DNA of 64,000 nucleotides, taken from Lacinutrix neustonica. GTDB taxonomy: Bacteria; Bacteroidota; Bacteroidia; Flavobacteriales; Flavobacteriaceae. The stretch spans positions 2,025,501 through 2,089,500 of the forward strand of contig NZ_CP113088.1 of NCBI RefSeq assembly GCF_026625145.1. The letters are read 5' to 3'. The notes under the pieces are model-generated. The model did no database searches and was not told where the DNA came from. It was given only the letters and a program-made list of their open reading frames with translations. Positions 1-64,000 of this stretch are shown here, piece by piece; the stretch's first letter is position 1; each line of letters begins with the position of its first letter. The position numbers were made by a program, and so were the translations under genes.

Positions 1-135
1 ACCCGCTTTTAAATATGGAGGCTGTATCAAAGTGGTCTTGTTTTTTTGCGAATTAAATGCTTGTGCCTTCGCCAAATTTATTCCAAAGAAAAAAGCGAGA
101 CAGCATAAAGAAATAGATACTACATTTTTAATCAT
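1..135 (-). CDS. N-terminus of secreted phosphoesterase-like protein (partial)
   Basis: The first 45 codons of a leftward gene cut by the window edge; the start codon is at 135. The protein opens with a charged MIKN, then a hydrophobic stretch and an Ala-x-Ala-like end (LAKAQA), which is a type I signal peptide. The mature part begins with lysine-rich residues and QPPYLKAG. A Pro-Tyr-Leu-x-x-Gly opening resembles the N-terminal beta domain of secreted metallophosphoesterases (purple acid phosphatase type). That assignment is an inference from a very short segment. The gene is divergent from metG. Confidence 0.5.
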   Translation of the reverse strand, partial: MIKNVVSISLCCLAFFFGINLAKAQAFNSQKNKTTLIQPPYLKAG

Positions 136-496
136 ACTGTAAAAATACACATTTTATTAAAAGATTAATGAGGATACCGTCATTCAGATTAAGCTTTCAG
201 TACGCCACATATTGTTATTAACCTTGCGGTATGTGAAAAAGAACAAGCGACACTTAAAACCTAATTATTTTTTATAAATGACGGACTCTTCCAAAAGATT
301 AAATTAAAACACAAATTAATTTCGAGACCACTCAGGTATTCTTTTTCAATGTATAAGGCCCCCTAAAGTAAAACGAAACGACTGCCTCGTTATTACATAA
401 AACACCCATTAAAAACACTGGCCCACACTAAAGGCTTATTTTATATTATAACTTCACCTAAAATCCTTAATTTTACGGCACCAAAAGATTCAAAAC
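136..496. other. Intergenic region between divergent genes, no gene seen
   Basis: This 361 bp A+T-rich spacer separates a leftward secreted-protein gene from metG. I see no credible reading frame on either strand and no strong hairpin. It must hold two divergent promoters, but I could not pick a convincing TAnnTTTG box. Confidence 0.5.
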
Positions 497-2557
497 ATGT
501 CGAAAAGATATACGATTACTGCTGCTTTACCGTACACAAATGGCCCCATACACATTGGCCATTTGGCAGGGGTTTATGTTCCAGCAGATATTTATGCGCG
601 CTATAAAAGATTAACAGGAAACGATGTCGCTTTTATTTGTGGAAGTGATGAACATGGCGTCCCTATTACTATAAAAGCTAAGAAGGAAGGCGTATCGCCT
701 CAGGAAATCGTTGACCGATACCATAAAATAATCAAGGCCTCTTTTGAAGACTTCGGAATTACATTCGACAACTACTCGCGTACTTCGGCTAAGGTTCACC
801 ATGACACCGCCTCCGAGTTTTTTAAAACATTATATGACAAGGGCGAATTTATCGAAGAAGTATCAGAACAGTTGTATGATGCTGAGGCCAATCAGTTTTT
901 AGCAGATCGCTTTGTAGTGGGTACTTGCCCGAAATGTGGTAATGAAGAAAGTTACGGCGATCAATGCGAAAAGTGTGGCACCAGCCACAATGCGACCGAT
1001 TTAATCAACCCTAAATCTGCAATCACAGGAAATGTTCCTAGTTTAAAAGAAACAAAACACTGGTTTTTGCCATTAGATAAGCATGAACAATTTTTAAAAG
1101 ATTGGATTCTTAAAGGTCATAAAAAAGATTGGAAACCTAATGTATACGGACAAGTAAAATCGTGGATTGATGATGGTTTGAGACCAAGAGCAGTAACACG
1201 TGACCTGGATTGGGGCATTCCTGTTCCAGTTCCTGGAGGCGAAGGCAAAGTCTTGTATGTTTGGTTCGATGCACCCATTGGTTATATCTCTGCCACTAAA
1301 GAATGGGCAGCACGTGTAGGTAAAGATTGGACACCCTATTGGAAAGATGAAGACACTAAACTCGTGCATTTCATTGGTAAAGATAATATCGTATTTCACT
1401 GTATTATATTCCCCGCCATGCTAAAAGCTGAAGGTTCTTATATCTTACCGGATAATGTGCCTGCCAATGAGTTTTTAAATTTAGAGGGCAGCAAATTATC
1501 CACTTCAAAAAACTGGGCGGTTTGGCTTCACGAATATCTTGTTGATTTTCCTAATCAGCAAGATGTTTTGCGTTATGCACTAACGGCAAATGCGCCAGAA
1601 ACAAAAGATAACGATTTTACTTGGAGCGATTTTCAGGCGAGAAACAATAACGAATTGGTTGCCATCTTTGGTAATTTTATTAATCGCGTGGTCGTTTTAA
1701 CTAATAAATATTATGAAGGACATGTTCCTGAACCCGCCGTATTTTCAGCATTAGATGAAGAAACGTTGGCTGCGGTTAAGGCATACCCATCTGTTATTGA
1801 AAGCTCATTAGAGCGTTATCGTTTTAGAGAAGGGTCTCAAGAATTAATGAATTTAGCGCGACTTGGAAACAAGTATTTGGCAGACGAAGAGCCATGGAAA
1901 TTAGTAAAAACAGATGAAGCACGTACAAAAACCATTATGTATGTTGCCCTTCAAATCGCCTCTGCTTTGGCTACATTAAGTGAGCCATTTTTGCCATTCA
2001 CTTCTGCTAAATTAAAAAACATCCTTTGCCATACGGCACTAGATGCGGAGTCCTCCTGGGGAGAGATTTCTACTAAAGACGTCTTATTACCTGCGGGACA
2101 TCACATAGGGAAAGGCGAACTGCTCTTTAGTAAAATTGAAGATAGCGAAATACAAGCACAACGGGACAAATTAGAAGCAAGTAAGGTAGCTAACGACGCT
2201 GCAAACAAAGTTTTAGAACCACAAAAAGAGACCATTACCTTTGATGATTTTACAAAATTAGATATTCGAGTAGGCACGATTCCGGAAGCTGAAAAAATGC
2301 CTAAAACGAAAAAACTATTAGTTTTAAAAGTAGACACAGGAATTGATGTACGTACCATTGTATCCGGGATTGCTGAAAGTTTCACCCCGTAAGAGGTCGT
2401 AGGCAAAAAAGTAACCGTTTTAGTAAATTTAGCACCAAGAGCCTTACGTGGCGTAGAAAGCCAAGGCATGATTTTAATGACCGAAACAGCTAAAGGCCAA
2501 TTGGTGTTTGTTAACCCAGATGATGTCAATGTTTCCAACGGATTACATATAAGTTAG
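497..2557 (+). CDS. metG: Methionine-tRNA ligase
   Basis: Cytoplasmic class I aminoacyl-tRNA synthetase that charges tRNA-Met. The HIGH signature is at residues 19-22, a four-cysteine zinc knuckle at C144, C147, C157 and C160, and the KMSKS loop appears as KLSTS near residue 345. A C-terminal EMAP/Trbp111-type tRNA-binding domain begins near residue 575 ([10 protein letters not shown]). In the assembly the frame stops at TAA 2390-2392, inside that domain. After the stop the same frame runs on with normal sequence ([10 protein letters not shown]...) to a TAG at 2557, giving about 686 residues, the usual length for the family. The stop lies in CCGTAA at 2387-2392, where Pro-Glu (CCAGAA) is expected, so I treat it as a consensus error. 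A hairpin terminator follows. Confidence 0.97.
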
Positions 2558-2584
2558 AGTAGACCTCACTATATATGAGTTAAA

Positions 2585-2621
2585 GAAGACCTCACCATTT
2601 TTAAAAAGCGGTGAGGTCTTC
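2585..2621 (+). terminator. Terminator-like hairpin after metG
   Basis: A perfect 12-bp stem, GAAGACCTCACC pairing with GGTGAGGTCTTC, with an A/T-rich loop, 28 bp after the metG stop. The T-tract after it is weak. Part of the left arm (AGACCTCAC) also occurs about 25 bp upstream. Confidence 0.65.
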
Positions 2622-2873
2622 TCCGTTTTACACCAAACTAAAGACGTACAATTATAACATTCCCTAGTCGTTTGACTTCACTGCCCCATACACTATCATT
2701 AGGGTACAGAAGGACACACGCCTTTCAATGCTGGAACTTTCTCAGCTATTGAGCACATATTGACGACGAATAACGCACACTTAGTTAAAGTTATGGTAAT
2801 TGGTTTTTTTTTAATAAATCCTGAATTAATCCTCAGTACTTTTATATGAACTATATAACAATAATTCATGATT

Positions 2874-3344
2874 ATGAAAAAAATAATAACCATTTTAGTT
2901 GTTGCATTACTCTTTAGTTGTGGTGCATCAAAGACTGTAAGACAGTCAAAAAGTACTATTAAAGGACAATGGGTACTCAATTCAATTAATTATAGTGAAG
3001 CGGGCACTTACAAAGTCAATATTTTTAATGACGTTTCCAAGGCATGCTTTGAACAAAGTCAATGGCAATTTATACCAAATAATAACACTGGAGTTTACAG
3101 TATTGCCAACACCGATTGTGCTACTGGAGATCGCAATTTTAATTTTACCATTCAAGAAGTAGACGAAACTACAGGATTGTATCATTTCTTATTAAAGCCA
3201 ACGGATGCTAAGGGAAACAGTGAAACCAATCAAGGCTTTAGACTAAAACTCTCTCAACTTTCAGAGATGAACATGCAATGGCAACAAACTGTATCAGTAG
3301 ATGGAAAACCATTTACAATTAATATGAACTTTTCAAAACTATAA
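2874..3344 (+). CDS. Lipocalin-like lipoprotein
   Basis: A small secreted lipoprotein of about 156 residues. The N-terminus is MKK, a hydrophobic core and an LLFSC lipobox, so it should be acylated on that cysteine. An ATG two codons earlier (2868) is also possible; I prefer 2874 because it gives the normal lysine-rich n-region. The mature part contains KGQWVLNSI and later SQWQFIPNNNTGVYS, the pattern of flavobacterial lipocalin-like proteins, predicted to form a small beta barrel at the membrane. It ends 4 bp before the next gene, also a lipoprotein, so the two probably share a transcript. Ligand and role are unknown. Confidence 0.75.
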   Translation: MKKIITILVVALLFSCGASKTVRQSKSTIKGQWVLNSINYSEAGTYKVNIFNDVSKACFEQSQWQFIPNNNTGVYSIANTDCATGDRNFNFTIQEVDETTGLYHFLLKPTDAKGNSETNQGFRLKLSQLSEMNMQWQQTVSVDGKPFTINMNFSKL

Positions 3345-3348
3345 AAAC

Positions 3349-4056
3349 ATGAAATTAATAATAAAAAATTCATTAATAACATTATCTGCTCTCCTTTTAA
3401 TCGTTAGTATTTCAAGTTGTACAGCAGTAAAAAACGCAAATAATAAACAAAAAGGTGCCGTAATTGGGGCAACTGGTGGAGCCGTTTTAGGAGCCATTAT
3501 TGGTAACAATGTAGGTAAAGGTGGTAATGGTGAACTAGGCGCTGTTATTGGTGGAGTCGTAGGCGGAGGTGCTGGTGTTTTAATTGGTTCTAAAATGGAC
3601 AAACAAGCACAAAAAATTGAAGAAGAAATTCCTGGTGCGCAAGTAGAACGTGTGGATGACGCTATCGTTATCACTTTCGATGAAAATAGTGGCGTGTTTT
3701 TTGACACGGCCAAATACAATGTTAATGCGGCCTCTCAAGAATCACTTAACAAACTAACAAATGTTTTTAGAGAATATCCAGATACTAATATTTTAGTTGT
3801 TGGTCATACCGATAGTGTTGGTTCAGACGAAGCCAACATGACGTTATCTAAAAACAGAGCGAACGCCGTGACCAATTATCTTATAGGAAAAGGGTTAAGC
3901 GCTTCTAGATTCACTACTAATTGGTTTGGAGAATCTCAGCCAATGCATGACAACAGTACTGCAGAGGGTAGAGCAAAAAACAGACGTGTAAACGTTGCTA
4001 TTTTGCCAAATGAGAAAATGATTGAAGATGCTAAAACGCAATCTGGAGAAAATTAG
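3349..4056 (+). CDS. Glycine-zipper OmpA-family lipoprotein
   Basis: A 235-residue lipoprotein. It has a signal peptide with lipobox (SISSC, Cys near residue 24), then a glycine-zipper region around residues 36-85 with repeated GAVIG/GGAVLG motifs that may insert into or lie on the membrane. A C-terminal OmpA domain (about 110-225) carries the peptidoglycan-binding features GHTDSVGS and NRRV. The likely role is to tether the outer membrane to peptidoglycan. It starts 4 bp after the lipocalin-like gene and is followed by a strong terminator, so the two form a short operon. No lesion is seen. Confidence 0.9.
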   Translation: MKLIIKNSLITLSALLLIVSISSCTAVKNANNKQKGAVIGATGGAVLGAIIGNNVGKGGNGELGAVIGGVVGGGAGVLIGSKMDKQAQKIEEEIPGAQVERVDDAIVITFDENSGVFFDTAKYNVNAASQESLNKLTNVFREYPDTNILVVGHTDSVGSDEANMTLSKNRANAVTNYLIGKGLSASRFTTNWFGESQPMHDNSTAEGRAKNRRVNVAILPNEKMIEDAKTQSGEN

Positions 4057-4105
4057 AAATCTTTTAGTTTTTCTTCGGAAAATTAAACAGAGTTAAATAT
4101 ATTAC

Positions 4106-4140
4106 AAGACCTTATTAAGTAAAAAATAAGGTCTTTTTTT
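4106..4140 (+). terminator. Intrinsic terminator ending at the tex start codon
   Basis: An 11-bp stem, AAGACCTTATT pairing with AATAAGGTCTT, followed by a T-run. The T-run ends at 4140, and the tex ATG begins at 4141. It terminates the OmpA-lipoprotein transcript. Confidence 0.85.
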
Positions 4141-6260
4141 ATGCTTTTAAAATACATACAGTCCCATACCAATTTATCTGATGCCTCGATTAAAAACACC
4201 GTGGCTTTATTAAATGAAGAGTGTACTATCCCCTTTATTTCTAGATATAGAAAAGAAGCTACAGGCAATTTAGACGAAGTTCAAATTGGAGATATCGTAA
4301 AGTACAAAGAACAGTTTGAAGCGCTAGAAAAACGAAAAACAACTATTTTAAAGGCTCTAGAAGACCAAGGCGATATAACAGAAACTCTAAAAAGTAAAAT
4401 ACAGGCTGCAACAGATTTAACAACGCTTGAAGATCTGTATCTCCCATTTAAAAAGAAACGAAAAACCAAAGCCGAAACAGCGCGTAAAAATGGCTTAGAG
4501 CCCTTGGCTAAAATCATTATGTCACAGAACGCCAATGATCTCGAATCTATTGCCTTAAAATATGTAAAAGGAGAACTCACAACTATTGATGCCGCCTTAG
4601 AGGGTGCAAGACATATTATTTCTGAATGGATTAACGAACGTACAGATATCAGAAATAATCTAAGAAACCAATTAGACCGTCATGCCCAAATAACAACCAA
4701 GGTCGTTAAAACAAAAGCGGAAGATGAAAAAGCTCAGAAATTTAGAGGTTATTTTGATTGGACCGAAAGTCTAAGTCGAATACCCTCTCATAGATTACTT
4801 GCTATTTTAAGGGCTGAAAACGAAGGGTTTATTCGCGTGAAAATTGAAGTGGATGCTATTAAAGCGTTAGAAAATATAGATCGGAAAATTATAAATTCTA
4901 ATACCGCTTGTGCCGATCAATTAGAACTTGCAATTAGTGATGCTTACAAACGTTTATTACTTCCTTCCTTAAGTAACGAAGCACTTCAAAAGGCAAAAGA
5001 AAAAGCCGATACTGATGCAATAAACGTATTTTCAAATAATTTAAAACAACTTCTTTTAGGCTCACCCTTGGGTGAAAAACGCATATTAGCCATCGACCCT
5101 GGGTTTAGAACGGGATGTAAACTCGTATGTTTAGATGCACAAGGTGCCTTATTACATAACGAAACCATCTATCCGCATCCGCCTAAAAGTGATAGTATTG
5201 GTGCTATTAAAAAATTAGCCTCGTTAACTGAGGCATATAAAATAGAAGCGATTGCTATAGGAAACGGAACCGCATCCCGTGAAACCGAAGCGCTCGTTAA
5301 AAAAGTGTCTTTCAAAAACGAGATTCAGGTATTTGTAGTCAGTGAAGCGGGAGCCAGTATTTATTCGGCATCAAAAATAGCACGGGATGAGTTTCCAGAT
5401 TACGATGTGACCGTCCGCGGCTCGGTATCTATTGGTCGCCGTTTACAAGACCCCTTAGCAGAGTTGGTGAAAATTGATGCTAAATCTATTGGTGTGGGAC
5501 AATACCAACATGACGTAGACCAAACTAAACTCCAAAAGTCATTAGATGTTGTGGTGGAAAATTGTGTGAATGCTGTAGGTGTAAATATTAATACAGCCAG
5601 TACCTCTCTTTTAAGTTATGTTTCGGCATAGGACCTAAATTGGCTGAAAATATTTTCAAGTATAGAAACGAACACGGTAGTTTCAAATCTCGAAACGACA
5701 TTAAAAAAGTGTCGCGATTAGGAGGAAAGGCCTTTGAGCAAGGCGCGGCGTTTTTAAGAATTAAACAGCCAAAAAATCCTCCGGATGATTCTGCAGTGCA
5801 TCCTGAAAGTTATAAGATTGTTGAGAAAATGGCGAAAGACAAAAGTGTTTCCGTTTCTGAATTGATTGGAAATAAAGACCTTCTTCAAAACATTGATTTG
5901 AAAGCTTACTGTACAGAGACGGTTGGGTTATTAACCTTAGAAGATATCGTCAAGGAACTGGAAAAGCCGGGTCTAGATATTCGTGAAGCAGCGAAAATGT
6001 TTGCCTTTGATGAAAACATCAAGACCATTACCGATTTGCATACTGGTCAATTACTTCCAGGCATCGTAAACAACATCACAAACTTTGGGTGTTTTGTTGA
6101 TATTGGTATCAAAGAAAGTGGCTTAATCCATGTCTCGAATTTAAGTGATCGTTTTGTTAAAGATGTTAATGAACATGTACACTTAAATGAACAAATACTG
6201 GTGAAAGTTTTGGAAGTAGATGTCCCTAGAAAACGCATCCAGTTAAAGTTAGAAAACTAA
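4141..6260 (+). CDS. tex: Tex-family RNA-binding transcriptional accessory protein
   Basis: Cytoplasmic nucleic-acid-binding protein of the Tex/Spt6 family, about 706 residues. Visible parts are the N-terminal helical region with FISRYRKEATGNLDEVQ, a YqgF/RNase H-like domain from ILAIDPGFRTGCKLVC near residue 318, helix-hairpin-helix segments (YVSGIGPKLAENIFKYR; SRLGGKAFEQ), and a C-terminal S1 domain (LPGIVNNITNFGCFVDIGI). The frame breaks inside the first HhH motif, where TCGG at 5623-5626 stands for TCTGG; restoring the T gives the family sequence. The ATG at 4141 matches the family start but lies directly after the T-tract of the preceding terminator, with no leader for a ribosome site. 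Confidence 0.95.
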
Positions 6261-6323
6261 TCAGGCTTGCTTTGAAAGGCTTTCTATGGTACTCAACGTA
6301 AAAGCTTTACAACACTTAAGTTC

Positions 6324-7228
6324 ATGCTAAAAATCGCTTATCATCCAATTTACTGTCATCCGTTGCCGGAAGGGCATCGCTTTCCCATGTTAAAATACGA
6401 CTTACTACCGCAGCAGCTCATTCATGAAGGCACTTGTACAAACGAAAATTTTTTTGAGCCTTTACGAATGCTGAATGAGGCACCTATTTTAGCGGTTCAT
6501 ACCCCTGACTATTTTTACGATTTACTCAACATCACCTTAAAGACTAAAGCCGCTAGAAAAATAGGGTTCCCCCTGTGTGAAGTTTTGGTCGAACGTGAAA
6601 TCACCATTGTCGATGGTACGATTAAAGCCAGTGAATTTGCTTTAGAATATGGTATCTCCATGAATATAGCAGGAGGCACACACCACGCTTACACCAATAA
6701 AGGGGAGGCCTTTTGCATGCTCAATGACCAGGCGATTGGCGCTAGATACCTTCAAAAAAAGGGTTCGCAAAGCAAATTTTAATTGTTGATTTAGACGTAC
6801 ATCAAGGCAATGGGACGGCAGAGATTTTTGCCAATGATCCCTCTGTATTTACATTTTCAATGCATGGCAAACACAATTATCCGTTTAAAAAGGAGCAGAG
6901 TGATTTAGATATTGCTTTGGATAACAATATAAGCGATGCAGCATACCTCGCTATTTTACAAGACACACTTCCAAAACTAATCCAGGAGGTAAACCCGGAT
7001 TTTATCTACTACTTATGTGGTGTGGACGTAATTAGCACCGACAAATTAGGCAAATTAGCCTTAACGGTTGCTGGATGTAAAGCCGGAGATCAATTGGTGC
7101 TACAACTTTGTAAGACCAATCATATTCCTGTCATGTGTAGTATGGGAGGCGGCTATTCTCCGGAAATTAAAACCATAATTGAAGCGCACGCCAATACCTT
7201 TCGTTTAGCCCAAGAGCTCTTTTTTTAA
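6324..7228 (+). CDS. Histone-deacetylase-fold hydrolase (AcuC/HDAC family)
   Basis: A zinc-dependent deacetylase-fold enzyme of about 300 residues, probably acting on acetylated lysines, polyamines or similar amides. Motifs in order: GGTHHAY (paired histidines), DLDVHQGNGT (zinc Asp and His), a GVD segment, and a late GGGYS. This is the short bacterial form found in many Bacteroidota. The frame slips near 6754-6765, in or beside a run of seven A, which looks like a homopolymer error rather than the CCAGA-type lesion seen elsewhere. The last 45 or so codons and the downstream sequence recur in decayed form near 8952-9090. The substrate cannot be told from sequence. Confidence 0.88.
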
Positions 7229-7303
7229 TTCCCAGTAGTGACCCACATATACGCTATTTCGCCCGATTGTTACATTTCATCTTATAAACCGTACACTTCG
7301 TCG

Positions 7304-7311
7304 TATATTTG
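7304..7311 (+). promoter_or_regulatory. Minus-7 box of small RNA copy A
   Basis: TATATTTG matches the Bacteroidota consensus TAnnTTTG. The same box at the same relative position is present in copy B at 9167-9174. I see no clear TTG minus-33 element at the usual spacing in either copy. Confidence 0.55.
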
Positions 7312-7316
7312 TGTAA

Positions 7317-7466
7317 GCAAAACGATAATACGTTAGCCTTTAAAAAAGACATTTCAGTATACTACTACTTATGGTATAATAAATAATTAGTGAATCCCTA
7401 AAACTAATTATATGTTGGTTGATTAATAGCGAGAAAAACCACTTGACACCCCTCAAGTGGTTTTTT
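7317..7466 (+). ncRNA. Putative small RNA, copy A
   Basis: A stretch of about 150 nt with a TAnnTTTG box upstream and an intrinsic terminator at its end. It has no credible coding content. It can form at least one internal hairpin (TATAC...GTATA near 7358-7378) besides the terminator. A second copy at 9180-9330 matches with a single internal difference (A7325 against G) until the terminator loop, while the flanking sequence has diverged clearly. I infer a conserved non-coding RNA. I cannot name its family; the flavobacterial Flavo-1 motif and 6S RNA are candidates to test, not claims. Confidence 0.55.
7434..7466 (+). terminator. Intrinsic terminator of small RNA copy A
   Basis: The stem ACCACTTGA pairs with TCAAGTGGT, preceded by A and followed by six T. 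The stem is conserved in copy B while the loop differs (CACCCC against TCCTT), which is what selection on a terminator stem would leave. Confidence 0.85.
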
Positions 7467-7790
7467 AGTTTTGTTCATTTTTTTTAAAGCTTGTATTAAA
7501 ACAGATCACTCCTAAAAGATGCGGTAATCCAAAATTGTAGTTAATCTATGAGGGGGAAATTCAATATTATTAATCGAACGCTTCGATGGTTGTGCATTAA
7601 ACAGATACTTACTAAAGCGCGAGTTACAAGTTTCACATAAGGAAATCAACCAATAGGTTTCAAGGGAAGCTCACACGTAAAGCTCTAGAACTTGAATCAA
7701 TAAGGAATACCTAAAAATAATAAACCCACAAGAAAAAAATCTTGTGGGTTTTTAATAAAGTGTTAGTTGGTTTGCCAACAACCTATTAGT
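7467..7790. other. Gene-free stretch with a leftward terminator at its right end
   Basis: About 320 bp with no reading frame I can support. Around 7575-7660 there is faint coding-like texture, possibly a decayed gene, but I could not match it to a family. The only clear structure is the terminator at 7722-7752. Confidence 0.4.
7722..7752 (-). terminator. Terminator of the 7791-8351 lipoprotein gene
   Basis: The stem AAACCCACAAGA pairs with TCTTGTGGGTTT around a short A-rich loop, 39 bp beyond the stop of the leftward lipoprotein gene. U-rich tails exist in both directions. Confidence 0.8.
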
Positions 7791-8351
7791 TTATAGGGCT
7801 ATTATCTGCATTTCAACTGCGTAATCAGATTCTAATGTAGGAAAACCAGCCATTAGATCAGGAGTAACGTCTTTTAACACTAATGCAAAATAGGCGTTAT
7901 TAAGCTCAAATACTAGTTCATCTTCCAATCTAAGCTTGGCTTCGTTATCAAATGGGCGATCTAATTCATAACAATCACCAATACACATTGGAACTGTTTC
8001 TGAGGCCCCACTCTCTTCTGTAAAAGAAAGCTGTACTTTAGCAGCCCCCTGGGTAATACACTTAGCATTCACTGGACAACGACTATCGTCAATCCCGGTA
8101 AAAGCAATTCTTATGCTCTCTGTATTGTAACCTCTGCGGCTAATAATTAAAACTTGCTTGTTATACCCCATGGTAAAGTAAATGCCTGTCTCTGAATTAC
8201 TACTCTTGGCTTGTTCCTGTGAAGCGTCAATAAGTATTTCTTGGACTTGTTCTTGTGAAACTTCAGCTGGTGTTTCAATAGTAATATCGGACTGTTCACA
8301 AGCGGTTAAAAAGAGGGTTAAGCCTATGATTAATAATATACGATTTTTCAT
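7791..8351 (-). CDS. Lipoprotein of unknown function
   Basis: A 186-residue protein with a lipoprotein signal peptide (FLTACEQ, Cys near residue 18). A glutamine/glutamate-rich linker (about 30-50) precedes a beta-rich domain that contains DDSRCPVNAKC followed by QGAAKVQLSF. That short cysteine motif is common in small Bacteroidota lipoproteins of unknown role. A further pair of cysteines (MCIGDCYEL) could make a second disulfide. The gene stands alone with its own terminator. I do not assign a function. Confidence 0.8.
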   Translation of the reverse strand: MKNRILLIIGLTLFLTACEQSDITIETPAEVSQEQVQEILIDASQEQAKSSNSETGIYFTMGYNKQVLIISRRGYNTESIRIAFTGIDDSRCPVNAKCITQGAAKVQLSFTEESGASETVPMCIGDCYELDRPFDNEAKLRLEDELVFELNNAYFALVLKDVTPDLMAGFPTLESDYAVEMQIIAL

Positions 8352-8874
8352 GATAATTTTAAATGGTTTGTTTTTTTTAAAGGTTTACTTTTTTAATAGG
8401 TCTCGAAATTCATAATATACTAATATCGCGCGCTACTAGTCATAAATTTCGGGGCAAAACTAGAAAAAAAATATAAGGTATCCCTAGTCGTTCAACAAAG
8501 TTAATGACAGTTTAACCCAAAAATAATCTTATAATAATCTGCTCTTGTTTTAGAGGCGATAGAAGAGATAAAATGGGCCCTACAGATGACCCAAATAGTG
8601 TATGCCTAAAATTTAAAAAACACTTATTTTGTATAGTAAACTATAATCTGACGATAAGGCCGATTTTAGGGCTGTAAATAATATAATGCTCTTTATAAGT
8701 AATGAATGGGGTAAAAATGAAAAGAAGTCTATTTGTTTTTTACCTTAGCACTTGTTAACTGTCGTTTTTGTTTTTTCCGAATGAAAATATTAAGACGGCT
8801 ATTGGATAAGATAAAGTGATAACTATTCAAAATATTCCGTATAGTGTCTTTCCTTCAGGCTAAAATCCTCTGCT
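8352..8874. other. Gene-free region, nothing recognised
   Basis: About 520 bp upstream of the leftward lipoprotein gene with stop codons in all frames and no RNA structure I could support. It should carry that gene's promoter. Confidence 0.5.
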
Positions 8875-8947
8875 CTTCGAAGTTTGCAATTTCGAAGTTA
8901 TTAAAATAAATACTTACTGTAAACGTTACGAAGTTGCAAACTTCGTA
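8875..8947. repeat. REPIN-like pair of hairpins
   Basis: There are two short palindromes 30 bp apart. The left (8875-8897) has arms CTTCGAA and TTCGAAG around a GTTTGCAA-type core. The right (8927-8947) is a 9-bp stem TACGAAGTT/AACTTCGTA with a GCA loop, followed by GGGG. The cores are inverted relative to each other (CGAAGTTTGCAA against TTGCAAACTTCG, 12 bp perfect). Two inverted REP-type hairpins form the classical REPIN arrangement. It sits at the left edge of the duplicated segment described next. Confidence 0.5.
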
Positions 8948-8951
8948 GGGG

Positions 8952-9090
8952 GGATCAATTTGTGCTAGCACGTTGTAAGACTAATAACAACCCTGTCATG
9001 CGCAGTATGGGTGGTGTTATTCTCCGGAAATAAGATCCATTATTAATGCGTACGCCAATACTTTTCGCTAGACCCAAAAGCTCTTTTGAA
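8952..9090 (+). pseudogene. Decayed duplicate of the deacetylase 3' end
   Basis: This stretch aligns with 7087-7228, the last 45 or so codons of the HDAC-family gene. Shared blocks include the CCTGTCATG...AGTATGGG region and ATTCTCCGGAAAT...ACGCCAATAC. By eye the identity is about three quarters, with frameshifts and stops, so it cannot be translated. There is no 5' part of the gene here. It shows that a segment holding the gene tail plus the downstream small RNA was duplicated. The alternative, that an entire second deacetylase gene was lost from its 5' end, is also possible. Confidence 0.75.
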
Positions 9091-9166
9091 AAATCGCATA
9101 AATATCCAACTATACGCTATTTTGCCCGATTATTACATTTCGTCCTACAAAACACACACTTCGTCG

Positions 9167-9174
9167 TATATTTG
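9167..9174 (+). promoter_or_regulatory. Minus-7 box of small RNA copy B
   Basis: TATATTTG, the counterpart of 7304-7311, embedded in a block that is identical between the two copies from the ACACTTCG just upstream. Confidence 0.55.
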
Positions 9175-9179
9175 TGTAA

Positions 9180-9330
9180 GCAAAACGGTAATACGTTAGC
9201 CTTTAAAAAAGACATTTCAGTATACTACTACTTATGGTATAATAAATAATTAGTGAATCCCTAAAACTAATTATATGTTGGTTGATTAATAGCGAGAAAA
9301 ACCACTTGATCCTTTCAAGTGGTTTTTTGA
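9180..9330 (+). ncRNA. Putative small RNA, copy B
   Basis: Second copy of the element at 7317-7466, starting 1,863 bp later, with one internal difference before the terminator loop. The surrounding sequence is much less conserved, so the RNA part appears constrained or recently homogenised. Its 3' end overlaps the 3' end of the leftward membrane-protein gene (9286-9723), so the two transcripts would be antisense to each other over roughly 45 nt. Confidence 0.55.
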
Positions 9331-9723
9331 TTTCATCCCTTTCGTTATAAGGCCTGTATAAACACCGAGACCCATACCAATAGCTATAAATGGCAGTGTG
9401 AAAAGCAAAGTTATGTTGTATTGCGGCGTTTTAATTTTGTTAAACTTCGCATTTAATATCTTTCTGGTTTGCCCACTGTATCCCATCCAGTTTTTATAAT
9501 AAATCCCGATAGACAGTATAACAAACAGAAACCATGATTTCTCACTAGACAAACTATCCACATGTAACTGACTGGCAAATGCCGCAAAAAAACAACCTAA
9601 TAGGAACACTAAACTCATTTGGAGCACAGAGGTATACACTAAGGCTATAGTGTTAGCTTTTTGTTTGTAACGTACCTTATAATACGTGAAAATAAAGAGG
9701 TATATTTTATCGAATACTGTCAT
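9286..9723 (-). CDS. Small membrane protein of unknown function
   Basis: A 145-residue protein with three likely membrane segments, about residues 32-50 (LVFLLGCFFAAFA), 62-77 (WFLFVILSIGIYY) and 102-125 (NITLLFTLPFIAIGMGLGVY). The N-terminus is short and basic-aromatic, with no cleavable signal. The last 15 or so codons (KSKNHLKGSSGFSRY) are read from the antisense of the small RNA copy B terminator, so this tail was probably acquired when the duplicated segment arrived. An intact TCTGG is present near 9463. No family is recognised. Confidence 0.7.
   Translation of the reverse strand: MTVFDKIYLFIFTYYKVRYKQKANTIALVYTSVLQMSLVFLLGCFFAAFASQLHVDSLSSEKSWFLFVILSIGIYYKNWMGYSGQTRKILNAKFNKIKTPQYNITLLFTLPFIAIGMGLGVYTGLITKGMKSKNHLKGSSGFSRY
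9297..9328. terminator. Terminator of small RNA copy B, inside the end of a membrane-protein gene
   Basis: ACCACTTGA pairs with TCAAGTGGT, with A before and T after. It ends the rightward RNA. Because A and T tails flank both sides it may also act on the leftward transcript, whose stop codon at 9286-9288 lies just beyond it. Confidence 0.75.
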
Positions 9724-9734
9724 GGGGTAAATGT

Positions 9735-9768
9735 AAAAAACCTGCTAGAATAACTAGCAGGTTTTTTT
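9735..9768 (-). terminator. Terminator after the DUF5689 lipoprotein gene
   Basis: AAAACCTGCTAG pairs with CTAGCAGGTTTT, with T-runs in both directions. It lies 21 bp past the stop of the leftward gene ending at 9789 and just upstream of the 9286-9723 gene. Confidence 0.85.
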
Positions 9769-9788
9769 AACTATAATTTTACAATATT

Positions 9789-11218
9789 CTATTGCGCGTC
9801 AATACTAATATCATCTAACTCATAAGTACCATCAGAACTTTGATCTCCACTTCCAGTATACTTAAACGCAATATGAATCACCCCTGTACCACAAGAAAGA
9901 TCTACATTACCGAGAATCCAACCAATCACCAAAGAAATCTGAATTTTGTACAATATACGCTGCTGGTAAAATTCCCCAAGTAGCAGACGCTATATTAGCT
10001 TCTGTACCGTCCCAATCTGTAGAAAACAATAATTCCATGTTACTACCATCTGCAAAACTATTAGAGGTCTTGAAATTAATTGTAACACCATTATTCGCGT
10101 CTAAATCAATTGCTGGTGTTATTAACCACGCTACTGAACTAGCATCACCGTGAATTAAATGATCCTACTCTAGCAGAACGACCTAAAGAAGAATTTGTAC
10201 CACTTTGAGTATACGCTTCCCATCCCTCTGTTCCTGCTTGGATATAATTTGTCCAGCCATTTCCACTAATTAGTGTGTTGTTTGTTTGAGTCTCAAAATC
10301 ATCACTAAAAAGGCTATTTGTTCCTGTTGTCGCAGCAATACCACAATCTAATTCTATTGGATCACAACGCTCTTCATTATCAAAATTTATTGCTTCGGAG
10401 TATTAATATAAATAGTATAAAACTCATCAAAGAAATCTCTTGTCAATATCCCATCAATAGTTCCTCTATTCGCAGGTAATTGTAACCCTTTAAAATCTGA
10501 AAATGTACTTGTACTTAAAATGACAGAAGCTCCAGTTTCGCAACTTTCTAATAAACGTTCTCCATCAAAACTATCATCAGTTTCTGATGCAAAAGACAAT
10601 CCCATCAAATTTCTATTAAATTGCATATCTGTTAATCGAATATACTGGCTCTCTAAGTCGTCACTAAAGTCAGAAATACTAACTTCTTTAGCGATAATCG
10701 TTTCAACATCTGCAGCTCTAATTATGAATTCAGAAACTCGAGTCGCTGGTATTCTGCTTATTTGATTACCATCTAAACGTCCTAATTGAATGACACCATT
10801 GTCCGGACCTACACTTAACCCATTTAATTTAACAAAAACCTTACGACCAAACTCATATTGCGTAAACATTGGGTTTTGATCAACTTGTATAACTATCGCT
10901 GCGGTTGGGTTTTCACGGCTTATCCTGAATGACTATTTGTTTAAAGAAATTTCCACCTTCATCACTGGACACGACATAACCTTCAGTATATTTCTCAGAG
11001 ACACCAACGCCTGCTTCTTCATAAGTAATTGCATCTCCATTGCCACTATTATAATTCCCTAAAACAGCACTAAGTGGATTAAAGTCTGCTTCATTTGGAT
11101 ATTCTGTGATTCCTGAAATCCCTGTAGGAATTTCGAAATTATCGTCTTCAACACAACCCGTTAATACAACTAAAGCAACTAAAAGTCCTGCTAATTTGTT
11201 TAAATTGAATTTTTTCAT
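9789..11218 (-). CDS. DUF5689-type surface lipoprotein with jelly-roll C-terminus
   Basis: Reconstructed length is about 475 residues. It has a lipobox (VVLTGCVED), then a DUF5689-like region from about 35 to 265 (YTEGYVVSSDEGGNFFKQIVIQD...), then a choice-of-anchor-J-like beta domain (FETQTNNTLISGNGWTNY...GWEAYT) to the end. It follows a TonB-dependent receptor gene by 34 bp, in the place where receptor-partner lipoproteins are encoded, so I infer a surface substrate-binding role. Four lesions cut it: TCACGG 10913-10918, TCGG 10395-10398, CCGTGA 10148-10153 and CCGAGA 9910-9915. Each becomes in frame when read as CCAGA/TCTGG. Confidence 0.8.
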
Positions 11219-11252
11219 TTTTATTGAATTTATTTTTTTTTACTAAATATAA

Positions 11253-14144
11253 TTAAAATCTTACGTATACATTCATGTAATAGGTCGTTCCATTTCCAAG
11301 AAAATAACGATTACCAAATACTGGTCCATTTTCGTTGGTTTGTTCCTCTAATTGACTTCTGTAATCCACACGTCTTGATTGCTCAAAACCACCTGTTTTA
11401 TACTCCTGGTCAAATACATTATTAATGGTTGCAAAGAAACCTACGAAATAGTCACCTACTTTCCATGACTTACCACCAACAACATTAAACAACATGTAAT
11501 CATCAAACTGTTCTTGTTGCAATAATTTTTTTGCAATCACTGGATCTATATCATTAATTTCTCCTCCGTTAAATACATAAACATTTCCTTCATCTGTACC
11601 ATCTTGAAATTGTGTGTCTGTATATAATTCTGGATCTGCAACAAAAGCAGCACTTCTTTTTAAAGCACTTGGATCTACATAAGCATTAGAAAACATGTTT
11701 GCAGTTATACCAATATTCCAATACTCCGGATCACGGTATTCAAACCCTAATTGAAAGGCACGTTACGGGCCACTTGCCACATGTAAATTCTCAAGGTTAG
11801 TTTTTCCATTTCCAAAAACAGCACGCCCTGAACCAAATTCTTGACTATAATAAGTGAGGTCTCGGATTATTGGTGTAAGTAAATTGTCCTACAGATGCAA
11901 CACCTTTTAATTTAATTGTTGGTGTTACCTGTGCTTCAATGCCTAATTCTCCTCCTACACGTTGTGTCTCTATTCCAGTAATGGCTTCCTGTACTAAATT
12001 ACTTCCAGCGCCTTCACTGAAGAAAAACCCAGTGTCGGTTCCATTCTCAAATTTTGAATAGAAACCAGTTAATCTAGCTTGTACTATTGAAGAACGAAAA
12101 ATATAACTTGCGTCTACACTTGAAATGGTTTCACTATCTACATCCTCAAGTACCATATTAGCTTGTCTTGCATTTGCAAATACATTTCCGGTAATTGGTG
12201 CTTTAGTCATATATGCCCCATTAAAATCTAACAAATGTTTTCCGGAAATTTTATACGTAGCCCCTGCTTTAACTCCAAAGTTATTAAATTCTATTTTTTC
12301 TCCTTTACCAAAAGAATTGCCTTCAAAATATCCATTTTCGTATAAACCATTACGTTGGTAATCGGTTTTAGAGAGATTTCCTGCTAAATAGAAATCTACT
12401 TTGCTATATTTAAAAAGCGCCTGAGCAAAACCACTAACAACGTTAGCATCAACTTCGTAATTATATTTATAACGGTCACCTTCTGTTACTAGTCTATTAG
12501 GATTTCTAAGGTCGGATTGTGCTGTTGTTAGCACGCCATCTGTAGATTGAATATTTTCATCAGAAAAGAAATCAACATCTAAATATGTGTTTGCTCCTAA
12601 TAAATCTGAAACTAACGCAAAGTTTTCACTCTTTAAATTTCTATAGTTAACAGCAGCGTTTAAACGAATGTTATCATTTAATTCTGTGTCAAAAATAATG
12701 TTAGCCATTAATTGTTTATCATCAATTCTATCTTCCTGTATGGCATAGATGGCATTATAGCCTTGATTAGTAGATCTAACATTAGCACCATATAATGCAT
12801 TCCAGTCAAACTGTCCATCCTCTAAAAACGATTGCTGCGCTTCGTAAGCTAATTCGTAATCGGCAGCTGTTGGTCCACCATCTCTATTTAAATAATAACT
12901 TGGTAGGTTTTGGTAGTATGTTGGATCGGTATTACGTGCACCACCAATATAACTATCTTGACCTTGAGAATTATCTAAACGTGTACCTCCATTATCTACT
13001 CTTGTGTTTCCGAGAGGTTCCAAATTGGTATCCAATATTTGTATTTATAGAGGTTTTATCTGAAATGGTCCAATAATGATTTAACATGATTATTGGCTCT
13101 TCAATTTTTCTCATTCTTGAGTTTCTTATCTCTCCATTTAATTCTCCCCAAAAAGGGTTGTATTGTCGTCCTTTTAAATCAGTTACTTCCTGGGTTAAAG
13201 CAGCTCCTCTACCTCTTCTATTTTGTGCATAGATAGATGTAAAATTAATACTGTGTTGATCGCTGATTTGTTTTTCAACAACAGCGACAAAAGAATTGGC
13301 ATCGTATAATGTACCTTCTATATAACCACCATCTCCATAACGTCTAGATGCCAATAAGCTATATGCCCAACCATCTTCCATTAATCCGAATTATAACTAG
13401 CCATCACACGTCCTTCATAACTTCTGTTAGCAGAAGCATAAGACAAACGTCCTCCTTTACGATATTTAGAGGCTCTCATAATAATATTATTAGTACCTGC
13501 TATATCACCAAAATTATAATCGTTAGGAGCTATTCCCATTGAAAATTCCTGGTTACGTTGTAAGTCATTAATTCCGCCCCAGTTTCCCCATTGAGGTCTT
13601 CCAGTGGCCTGTTTATTCATTTCAAGGCCATTGATTAAAACTTTACCACTTGAATTATCGAGTCCTCTTGGTCTAAAAAACGTAGCACTAAAATCAAATG
13701 CGGCAGCTCTTAAAAACACATCTTTAGAAGATTGTAATAATCCTGAGACGTTACTCGTTAGTCCATCCTCTTCGCTATTCAACTGATCATCAGAAATAGA
13801 GATGATATACAAGTCTTTTTTATCACTCGCGTTATAAGTTAAAGTCATATTCTGTATATCTACAGTTTCTCCTTGATTAACTATGATTGGAAAGCGTTTT
13901 GAAGTATAATCCGAAGTTCAATTTTTAAAAATTGCTCTCCTAAAGGAATATCTTTTTCGAAGATAAATTGCCCGAAAGCGTCAGTTTTTGTTGATAATGA
14001 CGATTCTTCAATAGTTACTGTTACATTGGGAAGTGCCTCATCTGTGACAGCGTCTTTAACACTACCTTTTACAATCGTGCTTTGAGCGAGGATTGTGCTG
14101 ATTGAAAACATTCCAAACAAAAAAATAAATATACTTTTCTTCAT
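11253..14144 (-). CDS. TonB-dependent outer-membrane receptor
   Basis: About 960 residues when repaired. It has a signal peptide (MKKSIFIF...ILAQ), a carboxypeptidase-regulatory-like domain (VKGSVKDAVTDEALPNVTVTI, about 25-100), a plug with FFRPRGLDNSSGKVLINGLEM, and a long beta barrel ending in an aromatic strand (YYMNVYVRF). The start at 14144 is the first ATG before the signal peptide. The receptor is encoded directly upstream of a DUF5689 lipoprotein and divergently from a secreted phosphodiesterase-fold enzyme, which suggests uptake of a nucleotide- or phosphate-containing substrate; that is inference. Five lesions: CCGAA 13911-13915 and 13386-13390, CCGAGA 13010-13015, TCTCGG 11860-11865, TTACGG 11763-11768. 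Confidence 0.9.
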
Positions 14145-14277
14145 ATTAGAAATAATGGTTAATAATAATTTAATCTTTAAATATTTAAAGCTTCCAAATT
14201 TACATTTTTTATTAGAAACATTTACCTTTGGCAAGCATTTTGAATGCATGCATAATATAATCAGAACATTATAATTA

Positions 14278-15333
14278 ATGAAAAAATTAAAACTATGGCT
14301 TGCAGTTGTGCTTGTTGCTACTGCTATAAGCGTTAACGCTCAAGAGGCAAAGAAGTTTAAAATCCATACTGTGGCTTTTTACAATCTTGAAAACTTATTT
14401 GATACTGTAAACGATACCGAAAAAAACGATGAAGCTAGCCCCATGATGGAAATTAAGGTAGATCGTGAAGACATTTACAAAAAAAAGTTAATAATATGGC
14501 TCGTGTCATTTCGGATATCGGTAGTGAGTCCATTGGAAATAGCCCAGCCATTATTGGCGTATGCGAGGTTGAAAATATAACTGTTTTAGAAGATTTAGCA
14601 AATGATCCTTTATTATTAGGTAAAGATTATGCTATTGTACATTTCGATTCTCCGAGACAGACGTGGTATAGATGTTGGGTTAATGTACCAAAAAGCATTA
14701 TTCCAACCAATATCTAAAAGTTCACATACTTTAAAAATATATGATGATCAAACTAGAAATCGTATTTACACTAGAGATCAATTATTGGTTTCAGGAGAAT
14801 TAGACGGAGAACTGGTTCACATAATAGTAAACCATTGGCCTTCTAGACGCGGTGGTGAAGAAAGAAGTCGCGCTAAACGAGTCGCTGCTGCTCACTTAAA
14901 TAAGCGTATTATTGATTCATTACAGGTCATTGACCCCTATGCAAAGATCATTACCATGGGCGATTTAAACGACAACCCTACAAATGCTAGTGTAAAAGAT
15001 GTTCTAAAGGCTAAATCAAAAAAGAAGAACGTAAAAATTAAGGGTATCTATAATCCATTTATTAATATGTTTAAAAAACAAGGGTTGGGAACAGGCGCCT
15101 ACAGAGACTCGTGGAGTCTTTTTGATCAAATAATGGTAACTAAACCACTAATTGAAACAGATTTTAGTTCTTTTAGGTATTACAAAGCCGGAATTTATAA
15201 TAAAAATTATTTGACAAATAATAAGGGCCGCTATAAAGGGTATCCGCTACGAAGCTTTGCAGACGGTGGATTTACTGGCGGCTTTAGTGATCACTTCCCT
15301 GTGTACATTTATTTGATTAAAGAGGTGCAGTAA
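14278..15333 (+). CDS. Secreted endonuclease/exonuclease/phosphatase-fold enzyme
   Basis: About 350 residues with a type I signal peptide (ending SVNAQ). Fold motifs in order: FYNLENLFDT (metal-binding Asn and Glu), GVCEVEN, the RRGIDVGLMY strand, VNHWPSRRGGEE (catalytic His), MGDLNDNP (Asp and Asn) and SDHFPV near the C-terminus. The substrate could be DNA, RNA or another phosphodiester, acting in the periplasm or outside the cell. It is transcribed away from the TonB receptor gene across a 133 bp spacer. Two lesions: an A-run at 14479-14486 that is one A short, and CCGAGA at 14652-14657 (for CCAGAC). A strong terminator follows. Confidence 0.9.
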
Positions 15334-15353
15334 TACCTGTAAATATAATAACA

Positions 15354-15389
15354 TAAAAAAAGCGATTCAGAAATGAATCGCTTTTTTTA
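15354..15389. terminator. Bidirectional terminator between convergent genes
   Basis: AAAAGCGATTCA pairs with TGAATCGCTTTT, with T-runs on both strands. It serves the rightward phosphodiesterase gene and the leftward membrane-protein gene ending at 15402. Confidence 0.9.
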
Positions 15390-15401
15390 TGCCTAGGTTT
15401 T

Positions 15402-15837
15402 TTAAAACCATTGGCTCCAAGGCAATCTTGAAAGCACTAATAATAATCCAATAGAATAAAAAATAGCCAAAGCCTTTAGTTTACCCGCAGACGTAAGTTT
15501 CTTCTTATGTTTAGAATAGCCTATAGTAATAAAAACAACCGCTAGTATTCCCACTAAAGGATGCTCAACAGCCAATAGTCTCGGCTACATTATCTAAACC
15601 ACCCATGCCATTAGAGGTTAGGTTCTGCAACCCATTTGGTGATGTAAAGTAAAGCACTAACCCAATTAATAATTGAATATGAGTTACTATTAATGTAAAT
15701 AAGGCCACTCTAAAATCTCTGGCTTCATATTCCTTCTTACCAAAATGTTTAATAAGCGCATTAAATGTAGCGACTACAATCATAAATAAGACTAAATAAG
15801 CCCAATAAGAGTGCAGCATTTTAACTGTTGAGTACAT
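15402..15837 (-). CDS. Four-helix membrane protein, cytochrome b-like
   Basis: About 144 residues after repair, nearly all of it membrane helices: about 10-30, 45-68, 90-110 and 120-138. Histidines occur at or near helix ends (MLHSYWAY, THIQLLIG, VEHPLVG), the kind of placement seen in b-type heme proteins, though I cannot prove heme binding. The frame is lost at TCTCGG 15579-15584; reading it as TCTGG gives NVARLLAVEHPLVG and continues in frame to TAA at 15402. It stands alone between two terminators. This family is common in Flavobacteriia, without an established function that I know of. Confidence 0.75.
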
Positions 15838-15886
15838 GTTTTTCTTGTTTTAAGTTAGTTTAACAAATGTAGGAATTATTAAGGCA

Positions 15887-15921
15887 TAAAAAAACCGCTT
15901 CATTAAGAAGCGGTTTTTTTT
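15887..15921 (-). terminator. Terminator after the anchor-J lipoprotein gene
   Basis: AAAACCGCTTC pairs with GAAGCGGTTTT with T-runs both ways. It lies 22 bp beyond the stop of the leftward gene ending at 15943. Confidence 0.88.
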
Positions 15922-15942
15922 GGTTTTCGAAATTACTAATTA

Positions 15943-17619
15943 TTAGTTAGCAACCCATTCTCCACCTGTTTTTATTACACTGAAATCTTCAGTAGTATTA
16001 CTTCCATTATAAATATCAACTGTAACAATATACTTTTGTTCCTCTGATGCTGAAGGATCAATATTATTTAAGATTATACCTAAGGCCGTCACAACCATAT
16101 CATCACTCCAATAAGCAGAATTCCCCACTCTTCTATCAAAGTTCCCATAATTGGCTACACTTGCTGCCGGCGCTTCAAATCCTGGTTCATTTAATAGTGC
16201 TGCAGCAGCAAAATCATAATCTGTAGGTTCTAATGTGTATCGTATGGTATTATCTCGGAACCCAAATACCATTGTCAAAACCAAACTGTAATGACGTTTC
16301 TATCGTAGATTCGTAAGCATTCCACATTCCATCAACAAAAGTATAAAGATTGCCTCTTCTTTGCGGTCCTGAATTACTTGAGTAGTAGTCATAAATTACA
16401 ACTAGCTCTTGACCTTCCTGTCCGTAAGGAAAATTTAACTCTAAAAACGTTGGCAAATAATTGTTTGGAGAAACAGAACTACTAAAGTTATTGTATTGAC
16501 CAGGCTCACCAGAACCAGTTCCCATAGCATCGTAATCTGCAGAACTTAAAAAGTATGTATCTTGTACCGCTTCCCAATTTCCACCGAATACATAAAGTAC
16601 TCCCCTTTAGAATTTGTGTTACCGGTAGCTCCAAGGGTTTTAATCGCTAAACTAGCAATTCTCCAACGTCCTGCATCGCCTTCATCTACTGTTGTTGTAG
16701 CTGGATCATCTCCTATAGATGTGTACTTAAATGCCACATTAATGGTTTGACCATCATAAGCAGAAAAATCATAATCTTCAGAAGAAGCCATATCTCCAGT
16801 CGCAGGATTGGCCAATGTAATTTCATTCCAGTTTGCGGTAAGAACATCACCAGCGTAATCTGTAGAAACTAAAATTTTAATTAATGACGTATCGCCTGCG
16901 AAATCAAGTTCTTGAGTGATTTGAAATTTAAGGTTGTCTTCACCCGATAAATCGATTGAAGGAGACACTAACCATTCCACATTTGAAAATTGATCACCAA
17001 AAAAACCATTCCCTTGCACATACCCCGTTTCTGACGTCCAAACGATGTCTGCTCCGGACTCTTCTACTGGTGTCCATCCTTCAAAACTACCAGCAAAGTT
17101 GTAATCTACTAAATTCGCTAAACCTACTACAGGTGTTTCAGTATACTGCTTATATTTTGCTAATACAATTTGTCCTTCAACTGGACTTGCAATTTGAGAT
17201 GTTAACACCTCTGGAATTTTAGCCGTGGCATTTACATTTGGATAAAAACCAAAAGCATCACTTCCTGTAGCTGCGTAATCTGCGTTGCTTAACGTGTAAA
17301 TATCAGAGTTCGTTAAATCACTTACGCCTTCTGCGTTACCGATATAGAGGTTATAATTCACTAAAACCGAAGATCCTTGTCCCCAAAAAGGATAAAGGTT
17401 CGCTAGCAATTGCGGTATTGAATCTTTTGCCTGTTGCTCAGAATTAAAGCTACCAAAACCAAGATCAAAATCAGCATAATCATCATCTGTTAATGTGTAA
17501 GATTCAGCTCCAACAATAGGATTATCTGATGAATCCATTTCGTCATAAATGTCTTCCATAGGGTTACAACCTAACAAGGTTATTCCTAAAAGTGCTAAAC
17601 AATAAATTATTCTTTTCAT
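15943..17619 (-). CDS. Choice-of-anchor-J surface lipoprotein
   Basis: About 560 residues. It has a lipobox (LLGCNPMED), an N-terminal part with repeated acidic YTLTDDDYADF/YTLSNADYA motifs (about 40-125), then a jelly-roll domain (FAGSFEGWTPVEESG...WRIASLAIK, about 170-325), then a third segment with another FLSSADYDAMG repeat. The repeated motif of Asp-Tyr-Ala/Asp after a turn may be a small tandem domain. It follows a TonB receptor gene by 12 bp, so the pair should form one outer-membrane uptake unit. Two lesions: CCGAA 16584-16588 and TCTCGG 16253-16258. The ligand is unknown. Confidence 0.8.
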
Positions 17620-17631
17620 CTTAACTATTTT

Positions 17632-20166
17632 TTAAAAATTAACTTTTAAACCTACACTATATGTTCTTCCAGGGCCAAAATACACCTGAGCTTTTGAGGC
17701 AGTACCATCAATATCATTAGCATCTGAAACATACTCAGTATTAAAAGCGTTATTTATTTTACCAACTAAAGTAGCATCAAAAGCTCCCATATCAAAACTG
17801 TGTCTTACACCAACATCAAATAGACCAAAATCAGGAAGTCTCCAAACATCTGGTAAATCATTAGTCTCTCTATTTGTAACATCGTAAGACGCGTAATTAT
17901 TTCCAGCAAAGTTATAATCTACATAAATATTAGACTTTGCTGCCAATTGATAATCCACTCCTAAAGCGAATGTTGTTTGTGCAGCATCGCCTACTTTTAA
18001 ATCTTCTGCATAAACTTCAACAACGTCTACCTCTTCACCTGCTTGATCTCTTACAATGGCTGATACATTACTCTTCCATTTCCAATCACCTATAGAGGCC
18101 ATACCTGTTACAGTTAAAGCGTCAGTTGCTTTATATCTAAAATCAACTTCGACACCTTGATGTAGAGCATCTATTCCTAATAAGTTATAGAAAAATATGT
18201 TATCACCCGTACCAATTGACCCGAATTTGTTTTATCTAACCATTGCGTATAGTATATATTCACATTAGCACTAAGCTTCTCTTCGCGGAAACCATATCCT
18301 AATTCTACACTAAATACTTTTTCGTTTTCAGCTTCTTCATTTGCTTCCGGAGTATCTTCATCTAAAAACACTCCAATTAAAAATGGAGCTCTTGAAAAGT
18401 AACCTACATTAGCGAACACATTGTTAACAGCATCTATATTATAGTTACCACCACCTTTAATGCCATAACCTATAAAGTCAACAGCTTCGGAAGTTCTACT
18501 ACCAGTAATGTCAGAACTCATGAATTCTTCTTTTTTATAATTGGTATTAGACACGTCTGTAGCAACAAATAGGTTGAATGACTCACTAACTTGAAATTCT
18601 GCTTGAGCAAATAAGCCTGATCTAAGCACAATACCATCATAATCCTTATTGTATCTATCACCAACAGTAAGCGCTTTACCATAAGCAAAAGTATTCGTTT
18701 CGTTGTCTAAGAAATATTGTCCTCCTAATAAATCATCCACTTCATACCAGTGTGATCCAACATAATAACGTGCATCCAAACCTCCCGAAATGGTTACAGC
18801 ATCAGTAACGTCATTTTTATAAGTAGACAAAACGCCATACCACTTATGAGAATTTCTAGAAGAGGAAATAATATCGCTTGATCCATTCACCCCATTCGCT
18901 TGATTCTCTGCAACAACACGGTCAAAATCAATTGGCTGTAAGCCTGTTTGTCCTATTCTATAATCATCAGATCCAATTTTAGCACCTTCATCTCTTCGTC
19001 CACCTCCTGAACCGAAAGAAGCATATACTGCAGTAGACAAAGCAGAATTATCGTTTATATTCCACAAATGATTTAAAGACATTTGAGGCTTGTGATAGAA
19101 ATTATATGATTGGTGATACACTTCACCGTTTTTATAACCCCAGTCTCTATTCGCTTTTTTTGGCCCCGAATCGGTGTCTTTCAATTCTGCAATAGTACCA
19201 CGATTAAAACGCTGACCGTGCTCTTGCTGTGCTCCAAAAGCAGTAAAAGACAACCTATGTGCCTCATTTAATTGTTGTGATAAACTAACAAAATAATTAT
19301 AACCTGAAAACTCAGTTCCATCTACATAACCGTCACCAGAGATTTTTGAGGCACTAACTGTTGCAGCAAATCCATTATCGGATAACCCTGTTGAATAGGT
19401 CATCCCGTATTTCAAATAACCGTCATTTGCAATGCTCGTAGAAACATTACCCCCTTGTTCAGCATCCGTTGTTTTTGTTATAATATTTATTGTCCCTCCT
19501 ACTGATGCCACGGCAACTTTAGAGGCTCCTAATCCTCTTTGAACTTGCATTCTAGACGTTACATCTCCTAAGCCTGCCCAGTTACTCCAATATACACGGC
19601 CATTTTCCATATCGTTTACTGGAACACCATTTATCATTACTGCGACATTTTCAGAACTAAACCCCCTAAGATTTATTCTACTGTCTCCGTAACCACCACC
19701 AGCTCTTGTTACATAAACACCTGGAGTTGATTTTAAAATTTCAGGAAATTCTTGAGTACTTAATTTTAAAGAAATATCTGCAGCTTTAATTGTTGAAACT
19801 GCAACAGGTGTTTTTCTGTCTACTGCGACAGAGGCAACAATCATTATTTCTTCTAAACCAACTTGGTTAGAAGCTAAAGTAATGTTGTCTAAATTTGTGT
19901 CTCCGTTGATTTCAAATTCTTTAGTTAAAAACCCAACATAAGACACTGCTAAAGTCGCAATTGTTTTAGTTGTAGTTATGCTAAACTTTCCGTCAAAATC
20001 TGTAGAAACTCCATTTGATGTTCCGACCTCTATTACATTTACACCAGGTAAAGGTGAATTAGTTTCACGGATCCAATACAGTACCTGTTACTGTACTTTG
20101 AGCCATTGTAATTGCAGAACATAATAACGACACTGCAAAAAACAAAAATTTGAAATTGTTCTTCAT
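17632..20166 (-). CDS. TonB-dependent outer-membrane receptor
   Basis: About 844 residues. It has a signal peptide (MKNNFKFLFF...TMAQ), a carboxypeptidase-like domain (STVTGTVLDPETNSPLPGVNVI; about 24-110), a plug (VAVMINGVPVNDMENGRVYWSNWAGLGD), and a barrel ending in the aromatic strand YSVGLKVNF. The start at 20166 gives a normal signal peptide. Two lesions: TCACGG at 20065-20070, which removes the N-terminal domain from the main frame, and CCGAA at 18221-18225 near the C-terminus. It is co-directional with the anchor-J lipoprotein gene 12 bp downstream. The substrate is not evident from sequence. Confidence 0.92.
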
Positions 20167-20334
20167 TTTGTTAAATTAAAATTAATTGATTTAAATTTTC
20201 GGCAAAAATACGTATTATTAAACATTATATATTAACTTAACGTTAACATATTTACACCAGGGCAAATATACTTACTAAGTATCTGTTTATATGTTTAATA
20301 AATAAAAACCTATTAACATATTTTTCAACAGTCT

Positions 20335-21979
20335 TTATCTTATTTTTTTGTAGAATTCTAAAAGATTTTGAGTAGAAGCATCATGATTCGTATTTGTGTT
20401 AAAATCGAATTCTTTTAATATATTACTGGCTAACTGTTTCCCCAATTCAACACCAAACTGGTCGTAGCTAAAAATATTCCGAGATAATGCCTTGCACAAA
20501 AATTTTGTGCTCGTACATTGCTATGAGCGACCCCAAACTTTCCGGCGTTAGTTTTTTTATAAAGATGGAGTTTGTAGGTTTATTACCCTCAAAAACTTTA
20601 AAAGGCAGAAGGGCTTCAATTTCTTTTAAAGAGACCTCTTGCTTTTTTAACTCATTTAGAACCTCAGCTTCCGTTTTACCATTTAAAAGCGCTTCAGTTT
20701 GGGCTAAATAGTTTGAAATGAGTTTATCGTGATGGTCTTCGTTTCCATAAAGACTCTCCCCAAAACCAATAAAATCTGCTGGAATTAATTTTGTGCCTTG
20801 GTGGATTAACTGAAAGAAAGCATGTTGTGAATTCGTGCCAGGTTCGCCCCGGATAATCGTTCCTGTTTCGTAGTTTACCCTATGGCCATTACGATCAATA
20901 CTTTTGCCATTGCTTTCCATGATGCCTTGTTGCAAATACGTAGCAAACTGATTTAAGTATTGTGAATAGGGAATGACGGCTTCACTTTCGGCTTTAAAAA
21001 AATTATTATACCAAACACTAAGTAATGCCAAAACAACAGGAATATTACTTTTGAAATCTGCTTCCTGAAAGTGACGATCCATTTTGTTAGCACCTTTAAG
21101 AAGACTGTTGAAATGAGTAAAACCTACGGCTAGGCTAATGGTTAATCCAACGGCACTCCACAAAGAGAAACGCCCTCCAACCCAGTTCCACATAGGGAAA
21201 ATGTTAGACGCGTCTATCCCAAAGCCTTTTACTTTTTCGATATTTGTTGAGACCGCCACAAAGTGCTTTGCGACATCCTGTTGTGAGCCACTTTTTAAAA
21301 ACCACGCTTTCAAAGTCGTTGCATTTGACAAGGTTTCTTGAGTGGTAAAGGTTTTTGAAACAATTACAAATAACGTTGTTTCAGGGTTTAGTTTTTTAAT
21401 GATTTCGTTAACATGATCCCCATCCACATTACTTACAAAATGTGTCGTGAGATGATTTTTGTAGTACTGCAGGGATTCTACAACCATTGCCGGACCTAAA
21501 TCACTACCTCCTATACCAATATTCACCACGTCTGTAAATGCCTTACCAGTATACCCTTTTCGCTTACCCTCAATAATAGCATCACTAAAGGCTTGCATTT
21601 TTGATTTCACATCAAAAATTTACGGCATCACATTTTTTCCATCAACTAAGACCGTGTCTGCTTTTTTTCCACGTAGTGCAGTATGTAAGACCGCTCTGTT
21701 TTCCGTTTGGTTAATAGGGTCTCCTGTATAATACGCCTGTATCGCCTCTTTTAACTTTACCTCATCTGCTAAATCTAACAATAATTTAAAGGTCTCTTCT
21801 GTGATTCTGTTTTTTGAAAAGTCGACGTAAAAATCATCCCACTCAATAGTAAACGTGTTTGCCCTGTTTTTGTTCTTAGAAAAAAGAGCTTTCATTTTTA
21901 AATCTTTTACAGATTCAAAATGATTAAGTAATGCTTTCCAAGCGTTTGTTGTTGTTGGGTTAACCGTTGGTAGTGCCAT
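20335..21979 (-). CDS. pgi: Glucose-6-phosphate isomerase
   Basis: Cytoplasmic glycolytic enzyme interconverting glucose-6-phosphate and fructose-6-phosphate, about 548 residues. Family signatures are visible: [42 protein letters not shown] and the late segment [16 protein letters not shown]. Two lesions: TTACGG at 21620-21625, which makes a false stop near residue 119 (CCAGAA read as CCGTAA), and CCGAGA at 20479-20484 near the C-terminus, where the normal ending ([16 protein letters not shown]...) resumes in the other frame to TAA at 20335. The stop of the M23 peptidase gene lies 1 bp before its start, so the two may be coupled. Confidence 0.96.
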
Positions 21980-21980
21980 T

Positions 21981-23308
21981 TTAATGAACTTCTGAAATGA
22001 GTTTGTTATTATTGAAAAGCGTATTGGTGGTATCTTTTTCTATTGGATTAAGCGGGTATTTTATTCGATCTAACTGTACTTTTATAGGTTTAATAAACTC
22101 TAAAAATTCTGTTTTCAAGCTGTCTGAAATGGGTTTGGCTTCGGGTAATTTTTGCTTGAAAGGATCTACTTGTTTCCCGTTTTTCCGGAAACGATAGCAA
22201 ACATGTGGACCGAAGTATTCCCTGTCATACCCACATAACCAATCACTTCGCCTTGTTTTACAAATTGTCCAACCTTCGCTTTTCGTCTACTCATGTGTAA
22301 ATATTGCGTGGTATACGTCGCGTTATGCTTGATTTTCACATAATTGCCGTTACCGCCTCGTTTTTTAGATTCTATAACCGTACCATTAGCGGTTGCTAAA
22401 ATTGGTGTGCCCAATGCCGCTGTAAAATCTGTTCCCTTATGAGCTCTAACACGATTGCCATATAGAGAAATACGTCTGTTTAAATTATAGCGTGATGAAA
22501 TGCGTTTGAATTTAACAGGGGCTTTTAAGAAGGCCCGACGTAAATTTTTTGCTTCATCATTAAAATATTCTGTAAGACCGAGTACCGAATCCGTTTCATA
22601 TTCAAAGGCATAGAACGGTTCTTTATTGTGCTCAAAAAAGGCTGCTTTGATATTATCAATGCCTGCATAAATAGTATCATCGATATACTTTTCAGTATAG
22701 ACCACCTTAAACTTATCATTAACCTGTAATCTAGAAAAGTCGATAGTCCATGCGTAAACATCACTCATCTTATAAGCTAGGATAACGCTTGCTCCTTGTT
22801 TTTCCATGGCTTCAGAAATATTAGAGGTGATAACCCCCGACACTTCTTTTTCAACATAATTTATTGGTTTTCTCCTTGTATAGGTTTTAATGGAATCTTG
22901 AAAATCGATAACTACATATTCCTCTTTATTGGGTTGGTAGATGAAGCATCTAGGACTTTGAAGAGAATCGTTTGTGCACAACAAGGTGTACGGCTTACCC
23001 AATTGTAATTTTCTAATATCGAAACTATCTTTCGCTTTTTCGCTTATTTCAAAGATTTTTGGATACGAAATATTGTTGCGTTCTAGTATTTTCCCAAACG
23101 TATCGCCACTTTGAATCGTGTCTCTTTTAACAACGTAATCATTTAACTTGAAGCCAAACTCGTAGATCTCTTTGGGGGCTTCTACTACAACAGTATCAGG
23201 CGCTTTTACAGGCACCTCAACGTCTTCCTTACAACTATAGAGCGCTGTTAAAAGTATTAAAAGTATTAAATGTTTTTTCCCCAATCGTCCAATTCCTGAG
23301 TGCTCCAT
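21981..23308 (-). CDS. M23-family peptidoglycan metallopeptidase (lipoprotein)
   Basis: About 442 residues. From the ATG at 23308 the protein opens with a basic n-region, a hydrophobic core and a lipobox (TALYSCKED), so it is probably a lipoprotein. A LysM-like segment (RDTIQSGDTFGKILERNNI) lies near 60-80. The M23 domain follows, with RVRAHKGTDF and QYLHMSRRKAKVGQFVKQGEVIG; the GPH motif is restored by correcting CCGAA at 22210-22214. The expected role is cell-wall cross-link cleavage. The gene starts 42 bp inside the end of tdo, in another frame. If the true start lies later, the lipobox would be lost, which favours 23308. Confidence 0.88.
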
Positions 23309-24190
23309 AAATGCGGAAAGAAAATTCGTTTTTGATATTTTGGATGCATGTATTTTACCCATTCGCTTCCTCCTGTTGCTTCTGCTGTTTTACCACCAAT
23401 ATTTAAATAATGATTGGCTGTATTATAATGTGCCATAACCCATGTAATATTGACCGTATAGTCGTAGTGGCGCATGGCTTTAATTAAATCTTTATCCTCT
23501 CTAACCTCTTGTGGTAGTTTTTTAAAAATCGTCCACAGGTTGTGTGTATTATAGAATTCCGCAAATCTAATAAATTCGTCTTTGTATTTCTCTTCGAAAA
23601 CTGTTAATGTGTAACTTTTTTTACCTGTTTTATAGTCTTTTCCTGCTGCTTGCCAGTATAAATGCTCAAACGCATGCTCGAAAGACGTATTTCTATCAAT
23701 AGTTGCCCGAAAGCGGTTGTCTATTAAATTAATAAGTTCTGTACTTGCAAATTCAATTTTTCTATATTGGGCACTTTGAAAACCACTGGCAGGGGTTAAC
23801 GTATTGCGAAATTTATTGTATTGTTCAACATCCATACCATCTTTCATGACGGTAAAAGACGACGTTAACACATCGAAATACCGGCTAATACGCATGATTT
23901 TAGTTTCAAAAAAAGAAGCTGTAATGTCTTGTTTTTTTGCGACTTGATCGATTTCCCAAAGCACCATTTTAAACAACAATTCGTTGACTTGATGATACAT
24001 TAAAAAGACCATTTCATCTCGGCAACGTTGTACGTTGTACTTGCAAATTCAACAGCGCATCGGTCTGAATATAATCCCAATAATCTATGGGTTTGCTGTG
24101 CAACAACCCTTCCAAATGCGTATTTACATTTTGGCCAAGGTTTTGATATTTATCTATTAGTTGGTCGGTCGTATTTTTATCTAAACTCAT
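23266..24190 (-). CDS. kynA: Tryptophan 2,3-dioxygenase
   Basis: Heme enzyme that opens the indole ring of tryptophan to N-formylkynurenine, the first step of the kynurenine route; about 307 residues. Recognisable parts are YWDYIQTDALL, MVFLMYHQVNELLFKM, the SGFQSAQYRKIEF-like segment and a C-terminal His-rich helix (WVMAHYNTANHYL) holding the probable heme ligand. Lesion: TCTCGG at 24017-24022 splits the first 58 or so residues from the rest. The start ATG at 24190 overlaps the stop of the preceding DUF3108 gene as TAATG, so translation is probably coupled. With hppD and hmgA nearby it forms part of an aromatic amino-acid degradation group. Confidence 0.95.
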
Positions 24191-24978
24191 TACTCTTTTA
24201 TAATCATTTTAAAAGGATGTTTTAGTCCTCTCCAATCTACTAAATCGGCTCTTAAAGAGCCCACCGCTAAATCGGCTTTAATACGTAAAGGTATCTTATT
24301 TTTGTCTTTTGTAACCCAAAGGGTTAAACTTTCTTCTTCTTTAAATACCCGCCCTGCCATGACATAGGGTCTGAATTTTAAAGCTTCTACATCATTACCA
24401 TTATCAATTTCGATGGTTTCTTCACCCGGATATTTCAATTTAAAACCATAATTTTCTTGATCGAAAAACATGTCTAACTTTATTTCATCGCCTTCTTTCA
24501 AGGAAGAAATGTCTAATTTATTTCTTAAATAATAAAATGTGGATACCATATCTTGTATGTTTGGCTTAGTATCTACTATGTTTTTAGTATTGTGTTTTTT
24601 ATTATGAACGAGTGCTTTGTTATTTATTTGATCAAAATCAATCTCTATATCTTTCTTGTGCCCCCCTTCATCAATGTTTCTAATAAATTTATAAGGTACA
24701 ATTGAATGCACATCGAAATAACTCTCGTATCTGTCTTTTACTTTAAAAACCCATTTTATAGCTCCTGTGGTCCAACCTTTACCGACAACATGAAACACTG
24801 GCTTTCCATTTAAATTGGCTTCATTAACCTGAAGGGTGGCATTTCCTGCTTTAAAAAAACCACTGTAGCTCATTTTAAATTTGAACCATTCGCCATCTTT
24901 AAAAGCGCCTTCTTTTGTTTGACCAACCGCATTATTAAATGCAGCGAGCGTAAATATTATTAGGAGTAATTTTTTCAT
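24190..24978 (-). CDS. DUF3108 domain-containing exported protein
   Basis: A 262-residue protein with a signal peptide (MKKLLLII...NAVGQ). The mature part has the DUF3108 pattern: EWFKFKMSYSGFFKAGNATLQV, a VKDRYESYFD segment, RNIDEGGHKKDIEIDFD and a LTLWVTKDKNKIPLRIKADLAVGSL ending. Proteins of this family are periplasmic or outer-membrane associated, with no firm biochemical role. It shares one base (TAATG) with tdo. No lesion is present. Confidence 0.88.
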   Translation of the reverse strand: MKKLLLIIFTLAAFNNAVGQTKEGAFKDGEWFKFKMSYSGFFKAGNATLQVNEANLNGKPVFHVVGKGWTTGAIKWVFKVKDRYESYFDVHSIVPYKFIRNIDEGGHKKDIEIDFDQINNKALVHNKKHNTKNIVDTKPNIQDMVSTFYYLRNKLDISSLKEGDEIKLDMFFDQENYGFKLKYPGEETIEIDNGNDVEALKFRPYVMAGRVFKEEESLTLWVTKDKNKIPLRIKADLAVGSLRADLVDWRGLKHPFKMIIKE

Positions 24979-25065
24979 AGTCTTTCGTAATTAATATCAA
25001 CTTAAAATGCTGACAAATATTGTTTCATCTTGTTAATTACAATTACTATTCCAAAAATAGAAAAC

Positions 25066-25102
25066 AAAAAAATGTCATCTGTATATTAGATGACATTTTT
25101 TT
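25066..25102 (-). terminator. Terminator after hppD
   Basis: AAATGTCATCT pairs with AGATGACATTT, with T-tracts in both directions. It lies just past the hppD stop at 25129. Confidence 0.85.
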
Positions 25103-25128
25103 ATAGTTATTTGAAATTACATATAAAG

Positions 25129-26298
25129 CTATAATGTTCCTCGCTTTGCTTGTTCTCTCTCAATAGATTCAAATAAGGCTTTAAAGTTTCCTGCCCCAAA
25201 CCCTTGTGCACCCATACGTTGAATAATTTCGAAGAATAATGTGGGTCTATCTTCTACTGGTTTAGTGAAAATTTGAAGCAAATACCCTTCTTCATCGGCA
25301 TCAACCAAAATAGACAATCTTTGAAGTTCTTTAATGTCTTCTTTCATCATGTCCATATGCACCCCTAAGCGCCTTGGAATATCGTCGTAATAGGCTTGCG
25401 GTGGTGGTGGCAAAAATTCTACGCCTCTAGATTTTAGTTGTGCCACCGTTTTTATAATATCGTCTGTGGCGACTGCAATGTGCTGCACCCCCGAATCTTC
25501 ATAAAAATCTAAATACTCTTCGATTTGTGATTTTTTAGCCGCTTTTGCTGGCTCATTAATTGGGAATTTAATACGTCCGTTACCATTACTCATCACTTTA
25601 CTCATTAATGCAGAGTATTCGGTATGGATTTGTTTATCATCAAAAGATAAGAAATTAACAAAGCCCATAACCTCTTCATACCATTTTACCCAGGTATTCA
25701 TTTGTCCCCAGCCCACATTACCAACCATGTGATCAATGTATTTTAAACCTACCGGCTCCGGATTGTAATCACTCTCCCAAGCCTCAAAACCAGGCATAAA
25801 AGTCCCTTTATAATTTTTACGCTCAACAAACATATGAACGGTCTCCCCGTAGGTGTAAATCCCTGCTCTTACTACTTCCCCATACGCATCTGTTTCAACC
25901 AATGGCTCCATAAAAGATTTCGCGCCGCGCTTCGTGGTTTCTTCGTAAGATTTTCTAGCATCTTCCACCCAAAGCGCCACAACCTTAACACCATCTCCAT
26001 GTTTTACAATATGCTCGTTTATTTTAGATTTACTGTTTAACGGGGAAGTTAAAACCAAACGAATTTTATCCTGTTTTAAAACATAACTAACGGTATCTCT
26101 TGAACCAGTTTCTAAGCCTTTGTAAGCATAGGACTGAAACCCAAATGCTGTTTTATAAAAATGCGCTGCCTGCTTGGCATTACCCACATAAAACTCAACA
26201 TAATCTGTTCCTAAAAGCGGCAAGAAATCTTGTGCGCCCTCAAATATTTTTTCTAAACCGTAGTTTACTGATTGTACTTCTTTTTTACTCATTGTCAT
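25129..26298 (-). CDS. hppD: 4-hydroxyphenylpyruvate dioxygenase
   Basis: Non-heme Fe(II) enzyme converting 4-hydroxyphenylpyruvate to homogentisate in tyrosine degradation, 389 residues. It has two vicinal-oxygen-chelate domains. The first begins DYVEFYVGNAKQAAHFY. The second supplies the iron ligands: His in YIDHMVGNV, His in GVQHIAVATDD, and Glu in LFFEIIQRMGAQGFGAGNF near the C-terminus. The start may be 26298 or two codons later (MSKK). No lesion. The next enzyme of the route, hmgA, is encoded just upstream on the same strand, 127 bp away. Confidence 0.97.
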   Translation of the reverse strand: MTMSKKEVQSVNYGLEKIFEGAQDFLPLLGTDYVEFYVGNAKQAAHFYKTAFGFQSYAYKGLETGSRDTVSYVLKQDKIRLVLTSPLNSKSKINEHIVKHGDGVKVVALWVEDARKSYEETTKRGAKSFMEPLVETDAYGEVVRAGIYTYGETVHMFVERKNYKGTFMPGFEAWESDYNPEPVGLKYIDHMVGNVGWGQMNTWVKWYEEVMGFVNFLSFDDKQIHTEYSALMSKVMSNGNGRIKFPINEPAKAAKKSQIEEYLDFYEDSGVQHIAVATDDIIKTVAQLKSRGVEFLPPPPQAYYDDIPRRLGVHMDMMKEDIKELQRLSILVDADEEGYLLQIFTKPVEDRPTLFFEIIQRMGAQGFGAGNFKALFESIEREQAKRGTL

Positions 26299-26425
26299 TT
26301 ATTTTAGCCCTGATTGTAGCGACATCCTTTTTTGTTTTTCCCAAAAGATATAGCCAAAAGCAGGAAATAGCTTTTAATTTATTTAAGTGGGCTCCTGAAT
26401 TTCACAGGAATAAAAATGCATCCAA

Positions 26426-27586
26426 TTAAAACTCTAACCATGATTTATAATACGCTTCATCAGCAATCTTCAACGCTTCTTCTGTAACCATTAACGGCTT
26501 AAATGTATCAACCATTACTGCTAGTTCTTCAGTTTTAGTGTGACCAATACTGCGCTCTGTTGCACCAGGGTGTGGTCCATGTGGTATCCCTGCTGGATGT
26601 AAAGAAATATGTCCTTGATCAATATCATTTCGACTCATAAAATCACCATCGACATAATATAATACCTCGTCACTATCTATATTACTATGGTTATAAGGCG
26701 CAGGAATACTTTGTGGGTGGTAATCGTACAACCGTGGCACAAAACTACAGACTACAAAAGCATCTGTTTCAAATGTTTGGTGCACAGGAGGTGGTTGATG
26801 CACACGTCCGGTTATGGGTTCAAAATCATGGATTGAAAAAGCATAGGGATAATTATACCCGTCATAACCTACAACATCAAAAGGATGCGAGGCATAGACC
26901 ATGTCAAAAATTTCGTCTTGCTTTTTAATTTTCATTAAAAAATCACCAGATTCATTATTGGTTTCTAGCTCATAAGGTCTTCTAATATCGCGTTCACAAA
27001 AGGGGGCATGTTCTAGTAATTGACCAAACCAGTTTCTATAGCGTTTTGGTGTATAAATAGGCCTGCGTGACTCTACTATGAATAAACGATTGTCATCGGT
27101 ATCGAAATCCATTTTATAAATAATACCTCTAGGAATTATTAAATAATCGCCATATTTAAAATCAAGATTCCCTAAGTGCGTCCTTAGTTTCCCGGAACCT
27201 TTATGAATAAAAATAAGTTCATCTGCATCAGAGTTCTTATAAAAATAATCTTCAGTAGAGTGTTTTGGTGCCGCTAGAATAATCGTACAATCGCTATTTG
27301 TTAAAATAGCCTTCCTGCTTTCTAAATAATCACTTTCCGGCTTGACTTGAAAGCCTCTAAAACGATAGGATTGTAGATGGTTTTTTTTAGCAATTTTTGG
27401 AGCAACGCTGTATTGCTTTTTAATCTCTTTTACTTGTGTTGGTCTTTGTTCGTGATAGGAATTTGTGCTCATCCCATCAAACCCAATAGTACCAAATAAT
27501 TGCTCGTAATATAAAGACCCATCAGCTTTTCTAAACTGGGTGTGTCTTTTGTGTGGAATGTTTCCTAATTTATGATAAAGTGGCAT
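26426..27586 (-). CDS. hmgA: Homogentisate 1,2-dioxygenase
   Basis: Fe(II) ring-cleavage enzyme turning homogentisate into maleylacetoacetate, 386 residues. I place the start at 27586 (MPLYHKLGN), which fits the short form of the family; an upstream in-frame ATG at 27628 would add a lysine-rich stretch with no family match. Cupin-type segments include GDYLIIPRGIIYKMDFD and the His-rich metal site in HPAGIPHGPHPGATE. No lesion. Together with hppD it converts tyrosine-derived ketoacid toward central metabolism; maleylacetoacetate isomerase and fumarylacetoacetase are not in the window. Confidence 0.95.
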   Translation of the reverse strand: MPLYHKLGNIPHKRHTQFRKADGSLYYEQLFGTIGFDGMSTNSYHEQRPTQVKEIKKQYSVAPKIAKKNHLQSYRFRGFQVKPESDYLESRKAILTNSDCTIILAAPKHSTEDYFYKNSDADELIFIHKGSGKLRTHLGNLDFKYGDYLIIPRGIIYKMDFDTDDNRLFIVESRRPIYTPKRYRNWFGQLLEHAPFCERDIRRPYELETNNESGDFLMKIKKQDEIFDMVYASHPFDVVGYDGYNYPYAFSIHDFEPITGRVHQPPPVHQTFETDAFVVCSFVPRLYDYHPQSIPAPYNHSNIDSDEVLYYVDGDFMSRNDIDQGHISLHPAGIPHGPHPGATERSIGHTKTEELAVMVDTFKPLMVTEEALKIADEAYYKSWLEF

Positions 27587-27828
27587 TTTCTTCAGTTTTA
27601 AATTAAAAAAATAAAGTTTAAAAGCCATGCTTTTAACTTATTTAAATGCGAAAAAGAAAATTACAAAATCATTCTGGATTTCTTTTAATAAGAAATTTTA
27701 AAAAGGATAGTATGTCTTGCCGAAGTATTTCATTGTAAACAAATATCGGCATTTTTTTGGAGTTAATAAAATGTAACCCCTTTAAAAAGTGCTTTCAATT
27801 TTTGTTGTTTTACAACTACACCATTCCA

Positions 27829-30073
27829 TTAGAACCAAAATCCTATATTGAAAAACCAATAATCTTGACTGTTTTCACGGAGAAAAAGTATATTTCGCTT
27901 CTATAGGACCTAAAAAGGTTTCTATGCCGTATCCTACCGCATATCCGGAATAATTAGGAATTGAGAACCATTCTATATCTTCCGAACTAAATAAATCATT
28001 TGCAACATTGGCATAATTTGCTGCCAATGTGATGTGATGTTTATTAAAAATTTCATAATCCACATCCAAGGTGCCCTTTAAAAAGCTATTTCCTGGTATT
28101 GACAAATAATCGTAACCGTAAAAACTTTCAAAATTATTTATAAAATTTCCGGCATACCCCCCTAAAACAAAATTTAAGTAGGTGTTATCACCAGCCCCAA
28201 TTTTAGCTCCTGCTTCAACGAATAGGTTAGCACTAAATTTTGAGGAAAAGCTATAAGCATATCCAAGATCTGCTTTTAACACGGAGAACTCCGAAAAGTC
28301 CTTGTTAAAATCTGAAGAATAGCCATAAAAATTAAAATCGCTATTAAAATAGATGCCATTATTTGGAAAATAACGATTGTCGAAAGAGTCAAATCTCAAG
28401 TTAGCAAAGGCACTCACGTAATCGCTTTTGTCGAATACGGTATTATTTTCACTGGAAGAAGAAATGACCGTTTCGGTGGTGATTTTATAACGTTTATGTT
28501 CTGCTCCTAGTGTTAGCGTTAAATCATTCTCATATTGCGTTTGCAAAAAAATCTTATTCGTTAAATCTGTAACTTTGACTCCCAGTTGATTTACTCCTGC
28601 AATCGCAAGCTGCTCCGGTGTAAGTAATGCTGAGGCGGCGACACCTTTATTAAATTCATTATAGCGAGATTTAACACCAACACTCCAATAAAACCCTTTA
28701 TCAATATAGTATTCAAAATTGTATCGTACATTATCCCCCATAATTAAATCTAATGATAGGACATCATTTTTAAATAGAAGCTGTGTCTTTGTTACATTAG
28801 CTAATAAAGCACTTTTGTATAAACCATCATAATGCAGCCCAAACTTTATTGACGCTGTTTTTTTTGTTTCAACCATCTCTGTATAAAGATCATAACCCTG
28901 TATACCATCATAAGTCGATGGCACCAGTTTATAGGTGAAACTATCAAAGTTATTAGTGGCTACAAGGTTATTCGTACCACTAATAAACCGATCATAACTC
29001 ACTTTTTCAAAGGGTTTCAATTTTAGCTTACCTAAGGCATAAGAAATGGTATAATTCTTAAGACCTTCAAAGTATATCAAATTAATCTGTAGGCTATCTG
29101 GTGTATTTTCTACCTTAAAATCAGTGGGTTTTTTTATCTGTCTTTCACGCAATGCTGTTAGTTCATCTATTTTAATCTTGGCCGCGATTTTCCCGTTTTC
29201 AATGATTTTAGGTCCATCACTAAACGACACAACTGTAAACTTAGTAATATCTCGGTTTTATATAAATATCTGTTTTAGGCCCTTTTGTTTTCATATCATT
29301 TATGGTACGAAAATTATTTATTTGAAATAATATGGAAGGCGCCGATGATAAATCGCTTCTATTGGCTAATCCATCTTGTACATCCACACCAATAATAACA
29401 TCCATTCCTTTTGCTCGAAGTTCATCTATAGGGTAGTTATTTAACACCCCACCATCTATTAATAGTTGATCATCAATTAAAACTGGCTGGAACAAAGATG
29501 GAAATGCACCACTGGCTTTTATTGCTTGCGCTAAATTACCTTCATCCAAAATGACGGGTTGGCCATTTTCTATATTGGTAGCGAGACAAAAAAAGGAATG
29601 GGTAGTTTACTAAAATCTTCAACATTGCTAACATGAAGTGTCAATTTAGATAACAAATTAAAGGTGTTTTGCCCACGTGACAAGGCAGAAGGAAGCTTGA
29701 CTTCAAAATCATCGAAGGGGAGTATAACCGCATATTTTTCATCATTTTCCCGTTCATAAAATGTTTTTGCTTCACGTGGAATATTATCTGTAATAATATT
29801 ATCAAAATTTACCGTTTTAAAAATTGAATCTAATTGCTTACCGTAATAACCGGAGGCATATAAGGAGCCAATAATGGCTCCCATACTTGTACCTGCCACG
29901 TAATCTATACGTATCCCAAGACTATCTATTACTTTTAAAGCTCCTATATGGGCCAACCCTTTAGCGCCACCACCACTTAAAACCAATCCCACCTTAGGCT
30001 CTCTGTTTTCAATATTTTGTGCGTAAGCCTCGGCACTTAATAGTAATAATATGACAATGATAACGTATCTCAT
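27829..30073 (-). CDS. Patatin-like phospholipase with BamA-type barrel
   Basis: About 747 residues. It has a signal peptide (SAEAYAQ), then a patatin domain with the oxyanion loop GGGAKG, the GTSMG nucleophile elbow near residue 60 and the catalytic DGG. A POTRA-like region ([21 protein letters not shown]) follows, then a 16-strand-type surface-antigen barrel. This is the architecture of type Vd patatin autotransporters such as PlpD, so the lipase domain may be exported or displayed. Three lesions: an A-run at 29588-29594 that is one base short, TCTCGG 29250-29255, and TCACGG 27875-27880 near the end. The repaired frame ends with an aromatic strand at 27829. The gene abuts uvrC. Confidence 0.9.
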
Positions 30074-31877
30074 TTAATAATTTTCGTTTTTATGATAGTG
30101 ATTATATACCTTCTCTGCCCGAGACACTCCTACAACATTTTCAAGTTCATCTAGTTTAGCATTGGCAATGCGTTTTACAGATTTAAAAACCTTTAATAAA
30201 TCTATAATTGTTTTTTCTCCCACACCGGAGATCGTCGCTAACTCTGTGTTTAATGCCTGTTTACTACGTTTATTTCTATGATGTTCTATACCAAAACGAT
30301 GCGCTTCGTTTCTTAATTGTTGAATGATTTTAAGCGTTTCACTTTTTTTATCTAAATATAAGGGAATTGGATCGTTTGGATAGAATAATTCTTCTAAACG
30401 TTTAGCAATTCCAATAATTGCGATGGTGCCACGTAGACCCAAAGCATCTAAACTTTTTAAAGCTGAAGACAATTGCCCCTTCCCACCATCAATTATAATT
30501 AATTGTGGTAATGGCTCGTTTTCTTCCAACAACCGTTTGTAGCGCCTATAAACCACTTCTTCCATAGAGGCAAAATCATCTGGACCTACAACCGTTTTTA
30601 TATTAAAATGCCTGTAGTCTTTTTTACTGGGTTTTCCGTTTTTAAATACCACACAGGCAGCTACGGGATTGGTCCCTTGAATATTGGAATTGTCAAAACA
30701 TTCGATATGTCTTGGCTCCTCACTTAAGCGTAAATCTTTTTGCATTTGTGCCATAATGCGTGTAACATGACGGTCTCGGATCTGTTATTTTAACTTGTTT
30801 AAAACGCTCCATCCTGTAGTACTTCGCATTTCGAACAGACAATTCTAAAATTTGCTTTTTATCGCCTAATTGCGGTAATGACACCTTAACATCATGACCA
30901 ACATCTACTTTAAATGGCACATAAATTTCATTAGAATTAGAGTTAAAACGCGCTCTTAACTCAATAATGGCCAGTTCTAATAACTCTTTATCTGTTTCGT
31001 CTAATTTCTTTTTTATTTCTAAAGTATGAGAACGTATAATAGAGCCGTATGAAATTTGTAAAAAATTGACGTAGCCATAACTTTCATCACTTACAATAGA
31101 GAACACGTCCACATTACTAATCTTAGGATTAATAATCGTAGATTTGGCTTGATAATTTTCTAAAATTTCAATTTTTTCCTTAATTTTTTGAGCGGCTTCA
31201 AAATGCATCTCCTCGGCTAAAGCTTTCATTTGCACTTTAAATTGCCCTAGTGATTCTTTAAAATTTCCTTTTAAAATCTCTCTTATAGCCGTAATATTTT
31301 CATGATAACTTGTTTGGCTTTCTAAACCTTCGCAAGCCCCTTTGCAGTTTCCTAAATGATACTCTAGGCACACTTTAAATTTACCTTCGGCTATTTTTTC
31401 GGGATCTAATTTATAATTACACGTGCGTAAAGAGTAAAGCCCTTTTATTAAATCCAACAACGTTTTTACCGTTTTCATACTGGTATACGGTCCAAAATAT
31501 TCACTGCCATCTTTAATAACGCGGCGCGTTGGGAACACCCTAGGGAAGCGTTCCTTTTTAATACAAATCCAAGGATACGATTTGTCGTCTTTTAGCAAGA
31601 CATTATATCTCGGTTTGTATTTTTTAATCAGGTTGTTTTCTAACAACAACGCATCCTTTTCTGTCTCTACCACAATGTGTTTTATATCGGCAATTTTTCT
31701 AACTAGTACTCTGGTTTTACCGTTATCATGTGTTTTAGTGAAATAGGATGTTACCCGTTTTTTTAAATTTTTTGCTTTACCAACATAAATTATCACGCCG
31801 TCAACATCATAATATTGATACACTCCAGGGGATTCTGGAATGGTTTTAAGTTGTATGTCTAAAGCGAGTATACTCAT
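30074..31877 (-). CDS. uvrC: Excinuclease ABC subunit C
   Basis: Dual-incision nuclease of nucleotide excision repair, about 600 residues. It has an N-terminal GIY-YIG domain (PGVYQYYDVDGVIIYVGKAKNLKKRV), a UVR motif (MHFEAAQKIKEKIEIL), a C-terminal RNase H-like nuclease core (IECFDNSNIQGTNPVAACVVF) and terminal HhH motifs (ISGVGEKTIIDLLKVF; VVGVSRAEKVYNHY). The frame breaks at TCTCGG 30774-30779, just before HVTRIMAQMQKD; reading TCTGG restores DPDRHVTRI. It ends one base before the patatin gene begins. The divergent rimB-like gene starts 105 bp away. Confidence 0.96.
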
Positions 31878-31981
31878 GTCTCAAAGGTAATACTTAAAAA
31901 TATTTTGGATAGTAATTATGATTACAAGATTAATTTAATTGAAGTTTTTGTTACTTTGCATCTTAAATTTAACTTTTAAAA

Positions 31982-32413
31982 ATGCCAAAAAAAATAATAG
32001 GCAGAATAGATAAAGCAGATTTTCCTACTCTTGATTTATTTGATATAGATATAAAAATTGATACAGGTGCCTTTACTTCATCTATGCACTGTCATAAAGT
32101 AATTGAAGAAGATAATGTACTTAAATGTCTGTTTTTTGATAAAGAACATCCTAATTACAATAGAAAAATCATCGTTTTTAAAAACTATTCTACAGCCAAA
32201 GTGAAAAGTAGTAATGGAATGGTTCAAAACAGGTATATGGTTAATACAACAATGATACTTTTTAATAAGAAATACAAAATTAACCTCACCTTAAGTACTC
32301 GAGACGAGATGAAATACCCTATTTTAATTGGTCGTAAATTTCTTTCTAAAAAATTTCTTGTAGACATCAATTTAAAAAACTTATCTTATGATAAAAAGTT
32401 GCTCTCTAAATAA
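31982..32413 (+). CDS. RimB-like ATP-dependent zinc protease / retropepsin-fold protein
   Basis: A 143-residue protein with an aspartic-protease-like active loop IDTGAFTSS (Asp27) and a second strand motif near YPILIGRKFL. It matches the small proteins encoded next to rimK across many bacteria. A near-consensus promoter (TTACTTTG around 31951-31958) lies 24 bp before the start. The genes downstream, rimK and an AstE/M14-type amidohydrolase, run in the same direction within 55 bp, so I read this as a three-gene module. Biochemical work on relatives links the family to removal of RimK-added glutamates; its substrate here is unknown. Confidence 0.85.
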   Translation: MPKKIIGRIDKADFPTLDLFDIDIKIDTGAFTSSMHCHKVIEEDNVLKCLFFDKEHPNYNRKIIVFKNYSTAKVKSSNGMVQNRYMVNTTMILFNKKYKINLTLSTRDEMKYPILIGRKFLSKKFLVDINLKNLSYDKKLLSK

Positions 32414-32466
32414 GACAACCTCACCAAGCACTATTTTAATAAATAATAATATATCAATTTAGAACA

Positions 32467-33337
32467 ATGAAAATAATAATTTTATCTAGAAACGCACATT
32501 TATATTCCACGAAACGTCTTGTTGAGGCTGCCAAAAAACGCAAGCATGAAGTTGAAATCATCGATCCTCTAATGTGCGATATTATTATTGAGAAGAAAAG
32601 TCCTAAAGTTATTTTTAAAGGAAGAACTTTGGAGGCAGACGCTATTATACCTAGAATTGGAGCCTCTGTAACCTTTTATGGGACAGCTGTAGTGAGACAA
32701 TTTGAAATGATGAAAGTGTTTTCAGCCGTAGAATCTCAATCTCTCGGTAAGGTCTCGCGATAAGCTTCGTAGTCTACAAGTACTCTCAAGAGCAGGTTTA
32801 GGGATGCCAAAAACAGTGTTCTCAAATTATGCAAAAGATGTACAAAGTATGATTGATTATGTAGGAGGTGCTCCATTAGTGATTAAATTATTAGAGGGTA
32901 CTCAAGGATTAGGAGTTGTATTGGCTGAAACTAATAACGCTGCAGAATCTGTAATTGAAGCGTTTAATGGATTGCAGGCCCGAGTGATTGTTCAAGAGTT
33001 TATTAAAGAATCTAAAGGAGCAGATATTCGTGCCTTTATCGTTGATGGAACGGTTGTTGGCGCTATGAAACGACAAGGAAAAGAAGGTGAGTTTAGATCT
33101 AATTTACATAGAGGTGGTAGTGCGAATATTATTGAACTCACCGATGAGGAAGAAAATGCGGCGTTAAAAGCTGCTAAATCACTTGGTTTAGGTATTTGCG
33201 GTGTAGATATGCTACAATCGTCTCGTGGCCCGTTAATATTAGAAGTCAATTCTTCTCCCGGATTAGAAGGCATAGAAGCGGCTACTAAAAAGGACATCGC
33301 ATCGACTATCATTCGTTTTATTGAGCGAAATGTTTAA
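32467..33337 (+). CDS. rimK: RimK-family ATP-grasp ligase
   Basis: An ATP-grasp enzyme of about 289 residues that ligates glutamate or another amino acid to a protein C-terminus or small acceptor. It has an N-terminal domain with [20 protein letters not shown], a glycine-rich ATP loop ([11 protein letters not shown]), [19 protein letters not shown], and the metal-binding ending [23 protein letters not shown] lesion TCTCGG at 32742-32747 splits the gene; TCTGG restores [15 protein letters not shown]. The homologue in enterobacteria modifies ribosomal protein S6, but RimK relatives have varied acceptors, so I do not assume S6. Confidence 0.93.
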
Positions 33338-33349
33338 CCGTTTTTTTTA

Positions 33350-34328
33350 ATGGCAGTAATTCAAAATAAAGACGACTTAAAAATTTTAGGAAAAATAATT
33401 AAGCCTGGCGAGAGTAAAGAAATAAGTTTTAATCGGCCAAATTACACACCCGAACTCCAGTAGATGTTCCTATCATTATTGAACGCTCTAAAAAACCAGG
33501 GCCCATCATATTATTAACGGCAGGGATTCACGGTGACGAAATTAATGGTGTTGAAATTGTTAGACAAATCATAGCCAAAGGTATTAATAAACCAAAAACA
33601 GGCACAACCATTTGTATTCCAGTTCTCAATATTTTTGGATTTATAAATATGGAGCGTGAATTTCCGAGATGGTCGCGATTTAAATCGGGTATTCCCAGGT
33701 AGTAAAACAGGTTCCTTGGCAAGCAGAGTTGCTTATACTATAACTACCGAAATTTTAGTACATACTGATTTTGTTTTAGATTTTCATACTGGTGGTGCGA
33801 TGCGTTATAATGCGCCTCAGGTTAGAATCGCTAAAGGCAATGCCGATTTTGATATTGCTGCTCAAATTTTTGGTGCCCCATTTGTGCTCTATTCAGATAA
33901 TATTGCGAAATCCTTTAGAAATACTTGTAATAAAATGGGTAAGCCTATTTTATTATTTGAAGGCGGGAAATCGATTCATATAGACAACAACATTACAAAT
34001 ACGGGCGTCAATGGCGCCAAACGTATCTTGCATCACTACGGCATGCTAAGAAGTAATTTTAAAGTGTCCGAGACCAAAAGAGGCGCCCATATTTATTGCT
34101 GAAAGCCGATGGATTCGTGCTAATTTCTCAGGGATGTTCAAAGCCTCCATTCAAATAAACGAAAAAGTAAAAAAAGGACAGATTATAGGTAATATAACAG
34201 ATCCTTATGGAAAGTTTAATCACTTTGTAAAAGCCTCCTATGAGGGCTATATTATCAATGTAAATGAATCTCCCATAGTTTATCAAGGCGATGCTTTGTT
34301 CCATATTTCAACTAAATTATCAGACTAA
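33350..34328 (+). CDS. Succinylglutamate desuccinylase/aspartoacylase-family hydrolase
   Basis: About 325 residues of the M14-like AstE/AspA fold. The zinc ligands are visible in TAGIHGDEINGVE (His and Glu) and DFHTGG (His). PDGRDLNRVFPGS is the substrate-carboxylate motif. A lipoyl-like C-terminal barrel (INEKVKKGQIIGNI) closes the protein. Three lesions: TCGG 33433-33436, CCGAGA 33664-33669 and a likely A-run error at 34076-34079. It starts 12 bp after rimK, so it is probably co-transcribed. The family cleaves N-acyl or peptide-like amides; in the rimK setting it may reverse or trim the ligase product, which is inference. Confidence 0.88.
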
Positions 34329-34338
34329 TTTCTAGGCC

Positions 34339-34904
34339 ATGACTAAAGCTGAATTACGAATAAAATATAAAACACTTCGTAAAGGGTTAACTGATGAAGT
34401 GATTCATGATTTAAGCATTGACATCGCCAATCAACTCCTCAAATTGGACATTTGGCAATTTAGTTTTTATCATCTTTTTTTGGCTATTGAAAATCAAAAA
34501 GAAGTAAATACCGATTATATTTTAAACATCCTTTCGGTAAAGATAAAAATGTTGTGATTTCCAAAAGTAATTTTGAAACACGAACACTTCAGCATTTTTT
34601 ATTAACCGATGCGACTACAATAAAATTAAACCGCCATAACATTCCTGAACCTGTGGATGGTATTGAAATTGACCCTTTAAAAATAGAAGTCGTTTTTGTA
34701 CCGTTATTAGCCTATGATACAATGGGTAATCGTGTGGGGTATGGAAAAGGGTTCTACGACAAATTTTTAGCGGGTTGTAAACCCCACACCATAAAAATAG
34801 GGCTGTCCTTTTTTAAGCCTGAAAACTTCATTACAGATGTGTCTATCACCGATATCCCACTTGATTTTTGCATATCGCCGAAGAATATTCTTACATTTAA
34901 GTAG
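34339..34904 (+). CDS. 5-formyltetrahydrofolate cyclo-ligase
   Basis: ATP-dependent enzyme turning 5-formyl-THF into 5,10-methenyl-THF in folate one-carbon metabolism, about 188 residues. The signature GNRVGYGKGFYDKFL is clear, with an N-terminal KAELRIKYKTLRK helix and EVVFVPLLAYD. The frame slips at TCGG 34534-34537; TCTGG restores ILSGKDKNVVISKS. It follows the AstE-like gene by 10 bp and could share its transcript. Confidence 0.93.
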
Positions 34905-34953
34905 CTTTTTATCGATAAAATGCTATTTTTGTCGTTAAATTGTATTTTTATTC

Positions 34954-34961
34954 TATATTTG
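34954..34961 (+). promoter_or_regulatory. Promoter minus-7 box of the histidine kinase gene
   Basis: TATATTTG fits TAnnTTTG, with TTG (34929-34931) 22 bp upstream, close to the usual minus-33 spacing in Bacteroidota. It lies 24 bp before the kinase start. Confidence 0.6.
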
Positions 34962-34984
34962 ATCTATTAACCCAAATCACTTAA

Positions 34985-36439
34985 GTGTCTAAAATGAGAC
35001 CCAATCAACTTTTTAAAAACGTAATCGACGACCTTGATATTGGCTATTGGGAGCTTCATAACAATACTAGTAATTGGTCTGCTGCTTTTTTGAAGGTATT
35101 AGGGTATGAACCTGAAGATGTTGAAATCAAGTTGGATTATTTTTTAAATCACCTTATTCATAGCGATCATCGGGCTAATTTTAGAGACAATTTTTTTAGT
35201 TTAGTAAGAAACCATCTTGATTTTAAACAAGTGATCTCTATTAAGTGCAAAAATGGAGAGTATAAAGAGTTTATTTGTTTAACCAATGATAATTTACCTA
35301 TAAACGCCCATGGAGATGCTCCGGTTATTTTCTTTAACGAAAGAAAATTTAAAACCAGTCAAAAAGTAAAAAAGGATTATTTTTATTACCGCGAAAGCGC
35401 CGAAATGACCTCTACTGGAAGTTGGTATGTGGATTTTAAAAACCGAAAAAGCTATTGGGACGACCAAACCGGAAAGATTTTAGAATATCCGAGAAGGCTA
35501 CATTCCTTCATTAAAAAATTCTTCGCAATTTTTTCCTAAAGAGTATCACCAAGTAGCTGCCGATTATTTTTTTAAATGTGCCATGGCAGGCATCCCTTTT
35601 GAAGCTGAGATTAAAATGCTAACGTTTAAAGGGAGAGCATTCGGGTGAAAGCGGTTGGAAAACCTGTTTATAATGATGATAAAGAAGTGGTTGGAGTAAG
35701 AGGTGTGTTTCAAGATATCGACGACGAAAAATTGAAGGTCATTACCCTTCAAAAAACCTCCGATATTATTGCTTCACAAAACTCAAGGTTATTTAATTTT
35801 GCACATATTGTCTCACATAATTTACGTTCTCATACCAGTAATCTTACTTTAATTACTCAACTCATTGATGACGTGGAAACGGTGTATGAGAAGTTAGAAT
35901 TGCTGTCTAGTATAAAAGATATATCTGAAAGTCTTAACACCACCATAGATCATTTAAATGAGATAGTGACCATTCAAACTCAGACCAGCCAAAATAAATT
36001 AGAGGTTAGTTTTTCGTCAACACTCAATAATGTAAAGAAATCCATTGGCGGGATTATTAATGAAAGTAACGCCCAAATTCATGGCGATTTTTCGGCATTA
36101 CCAGCTATTGATTATATCCCAGCTTATTTAGAAAGCATTTTACTAAATTTAGTCACGAATGCTATTAAGTACAAACATCCAGATAGAGCCCCTGAAATTA
36201 GAATTAACTCTTACGTTTTAGATAATAATCACTTCTTAGAAGTGCGTGATAATGGTAGTGGTATAGACCTAGAAAAATATGGAAACAAGCTTTTTGGTAT
36301 GTATAAAACTTTTCATTACAACAAAGACGCTGTAGGCATTGGTTTGTTTATTACCAAAAACCAAATTGAATCGCTCAATGGTCAAATATTTGTAGACAGC
36401 ACCCTACATCAAGGCACCACATTTAAAATACAATTTTAA
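34985..36439 (+). CDS. Soluble PAS-domain sensor histidine kinase
   Basis: About 485 residues with no signal peptide or membrane helix, so it is probably a cytoplasmic sensor. It has two PAS-like regions (about 8-115 with NTSNWSAAFLKVLGYEPEDVE, and about 140-245 with STGSWYVDFKN and a PAC-like VVGVRGVFQDI), a dimerisation helix with HIVSHNLRSHTSNL holding the phosphorylated His, then an ATPase domain with N box (LLNLVTNAIKY), G1 (VRDNGSGID) and GIGLFIT. The start may be GTG 34985 or ATG 34994. Two lesions: CCGAGA 35489-35494 and a short G-run at 35631-35633. A receiver gene follows by 16 bp. Confidence 0.9.
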
Positions 36440-36455
36440 CTTACTCAATAGCCCT

Positions 36456-36872
36456 ATGAAGTCTCCTACTGTTGAACTAGCTTGCATTATAGATGATGAT
36501 AAAGTGTATGTCAATTTAGTTAAGAAAATTATTGAAACTAAAAAGCTCTGTGAAAATCTGATGATTTTTAGGAATGGAAAACAAAGTATTGAATATTTTG
36601 AGGCATTGATGGAGAACATGAAAGAAGACAGCATTCCCGAAATTATATTCTTAGACCTCAACATGCCCGTTATGGATGGTTGGGAATTTCTAGAACGATT
36701 CACCAAAATAAAGAATAAATTCAACAAAGTCATTACACTTTACGTCGTTAGCTCTTCTATCAATCCATTAGATGTGAATCGCGCAAAATCATTATCCAGT
36801 GTAAAAGACTACTTAATAAAGCCCATTAATATCTCTGAATTAGAAAACATCTTCTGTAAACCAACCGACTAA
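36456..36872 (+). CDS. Single-domain response regulator
   Basis: A 138-residue receiver with no output domain. The acidic triad is DDD at residues 13-15, the phospho-acceptor is Asp67 in IIFLDLNMP, a Ser pair (VVSSS) fills the Thr/Ser position, and the conserved Lys is in YLIKPI. It is encoded directly after the PAS histidine kinase, so the two probably form a phosphorelay. The target must be another protein. No lesion. It ends convergent with lspA 15 bp away. Confidence 0.93.
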   Translation: MKSPTVELACIIDDDKVYVNLVKKIIETKKLCENLMIFRNGKQSIEYFEALMENMKEDSIPEIIFLDLNMPVMDGWEFLERFTKIKNKFNKVITLYVVSSSINPLDVNRAKSLSSVKDYLIKPINISELENIFCKPTD

Positions 36873-36887
36873 ATAGCACCTGTACAT

Positions 36888-37521
36888 TTAGTCGTTTTCA
36901 AGTGTTTTAGGAAACGCTTTATTATTGAATAAAATCAAAATTGCAAAACCAATACTTATCGCGACATCTGCAATATTAAATACGGGTTCAAAAAACATAA
37001 AATAACGACCGCCCCAATAAGGTATCCATTCCGGTAGATTCCCTTCCCAAATGGGCAAATACAACATGTCTACAACATTACCATAAAAAACACGTCCATA
37101 ACCACCCTCCTCCTGGTAAAAATTGTGCGACCTGTGCGTAACTGTCGTTAAACGAAATACCATAAAATACAGAATCTATAATATTGCCTAAAGCGCCAGT
37201 AAAAATAAAAGCTAAAGCGATAACTAAAACATTCGATTGTTGTCTTTTTATAGCGTGCAATAACCAATAACCAATCCCAAAAATAGCTGTTATTCTAAAA
37301 AGGGTTAAGCTTAATTTTGCTGTTTTATCACTCATAAAAGGAATAATATCACGCAATGTCGTACCCCAAGCCATCCCATCATTCTCTACGAAATAGATTT
37401 TAAGCCAGCTAAAGATCGCCACAGACTCCTGTAGTTGAAAATGTGTTTTTATATAAATTTTACTCAACTGGTCTATAAGCAAAATAGCAATAATTAAAAT
37501 CGAGGCTTTTTTTAAGGACAT
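36888..37521 (-). CDS. lspA: Lipoprotein signal peptidase (signal peptidase II)
   Basis: Inner-membrane aspartic protease that cleaves the signal peptides of prolipoproteins, about 210 residues, longer than the E. coli form as in other Bacteroidota. It has four membrane helices. The catalytic Asp are in GALGNIIDSVFYG and NIADVAIS. The start is MSLKKAS at 37521; an earlier ATG at 37539 adds six residues. The lesion is unusual in form: TCCTGG at 37111-37116 (CCAGGA on the coding strand, for CCAGA) between the catalytic motifs, in the QFLPEEGGYGRV segment. The window encodes many lipoproteins that would be substrates. Confidence 0.94.
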
Positions 37522-37547
37522 ACTATAGATTTGATACAAAAATAGAG

Positions 37548-38174
37548 TTATTTTTTAGTTTTAGTTACGCTAATATTCCCATTTATAGTATTTAGCGTAA
37601 TATGGTGTATGCCACTATTTAAAGGCTCCTCTTTCACAACACCTGTTTTCGAAGACGTTTTCACTAAGGCATAATTAGACTCTATAGCAATGTCTCCATT
37701 AACTGAATTGACAATTGCCTCACCAATAAAATTTTTTATAGTCGTATTTCCTTGGGCAAATTCTAGTGTAAGTCGTTTATACCTTCCTTTTATTTTTGCT
37801 GATGCAATTGCACTTTTAGCATAAACTGATAAGTTTTCGGGTAGGACTAAAACCAGTTCAACAGAAACTATTTTGTGTGCACTTAACTTATCGTTTTTAC
37901 TTTCAAAAAAAGGCTGAAACATGCTTGAAATAAACAATGTGTCATTTTTCATCTCTGTTAACAGGATAATATCCTTGGCATATTCTCCATCAATTTTAGA
38001 TTCCAATTGAATTCCCTTATTGCGCGGTGTCGTAGCTATTTTAATTTTAAAAATAGCATCATCAATAATCACCACGGTTTTTATAGCGGTATTCTCAATG
38101 CTTTGCTCTATAACTTTTTGCGCTTGACATGGAAGCGACAGACTTAAAAATATAACAAAAACGAATTTATTCAT
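37548..38174 (-). CDS. DUF4097-like exported beta-helix/adhesin-type protein
   Basis: A 208-residue protein with a signal peptide (MNKFVFVI...PCQAQ). The rest is predicted beta with short repeating strands (VNSVNGDIAIESN; LNTINGNISVTK), the pattern of DUF4097/head-GIN-type proteins. I start it at 38174 because the upstream in-frame codons (from 38192) are part of a terminator hairpin. No lesion. Its function is unknown; the 26 bp gap to lspA suggests a shared transcript. Confidence 0.75.
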   Translation of the reverse strand: MNKFVFVIFLSLSLPCQAQKVIEQSIENTAIKTVVIIDDAIFKIKIATTPRNKGIQLESKIDGEYAKDIILLTEMKNDTLFISSMFQPFFESKNDKLSAHKIVSVELVLVLPENLSVYAKSAIASAKIKGRYKRLTLEFAQGNTTIKNFIGEAIVNSVNGDIAIESNYALVKTSSKTGVVKEEPLNSGIHHITLNTINGNISVTKTKK

Positions 38175-38177
38175 GAA

Positions 38178-38210
38178 TAAAAAACGCCTCAATTTTCATT
38201 GAAGCGTTTA
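38178..38210 (-). terminator. Terminator after the DksA-like gene
   Basis: Imperfect stem AAACGCcTCAAT/ATTGAaGCGTTT with one mismatch, and a U-run in the leftward direction. It ends the ileS/DksA-like transcript and lies directly before the next gene's ATG at 38174. Confidence 0.65.
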
Positions 38211-38233
38211 TAATTTAATGTGCCTTAGCACGA

Positions 38234-38614
38234 TTACTGCATGTTTTTGGCCTCAATACTTAACGTGGCGTGAGGGACTAATTCCAAACGTTTAGAATTG
38301 ATCAATTTACCAGTAACACGGCAAACACCATAAGTTTTATTCTCAATTCTAATTAATGCATTTTTTAGGTCGCGAATAAACTTTTCTTGTCTAATAGCTA
38401 ATTGTGAATTAGACTCTTTACTCATGACCGCACTGCCCTCGTCAAACGCTTTAAACTGTGGCGAAGTATCATCTGTTCCATTATCATGATCATTCATGTA
38501 GGCACTTCTTATTAACTCTAAATCATGCTTAGCGCTTTCAATTTTTTCTAAAATTAAGACTTTGAATTCAGCTAATGCTTTATCTGAATATCTTACTGTA
38601 TTATCATCTGCCAT
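38234..38614 (-). CDS. TraR/DksA-family regulator with a degenerate zinc site
   Basis: A 126-residue protein with a long charged coiled-coil pair (about 10-90) and a C-terminal segment YGVCRVTGKLI...HATLSIEAK. The C4 zinc finger of DksA is reduced here to one cysteine, so the domain probably folds without zinc or uses other ligands. Family members bind the RNA polymerase secondary channel and modulate transcription. The gene lies 4 bp after the end of ileS in the same direction. No lesion. Confidence 0.85.
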   Translation of the reverse strand: MADDNTVRYSDKALAEFKVLILEKIESAKHDLELIRSAYMNDHDNGTDDTSPQFKAFDEGSAVMSKESNSQLAIRQEKFIRDLKNALIRIENKTYGVCRVTGKLINSKRLELVPHATLSIEAKNMQ

Positions 38615-38618
38615 ACTA

Positions 38619-41600
38619 TCAATGTTTTTTAATAAACAACATGGTATTTATAGTATCAAATACAATTTCTATACCATTGTTTACTTGGTCAATAATTTCA
38701 AGACTATCTGTTAAGGTTTCTGCCTTGATGTACTCTAAATTTGTTTTTACAGCCTGCGTAATTTGATGGTCTGTTTGCAGTTGCACTGCTATTCTATCTG
38801 TCACTTCAAATCCTGAATCTTTACGAAGATTTTGAATGCGATTCACGAGCTCACGAGCGATCCCTTCTTCACGTAATTCTTCTGAAATGGTAACATCTAA
38901 TGCCACGGTAATAGACCCTTCATTTGCGACAAGCCATCCTTCAATATCTTGGGATGTTATCTCAACATCCTCCCGATGTAATGTAATAATTTTTCCGTTA
39001 CAATTGACATCTATACTTCCATTTTGTTCAACTTTTTTAATGTCTTCTGAGTCAAAACCTTGTATTGCATTAGCAATCAACTTCATATCTTTCCCAAAGC
39101 GCGGCCCTAGTGTTTTAAAGTTAGGTTTTATTTGCTTTACCAAAATATCTGACGCATCTTCGAGCAACTCAATGTCCTTGATATTTACTTCACTTTTTAT
39201 CAAATCTGCTACAGCATTGATTTCTTCTTTAAGTGCAACAGAATCTACTGGAATCATTATTTTTTGTAAAGGCTGTCTTACTTTTATCTTTTCCTTAGCT
39301 CTTAACGACAGTACTAATGAGGATATTGTTTGGGCCGTTTCCATTTTACGTTCTAAAGATTTATCTATAAAATCTGCATTAAATTTTGGAAACTCGGCCA
39401 AATGCACACTTTCAAATCGTTCTTTTTGAGTCGTTTTTGTTAAGTCTAAGTATAATTTATCCATAAAGAACGGGGCAATGGGTGCTCCCAACTTTGCAAT
39501 GGTTAACATACAGGTATGTAACGTTTGGTACGCCGAAATTTTATCGGTTTGGTAATCGCCTTTCCGTAAACGCCTTCTACTTAAACGCACATACCAATTG
39601 CTTAAATAGTCTTGCGTAAAGTCTGAAATAGCACGCGCTGCTTTAGTAGGCTCGTATTCTGCATAAAAAGCATCTACTTTTTGAATAAGCGTATGTAACT
39701 CAGAGAGAATCCAACGGTCTATTTCAGGCCTGTCTTTTAGCATAAGATCCGCTTCTGCATAGCTGAATTTATCCAAATTGGTGTACAAACTGAAAAAAGA
39801 ATAGGTATTATATAAAGTCCCAAAAAACTTACGTTTCACTTCTTCAATTCCTTCTAAATCAAATTTTAAATTATCCCAAGGGTTTGCATTGGCAATCATA
39901 TACCAGCGCGTGGCATCTGCCCCATAGGTTTCTAAAGTCTCAAAAGGATCTGTAGCGTTCCCCAGTCGTTTAGACATTTTTTGTCCGTTTTTATCTAAGA
40001 CCAATCCATTAGAGACTACATTTTTATAGGCTACCGAATCGAAGACCATAGTAGCTATAGCATGCATGGTATAAAACCACCCTCTAGTTTGGTCTACACC
40101 TTCAGCTATAAAATCAGCCGGGAACGCTTTATTCTCATCTATTTTCTCCTTGTTTTCAAAAGGATAATGCCACTGCGCATAAGGCATGGAACGCGAATCA
40201 AACCATACATCAATTAAATCGTTTTCACGGCGCATGGGTTGGCCACTTGGAGATACTAATACAATCTCATCTACAATATTTTTATGTAAATCGATTTTCC
40301 CGTAGTTATCTTCAGTATTATTCCCAACCTCAAAATCTGCAAAAATATCTTCTTTTAAAACGCCTGCCGAAACCGCTTTTGCCATTTCATTTTTAAGCTC
40401 TTCAACAGACCCAATACAGATTTCTTCCTTACCATCCTCAGTTCTCCAAATTGGCAATGGAATACCCCAATAACGCGAACGGGATAAATTCCAATCGTTT
40501 GCATTGGCTAGCCAATTTCCAAAACGTCCCGTTCCTGTTGATTTTGGCTTCCAATTAATGGTGTCATTAAGTGCCACCATTTTTTCTTTAACATCTGTTA
40601 CTTTTATAAACCAAGAGTCTAATGGATAATACAGAATAGGCTTGTCTGTTCGCCAGCAATGTGGGTAGCTGTGCTTATACTTTTCAACTTTAAAAGCGCG
40701 ATTTTCCTCTTTTAATTTAATAGCCAACTCAACATCCATAGAACGTTCGGCGCTTCTCCATCTTTGTAATATTCATTTTTAACATACTTTCCACCAAATT
40801 CATTCAGTTCTGGTCTAAAGCGTCCTTGCAAGTCCACAAGTGGTACCAAGTTTCCGTTATCGTCCTTTACTAACAGTGGCGGGACTTCAGGTGTGGCTTG
40901 TTTAGCAACTAAGGCATCATCTGCTCCAAATGTTGGCGCGGTGTGCACGATACCTGTACCGTCCTCAGTGGTTACGAAATCTCCTGCAATGACTCTAAAG
41001 GCATTTTCACGGATTGTCATTTGGTAAGGCGTATGGTAATAACTGCTCGTATTTTATTCCTACTAAGTCTTTCCCTTTAAATTCTTTAACGATGTAGAAT
41101 GGAATTTTCTTGTCGCCCTCTTTATACTCTAATAATTCTGGTTTCGTTTCAACGTTATGAAATTTAGCGTCAAATTGTTTTTTAACCAATGCTTTTGCTA
41201 AAATCACATTTATTGGCTTGAACGTGTATTGATTGTAGGTTTCAACGAGCACATAATCGATCTTGGGACCAACGGTTAGTGCCGTGTTACTAGGCAAGGT
41301 CCAAGGTGTTGTTGTCCATGCTGTAAAATAAATATCACCTTCGTTTTGCAAAAAATCCGGCAGTGTTTCGTCTAAAGCTTTAAATTGGGCAACAATAGTC
41401 GTATCGGTTACATCTTGATAAGCTCCTGGCTGATTAACCTCATGCGAGCTTAATCCAGTACCTGCTTTTGGTGAATACGGCTGAATTGTATACCCCTTAT
41501 ACATTAAGTTTTTAGTGTAAATCTCTTTTAACAACCACCATACCGTTTCCATGTATTTAGGCTCGTAGGTAATGTATGGATCGTCCATATCTACCCAATA

Positions 41601-42023
41601 CCCCATTTTTTGAGTTAGGTCATTCCAAACATCGGTGTAACGCATAACGGCTTTACGACACGCGGCATTGTAATCTTCAACAGAAATGGTTTTACCAATA
41701 TCTTCTTTGGTAATCCCTAATTCCTTCTCTACTCCTAATTCTATGGGCAAACCGTGAGTGTCCCAACCTGCTTTACGCTTCACCTGAAACCCTTTCATGG
41801 TTTTATAACGTGGAAAGATATCTTTGATCGCACGGGCCAAGACATGATGGACACCAGGCAAGCCGTTGGCGCTTGGTGGCCCTTCAAAAAACACATAAGG
41901 TTCTGCATTTTCACGAGTATTGACACTCTTTTCGAAGATATTATTTGCTTTCCAATACGCTAGAATTTCTTCTGCAACGTTAGGTAAGTTAAGTCCTTTA
42001 TATTCAGGGAATCCTGCGCTCAT
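38619..42023 (-). CDS. ileS: Isoleucine-tRNA ligase
   Basis: Cytoplasmic class I synthetase for tRNA-Ile, about 1,134 residues. The HIGH-type motif appears as GVHHV inside PSANGLPGVHHVLARAIKD near residue 55. The editing domain includes WTTTPWTLPSNTAL, the tryptophan-rich HCWR segment follows, and the KMSKS loop is KMSKR (DKNGQKMSKRLGN). A long C-terminal anticodon-binding region follows. Two lesions: TCACGG at 41007-41012, which gives a false stop at residue 338 (CCAGAA read as CCGTGA), and TCGG at 40747-40750. Both fall in conserved sequence that continues normally after repair. The gene is essential, so these cannot be real mutations in a living isolate. Confidence 0.97.
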
Positions 42024-42105
42024 TTTGTAGTGTTTCGTTATCGAGTCGCGAAATTAAGAAATTTTAGCAAAAAAGAAGGCAAAATTGATTGGAAATGGCT
42101 GAGGC

Positions 42106-43466
42106 TTAAACTATAAATTCCACTAAATCTTCAATCTTAGAAATCAACTGAATTTTTATCGCTGTATTTTGCAGGGAAATTTTATTGTATTTTGACACAA
42201 AAATTGTTGAAAAACCTAGTTTTTCGGCTTCGAGGATGCGTTGCTCGACACGTTGCACGGGGCGTATTTCTCCGGATAAACCAACCTCTGCAGCAAAACA
42301 AAAATTTGCTTCCAAAGCTTCATCTTCATTTGAGGACAAAATAGCAGCCACCACAGCTAAATCTATAGCCGGATCATCTACACTAATGCCTCCCGTAATA
42401 TTTAAAAAGACATCCTTAGCTCCTAAACGGAAACCAGCACGTTTCTCTAAGACCGCCAATAACATATTTAAGCGCTTCGCATTAAACCCTGTGGCACTCC
42501 GTTGTGGCGTGCCATAAACAGCCGTACTCACTAATGCCTGGACCTCAATCATTAGTGGACGCATGCCTTCTAAAGTCGCAGCGATGGCATTACCTGAAAG
42601 CACTTCGTCTTTTTTAGAAATAAGAATTTCACTTGGGTTGCTCACTTCGCGTAAACCAGAGCCTAGCATTTCGTAAATACCAAGTTCGTGTGTAGAACCA
42701 AATCGATTTTTTTGCGCGCGTAGAATTCTAAACACATGATTGCGGTCGCCTTCAAATTGCAACACCGTATCTACCATATGCTCTAAAATCTTAGGTCCAG
42801 CAATATTACCATCTTTCGTAATGTGACCTATTAAAATCACTGGCGTATTGGTTTCCTTTGCGAATTTAATAAGTTCTGTCGTACATTCTTTTACTTGAGA
42901 GATGCTTCCGCTAGAGGATTCTATATAATCGCTATGCAAGGTTTGAATAGAATCTATAATCACAATGTCGGGTTCTAAGCCTTCAATTTGTTTGAAAATA
43001 TTCCGGGTCTTCGTTTCTGTAAGAATGTAGCAACTGTCGTTATTTGGATTAATGCGTTCGGCCCGCATCTTTATTTGTTTCTGACTTTCTTCTCCGAGAA
43101 ACATACAATGTTTTATAAGGTAATTTTAGTGAGATTTGAAGCATTAACGTGCTCTTACCTATGCCAGGCTCACCCCCTAAAAGGGTTAAAGAACCCGGCA
43201 CAATACCACCACCCAAAACACGATTAAACTCCGCATCTAAAGTATCTAGTCGCGCCTCCTTAGAGGCATCAATTTCCTTTATTCTTAGAGGTTTTGAAGC
43301 GCGTTTTGAGGTGTTTGTTGGAGTTTTCCAGTCGCTTTTTTCTCGGTTTTTGAATGACTTCTTCAACAATGGTATTCCACTCTTTACAAGCCGTACATTG
43401 TCCTTGCCATTTGGCATATTGCGTGCCACAGCTTTGACAGAAAAAAGTAGTTTTTACTTTTGCCAT
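42106..43466 (-). CDS. radA: DNA repair protein RadA
   Basis: RecA-like helicase acting on recombination intermediates, about 453 residues. It has an N-terminal zinc finger (C10, C13, C24, C27), Walker A in [12 protein letters not shown], Walker B-type VIIDSIQTL, the KNRFG motif ([13 protein letters not shown]), and a Lon-like C-terminal domain ([15 protein letters not shown]). Two lesions: TCTCGG at 43341-43346 just after the zinc finger, and CCGAGA at 43094-43099 in the LYVSGEES segment after Walker A. Both read as CCAGA/TCTGG in the family sequence. The ends of the gene are intact. Confidence 0.96.
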
Positions 43467-43541
43467 ATTTACCTTCCGCGAAAGCGAAAATATCCTTTAA
43501 TTTAATTAATTATTTCATCCTTGAAACCGAAAATCTTATTT

Positions 43542-44688
43542 TTAATAGCCAAAGTCTGCTTTAATCTTATCAGACAATTCTAAAACATGATTTTTAGTAA
43601 TACCGGCAGCTTCTTTTAAAATATAGGCAGATTGATAAATTTTCATAGCCTTTTTAGGATCTCCTGTTTCTTCATAAAAACGACCTAAATAATAGTTCCC
43701 TAACAATGTGTCTGGATATTCTTTGGTAGCTAATTTAGCTAAAGGTTCAAAGTCTTCATATTGTTGTTTCTTTTCAATGGCCGCAGCAACGGCTTTAAAA
43801 TCATTTATTAAAACAGGTTTATCTATATTATAAAGGTTCTTAATCCTTTGATATTTTTCTACAAGGTAATCTACAGATGAAGATTCTAATGGTATTATCT
43901 TTTCTTTATATTCTTTTACAGATATTGGTCTAAATGCATTAAAAATATTTTCAAAGGCTTGAGGTATTGCAATAGCGGGTAATAAATAATGTGATGCCCC
44001 GGTAAAATCACTGAAATTACTGCTGAGATAATCGTTTTTTATTTCATTAATAGCTGTGTTCAATGCTCGCGTTTCTTTTTGAATTGATTTAATATCGTTA
44101 TCAGAAGTGGCGGTATAATAGAATATTTGATTTTGGATTCCGAGAAAGTTTTTTTGATATTAAAGAAGTCATACCTGACGTTAATTTAGGACTTACAGCA
44201 ATATACGCATCAAATACCGGCTTTTCTTTCAATAAAAAATAATTAATAAAATTTGCAGTGGACCCGTGACCTACCACTACTTTAAATGGCTCTGTTCTAT
44301 ACGTTTTTTCAATAAATGGAATTAATTCCAAACTTACAAACTCAAGAAAAGCCGCCCCGGTATCTATGGGCAGTCCATTTGACTCTGATATAAGAGTGTC
44401 TGCTTCACGTTTACCAAATTGATTAACACCTACAACTATAGATTCAGGCATATTATTCCAATATGGAATATAATCTGCATTTCCTGCAACTATTTGAAAC
44501 ATAAAATCTCCATCCAGCACTACTATAATTGGGTAACTTTCGGTTCCATTTCCATAAGTTCTTGGCAATTGAATTTTAATATCTCTCTCCCCTCCTAACT
44601 TGCTAGAAGTAAATCTTTTATAAGTGGTTTGAGCTATGGAAAATTTAAAACAAAATAGTATGATTAATACTGGAATACAATTTTTCAT
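43542..44688 (-). CDS. Exported esterase-D-like hydrolase with TPR tail (active-site Ser present)
   Basis: About 381 residues. A signal peptide (start MKNCIPV at 44688, ending SIAQ) precedes an alpha/beta hydrolase of the esterase D/IroE kind: YPIIVVLDGD strand, nucleophile elbow GHGST, and a likely catalytic His in GASHYLLP. The C-terminus has TPR-like helices (LLGNYYLGRFYEETGDPKKAMKIYQ). Lesion: CCGAGA 44140-44145 for CCAGA in the middle of the protein. A paralogue lies directly upstream on the same strand (44806-46145); the two are tandem duplicates. The substrate is unknown. Confidence 0.82.
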
Positions 44689-44805
44689 TACGCAACGGGT
44701 TTTAACTATTGAAATCATTGTTTCGTTTTTTATTATAAATCTCATTTAAAAGAGACCTTATGATTTATTTTACTATAACTAGAACTGCTTTTCTTTAAAG
44801 AGAGA

Positions 44806-46145
44806 CTAATTATCATCTTCAATACCAATATTTTCATCGGCGTTCTTTTCTTTGGATTCTTTTTCTAGCTCTCGTTCTTCTTTCTTGATCTTTTCCAGTT
44901 CTTTATCTATCTTTCGTTCCTCTTTCTCTAGCTTTTTTAGTTCCTTTTCTCTTTGCTTTTCTTCTTTTTCAGCAAGTTTCTCTTCCTCTTCTTTAAGCGC
45001 TATTGCTGCTTGAATTTCTTGACTATTCTCAAGATAAGTTAAAACAACCTCTTTAGTAATACGACCCGCATCTTCCAACAAATAAGCTGCTTCGTAATTC
45101 TTTATTGCTTTTTTATAATCTTCTTCCTTGTCATAAAAGCGACCTAAGTAATAATGTCCTAATAGAGATTCGGAAGTTCTTTATTCGCTAATTCACCAAG
45201 AGCTTCAAAATATTCAAATTTTTCTGTCTTTTCTATGGCAGTGGCTATTGCTCTGAAATCATTAATTAAAACAGGTTTATCTATACCAAAAAGATCCTCA
45301 ATCGTTTGGTATTTTTGTATTAAATAATCTACAGGTGAAGATTCTAATTTTAATATCGACTCTTTATATTCTTTTTTTGATATAGGTTGAAAGACAAAAA
45401 ATATATTCTCCAAAGCTTTTGATATAGCATAAGCTGGAAGTGTATAATGTGAAGGGCCTTCGAATTTATCGAATGACAATGATACATTCTTATTGTCTAT
45501 TCCACTAATTATTGTATTTAAAGCTTCCGTTTCTTCTTTAATAAACTTTACATCGTTATCAGATGTTGCTAGATAATAGAATACTTTTGATTCTATTTTT
45601 GGAAGTTTTTCAGACAAATACGTCTTCATGTTTGGAGCCAGGTCTCGGACTTATAGATACGTATGCATTAAATAAAGGAACTTCCTTAATAAGGTAGTAG
45701 TTTATAAAATTTGCTGTGGCTCCATGACCAACTGCCACTTTAAATTTTGATGTTCGATATATTTTTTCGATATATGGAATCAACTCCATACCAATAAACT
45801 CAAAAAAGTCGGCGCCTGTCTCAAAGGGTAATGAACTTTTTGCTGAGTAAAATAAATCATCATCTCTTTTTCCATACTGATTTATTCCAATTACAATCGC
45901 TTCGGAATGTCTTCCCAATACGCTGCGTAATCAACATTTGCTGAAACGATTTCAAACATATAGTCCCCATCTAAAACCACAATAATAGGATAACTTTTTT
46001 CACTTGAATCATAGCTCCTTGGTAACTGAATTTTTAACTCACGTGGACCTCCTAATTTTTCAGAGTTGAATTCCTTATAAATCACTTGTGCAGAAAGAAA
46101 TTGAACTGAAAGACAGAGGGTAAATAGGTATATCAAACGTTTCAT
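44806..46145 (-). CDS. Tandem esterase-like paralogue with Ser-to-Ala at the nucleophile and a charged coil
   Basis: About 446 residues, closely similar to the 43542-44688 product over the signal peptide, hydrolase and TPR parts. Two differences matter. The nucleophile elbow reads GHGAT instead of GHGST, so the serine is gone while the later His (GPSHYTLP) is kept. And the C-terminus carries an extra 60 or so residues of almost pure Lys/Glu coiled coil (EEEKLAEKEEKQREKELKK...). I infer a catalytically dead partner or binding protein. Three lesions: TCGG 45902-45905, TCTCGG 45643-45648, TCGG 45170-45173. The Ala codon is not at a CCAGA site, so it is not part of the error pattern. Confidence 0.82.
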
Positions 46146-46182
46146 AGTAGGTGATTTTAAATTTAATAAGGCAAGGTACAAA

Positions 46183-47135
46183 TTATTTTTTTCTGTTGTA
46201 TATGGGCAGGTAAAGTAGTGATAAACCACCAAAGAGAATAATTAAAGCTGTTTGTGATGTCCACATGATCCAACCAAAAGCACGACTGGGGTCTTCCGGC
46301 AAACCAAACATTAAGAATGCGACCACTATCGCTTCGGATAAGAACCAATACCTCCATTAGTAGCTGCAATGCTGAAACTTGCCAATATAAAAGCAATTAA
46401 AATAGCACCTAGTGGTATGGCATTTAATTGAGGAATCGCAAACGTCGTGATATAAAACATAAGCACATACATGCCCCGGATAAAAAACGTGTGAAAAATG
46501 AATGCCCACTTTTTTTTCATTTTAAAAATACTTAGCGCGCCTTCAATTAATCCGTTTACAAAATCCCTGATTTTTATTGCTATTGCAGACTCACTTCTTT
46601 TTAAATAGAAAATAAAGAGAAAAGCCAAAACAGTTAATCCAATACAACCAATAATTATTTTTAAAGGATTGAAACGTGCAACCAAAAAATTGTAAATAAA
46701 ATCAAACTCTAAAATCAAGGTAATAGAAATAATTAACAACATGACTAATACATCGGCAATACGTTCAGCAACTATAGTTCCAAAACCTTTTTCAAAAGGC
46801 ACACCTTCATAATTAGTTAATATTGAGGCTCCGGCAACTTCGCCTGCTCTAGGAATGGTGTAGTTTATTAAATAGGTGGCAAAAACAGCCATAACACTAT
46901 TGCCAAACCTGACTTTGTAACCCATAGGTTCTAGCATAAACAACCATCGATAAGCACGAGACAAATGACTTAAAAGACCAAAAAAGACACCAAGACCGAT
47001 ATACGTATAGTTGGCGCTCTTAAAATAACCTAAAAGTTCTTGAATGGATAACTTTGAAAGCGAATACCATATTAAAAAAACTCCCAATACAATTGGGAGT
47101 GAAATTTTTAATATTTTAAGTATTGACTTATTCAA
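46183..47135 (-). CDS. UPF0104/LPG-synthase-like flippase domain protein
   Basis: About 317 residues with eight or so membrane helices. It matches the lysylphosphatidylglycerol synthetase transmembrane (UPF0104) family: LSRAYRWLFMLEP, the NYTIPRAGEVAGASIL loop, TIVAERIADVLVML, and the late TNGGIGSYPEAIVVAF. These proteins are inner-membrane lipid flippase-like units; no aminoacyl-transferase domain is present. The frame is lost near the C-terminus at TCGG 46334-46337, where SYPEAIVV should be. It starts 4 bp after panD and is followed by the esterase paralogue 37 bp on. Confidence 0.9.
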
Positions 47136-47139
47136 TGTC

Positions 47140-47490
47140 TTATTTTAATAAGTTTGTGTTTTCGTCGGGAAACACCAATGACGGTTTAAACACTTTAGCC
47201 TCTTCAATATCCATAAAAGCATAGGTGATTAATATCAAGACGTCTCCGGGTGATACTAGTCGTGCCGCTGCTCCGTTTAAAGTTATTTCTCCTGTCTGTC
47301 TTGGGCCAGGAATTGCATAGGTTTCTAATCGTGCGCCATTGTTATTATTTACAATTTGAACTTTTTCACCTTGTATAATATTTGCGGCATCCATTAAATC
47401 TTCGTCAATGGTAATGCTACCTATATAATTAAGGTCTGCGCCTGTTACTTTTACGCGGTGAATTTTAGATTTTACTACTTGTATTTGCAT
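47140..47490 (-). CDS. panD: Aspartate 1-decarboxylase proenzyme
   Basis: Makes beta-alanine from aspartate for pantothenate and CoA synthesis, 116 residues. The pyruvoyl cofactor forms by self-cleavage between Gly24 and Ser25 in [27 protein letters not shown] is the conserved second half. No lesion. It lies 13 bp after panC on the same strand, so the two enzymes that feed pantothenate are co-transcribed. Confidence 0.97.
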
Positions 47491-47503
47491 GGTGCAAAGA
47501 TAA

Positions 47504-48352
47504 TTAATTTAGGGCGATATTGTCTATTAATCTTATGTCGTCTGCGTAAGTGGCAATAAACGCTCTGTAGGTTTTTGTTTTTGTTTTTCGTTTTACTGGC
47601 TGTAAGGTTTCAACATCGGCAATAATAAAATACTCTAATTCCAATAATTTATGTTTTGCAAATTGGTTTTCAACCCATGCCGTAATTTCATTAGCACTTT
47701 TTGTGCCAAATTTTAATTTGGCAGCCTGTAGTGTTTGGTAAATAAATGGTGCTGCCATTTTATAGTTCGATTTTAGCCTGATGTTCCTAGAACTCATTGC
47801 GGGACCGCTTTGTTCTCTATGGATTTTGCATCCATTAACTTTTACAGGAAGATTGTATTTTTGAGTCAGCTTTTTTATTATCACTAATTGCTGATAATCC
47901 TTTTCTCCAAAATACGCTTGGTCCGGCTTTACAATTTCAAAAAGGCGTTTTACTATGGTTCCAACACCATCAAAATGCCCCTTTCTGAACTTGCCCTCCA
48001 TTTCAAATTCGAGGCCATCAAAACTAAAATGCTCCGCCTTCGCATCGGTTCCATAGACATCTGCGACAGTAGGGGCATAAATAACAATATCTTTAGAGAC
48101 CGTTTCAAGAAGTTCTACATCCTTTTCAAGCGTTCTCGGGTATTTTTCTAAATCTTTGGCGTTGTTAAACTGTGTGGGATTTACAAAAATACTTACGACA
48201 CAGATGGTATTATTAGCTAATGCTTCTCTTACTAATGCCAAATGCCCCTGATGTAACGCCCCCATTGTAGGCACAAAACCAAAGGTGCTTCCTTTAGCCT
48301 TATAGTATGCAATATGCTTTTGAATTTTAGTTTTATCCCTGAAAACAGTCAT
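47504..48352 (-). CDS. panC: Pantothenate synthetase
   Basis: ATP-dependent condensation of pantoate with beta-alanine, 282 residues. The family motifs are [19 protein letters not shown] (HxGH ATP site), [20 protein letters not shown] and the KMSKS-like SGPAMSSRN. No lesion. It heads the panC-panD transcript and is divergent from the short glycogen synthase gene over 187 bp. Confidence 0.97.
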
Positions 48353-48414
48353 TTTTAATATAAAATTAACGCGTGCAAACTTAATATATTAGTCGCAATC
48401 TGCATAAATTTTTG

Positions 48415-48422
48415 TACTTTTG
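48415..48422 (+). promoter_or_regulatory. Minus-7 box upstream of the glycogen-synthase-like gene
   Basis: TACTTTTG matches TAnnTTTG in the panC divergent spacer, 117 bp before the rightward start. The long leader this implies (about 110 nt) is unusual and has no structure I can name. Confidence 0.45.
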
Positions 48423-48539
48423 CGTGTTTTTTATTTTGATTTTTTCAAAAGTGAACCCTCACATACCAAAAGTGTCTGAGGTTTTTTTTAAAAACGGCAA
48501 GCTATTAATAACTGTATTTTGAACTAGAAAAACTAATGT

Positions 48540-49353
48540 ATGAAAGATAAGAGAATATTATACGTGTCGTCTGAAGTGGTACCTTATTTGCCTGAAACTG
48601 AGATTTCTTCAATGTCCTTTGAAACTCCGAGAATGGTAAACCAACAAGGCGGACAAATAAGAATATTCATGCCGCGATATGGTAACATTAATGAAAGAAG
48701 GCACCAGCTTCATGAAGTGATTCGTTTATCTCGGAATTAATTTAGTAATCAATGATTTAGACATGCCTTTAATTATTAAGGTGGCATCAATCCCAAAAGA
48801 ACGTATTCAGGTTTACTTTATTGATAATGATGAATATTTCAAAAGAAAAGCAACCCTTACAGACGAAGATGGTAATTTATTTCCGAGATAACGATGAACG
48901 TGCTATTTTCTTTGCCAAAGGTGTTATTGAAACCGTAAAAAAATTAAACTGGTCTCCGAGATATCATTCATGTGCACGGTTGGTTGGCCTCTTTGTTGCC
49001 TTTATATTTAAAACAGTTTTATAAAGACGAACCTTTATTTAACGAAAGTAAAATTGTTACGTCTGTATACAATCAAAGTTTCGAAAAAACGTTAAACAAA
49101 GACCTTATTAACAAAGTGTCGTTTGATAATATACATCCATCAACTATTAAAGCTTTAAAAGACCCGACCTATAATAACTTAATGAAAGTAGCAATAGACC
49201 AGTCTGATGCACTTATTATTGGGTCGAAAGAAATACCAGGAAGAATTAGAAAATTACTTAAAAGAATCTAAAAAACCGGTGCTAGACTTTAAAGATAAAG
49301 ATGAGTTTGCAGAAGCCTACACAGAATTTTATAATACAAGCGTATTACAATAA
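48540..49353 (+). CDS. Short glycogen/starch synthase N-domain protein
   Basis: About 270 residues, only the N-terminal Rossmann domain of GT5 glycogen synthases: RILYVSSEVVPYLPETEISSM, MVNQQGGQIRIFMPRYGNI, IHVHGWLASLLPLYLK, ALIIGSKEIPEE. The C-terminal GT-B half with the second sugar-nucleotide site is absent, so catalysis as a normal glycogen synthase is doubtful. Flavobacteria conserve this short form beside panC, DUF4270 and glmS. Four lesions, the densest in the window: TCTCGG 48729-48734, CCGAGA 48883-48888, CCGAGA 48956-48961, and the CCAGGA form at 49236-49241. An in-frame native CCGAGA at 48627 is not a lesion. Confidence 0.85.
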
Positions 49354-49359
49354 ATACAT

Positions 49360-51045
49360 ATGAAGAAGATAATTTACAGCCTCAAATTTATAACACTACT
49401 TATATTAACATTAAGTGTTATTGTATCTTGTGATAGAGATTTTTCAAATATAGAAAGTGATATTCAAGGAATAAAAAACTTTGAAGCTACCAGCAAACCA
49501 TTTCCTATGGTCGCCACTACTAGATTGTTTACACCTTTCACTCCTTCGGAAGTGAAGATTTTGTAGGCGTTCAAGCAGACAACCTACCAGGAACACTTTT
49601 AGGTGTTTATAAAGATCCTAATACTGTTTTTGGAATTACAGAAGCAAATTTGACCACTCAATTGGTTCCAACGATATTCAATCCTGATTTTGGAGATAAT
49701 CCTGTTTTAGAATCTGTAATACTACATATTCCTTATTTCTCAACATTGCAAAGCACTGATGATGATGGAAACAACTCCTACACCCTAGACTCTATATATG
49801 GCAATACTGGCGCTGATTACAAGCTCTCTATTTACAGAAACAATTATTTGTTAAGAGATTTAAATCCGGATGCCGACTTCGAAAACCCACAATGCTATTA
49901 TTCTAATCAACAAGACGTATTTCAAGCGACTGTTAGTGCCGCGGACTTAATTTATGAGAATACGGCTTTTAGACCTAATGCTGCGGAGTATATCATCCCT
50001 GGAGAAGTTGATCCTGATACCATGATTGAAGGAGAGCCTACGCGCTTTCCTCCAGGTCTTACACTTGATTTAACTCAAGACCCCAATATCCCAGGCACAA
50101 CCTTTATTGATACCACGTTTTTTTCTGAATTATTGTTTGAAAATGCTTCTCCAGCCGATTTAAGTAACCAAAACTTATTTGTTAATTATTTTAAGGGTCT
50201 TATTTTTAAGTTTGAGGTAAATAATAATGATGGCACTATCTTTTATGTAAATCTCGATGGTGCTAGTATTGTCGTAGATTATACAAATCAAGAAGAGATG
50301 GATGCTGAAGAGCCTTTTGGTGTTAAAGATGCGACGGTCTACAACTTACGATTTAGTGGAAATAAAGTAAATACCTTCAACACAATAAACAATGAAGATG
50401 TGGAAGGCCGCCAAGACAACCTCTACCTTAAAGGTGGTGATGGTGCTTTTGCTGAAATAGACTTATTTGCAGGAGACATTGAAGACGACCAAGGGGGTCT
50501 TGTGGATGCCCTAACTTACTTTAAGAGTAAAAAAGACACATGGCTCATTAATGAAGCGGATCTTGTGTTTTATGTGAATCAAGATTTAGTTAATGGTGAT
50601 GAACCTGAACGTGTCGTGCTTTATGATTTAAAAAATAACGAACCTATTGTTGACTATTTTTTAGATGGAACAGTGAATACAACGAACCCTAGACAATCGA
50701 GAATCGGGTATTCCGAAATTTTAAATCGTGATAGTAATGGTAATGGCGTGCGCTATAAGTTTCGAATTACTAACCATATTAATAATATACTACGAAGAGA
50801 TTCTACAAATGTTAAATTGGGTTTGTATTTAACCTATAATATAAATCAGTTAGCCGATAATTTTAGCGGAATAATTACATCTAAAATTCAAGGTGTTAAT
50901 AATGATGAAGACGATGCTACTATTGACGCGTTGCCTCCAACAAGTATTTTAAGCCCTAAGGGCACCATTCTTTATGGAAGCGGTAACTTACCTGCAGGAC
51001 AAAAAGCAGAATTAGAAATTTTTTATACAGAACCGAGAAAACTAA
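49360..51045 (+). CDS. DUF4270 lipoprotein
   Basis: About 561 residues with a lipobox (SVIVSCDRD) and the DUF4270 pattern: FGITEANLTTQLVPTIFNPDFGDNPVLESVILHIPYF near 90-125, a long beta-rich body, and the terminal SPKGTILYGSG...RAELEIFYTEPEN-type ending. Two lesions: TCGG at 49546-49549 near the N-terminus, and CCGAGA at 51033-51038 just before the stop; repaired, the protein ends Glu-Pro-Glu-Asn at TAA 51045. It lies between the short glycogen synthase and glmS, 6 bp from each. Surface or periplasmic; no function is established. Confidence 0.88.
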
Positions 51046-51051
51046 TAGCAT

Positions 51052-52902
51052 ATGTGTGGTATCGTTGGATATATAGGCAAAAAAGAAGCGTATCCTATTA
51101 TTTTAGAAGGCTTAAAAAGATTGGAATACCGGGGTTATGATAGTGCAGGAATTGCACTTTATGATGGTGAAAACTTAAAACTTTCGAAAACGAAAGGCAA
51201 GGTTTCAGATTTAGAAGAACGTATAACTAAAGACATCACAACTCATGGAACGGTGGGTATTGGTCACACAAGGTGGGCAACACACGGGGTTCCTAATGAT
51301 GTTAATTCACACCCTCATTATTCAAATTACGGAGATTTAGTGATTATCCATAATGGTATTATTGAAAACTACGCCTCTATAAAGAAAGAGCTTATTAAAA
51401 GAGGGTATACCTTTAGTTCTGACACCGATACAGAAGTTCTTATTAATCTTATTGAAGATGTTAAAAAGAATGAAAAAGTAAAACTTGGCAAAGCCGTTCA
51501 AATTGCATTAAACCAGGTTGTTGGGGCTTATGCCATTGCCGTTTTTGATAAAAATAAGCCGAGACGAAATTGTGGTTGCAAAATTGGGTAGCCCCTTAGC
51601 TATTGGCGTTGGAGATGAAGAGTTTTTTATTGCTAGTGACGCTACTCCATTTTTAGAATACACAAAGAAAGCCATCTATTTAGAGGATGAAGAAATGGCT
51701 ATCATACGTTTACAAAAAGGGGTTAAAATTAGAAAAATAAAAGATGACACTTTAGTAGATCCCTATATTCAAGAACTTCAGTTAAACCTAGAGCAAATTG
51801 TTAAAGGCGGTTACGAGCATTTCATGTTAAAAGAAATTCATGAACAACCCGAAGCCATTAAGGATACATACAGAGGCCGATTAAGAGCCAAAGAAGGCAT
51901 TATCAAAATGTCTCGGAATTGATGATAATCTAGAAAGAATTCTAAACGCTAACAGAATCATTATTATTGCCTGTGGCACCTCGTGGCATGCGGGCTTAGT
52001 CGCAGAGTATATTTTTGAAGATTTGGCACGTATTCCTGTGGAAGTAGAATATGCTTCGGAATTTAGATATAGAAATCCTGTCATTACAGAAAAAGATGTT
52101 GTTATCGCCATTTCACAATCTGGTGAAACTGCAGACACTCTAGCTGCTGTTAAGTTAGCAAAATCAAAAGGTGCTTTTGTTTTTGGGGTATGTAATGTCG
52201 TGGGCTCTTCTATTGCTAGAGAAACGCATGCAGGTGCTTATACACATGCCGGACCGAGAAATTGGCGTCGCCTCTACAAAAGCGTTCACCACGCAAATAA
52301 CTGTTTTAACACTCATCGCTTTAAAATTAGCAAAAGAAAAAGGAACGATTTCTAAATCTCAATTTCAACATCACCTGTATGAATTAGAACTCATTCCTGG
52401 AAAAGTTGAAAAAGCCTTGCTTTCTGATAGTCATATTAAACAAGTAGCAGAAATATATAAGGATGCTAAAAACTGCTTATACTTAGGTAGGGGTTATAAT
52501 TTTCCAGTAGCACTTGAAGGCGCTTTAAAGTTAAAAGAAATTTCCTATATACATGCAGAAGGCTATCCTGCAGCCGAAATGAAACATGGTCCCATTGCGC
52601 TTATTGACGAGCACATGCCCGTTTTTGTTATCGCTACTAAGAAAGGCCACTACGAAAAAGTAGTAAGTAATATTCAAGAAATCAAATCAAGAAAAGGAAA
52701 GATCATTGGAATTGTAACAGAAGGAGATACCGATGTAAAAAGTCTTGCAGATCACATTATAGAAGTTCCTGAAACACTGGAGTCACTAACCCCATTATTG
52801 ACAACCATTCCACTTCAGTTACTATCGTACCATATTGCGGTGTTGTTGAATAAAAATGTAGACCAACCACGAAATTTAGCAAAATCTGTTACTGTAGAGT
52901 GA
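51052..52902 (+). CDS. glmS: Glutamine-fructose-6-phosphate aminotransferase
   Basis: First committed step of UDP-GlcNAc and peptidoglycan precursor synthesis, about 616 residues. The N-terminal Ntn glutaminase begins MCGIVGYIG with catalytic Cys2, then GHTRWATHG and HNGIIENY. Two SIS domains follow ([38 protein letters not shown]) and the C-terminus ends NLAKSVTVE. Three lesions: CCGAGA 51559-51564, TCTCGG 51911-51916 and CCGAGA 52254-52259. All three become the exact family sequence when read as CCAGA/TCTGG (KPDEIV, KMSGIDD, AGPEIGVAST), which makes this gene the clearest demonstration of the error pattern. A TCTGG at 52113 is intact. Confidence 0.97.
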
Positions 52903-52939
52903 TTTTACTCACTCTCAAAATTCTTATAAATACAATTTT

Positions 52940-52986
52940 AGGCCTTATTTTATGAGACTTTCATAAAATAAGGCCTTTTGTTTTTT
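52940..52986 (+). terminator. Strong terminator after glmS
   Basis: A 16-bp perfect stem AGGCCTTATTTTATGA/TCATAAAATAAGGCCT with a 5-nt loop and a T-run. Confidence 0.93.
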
Positions 52987-53083
52987 GATAAATTTATTAT
53001 GCACGCATAAATTTCTTTAAGATTTTTTTAAGATTTGGTTAAAAACCGTATATTGGCATCTATAATTTAACTAAATCTAAAAA

Positions 53084-55858
53084 ATGAAAACAATTTTATC
53101 TATAGTATTGATGGTTTTCTGCGGATTCACCTTCGCTCAAACCACAATGACTGGAACCGTTACGGATAACACCGGACGACCTATTGCTGGTGCAAATGTC
53201 ATTATTGTTGGGACATCATCAGGGAATATGACTGACTTCGACGGAACGTTTACACTCACAACAGACAGTACGCCCCCATTTACGGCACAAGCCAGTAGTG
53301 TTGGTTTTTCAACTGAAATTATAGAGGTAACTTCCAGTAGTCAAAAATTAGACTTTATCCTTCAAGAAGGAAGTATTCTTGACGAAGTTGTTATTTCAGC
53401 ATCTAGAACACGAGAACGTATTTTTGAATCGCCAGTTACTGTAGAACGTTTCGGTTTAAAAGAGATAAAAAATACAGCCTCTGCAGATTTTTATGATGGT
53501 TTAGAAAATCTTAAAGGTGTCGATGTGAATACCAACAGTTTAACCTTTAAATCGGTTAACACGCGTGGTTTTGCAACATTTGCCAACACCCGTTTTATGC
53601 AGTTAGTTGATGGGATGGACAACTCTACCCCAGCATTAAACTTCCCTATAGGAAATTTAGTAGGTATGATTGAAACAGATGTGTTAAGTGTAGAATTGCT
53701 ACCTGGCGCCTCTTCTGCTTTATATGGTGCCAATGCTTTTAACGGTATTTTGTTTATGAGAAGTAAAAATCCTTTTGATCATACAGGCATTAGCGCCTTT
53801 TATAAGCAAGGAATTACATCACAAGAAGCTGCAGGAGATAATGCATATACAGATTTCGGAATTAGAATGGCTCACAAATTCTCAGATAAATTTGCTGCAA
53901 AAGTAAACTTTGGGTATTTAAAAGGAACCGATTGGGCAGCCACTAGTACTGTAGATAAAAATCAAGAAGGAGGAACACGAGAGAATAACACAAATTATGA
54001 TGGGGTAAACGTTTATGGTGATGACTTTTCAGTAAACATCCAGTCCGAATCGGATTAGCATTCCTTCCTGATGTTGAAGTAACTAGAACAGGATATAACG
54101 AACGTGATTTAACCAATTATAATGCGGAAAGTATTAAAGCAGATTGGGGATTATACTTTAGACCTATTGAAGACAACAGTTTAGAATTATCTTATGTTGG
54201 GAAAGTAGGAACAGGTAACACCATCTACCAAGGCACGAACCGCTATAACATTAAAGGCTTTTTTCAAGAGCAACACAAATTAGAAATAAAGAATGACAAC
54301 TTCTTTTTAAGAGGGTACGTTGTAGGAGATCGCTCTCGGTGACTCATATGATATGGTATTTACGGGTATCAATATTAACAGAGCGTGGAAGAGTGATACG
54401 CAATGGTTCCAAGAGTATATCGCTACTTTTGCTGGTATTGAGTTAAGTGGTAACCCACAAGGGTTGTCAGAACAACAGAAACACGACGCTGCTCGAGCAG
54501 TTGCAGATACTGGACGTTTTTTACCTGGATCAGCAGAATACAAATCGGCTTTCAATAGAAGTGTAAACGATCCCGATTTAAGCACTGGTTCTAAGTTTCA
54601 AGATGCCTCGAAATACTATCATTCAGATGCCAACTACAATTTTAGTCACTTAACAGACTTCGCAGACATTCAAGTGGGCGCTTCTTATAGAAGTTACGAT
54701 TTAAATTCCGGTGGAACGATATACACAGATAAAGACGGCAATATTACCTATTCGGAATTAGGGATATATACTCAAATCCAAAAAGATTTTGATGTTAATG
54801 ACGATATGGAGTTGAAAATTACCGCTTCTGCGCGTTATGACAAATCTGAATTATTTGATGGTTTTGTATCTCCAAGATTATCGGCAGGTTTAACGGTAAA
54901 CAGAGACCATAACATTAGAGCTTCTGTGCAAACAGGTTTTAGAAACCCTACCACACAAGATTTATTCATTGGTCTAGATGCCGGTCGTGCTATTTTAATA
55001 GGTTCAGGGGCAGATAACCTTGCCGGATACACAAGAACGTTTGATGTAAGTACAGACGGCCAAACAGCTTCTCGGTCAAACTACAGTAACACAAACGGGT
55101 GCGAATGCTTATAACAATTCTTACTCATCTACAGTGGTTCAACAATTCGCAAACACTGGAAACCCTGCATTATTAGGAACTCCGGAAGCTATTGCTAATC
55201 CAGATTTAGTAAAACCGGAACAAGTGACTTCTGTAGAAGTGGGGTATAGAGGTAAATTTGATAAGTTGATTGTAGACTTTAGTGCGTATTACAACCAATA
55301 CAAAGATTTCATCTCTCAAGAAGTTGTGATCGCTCCTTACTATGGAACTGTTGGCGATAACGGCTTATCAATTCAAGCAATAGCAAATGGTGATTTCCAA
55401 ACATACAGTGCTTATACTAATTCTAGTGCCGATGTAGGATCTTATGGTGCTTCTTTAGGCTTATCTACAAAAGTATTAGGAGACTTTGATTTAGGAGGTA
55501 GTTATACCTTTACTAAGCAGGATTTCGACCAAGCTAGTGATCCGCATTTAATGACTAGTTTTAACACGCCGTAACACAAATTCAAAGCCTCTTTTGGTAA
55601 CACAGAATTGTTTACAAATTTTGGTTTTAATGTCGCTTATAGATTTAGTGATGATTATTTCGGGAAGCTACTTTTGGAAATGGTATTGTACCGGAATTCC
55701 ATACTATAGATGCTCAAATAAACTACCAAATCCCTAGTCTAAAAACAACGCTTAAAGCAGGTGGAACTAATTTAGGAGGAAAAGAATACTTTACAGCCTT
55801 TGGTACTGGATTTATTGGCTCTATGTACTATGTTGGTATCACTATTAACAACCTATAA
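53084..55858 (+). CDS. TonB-dependent outer-membrane receptor
   Basis: About 924 residues. It has a signal peptide (MKTILSIV...TFAQ), a carboxypeptidase-regulatory-like domain (TGTVTDNTGRPIAGANVII; about 20-105), a plug (VDVNTNSLTFKSVNTRGFATFANTRFMQLVDGMDNS) and a barrel ending YYVGITINNL. Five lesions: TCGG 54050-54053, TCTCGG 54334-54339 and 55070-55075, the CCGTAA form at 55569-55574, and TCGG 55660-55663. Each sits at an expected CCAGA/TCTGG. An SGNH-hydrolase lipoprotein gene follows by 12 bp, so the pair may bind and de-esterify a lipid or acylated glycan before import; that is inference. Confidence 0.92.
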
Positions 55859-55870
55859 AAAAGAAAAATT

Positions 55871-57383
55871 ATGAAAAATATAAAATATTTATGGCTATTG
55901 GCCGTAGCATTAGGGTTAACGGCCTGTAATGACGAAAGTGATTTTGAAGACATGTTAGACAATCCTGAACCTGCTGCTGAATTAGAAGTAGCAACCGCAG
56001 GGAGTGCCAATTTCTCAACATTTGTCTCTTTAGGAAATTCTCTTACCGCAGGATATGCAGATGGTGCGCTTTACAAAATCGCTCAAGAAAATTCTATGCC
56101 AAGTATTATGGCAGAGCAATTTGCTAAAGTTGGAGGAGGTGCTTTTACGCAGCCTTTAATGGAAGATAATATTGGAGGCTTATTGGCTGGTGGATCTCCA
56201 CTTTTAAACCCAATGACTGGAGCAAATTTGTTTCCTCCTAGATTATATCTCGGATTTATCAGGAGCTGATCCAGCACCAGTAAGATTAAACGCCAATTCA
56301 ACTACTGACATTGTTACAAATAACCCAACAGGCCCTTTTAATAATATGGGAGTACCAGGTGCTAAAAGTTATCATTTATTAGCGCCAGGATATGGAAATT
56401 TAGGAAATGTCTCATTAGGATTAGCTAATCCGTATTTTGTAAGAATGACTGGAGCAACTCCTAATGCCAGTGTTTTAGAATTAGCAATGGCACAAGCGCC
56501 AACGTTTTTTTCTTTATGGATAGGTAATAACGACGTATTAGGTTATGCGTTATCTGGTGGTGATGGTAGCGATCCAATTACTCCTGTTGCAGGCCCTCCT
56601 GGTTTTGGTTTCGATCAAAGTTATGGCGCACTAATTGCTACCTTAACTTCTAACGGAGCTCAAGGGGTCGTAGCTAATATTCCGGATGTCACTTCTATTC
56701 CACATTTTACCACGGTTCCTTATAACCCTATACCTTTAAATCAAGCGTCTGCAAACGCTTTAAATGGAGCTTATGCTCAATATAACGGCGGTCTACAACT
56801 AGCAGCTCAAGGTGGGTTGATCGATGCAGACGAGTTAGAGAGAAGAACGATTACTTTCTCTGTAGGAGAAGGAAATGCCATGGTATTAATTGATGAGGAC
56901 TTAACTGATTTATCAATGAGTGTTGGTTTACCAAACTTTAGACAATCTACTAAAAACGATTTATTCGTTTTACCACTGTCGTCTTTAATCCCTCAAGGCT
57001 ATGGCACGCAAATTCAATTAGAAGACAAATGGGTGTTAACACCTGAAGAACAACTGGAAATTAAAACAGCTACAGATTTATTTAACTCAACTATAAAAGC
57101 TCAGGCTGATGCTGCTGGTTTAGCATTTGTAGATGCTAATAGCTTATTAAATCAATTAGCCGCTTCTAATTTACCTTCAGGGAATTATGTATTAAACTCA
57201 AATTTAGTAACTGGTGGCGCTTTTTCTTTAGACGGCGTTCATCCAACATCTAGAGGCTATGCACTACTGGCTAACCAGTTTTTAAAAGCTATTGATGTTA
57301 CTTATGGTTCCAATTTTGAAGCTTCAGGTAATCTTGTAGATATCGGAAATTACAATACAAACTATTCGGCTGCTTTGCAATAA
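55871..57383 (+). CDS. SGNH/GDSL-hydrolase lipoprotein
   Basis: About 503 residues. It has a lipobox (LTACNDES), block I GNSLTAGYAD (catalytic Ser), an IGNND block III (oxyanion Asn), and the terminal GVHPTSRGY with the catalytic Asp-His. The middle is larger than in the simple GDSL esterases. Lesion: TCTCGG at 56248-56253 (LYLDLSGADP restored with TCTGG). It is co-transcribed with the TonB receptor upstream. Likely an outer-membrane-anchored esterase; natural substrates of such pairs are mostly unknown. Confidence 0.9.
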
Positions 57384-57403
57384 GCCAAACGAATTTATCT
57401 TTA

Positions 57404-57435
57404 AAAAAACGCCTTCATAATGAAGGCGTTTTTTA
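57404..57435 (+). terminator. Terminator after the SGNH hydrolase gene
   Basis: AACGCCTTCA pairs with TGAAGGCGTT with an A-run before and a T-run after, 20 bp past the stop. Confidence 0.9.
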
Positions 57436-57482
57436 TGCGTAAAAAAGCTTAAAAAACAACTTTCATTTTAAATTAAATCTCC

Positions 57483-57490
57483 TATCTTTG
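57483..57490 (+). promoter_or_regulatory. Minus-7 box of atpD
   Basis: TATCTTTG fits TAnnTTTG exactly, 60 bp before the atpD start and directly after the upstream terminator, so it is the probable start point of the atpD-atpC transcript. Confidence 0.65.
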
Positions 57491-57547
57491 CACGCGAAAA
57501 CAAATCGTGTTTTCGAACAATTAAATAGCATAATATTAAATAGATAA

Positions 57548-59058
<1,511 letters not shown>

Positions 59059-59131
59059 TTAGTTAATGGTTTATAGTTGTTGGTTTCTAGTTTATCAACA
59101 ACCACAAACTAATAACAAACAACTATAATAT

Positions 59132-59407
59132 ATGTATTTAGAAATCGTATCACCGGAAGCTACTTTGTTTGCCAATGAAGTAGATTCTGTAACAGTACCA
59201 GGGGTAGATGGTGAATTTCAACTGTTGAATAATCACGCAGCCATTGTATCCCTTCTAAAGGCTGGTAACATCAAAATTCATGGTAATGTTACTTTAACCG
59301 AAGATGTTGCTAATAAATTTATTACAACAGGAAATACAACGTCTTTAGCAATCCAATCTGGTACGCTTGAAATGAAAGATAACAAAGTTATTATTTTAGC
59401 AGATTAA
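59132..59407 (+). CDS. atpC: ATP synthase F1 subunit epsilon
   Basis: A 91-residue protein with only the N-terminal beta-sandwich of epsilon (MYLEIVSPEATLFANEVDSVTVPGVDGEFQLL). The C-terminal helical hairpin present in enterobacterial epsilon is missing, which is normal for this phylum. It follows atpD after a 73 bp spacer rich in short T/A repeats (TTGTTGGT...TCAACAACC). No lesion. Confidence 0.95.
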   Translation: MYLEIVSPEATLFANEVDSVTVPGVDGEFQLLNNHAAIVSLLKAGNIKIHGNVTLTEDVANKFITTGNTTSLAIQSGTLEMKDNKVIILAD

Positions 59408-59422
59408 TTATTTTAAAGATAA

Positions 59423-59459
59423 AAAAAAAGGCATAGAATTCGTTCTGTGCCTTTTTTTC
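59423..59459 (+). terminator. Terminator after atpC
   Basis: AAAGGCATAGAA pairs with TTCTGTGCCTTT (one G-U) between an A-run and a T-run. Confidence 0.9.
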
Positions 59460-59497
59460 ATTTATAGAATCTAAACTTAATCCTTAACCAATTTTTT

Positions 59498-61653
59498 ATG
59501 AAACAAATTTACTTAACGCTTATAGTGTCCCTACTATATATTTATAAGGGAACTGCCCAATCTTATATTGGTCTTTTATCTGATAATTATAGTGGTATTC
59601 ACGGTATCATATCAAACCCTGCAAATATTGCCGATTCAAGATTTAGAACCGATATTAACTTGGCCGGTGCTAGTGCTATTATAGGCAACGATTATGCAGC
59701 GATTAACTTTAATAGTTTATTCGACTCCAATTACGATTTTGATAATGCAGCTAAAACCCCAAAGGCTAAAAACAACTTTTTTGGTAATATTGATATTCTA
59801 GGACCCGCTTTCATGTTCAATCTTAACAACAAAAGCGCTATAGGTCTTTTTACCAGAGGACGGGTGTTTTATAGTATTAACGATATTAGTGGCGAAACCT
59901 TTGACAATTTTATTAATGATGACATAGAGGACAATAGCGATTTCTCAATTGACGAAGACAATTTTAGTTTTACCGCTAATGCATGGGCAGAAATAGGGGT
60001 CACTTACGCGCGACAAATAATAGACAACAATGAACATTATTTAAAAGGAGGAATTTCTCTAAAATACTTGCAAGGTTTTGGTAATGTCTATACTAATGGA
60101 GAAAACGTTTCTATAACGTATGATGCCGATGGTACAAACCCTACTGACGGGAGTATAACCTCTCAAGGCCAACTCTATTATGGTAGTAGTAGCAGTAATG
60201 ACTTTGAGGATTTTGAAGTTATTAGCGAGTCTAATGGCTTTGCGATAGATTTAGGTTTCGTTTATGAATGGAGACCCGATTACAAGATCTACCACATTTC
60301 TAATGCAAATGGAGATACGGTATTAGCAAAAGACAAAAATAAATATAAATTAAAGTTTGGTTTATCTTTAACGGACGTTGGAAGCATTAATTATAAAGAG
60401 GGAGAAGAAGACGCTTACGACATTAACAATACTATTTCTGAAAGTGATTTTAACTCTTCAGATTTTGATGAAGTATTAGATGCCTTTTATACCAAAACAG
60501 CAACCAATGATGCCACCAAGGCGACATTACCTTCAGCCTTACATGTTAGTGTAGATTGGAATATAAACAATAAATTCTATGCCAATTTAAACAGCGATTT
60601 TTCATTGGTTTCAAGAACAAAAGTGAATACCAATAGAGTCGCAAACGTTACCTCATTAACCCCAAGATTTGAGAGTAAATGGTTTAGTTTTTATTCTCCA
60701 GTGAGTTATTTACAACACAGTGGGTTTCAATGGGGAGCGGGCTTACGTGCTGGACCATTATATCTAGGTTCCGGTTCTATTCTCTCATTATTAATTAGTG
60801 ATAATTCTAAAGCTGCTGATGTTTATGCTGGTTTGAAAATTCCTGTTTATCAGTCTAGACCCAAAGATACAGACGGCGATGGTGTTATTGATAAATTAGA
60901 TCTCTGTAAAGAAGTAAAAGGTCCTGTTGAAAATAGTGGTTGCCCCTTTGAAGACACAGATGGTGACACCATTTTAGATAAAGATGATGCATGCCCTGAA
61001 CAAGCTGGACCAATAGAAAATAATGGGTGTCCATGGAAGGATACTGATGGTGACACCATTTTAGACAAAGATGATGCATGCCCAAATGCTATAGGCACTG
61101 TTGAAAACAACGGTTGCCCAGATACCGATGGTGACTCCGTTATTGACAAAGATGATGCATGTCCGCAAGTAGCAGGAGCTGTTGAAAACAAAGGATGTCC
61201 ATTTAAAGATACCGACGGGGATCGTGTTTTAGATAAAGATGACGCTTGTCCTGAGGTTGCGGGGACAGTAGAAAACAAGGGGTGTCCTGAGGTTACTGAA
61301 ACCGTTCAAAAGGAACTTAATAACTTTGCCAAAACAATTTTATTCAATTCGGAAAGGCAACCTTTAAAACGAATTCCTACGCGGCACTAAATGACATTGT
61401 AAGTATTCTAAAAGAATACCCAAATGCTAATTTCATGGTAGAAGGCCATACAGATAGTGTAGGTAGTCTTGCTAATAACCAAAAATTGTCTGAATCAAGA
61501 GCCAATGCAGTTAAAACCTATTTGATTAGCAATACTATAGACGCATCAAGATTAACCGCCATTGGATATGGTGAAACCAAACCACTTGTAAATAATAATA
61601 CCGCGCAAAATAGAGCTGTTAACAGACGCGTAGAAATTAACGTCATTAAATAA
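59498..61653 (+). CDS. DUF5723-TSP3-OmpA outer-membrane protein
   Basis: About 718 residues in three parts. First a signal peptide (KGTAQ) and a DUF5723-like barrel ([28 protein letters not shown]..., about 20-445). Next five calcium-binding thrombospondin type 3 repeats ([14 protein letters not shown]...GCP and four similar, about 455-605). Last an OmpA domain (EGHTDSVGS...[10 protein letters not shown]). The expected role is a calcium-stiffened link from the outer membrane to peptidoglycan. Lesion: TCGG at 61349-61352 at the TSP3-OmpA junction (ILFNSGKATFK with TCTGG). The start matches the first ATG before the signal peptide. Confidence 0.93.
60866..61290 (+). repeat. Tandem thrombospondin type 3 repeat-coding units
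   Basis: Five in-frame units of about 75-87 bp within the OmpA-family gene, each coding a DTDGD-type calcium loop, a DKDDACP segment and a VENxGCP end. The nucleotide sequences of units two and three are close to identical over GATGGTGACACCATTTTAGA, which suggests recent expansion. Confidence 0.85.
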
Positions 61654-61671
61654 TTTATTAGTAAGACCTTA

Positions 61672-61707
61672 AAAAAAACGCGAAACATTAATTTTTCGCG
61701 TTTTTTA
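61672..61707. terminator. Terminator between convergent genes
   Basis: AAACGCGAAA pairs with TTTCGCGTTT with T-runs both ways, after the OmpA-family gene and before the convergent M61 gene end. Confidence 0.9.
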
Positions 61708-61754
61708 TTTATTTAACTGACACAAATCATCAGCACATTACCAAATGAGTTTCC

Positions 61755-63516
61755 TTATTGCTTCAACCATTCTTTTCGGTTCTTGACTGCAATTTTGTTA
61801 TTTTCTTTTGAAATACTAATGGTATAATTAGGGTCTTCCGCTAACGTCACCTCGGTCTCTTTTGTTTTCCTGTTTCTTAAGTATATCATCTTTAAAACCC
61901 CAATTTTTAAACCATTCATAAGACTTTCGATTGTATTGGTTGCCTCTCGGTTTTATGCCGTTGACACTTATAATTTCATCTCCTTTTTCTAAACCTGCTT
62001 GATAGGCTGGGGTTCCTATTTTCGTGTTTCTAGACACTAGATTATTATTAAACGAAGCGCCTATATACTTCTTTTTTGAGTCCTGCTCTATCGTTAAACC
62101 AACGGTTTCAAATAAGGTTTTATAATCGGGCATCTCACTTTTATAAATATAAGTATTGAAAAAACCGTCTCCAAAATCAGTTCCCGCATAGGCATTTAAA
62201 ACGGCATTAAGGTCTTTTATAGTATAAGGGATTTCTGTTTTACCATAAGTAGCCCAAACCTGTTTCATATACGTATCTAAATCCAAACCTTTTTGGCGTA
62301 ATGATAGATCCAATGCTAAGCCTAGAACACTCCCATAAGAATAATAAGAAATAAAAGTATTGTCCCTGTTCACCGGATCTATAGATGATGCTGCATCTAC
62401 AAAGGGTGCCTGAAAGCTCATCTCTATAGGGTTGAAGAATTGTCGCGCCGGAGAGTTCCATACATAGTTGAACGTCCCATTTAATCCGGAAACATAAGCT
62501 TCTGGCGTAATAAGTCCCGCTCTACACAAAATAAGATTGGTATAATAACTGGTAAAACCTTCGGCAAACCAAAGGGCCCCACTCATATTGGCGTCTTCAA
62601 AATCGAAAGGCTCTAATGCTGCTGGACGGATGCGTTCTACGTTCCACGCGTGAAAAAATTCATGAGACACCGTACCAATATTACCTTCCATTCCGCCTTC
62701 ACTCAAACCTTCTTTATCTGTTAAAATGGTAGAGTTTCTATGCTCCATGCCGTCGCCACTCACATGGTTCAAATAACAGGCTAGAAAAGTATACTTACCA
62801 TAATCGAAGGTTGGTAATTCGCCATAGACCGCTTCCTCCGCTAATACTATTTTCTTAACCTTCTCGAAATAAGTATCCAACATTTTTTCACTGCCGTCAT
62901 GGTGTAATACAAATTCTATTTCTTGTCCCTTGACCTCAAAACTGCGTGTACTATGGTTACTCAATTCTGTAGGGCTATCCATAAAATACTGCAAGTTTGG
63001 AGCCCTGTAAGTCGTAGCCTCTTTTAAAGGTAATTGAGTCGCTATTTTCCAATTTAGATCAGCTCTTGGCATAAAGGTAATTTCCATCGGTTTGTCACTT
63101 AAAGAAGGTGCAAACATAAAAGTTGCTGGAATATTCAAGTGCGCATGGGTTTCGTCTATTTGGCTATAGGTGCCATCGGCTCTATCAGCAAACAAGGTAT
63201 AAGAGACTGTTACTGCACCATCATGGTTTTGAATTTCCCACGCTTGTGGATTTATTCGATTGATGTGTAATGGTTCTCCTTTACTATTATAAGCCTTAAC
63301 ATGATAGACATTTTTAGCAAAATCGTGAATTGCATAACGTCCTGGCGATGTTCTGCTCATTTGTACTACAAGTGAGGTATCCTTTAAATGGGTATACGCT
63401 ATTTCAATAGTTGCTTCGTGGTGTCCTGCGTTTTCAAAACTTATCGTGTAGCTCGTGTTTTGTGCGAAAACAAAAGTGCTGCAAATGGTAAGAAGTATAG
63501 AAAATAGTGATTTCAT
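61755..63516 (-). CDS. M61-family glycyl-aminopeptidase-like peptidase with PDZ
   Basis: About 586 residues. It has a signal peptide (FVFAQ), an N-terminal beta domain, the zinc site HEFFH at 285-289 with the third ligand Glu in LWFAEGFTSYY about 30 residues later, and a C-terminal PDZ domain (GTPAYQAGLEKGDEIISVNGIKP...). As assembled, the PDZ leaves its frame at TCTCGG 61945-61950. Reading that as TCTGG (CCAGAG) gives a normal PDZ ending and runs to TAA at 61755. Periplasmic or exported peptidase. The gene stands between convergent and divergent terminator/spacer regions. Confidence 0.93.
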
Positions 63517-63557
63517 TTTTTATAGTTAAAAATTAAATTGAGGAATTGGGATATGCG

Positions 63558-63998
63558 TTATACTTTTTTAATCACATTAGTAACAATACCCCAAATTAAA
63601 AAGTTATTATCCTCTGTTATATGAATAATAGGATACTCGGGTTTTCTGGTTGCAACCAAACTTCATCTTTAGAAACCCGCAAACGTTTTACCGTAAACTC
63701 GCCATCTAAAAAACAAACGGCTATTTTGTTGTTTTCTCGGCGCTAAACTTCTATCTATAACCAATAAATCGTTATCATCTAATCCAGCTCCAATCATAGA
63801 TTGTCCACTTACCTTAGCATAAAACGTGGTTTCTTTATTCTTTACTAAAGTTTCATCTAAGGAGAGAGGTTCTCCTTTAAAATCGTCTGCCGGCGAAGGA
63901 AACCCCGCTGAAATTCCAGTATCAAAAAAATGTCCTGCTGCATTAGCACTGGGCTCAGGGGTGAAGAAAGTTAAACTTTCACATTGGAGAGTTATCAT
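63558..63998 (-). CDS. umuD: UmuD-like S24 autopeptidase, polymerase V subunit
   Basis: About 146 residues. It has the UmuD order: a short N-terminal arm, a GFPSPADDF segment, the catalytic Ser in VSGQSMIGAG (Ser67) and Lys104 in GEFTVKRL. The probable self-cleavage bond is Ala31-Gly32 (SAG-FPSPA), Ala-Gly as in LexA rather than Cys-Gly of E. coli UmuD. Two lesions: TCTCGG 63735-63740 and TCGG 63637-63640; an intact TCTGG lies between the second one and the Trp codon at 63645-63649. The normal partner umuC is not directly downstream; it would have to lie beyond the window or be absent. Expected to be RecA/SOS controlled. Confidence 0.88.
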
Positions 63999-64000
63999 AT

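Follow-up and report, generated by a model that had tools for sequence, protein, structure and literature searches.

Twin small RNA genes in tandem in Lacinutrix neustonica and their probable control by a LytTR-type two-component system

Within the window, that is, the whole 64,000-nucleotide stretch of Lacinutrix neustonica DNA analysed here (contig NZ_CP113088.1, positions 2,025,501 to 2,089,500), two near-identical blocks lie in tandem behind a histone-deacetylase-like gene. Our best reading, to which we give a probability of roughly 0.7, is that these blocks are twin genes for a small RNA (sRNA) and that a LytTR two-component system switches them on. Judged from the sequence, it is nearly certain that each block is a complete non-coding RNA gene of about 150 nt, and control of this twin RNA by LytTR is probable.

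The block at 7293-7445 and its copy 1863 bp downstream (9156-9309) differ at one of 153 bases (A at 7325, G at 9188), which confirms the near-identity claimed in a preliminary description of this DNA. The same description reported a TAnnTTTG box shared by both blocks, terminator hairpins with the same stem but different loops, and far more diverged duplicated sequence next to the blocks. All three are found again: the boxes are at 7304-7311 and 9167-9174, the terminators of both copies share their stem and differ in their loops, and ten differences separate the copies in the 50 bp immediately 5' of the blocks. Likewise, the duplicated 3' ends of the deacetylase gene (7085-7234 and 8950-9098, copy 2 being the remnant alone) are 78-80% identical. 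A repeat search of the window recovers the pair as a direct repeat (7243-7446 and 9106-9309, 95% identity, spacing 1863), and full-length matches to the block occur in the genome of L. neustonica at these two places only. The features of the locus, all on the + strand, are the following.

6324-7228, +: histone-deacetylase-like gene (PF00850), split by a frameshift in the window; from Pfam, open reading frames and synteny
7243-7254, +: degenerate distal half-site CCACATATACGC of copy 1, 20 bp upstream of the proximal one; a weak match to CCNNYTATTACA by our own reading
7263-7274, +: proximal LytTR-type half-site CCGATTGTTACA of copy 1, with one mismatch, 29 bp before the box
7304-7311, +: promoter box TATATTTG (TAnnTTTG) of copy 1, from the sequence
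7316-7467, +: non-coding RNA, copy 1, with its start inferred from a box at -12 to -5
7383-7411, +: predicted hairpin with loop GAAUCCCUAAA in copy 1, from the fold and from two-sided changes at three pairs
7419-7431, +: 13-nt 3' element TTGATTAATAGCG of copy 1, from element searches
7432-7465, +: intrinsic terminator of copy 1, from fold and alignment
8950-9098, +: remnant of a deacetylase 3' end left by an older duplication (repeats D2 and D3, 78-80%)
9106-9117, +: degenerate distal half-site CCAACTATACGC of copy 2, placed as in copy 1
9126-9137, +: proximal LytTR-type half-site CCGATTATTACA of copy 2, with no mismatch, 29 bp before the box
9167-9174, +: promoter box TATATTTG of copy 2, from the sequence
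9179-9330, +: non-coding RNA, copy 2, from homologue alignment and fold
9282-9294, +: 13-nt 3' element of copy 2, from the element search
9295-9327, +: intrinsic terminator of copy 2, with the stem of copy 1 and another loop

In Flavobacterium psychrophilum, boxes of the TAnnTTTG type are located at -12 to -5 (PMC9723704), so that the twin RNAs are expected to start near 7316 and 9179. From 5' to 3', each RNA consists of a weakly structured 5' part, a hairpin with a UCCCU loop, the 13-nt element UUGAUUAAUAGCG and a strong terminator. In a shuffle control on the whole RNA, terminator included, the native sequence folds better than 200 of 200 shuffles (z -4.35). Most of this advantage is due to the terminator; without it, the body has a predicted fold of -16 to -17 kcal/mol. 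As previously described, there is no notable reading frame: those within the RNA are short, and a 67-codon frame crossing copy 2 (9046-9249) has its beginning in the disrupted copy of the deacetylase gene.

A length of about 150 nt fits some known RNA families, and a known RNA (6S, Flavo-1, tmRNA or another Rfam family) might have been missed by the scan. We give this alternative next to no weight, because neither block matches Rfam at the gathering score, because the genome has its 6S-Flavo RNA elsewhere, and because for the families in Rfam 15 the evidence already speaks against it. When the threshold is removed, the blocks give only far sub-threshold matches, the best being to the trpB motif (27.7 versus 59 bits). 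6S RNA (6S-Flavo, RF01685) was rejected as an identity for the blocks, which have no match to it, the genome's own 6S-Flavo lying at 828419-828547 (97.7 bits). Flavo-1 (RF01705) was rejected likewise, the blocks being without match and the only Rfam match in the window being a Flavo-1 at 26302-26371 (61.3 bits). The search for Flavo-1, 6S and tmRNA-like models proposed in the preliminary description thus leaves the RNA unnamed.

DNA and covariance searches identified full-length homologues in three of the 13 genomes of the genus, with two copies in L. neustonica itself (G000), two in G005 and one in G010. These five copies have E <= 1.5e-18, and the next best match in the 13 genomes has an E of 2.5e-4. 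All five are located behind the same histone-deacetylase-like gene. Conservation among relatives, which had been put forward as a check, therefore holds for these three genomes and fails for the other ten, where a full homologue is absent. One of the ten, G002, has the same gene order at the locus with the RNA absent. In another, G008, a LytTR-type regulator gene (L091, C109:12072-12800), about 35% identical to the sRNA-linked regulator presented below, is found at the RNA locus instead.

Across the family, BLAST against 299 genomes returned short matches in six besides L. neustonica, none of which we read as a full homologue: the match at L013 comprises the 13-nt element and terminator, that at L017 looks coding-like by eye, and that at L016 (=L122) is mainly terminator. 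Searching 397 family genomes with model R1, in a sample that lay outside G005 and G010 and with stricter filters that lose weak matches, gave 36 genomes with a match at E <= 0.01, L. neustonica included, and a best score of 46.2 bits outside it. At the 29 loci viewed, these matches arise, by eye, through the terminator and partly the 3' element. The plasmid collection has no match to the block. In the five-copy alignment, both partners have changed at 4 of the 23 predicted pairs, of which three belong to the hairpin and one to the terminator; all of these changes come from one sequence (G010) and consequently support the fold without proving it.

The surroundings of the twin genes also gave two observations on the assembly and its repeats. 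Frameshifts split a Tex-like gene (our own reading; 4141-6260) and the deacetylase gene (6324-7228; intact in G005) in the window, and the kinase gene at C1:2533300-2536450 of the same genome is likewise split; three split genes together with a completeness of 84% point to indel errors in the assembly. Just 5' of the deacetylase remnant, positions 8876-8949 contain palindromic stretches, CGAAGTTTGCAA and TTGCAAACTTCG, which may represent a small mobile or repeat element.

To follow the history of the pair, the two copies of G000 were aligned with the two of G005, and the site string of the alignment was partitioned by our own reading. From promoter region to terminator, all 15 informative sites group the copies by species. 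Past the terminator, where the alignment is looser, position decides the grouping at 13 of 16 such sites and species at three, and a single informative site before the block gives the third grouping. A block that groups by species next to a flank that groups by position indicates that the duplication predates the split of G000 and G005, and the species-wise grouping indicates that the RNA and its promoter were homogenised within each species after that split. Concerted evolution thus explains why the blocks show one difference next to diverged neighbours. The preliminary description had taken this conservation pattern as a sign of function, and this step of its argument fails: since the near-identity is mainly due to concerted evolution, comparing the two copies says little about selection. 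Its proposal of a functional, unnamed small RNA is nevertheless well supported, by the same-locus homologues in two other species, by compensatory hairpin changes (contributed by one sequence) and by a promoter geometry common to other sRNA genes.

Could the copies instead be a non-coding cassette, mobile or repeated, that has no regulatory function and stays alike by recombination only? Such a cassette would fit the presence of the RNA in only three of 13 genus genomes, and recombination alone would keep copies alike that evolve in concert. We nevertheless hold it to be quite improbable, given that the locus is the same in all three genomes and that the species share the promoter geometry, the 3' element and the pairing of the hairpin.

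This promoter geometry is what points to LytTR. In four of four G000 and G005 copies, a spacing of exactly 29 bp separates the half-site CCNNYTATTACA, which has one mismatch in copy 1 of the window only, from the box downstream of it, and the G010 homologue carries the full 21-bp direct repeat without mismatch, 30 bp before its box. Only the proximal half-site is good in the window copies; the distal one is degenerate, as it is in G005. In the window, a half-site followed at 28-30 bp by TAnnTTTG occurs at the two blocks only, and 60 simulated windows yielded one hit. Elsewhere in the retrieved loci (1.52 Mb, redundant and partly chosen for the 3' element), this composite has eight other distinct matches, all of them ahead of RNAs that carry the 3' element. 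The 13 genomes contain five full repeats with no more than one mismatch (G000 2532181; G005 2443000 and 2443504; G010 C1 508235 and C2 204133, the last being the twin-RNA homologue), always upstream of the twin RNA or of a second sRNA class. Speaking against the reading, a limit of three mismatches brings many more matches, 117 in the 13 genomes, versus 29 for the reversed pattern, a control count that is not broken down by mismatch level.

The second sRNA class has the same site, again 29 bp before the box, and is encoded just downstream of a LytTR regulator and a histidine kinase in G000, G005 and G010. Scanned in G005 and G010, the regulator combines PF04397 (LytTR) with PF00072, and the kinase combines a propeller (Reg_prop) with Y_Y_Y; in G000 the kinase frame is broken. 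Across the 13 genomes, an orthologue of the regulator at 83-100% identity is present in exactly these three (in G000 at C1:2532493-2533251), followed by 49% in G002 and at most 37% in the rest. In a single-gene tree G000 and G005 are sisters, joined by G010 in 46% of bootstrap trees. The co-occurrence of RNA and regulator may hence be a single event, possibly in one clade, and taken alone it is weak evidence for that reason. Rfam scanning of the other loci with the 3' element found only DUF805b (L163:539-571 on the - strand, 39.4 bits), near the second-class gene of G010, and without threshold the second-class RNA at L163 gave STnc40 as a sub-threshold match only (30.8 versus 45 bits, E 0.001).

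The main alternative accepts a real sRNA pair and takes the upstream element for a relic, or for the site of another regulator, the promoters of both classes deriving from one ancestor. The degenerate distal half-site in both window copies and G005 would fit, as would the other LytTR regulators of the genus, at about 35-37% identity. Against this, all four copies retain the proximal half-site at a distance of 29 bp, the G010 repeat is full and without mismatch, and the regulator orthologue is found in the same three genomes as the RNA; we regard a relic as rather unlikely. We thus favour activation by the LytTR system, in which the regulator encoded with the propeller-type kinase upstream of the second class would activate both RNAs.

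Downstream of activation, the twin RNA might act in trans and base-pair with its targets, using the UCCCUWAA loop, the invariant ACUACUUAUG stretch or both; the C-rich loop, exposed by the hairpin, would be the pairing seed. The complement of the loop has one 17-nt match inside a gene of the L. neustonica genome, in what we take to be purD; we regard this match as chance, and no target was identified there. Pairing of the RNA with the kinase and regulator leaders, of which the G005 regulator leader was included only in part, is no better than chance (49-186 of 200 shuffles as low). The two gene copies might raise the RNA dose, and the 13-nt element and terminator might together form a 3' module that stabilises the RNA or is recognised by an RNA-binding protein.

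The 13-nt element extends well beyond the twin RNA. Allowing one mismatch, TTGATTAATAGCGRNAAA has 46 matches, spread over 13 of 13 genus genomes, versus two for the reversed pattern; its exact form has 34 matches in 27 of 299 family genomes versus none. By a terminator rule of our own, the element abuts a terminator at 57 of 62 distinct places, compared with 83 of 4000 random positions. Because the pattern required A's behind the element, which somewhat favours terminators, the contrast with other taxa is the better control: among the matches listed for named contigs, 38 of 46 labelled as Flavobacteriaceae are followed by a terminator, versus 1 of 63 others. Here we assigned contigs to families from their record titles, two ambiguous matches (both with terminator) being set aside and three at stretch ends dropped. 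Three contigs named Flavobacterium that contain the 13-nt string, among the matches listed, have no terminator behind it.

In L. neustonica, the element is present at several other loci, including a tandem pair (1517865/1518071) and the second sRNA class. A further class of RNAs sharing this 3' element is present in three copies within about 2 kb in G005 (L161), and one copy was found in L. neustonica (L157). At L156, L160, L163, L079-L081, L101 and L110, RNAs with the element or a variant also contain a hairpin-like stretch around TGGTTAC (for example GAGCTGGTTACTC), which suggests a wider sRNA superfamily.

Often the element lies shortly past a stop codon. Ten element-bearing genes, chosen from 35 loci that were themselves a choice, were scanned; Pfam gives a domain for nine of them: pirin, AcrB-type efflux, ferritin-like (Dps-like by our own reading), isochorismatase, short-chain dehydrogenase, universal stress protein, thioredoxin, peroxidase and cupredoxin. 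At L053, L062, L063, L066, L074, L076, L084, L086 and L112, stress-type genes are followed by the element, or by a close variant of it, and a terminator; there it could mark sRNAs derived from 3' untranslated regions or a common mRNA 3' end. In other bacteria, the 3' ends of sRNAs have protein-binding or stabilising roles, and by analogy the element might bind a protein or stabilise the RNA. Tentatively, and with less than even confidence, we propose that part of the Flavobacteriaceae uses UUGAUUAAUAGCG immediately before the terminator as a common 3' module on sRNAs (some LytTR-controlled, several multicopy) and on stress-type mRNAs; it would be a candidate RNA-chaperone site in a post-transcriptional network, of which the twin RNA would be one sensor-controlled output. 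The literature search for the 13-nt string returned no paper. Bacteroides is said to be without classical sRNA chaperones (PMC11697453). The shared element provides a concrete sequence with which to seek an sRNA-binding protein of this lineage.

Among known RNAs of the phylum, the multicopy sRNAs FopS and GibS of Bacteroides thetaiotaomicron are similar in having a conserved stretch just before the terminator. This stretch is single-stranded, precedes a Rho-independent terminator and is also found at an mRNA 3' end; the partner of these short RNAs, in which a conserved 5' seed comes ahead of the terminator, is the RNA-binding protein RbpB. FopS RNAs are about 65-70 nt long and reported as deposited in Rfam (PMC11697453). 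We do not assign the twin RNA to them, as it is about 150 nt long with an internal hairpin and no Rfam match, a distinction made by description and Rfam. Within the same bacterial family, F. psychrophilum Rfp18 is a conserved structured sRNA whose deletion lowers two metalloprotease mRNAs (PMC9723704); the twin RNA is likened to it, as a structured sRNA, by description only. The structured flavobacterial RNAs 6S-Flavo (RF01685) and Flavo-1 (RF01705) resemble it in kind but do not match.

Control of sRNAs by LytTR-type two-component systems has been described in Firmicutes (staphylococci and clostridia). Our search on LytTR and small RNAs found, within the literature searched, no report of such control in Bacteroidota, and a search on Lacinutrix and small RNA found none. 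With the promoter site, the regulator operon and twin genes at hand, LytTR control can be tested directly by genetics. The systems for comparison are the VirR/AgrA-type set, namely RgaS-RgaR with SpoZ in Clostridioides difficile, VirS-VirR with VR-RNA in Clostridium perfringens and AgrC-AgrA with RNAIII in Staphylococcus aureus. The twin RNA was compared with the RNAs of these systems only through Rfam as a whole. It differs from them in phylum, in its TAnnTTTG promoter, in a kinase with propeller and Y_Y_Y and in a tandem RNA pair at a locus away from the regulator, whose binding is inferred here. In upstream architecture there is a likeness to RgaR at spoZ, where critical bases are given at -51 and -72, 21 bp apart (PMC10602386; VirR boxes are described in PMC2838878). 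At the twin RNA, the good proximal half-site covers about -53 to -42, and the period of the repeat, which is full in the G010 homologue and has a degenerate distal half in the window, is 21 bp.
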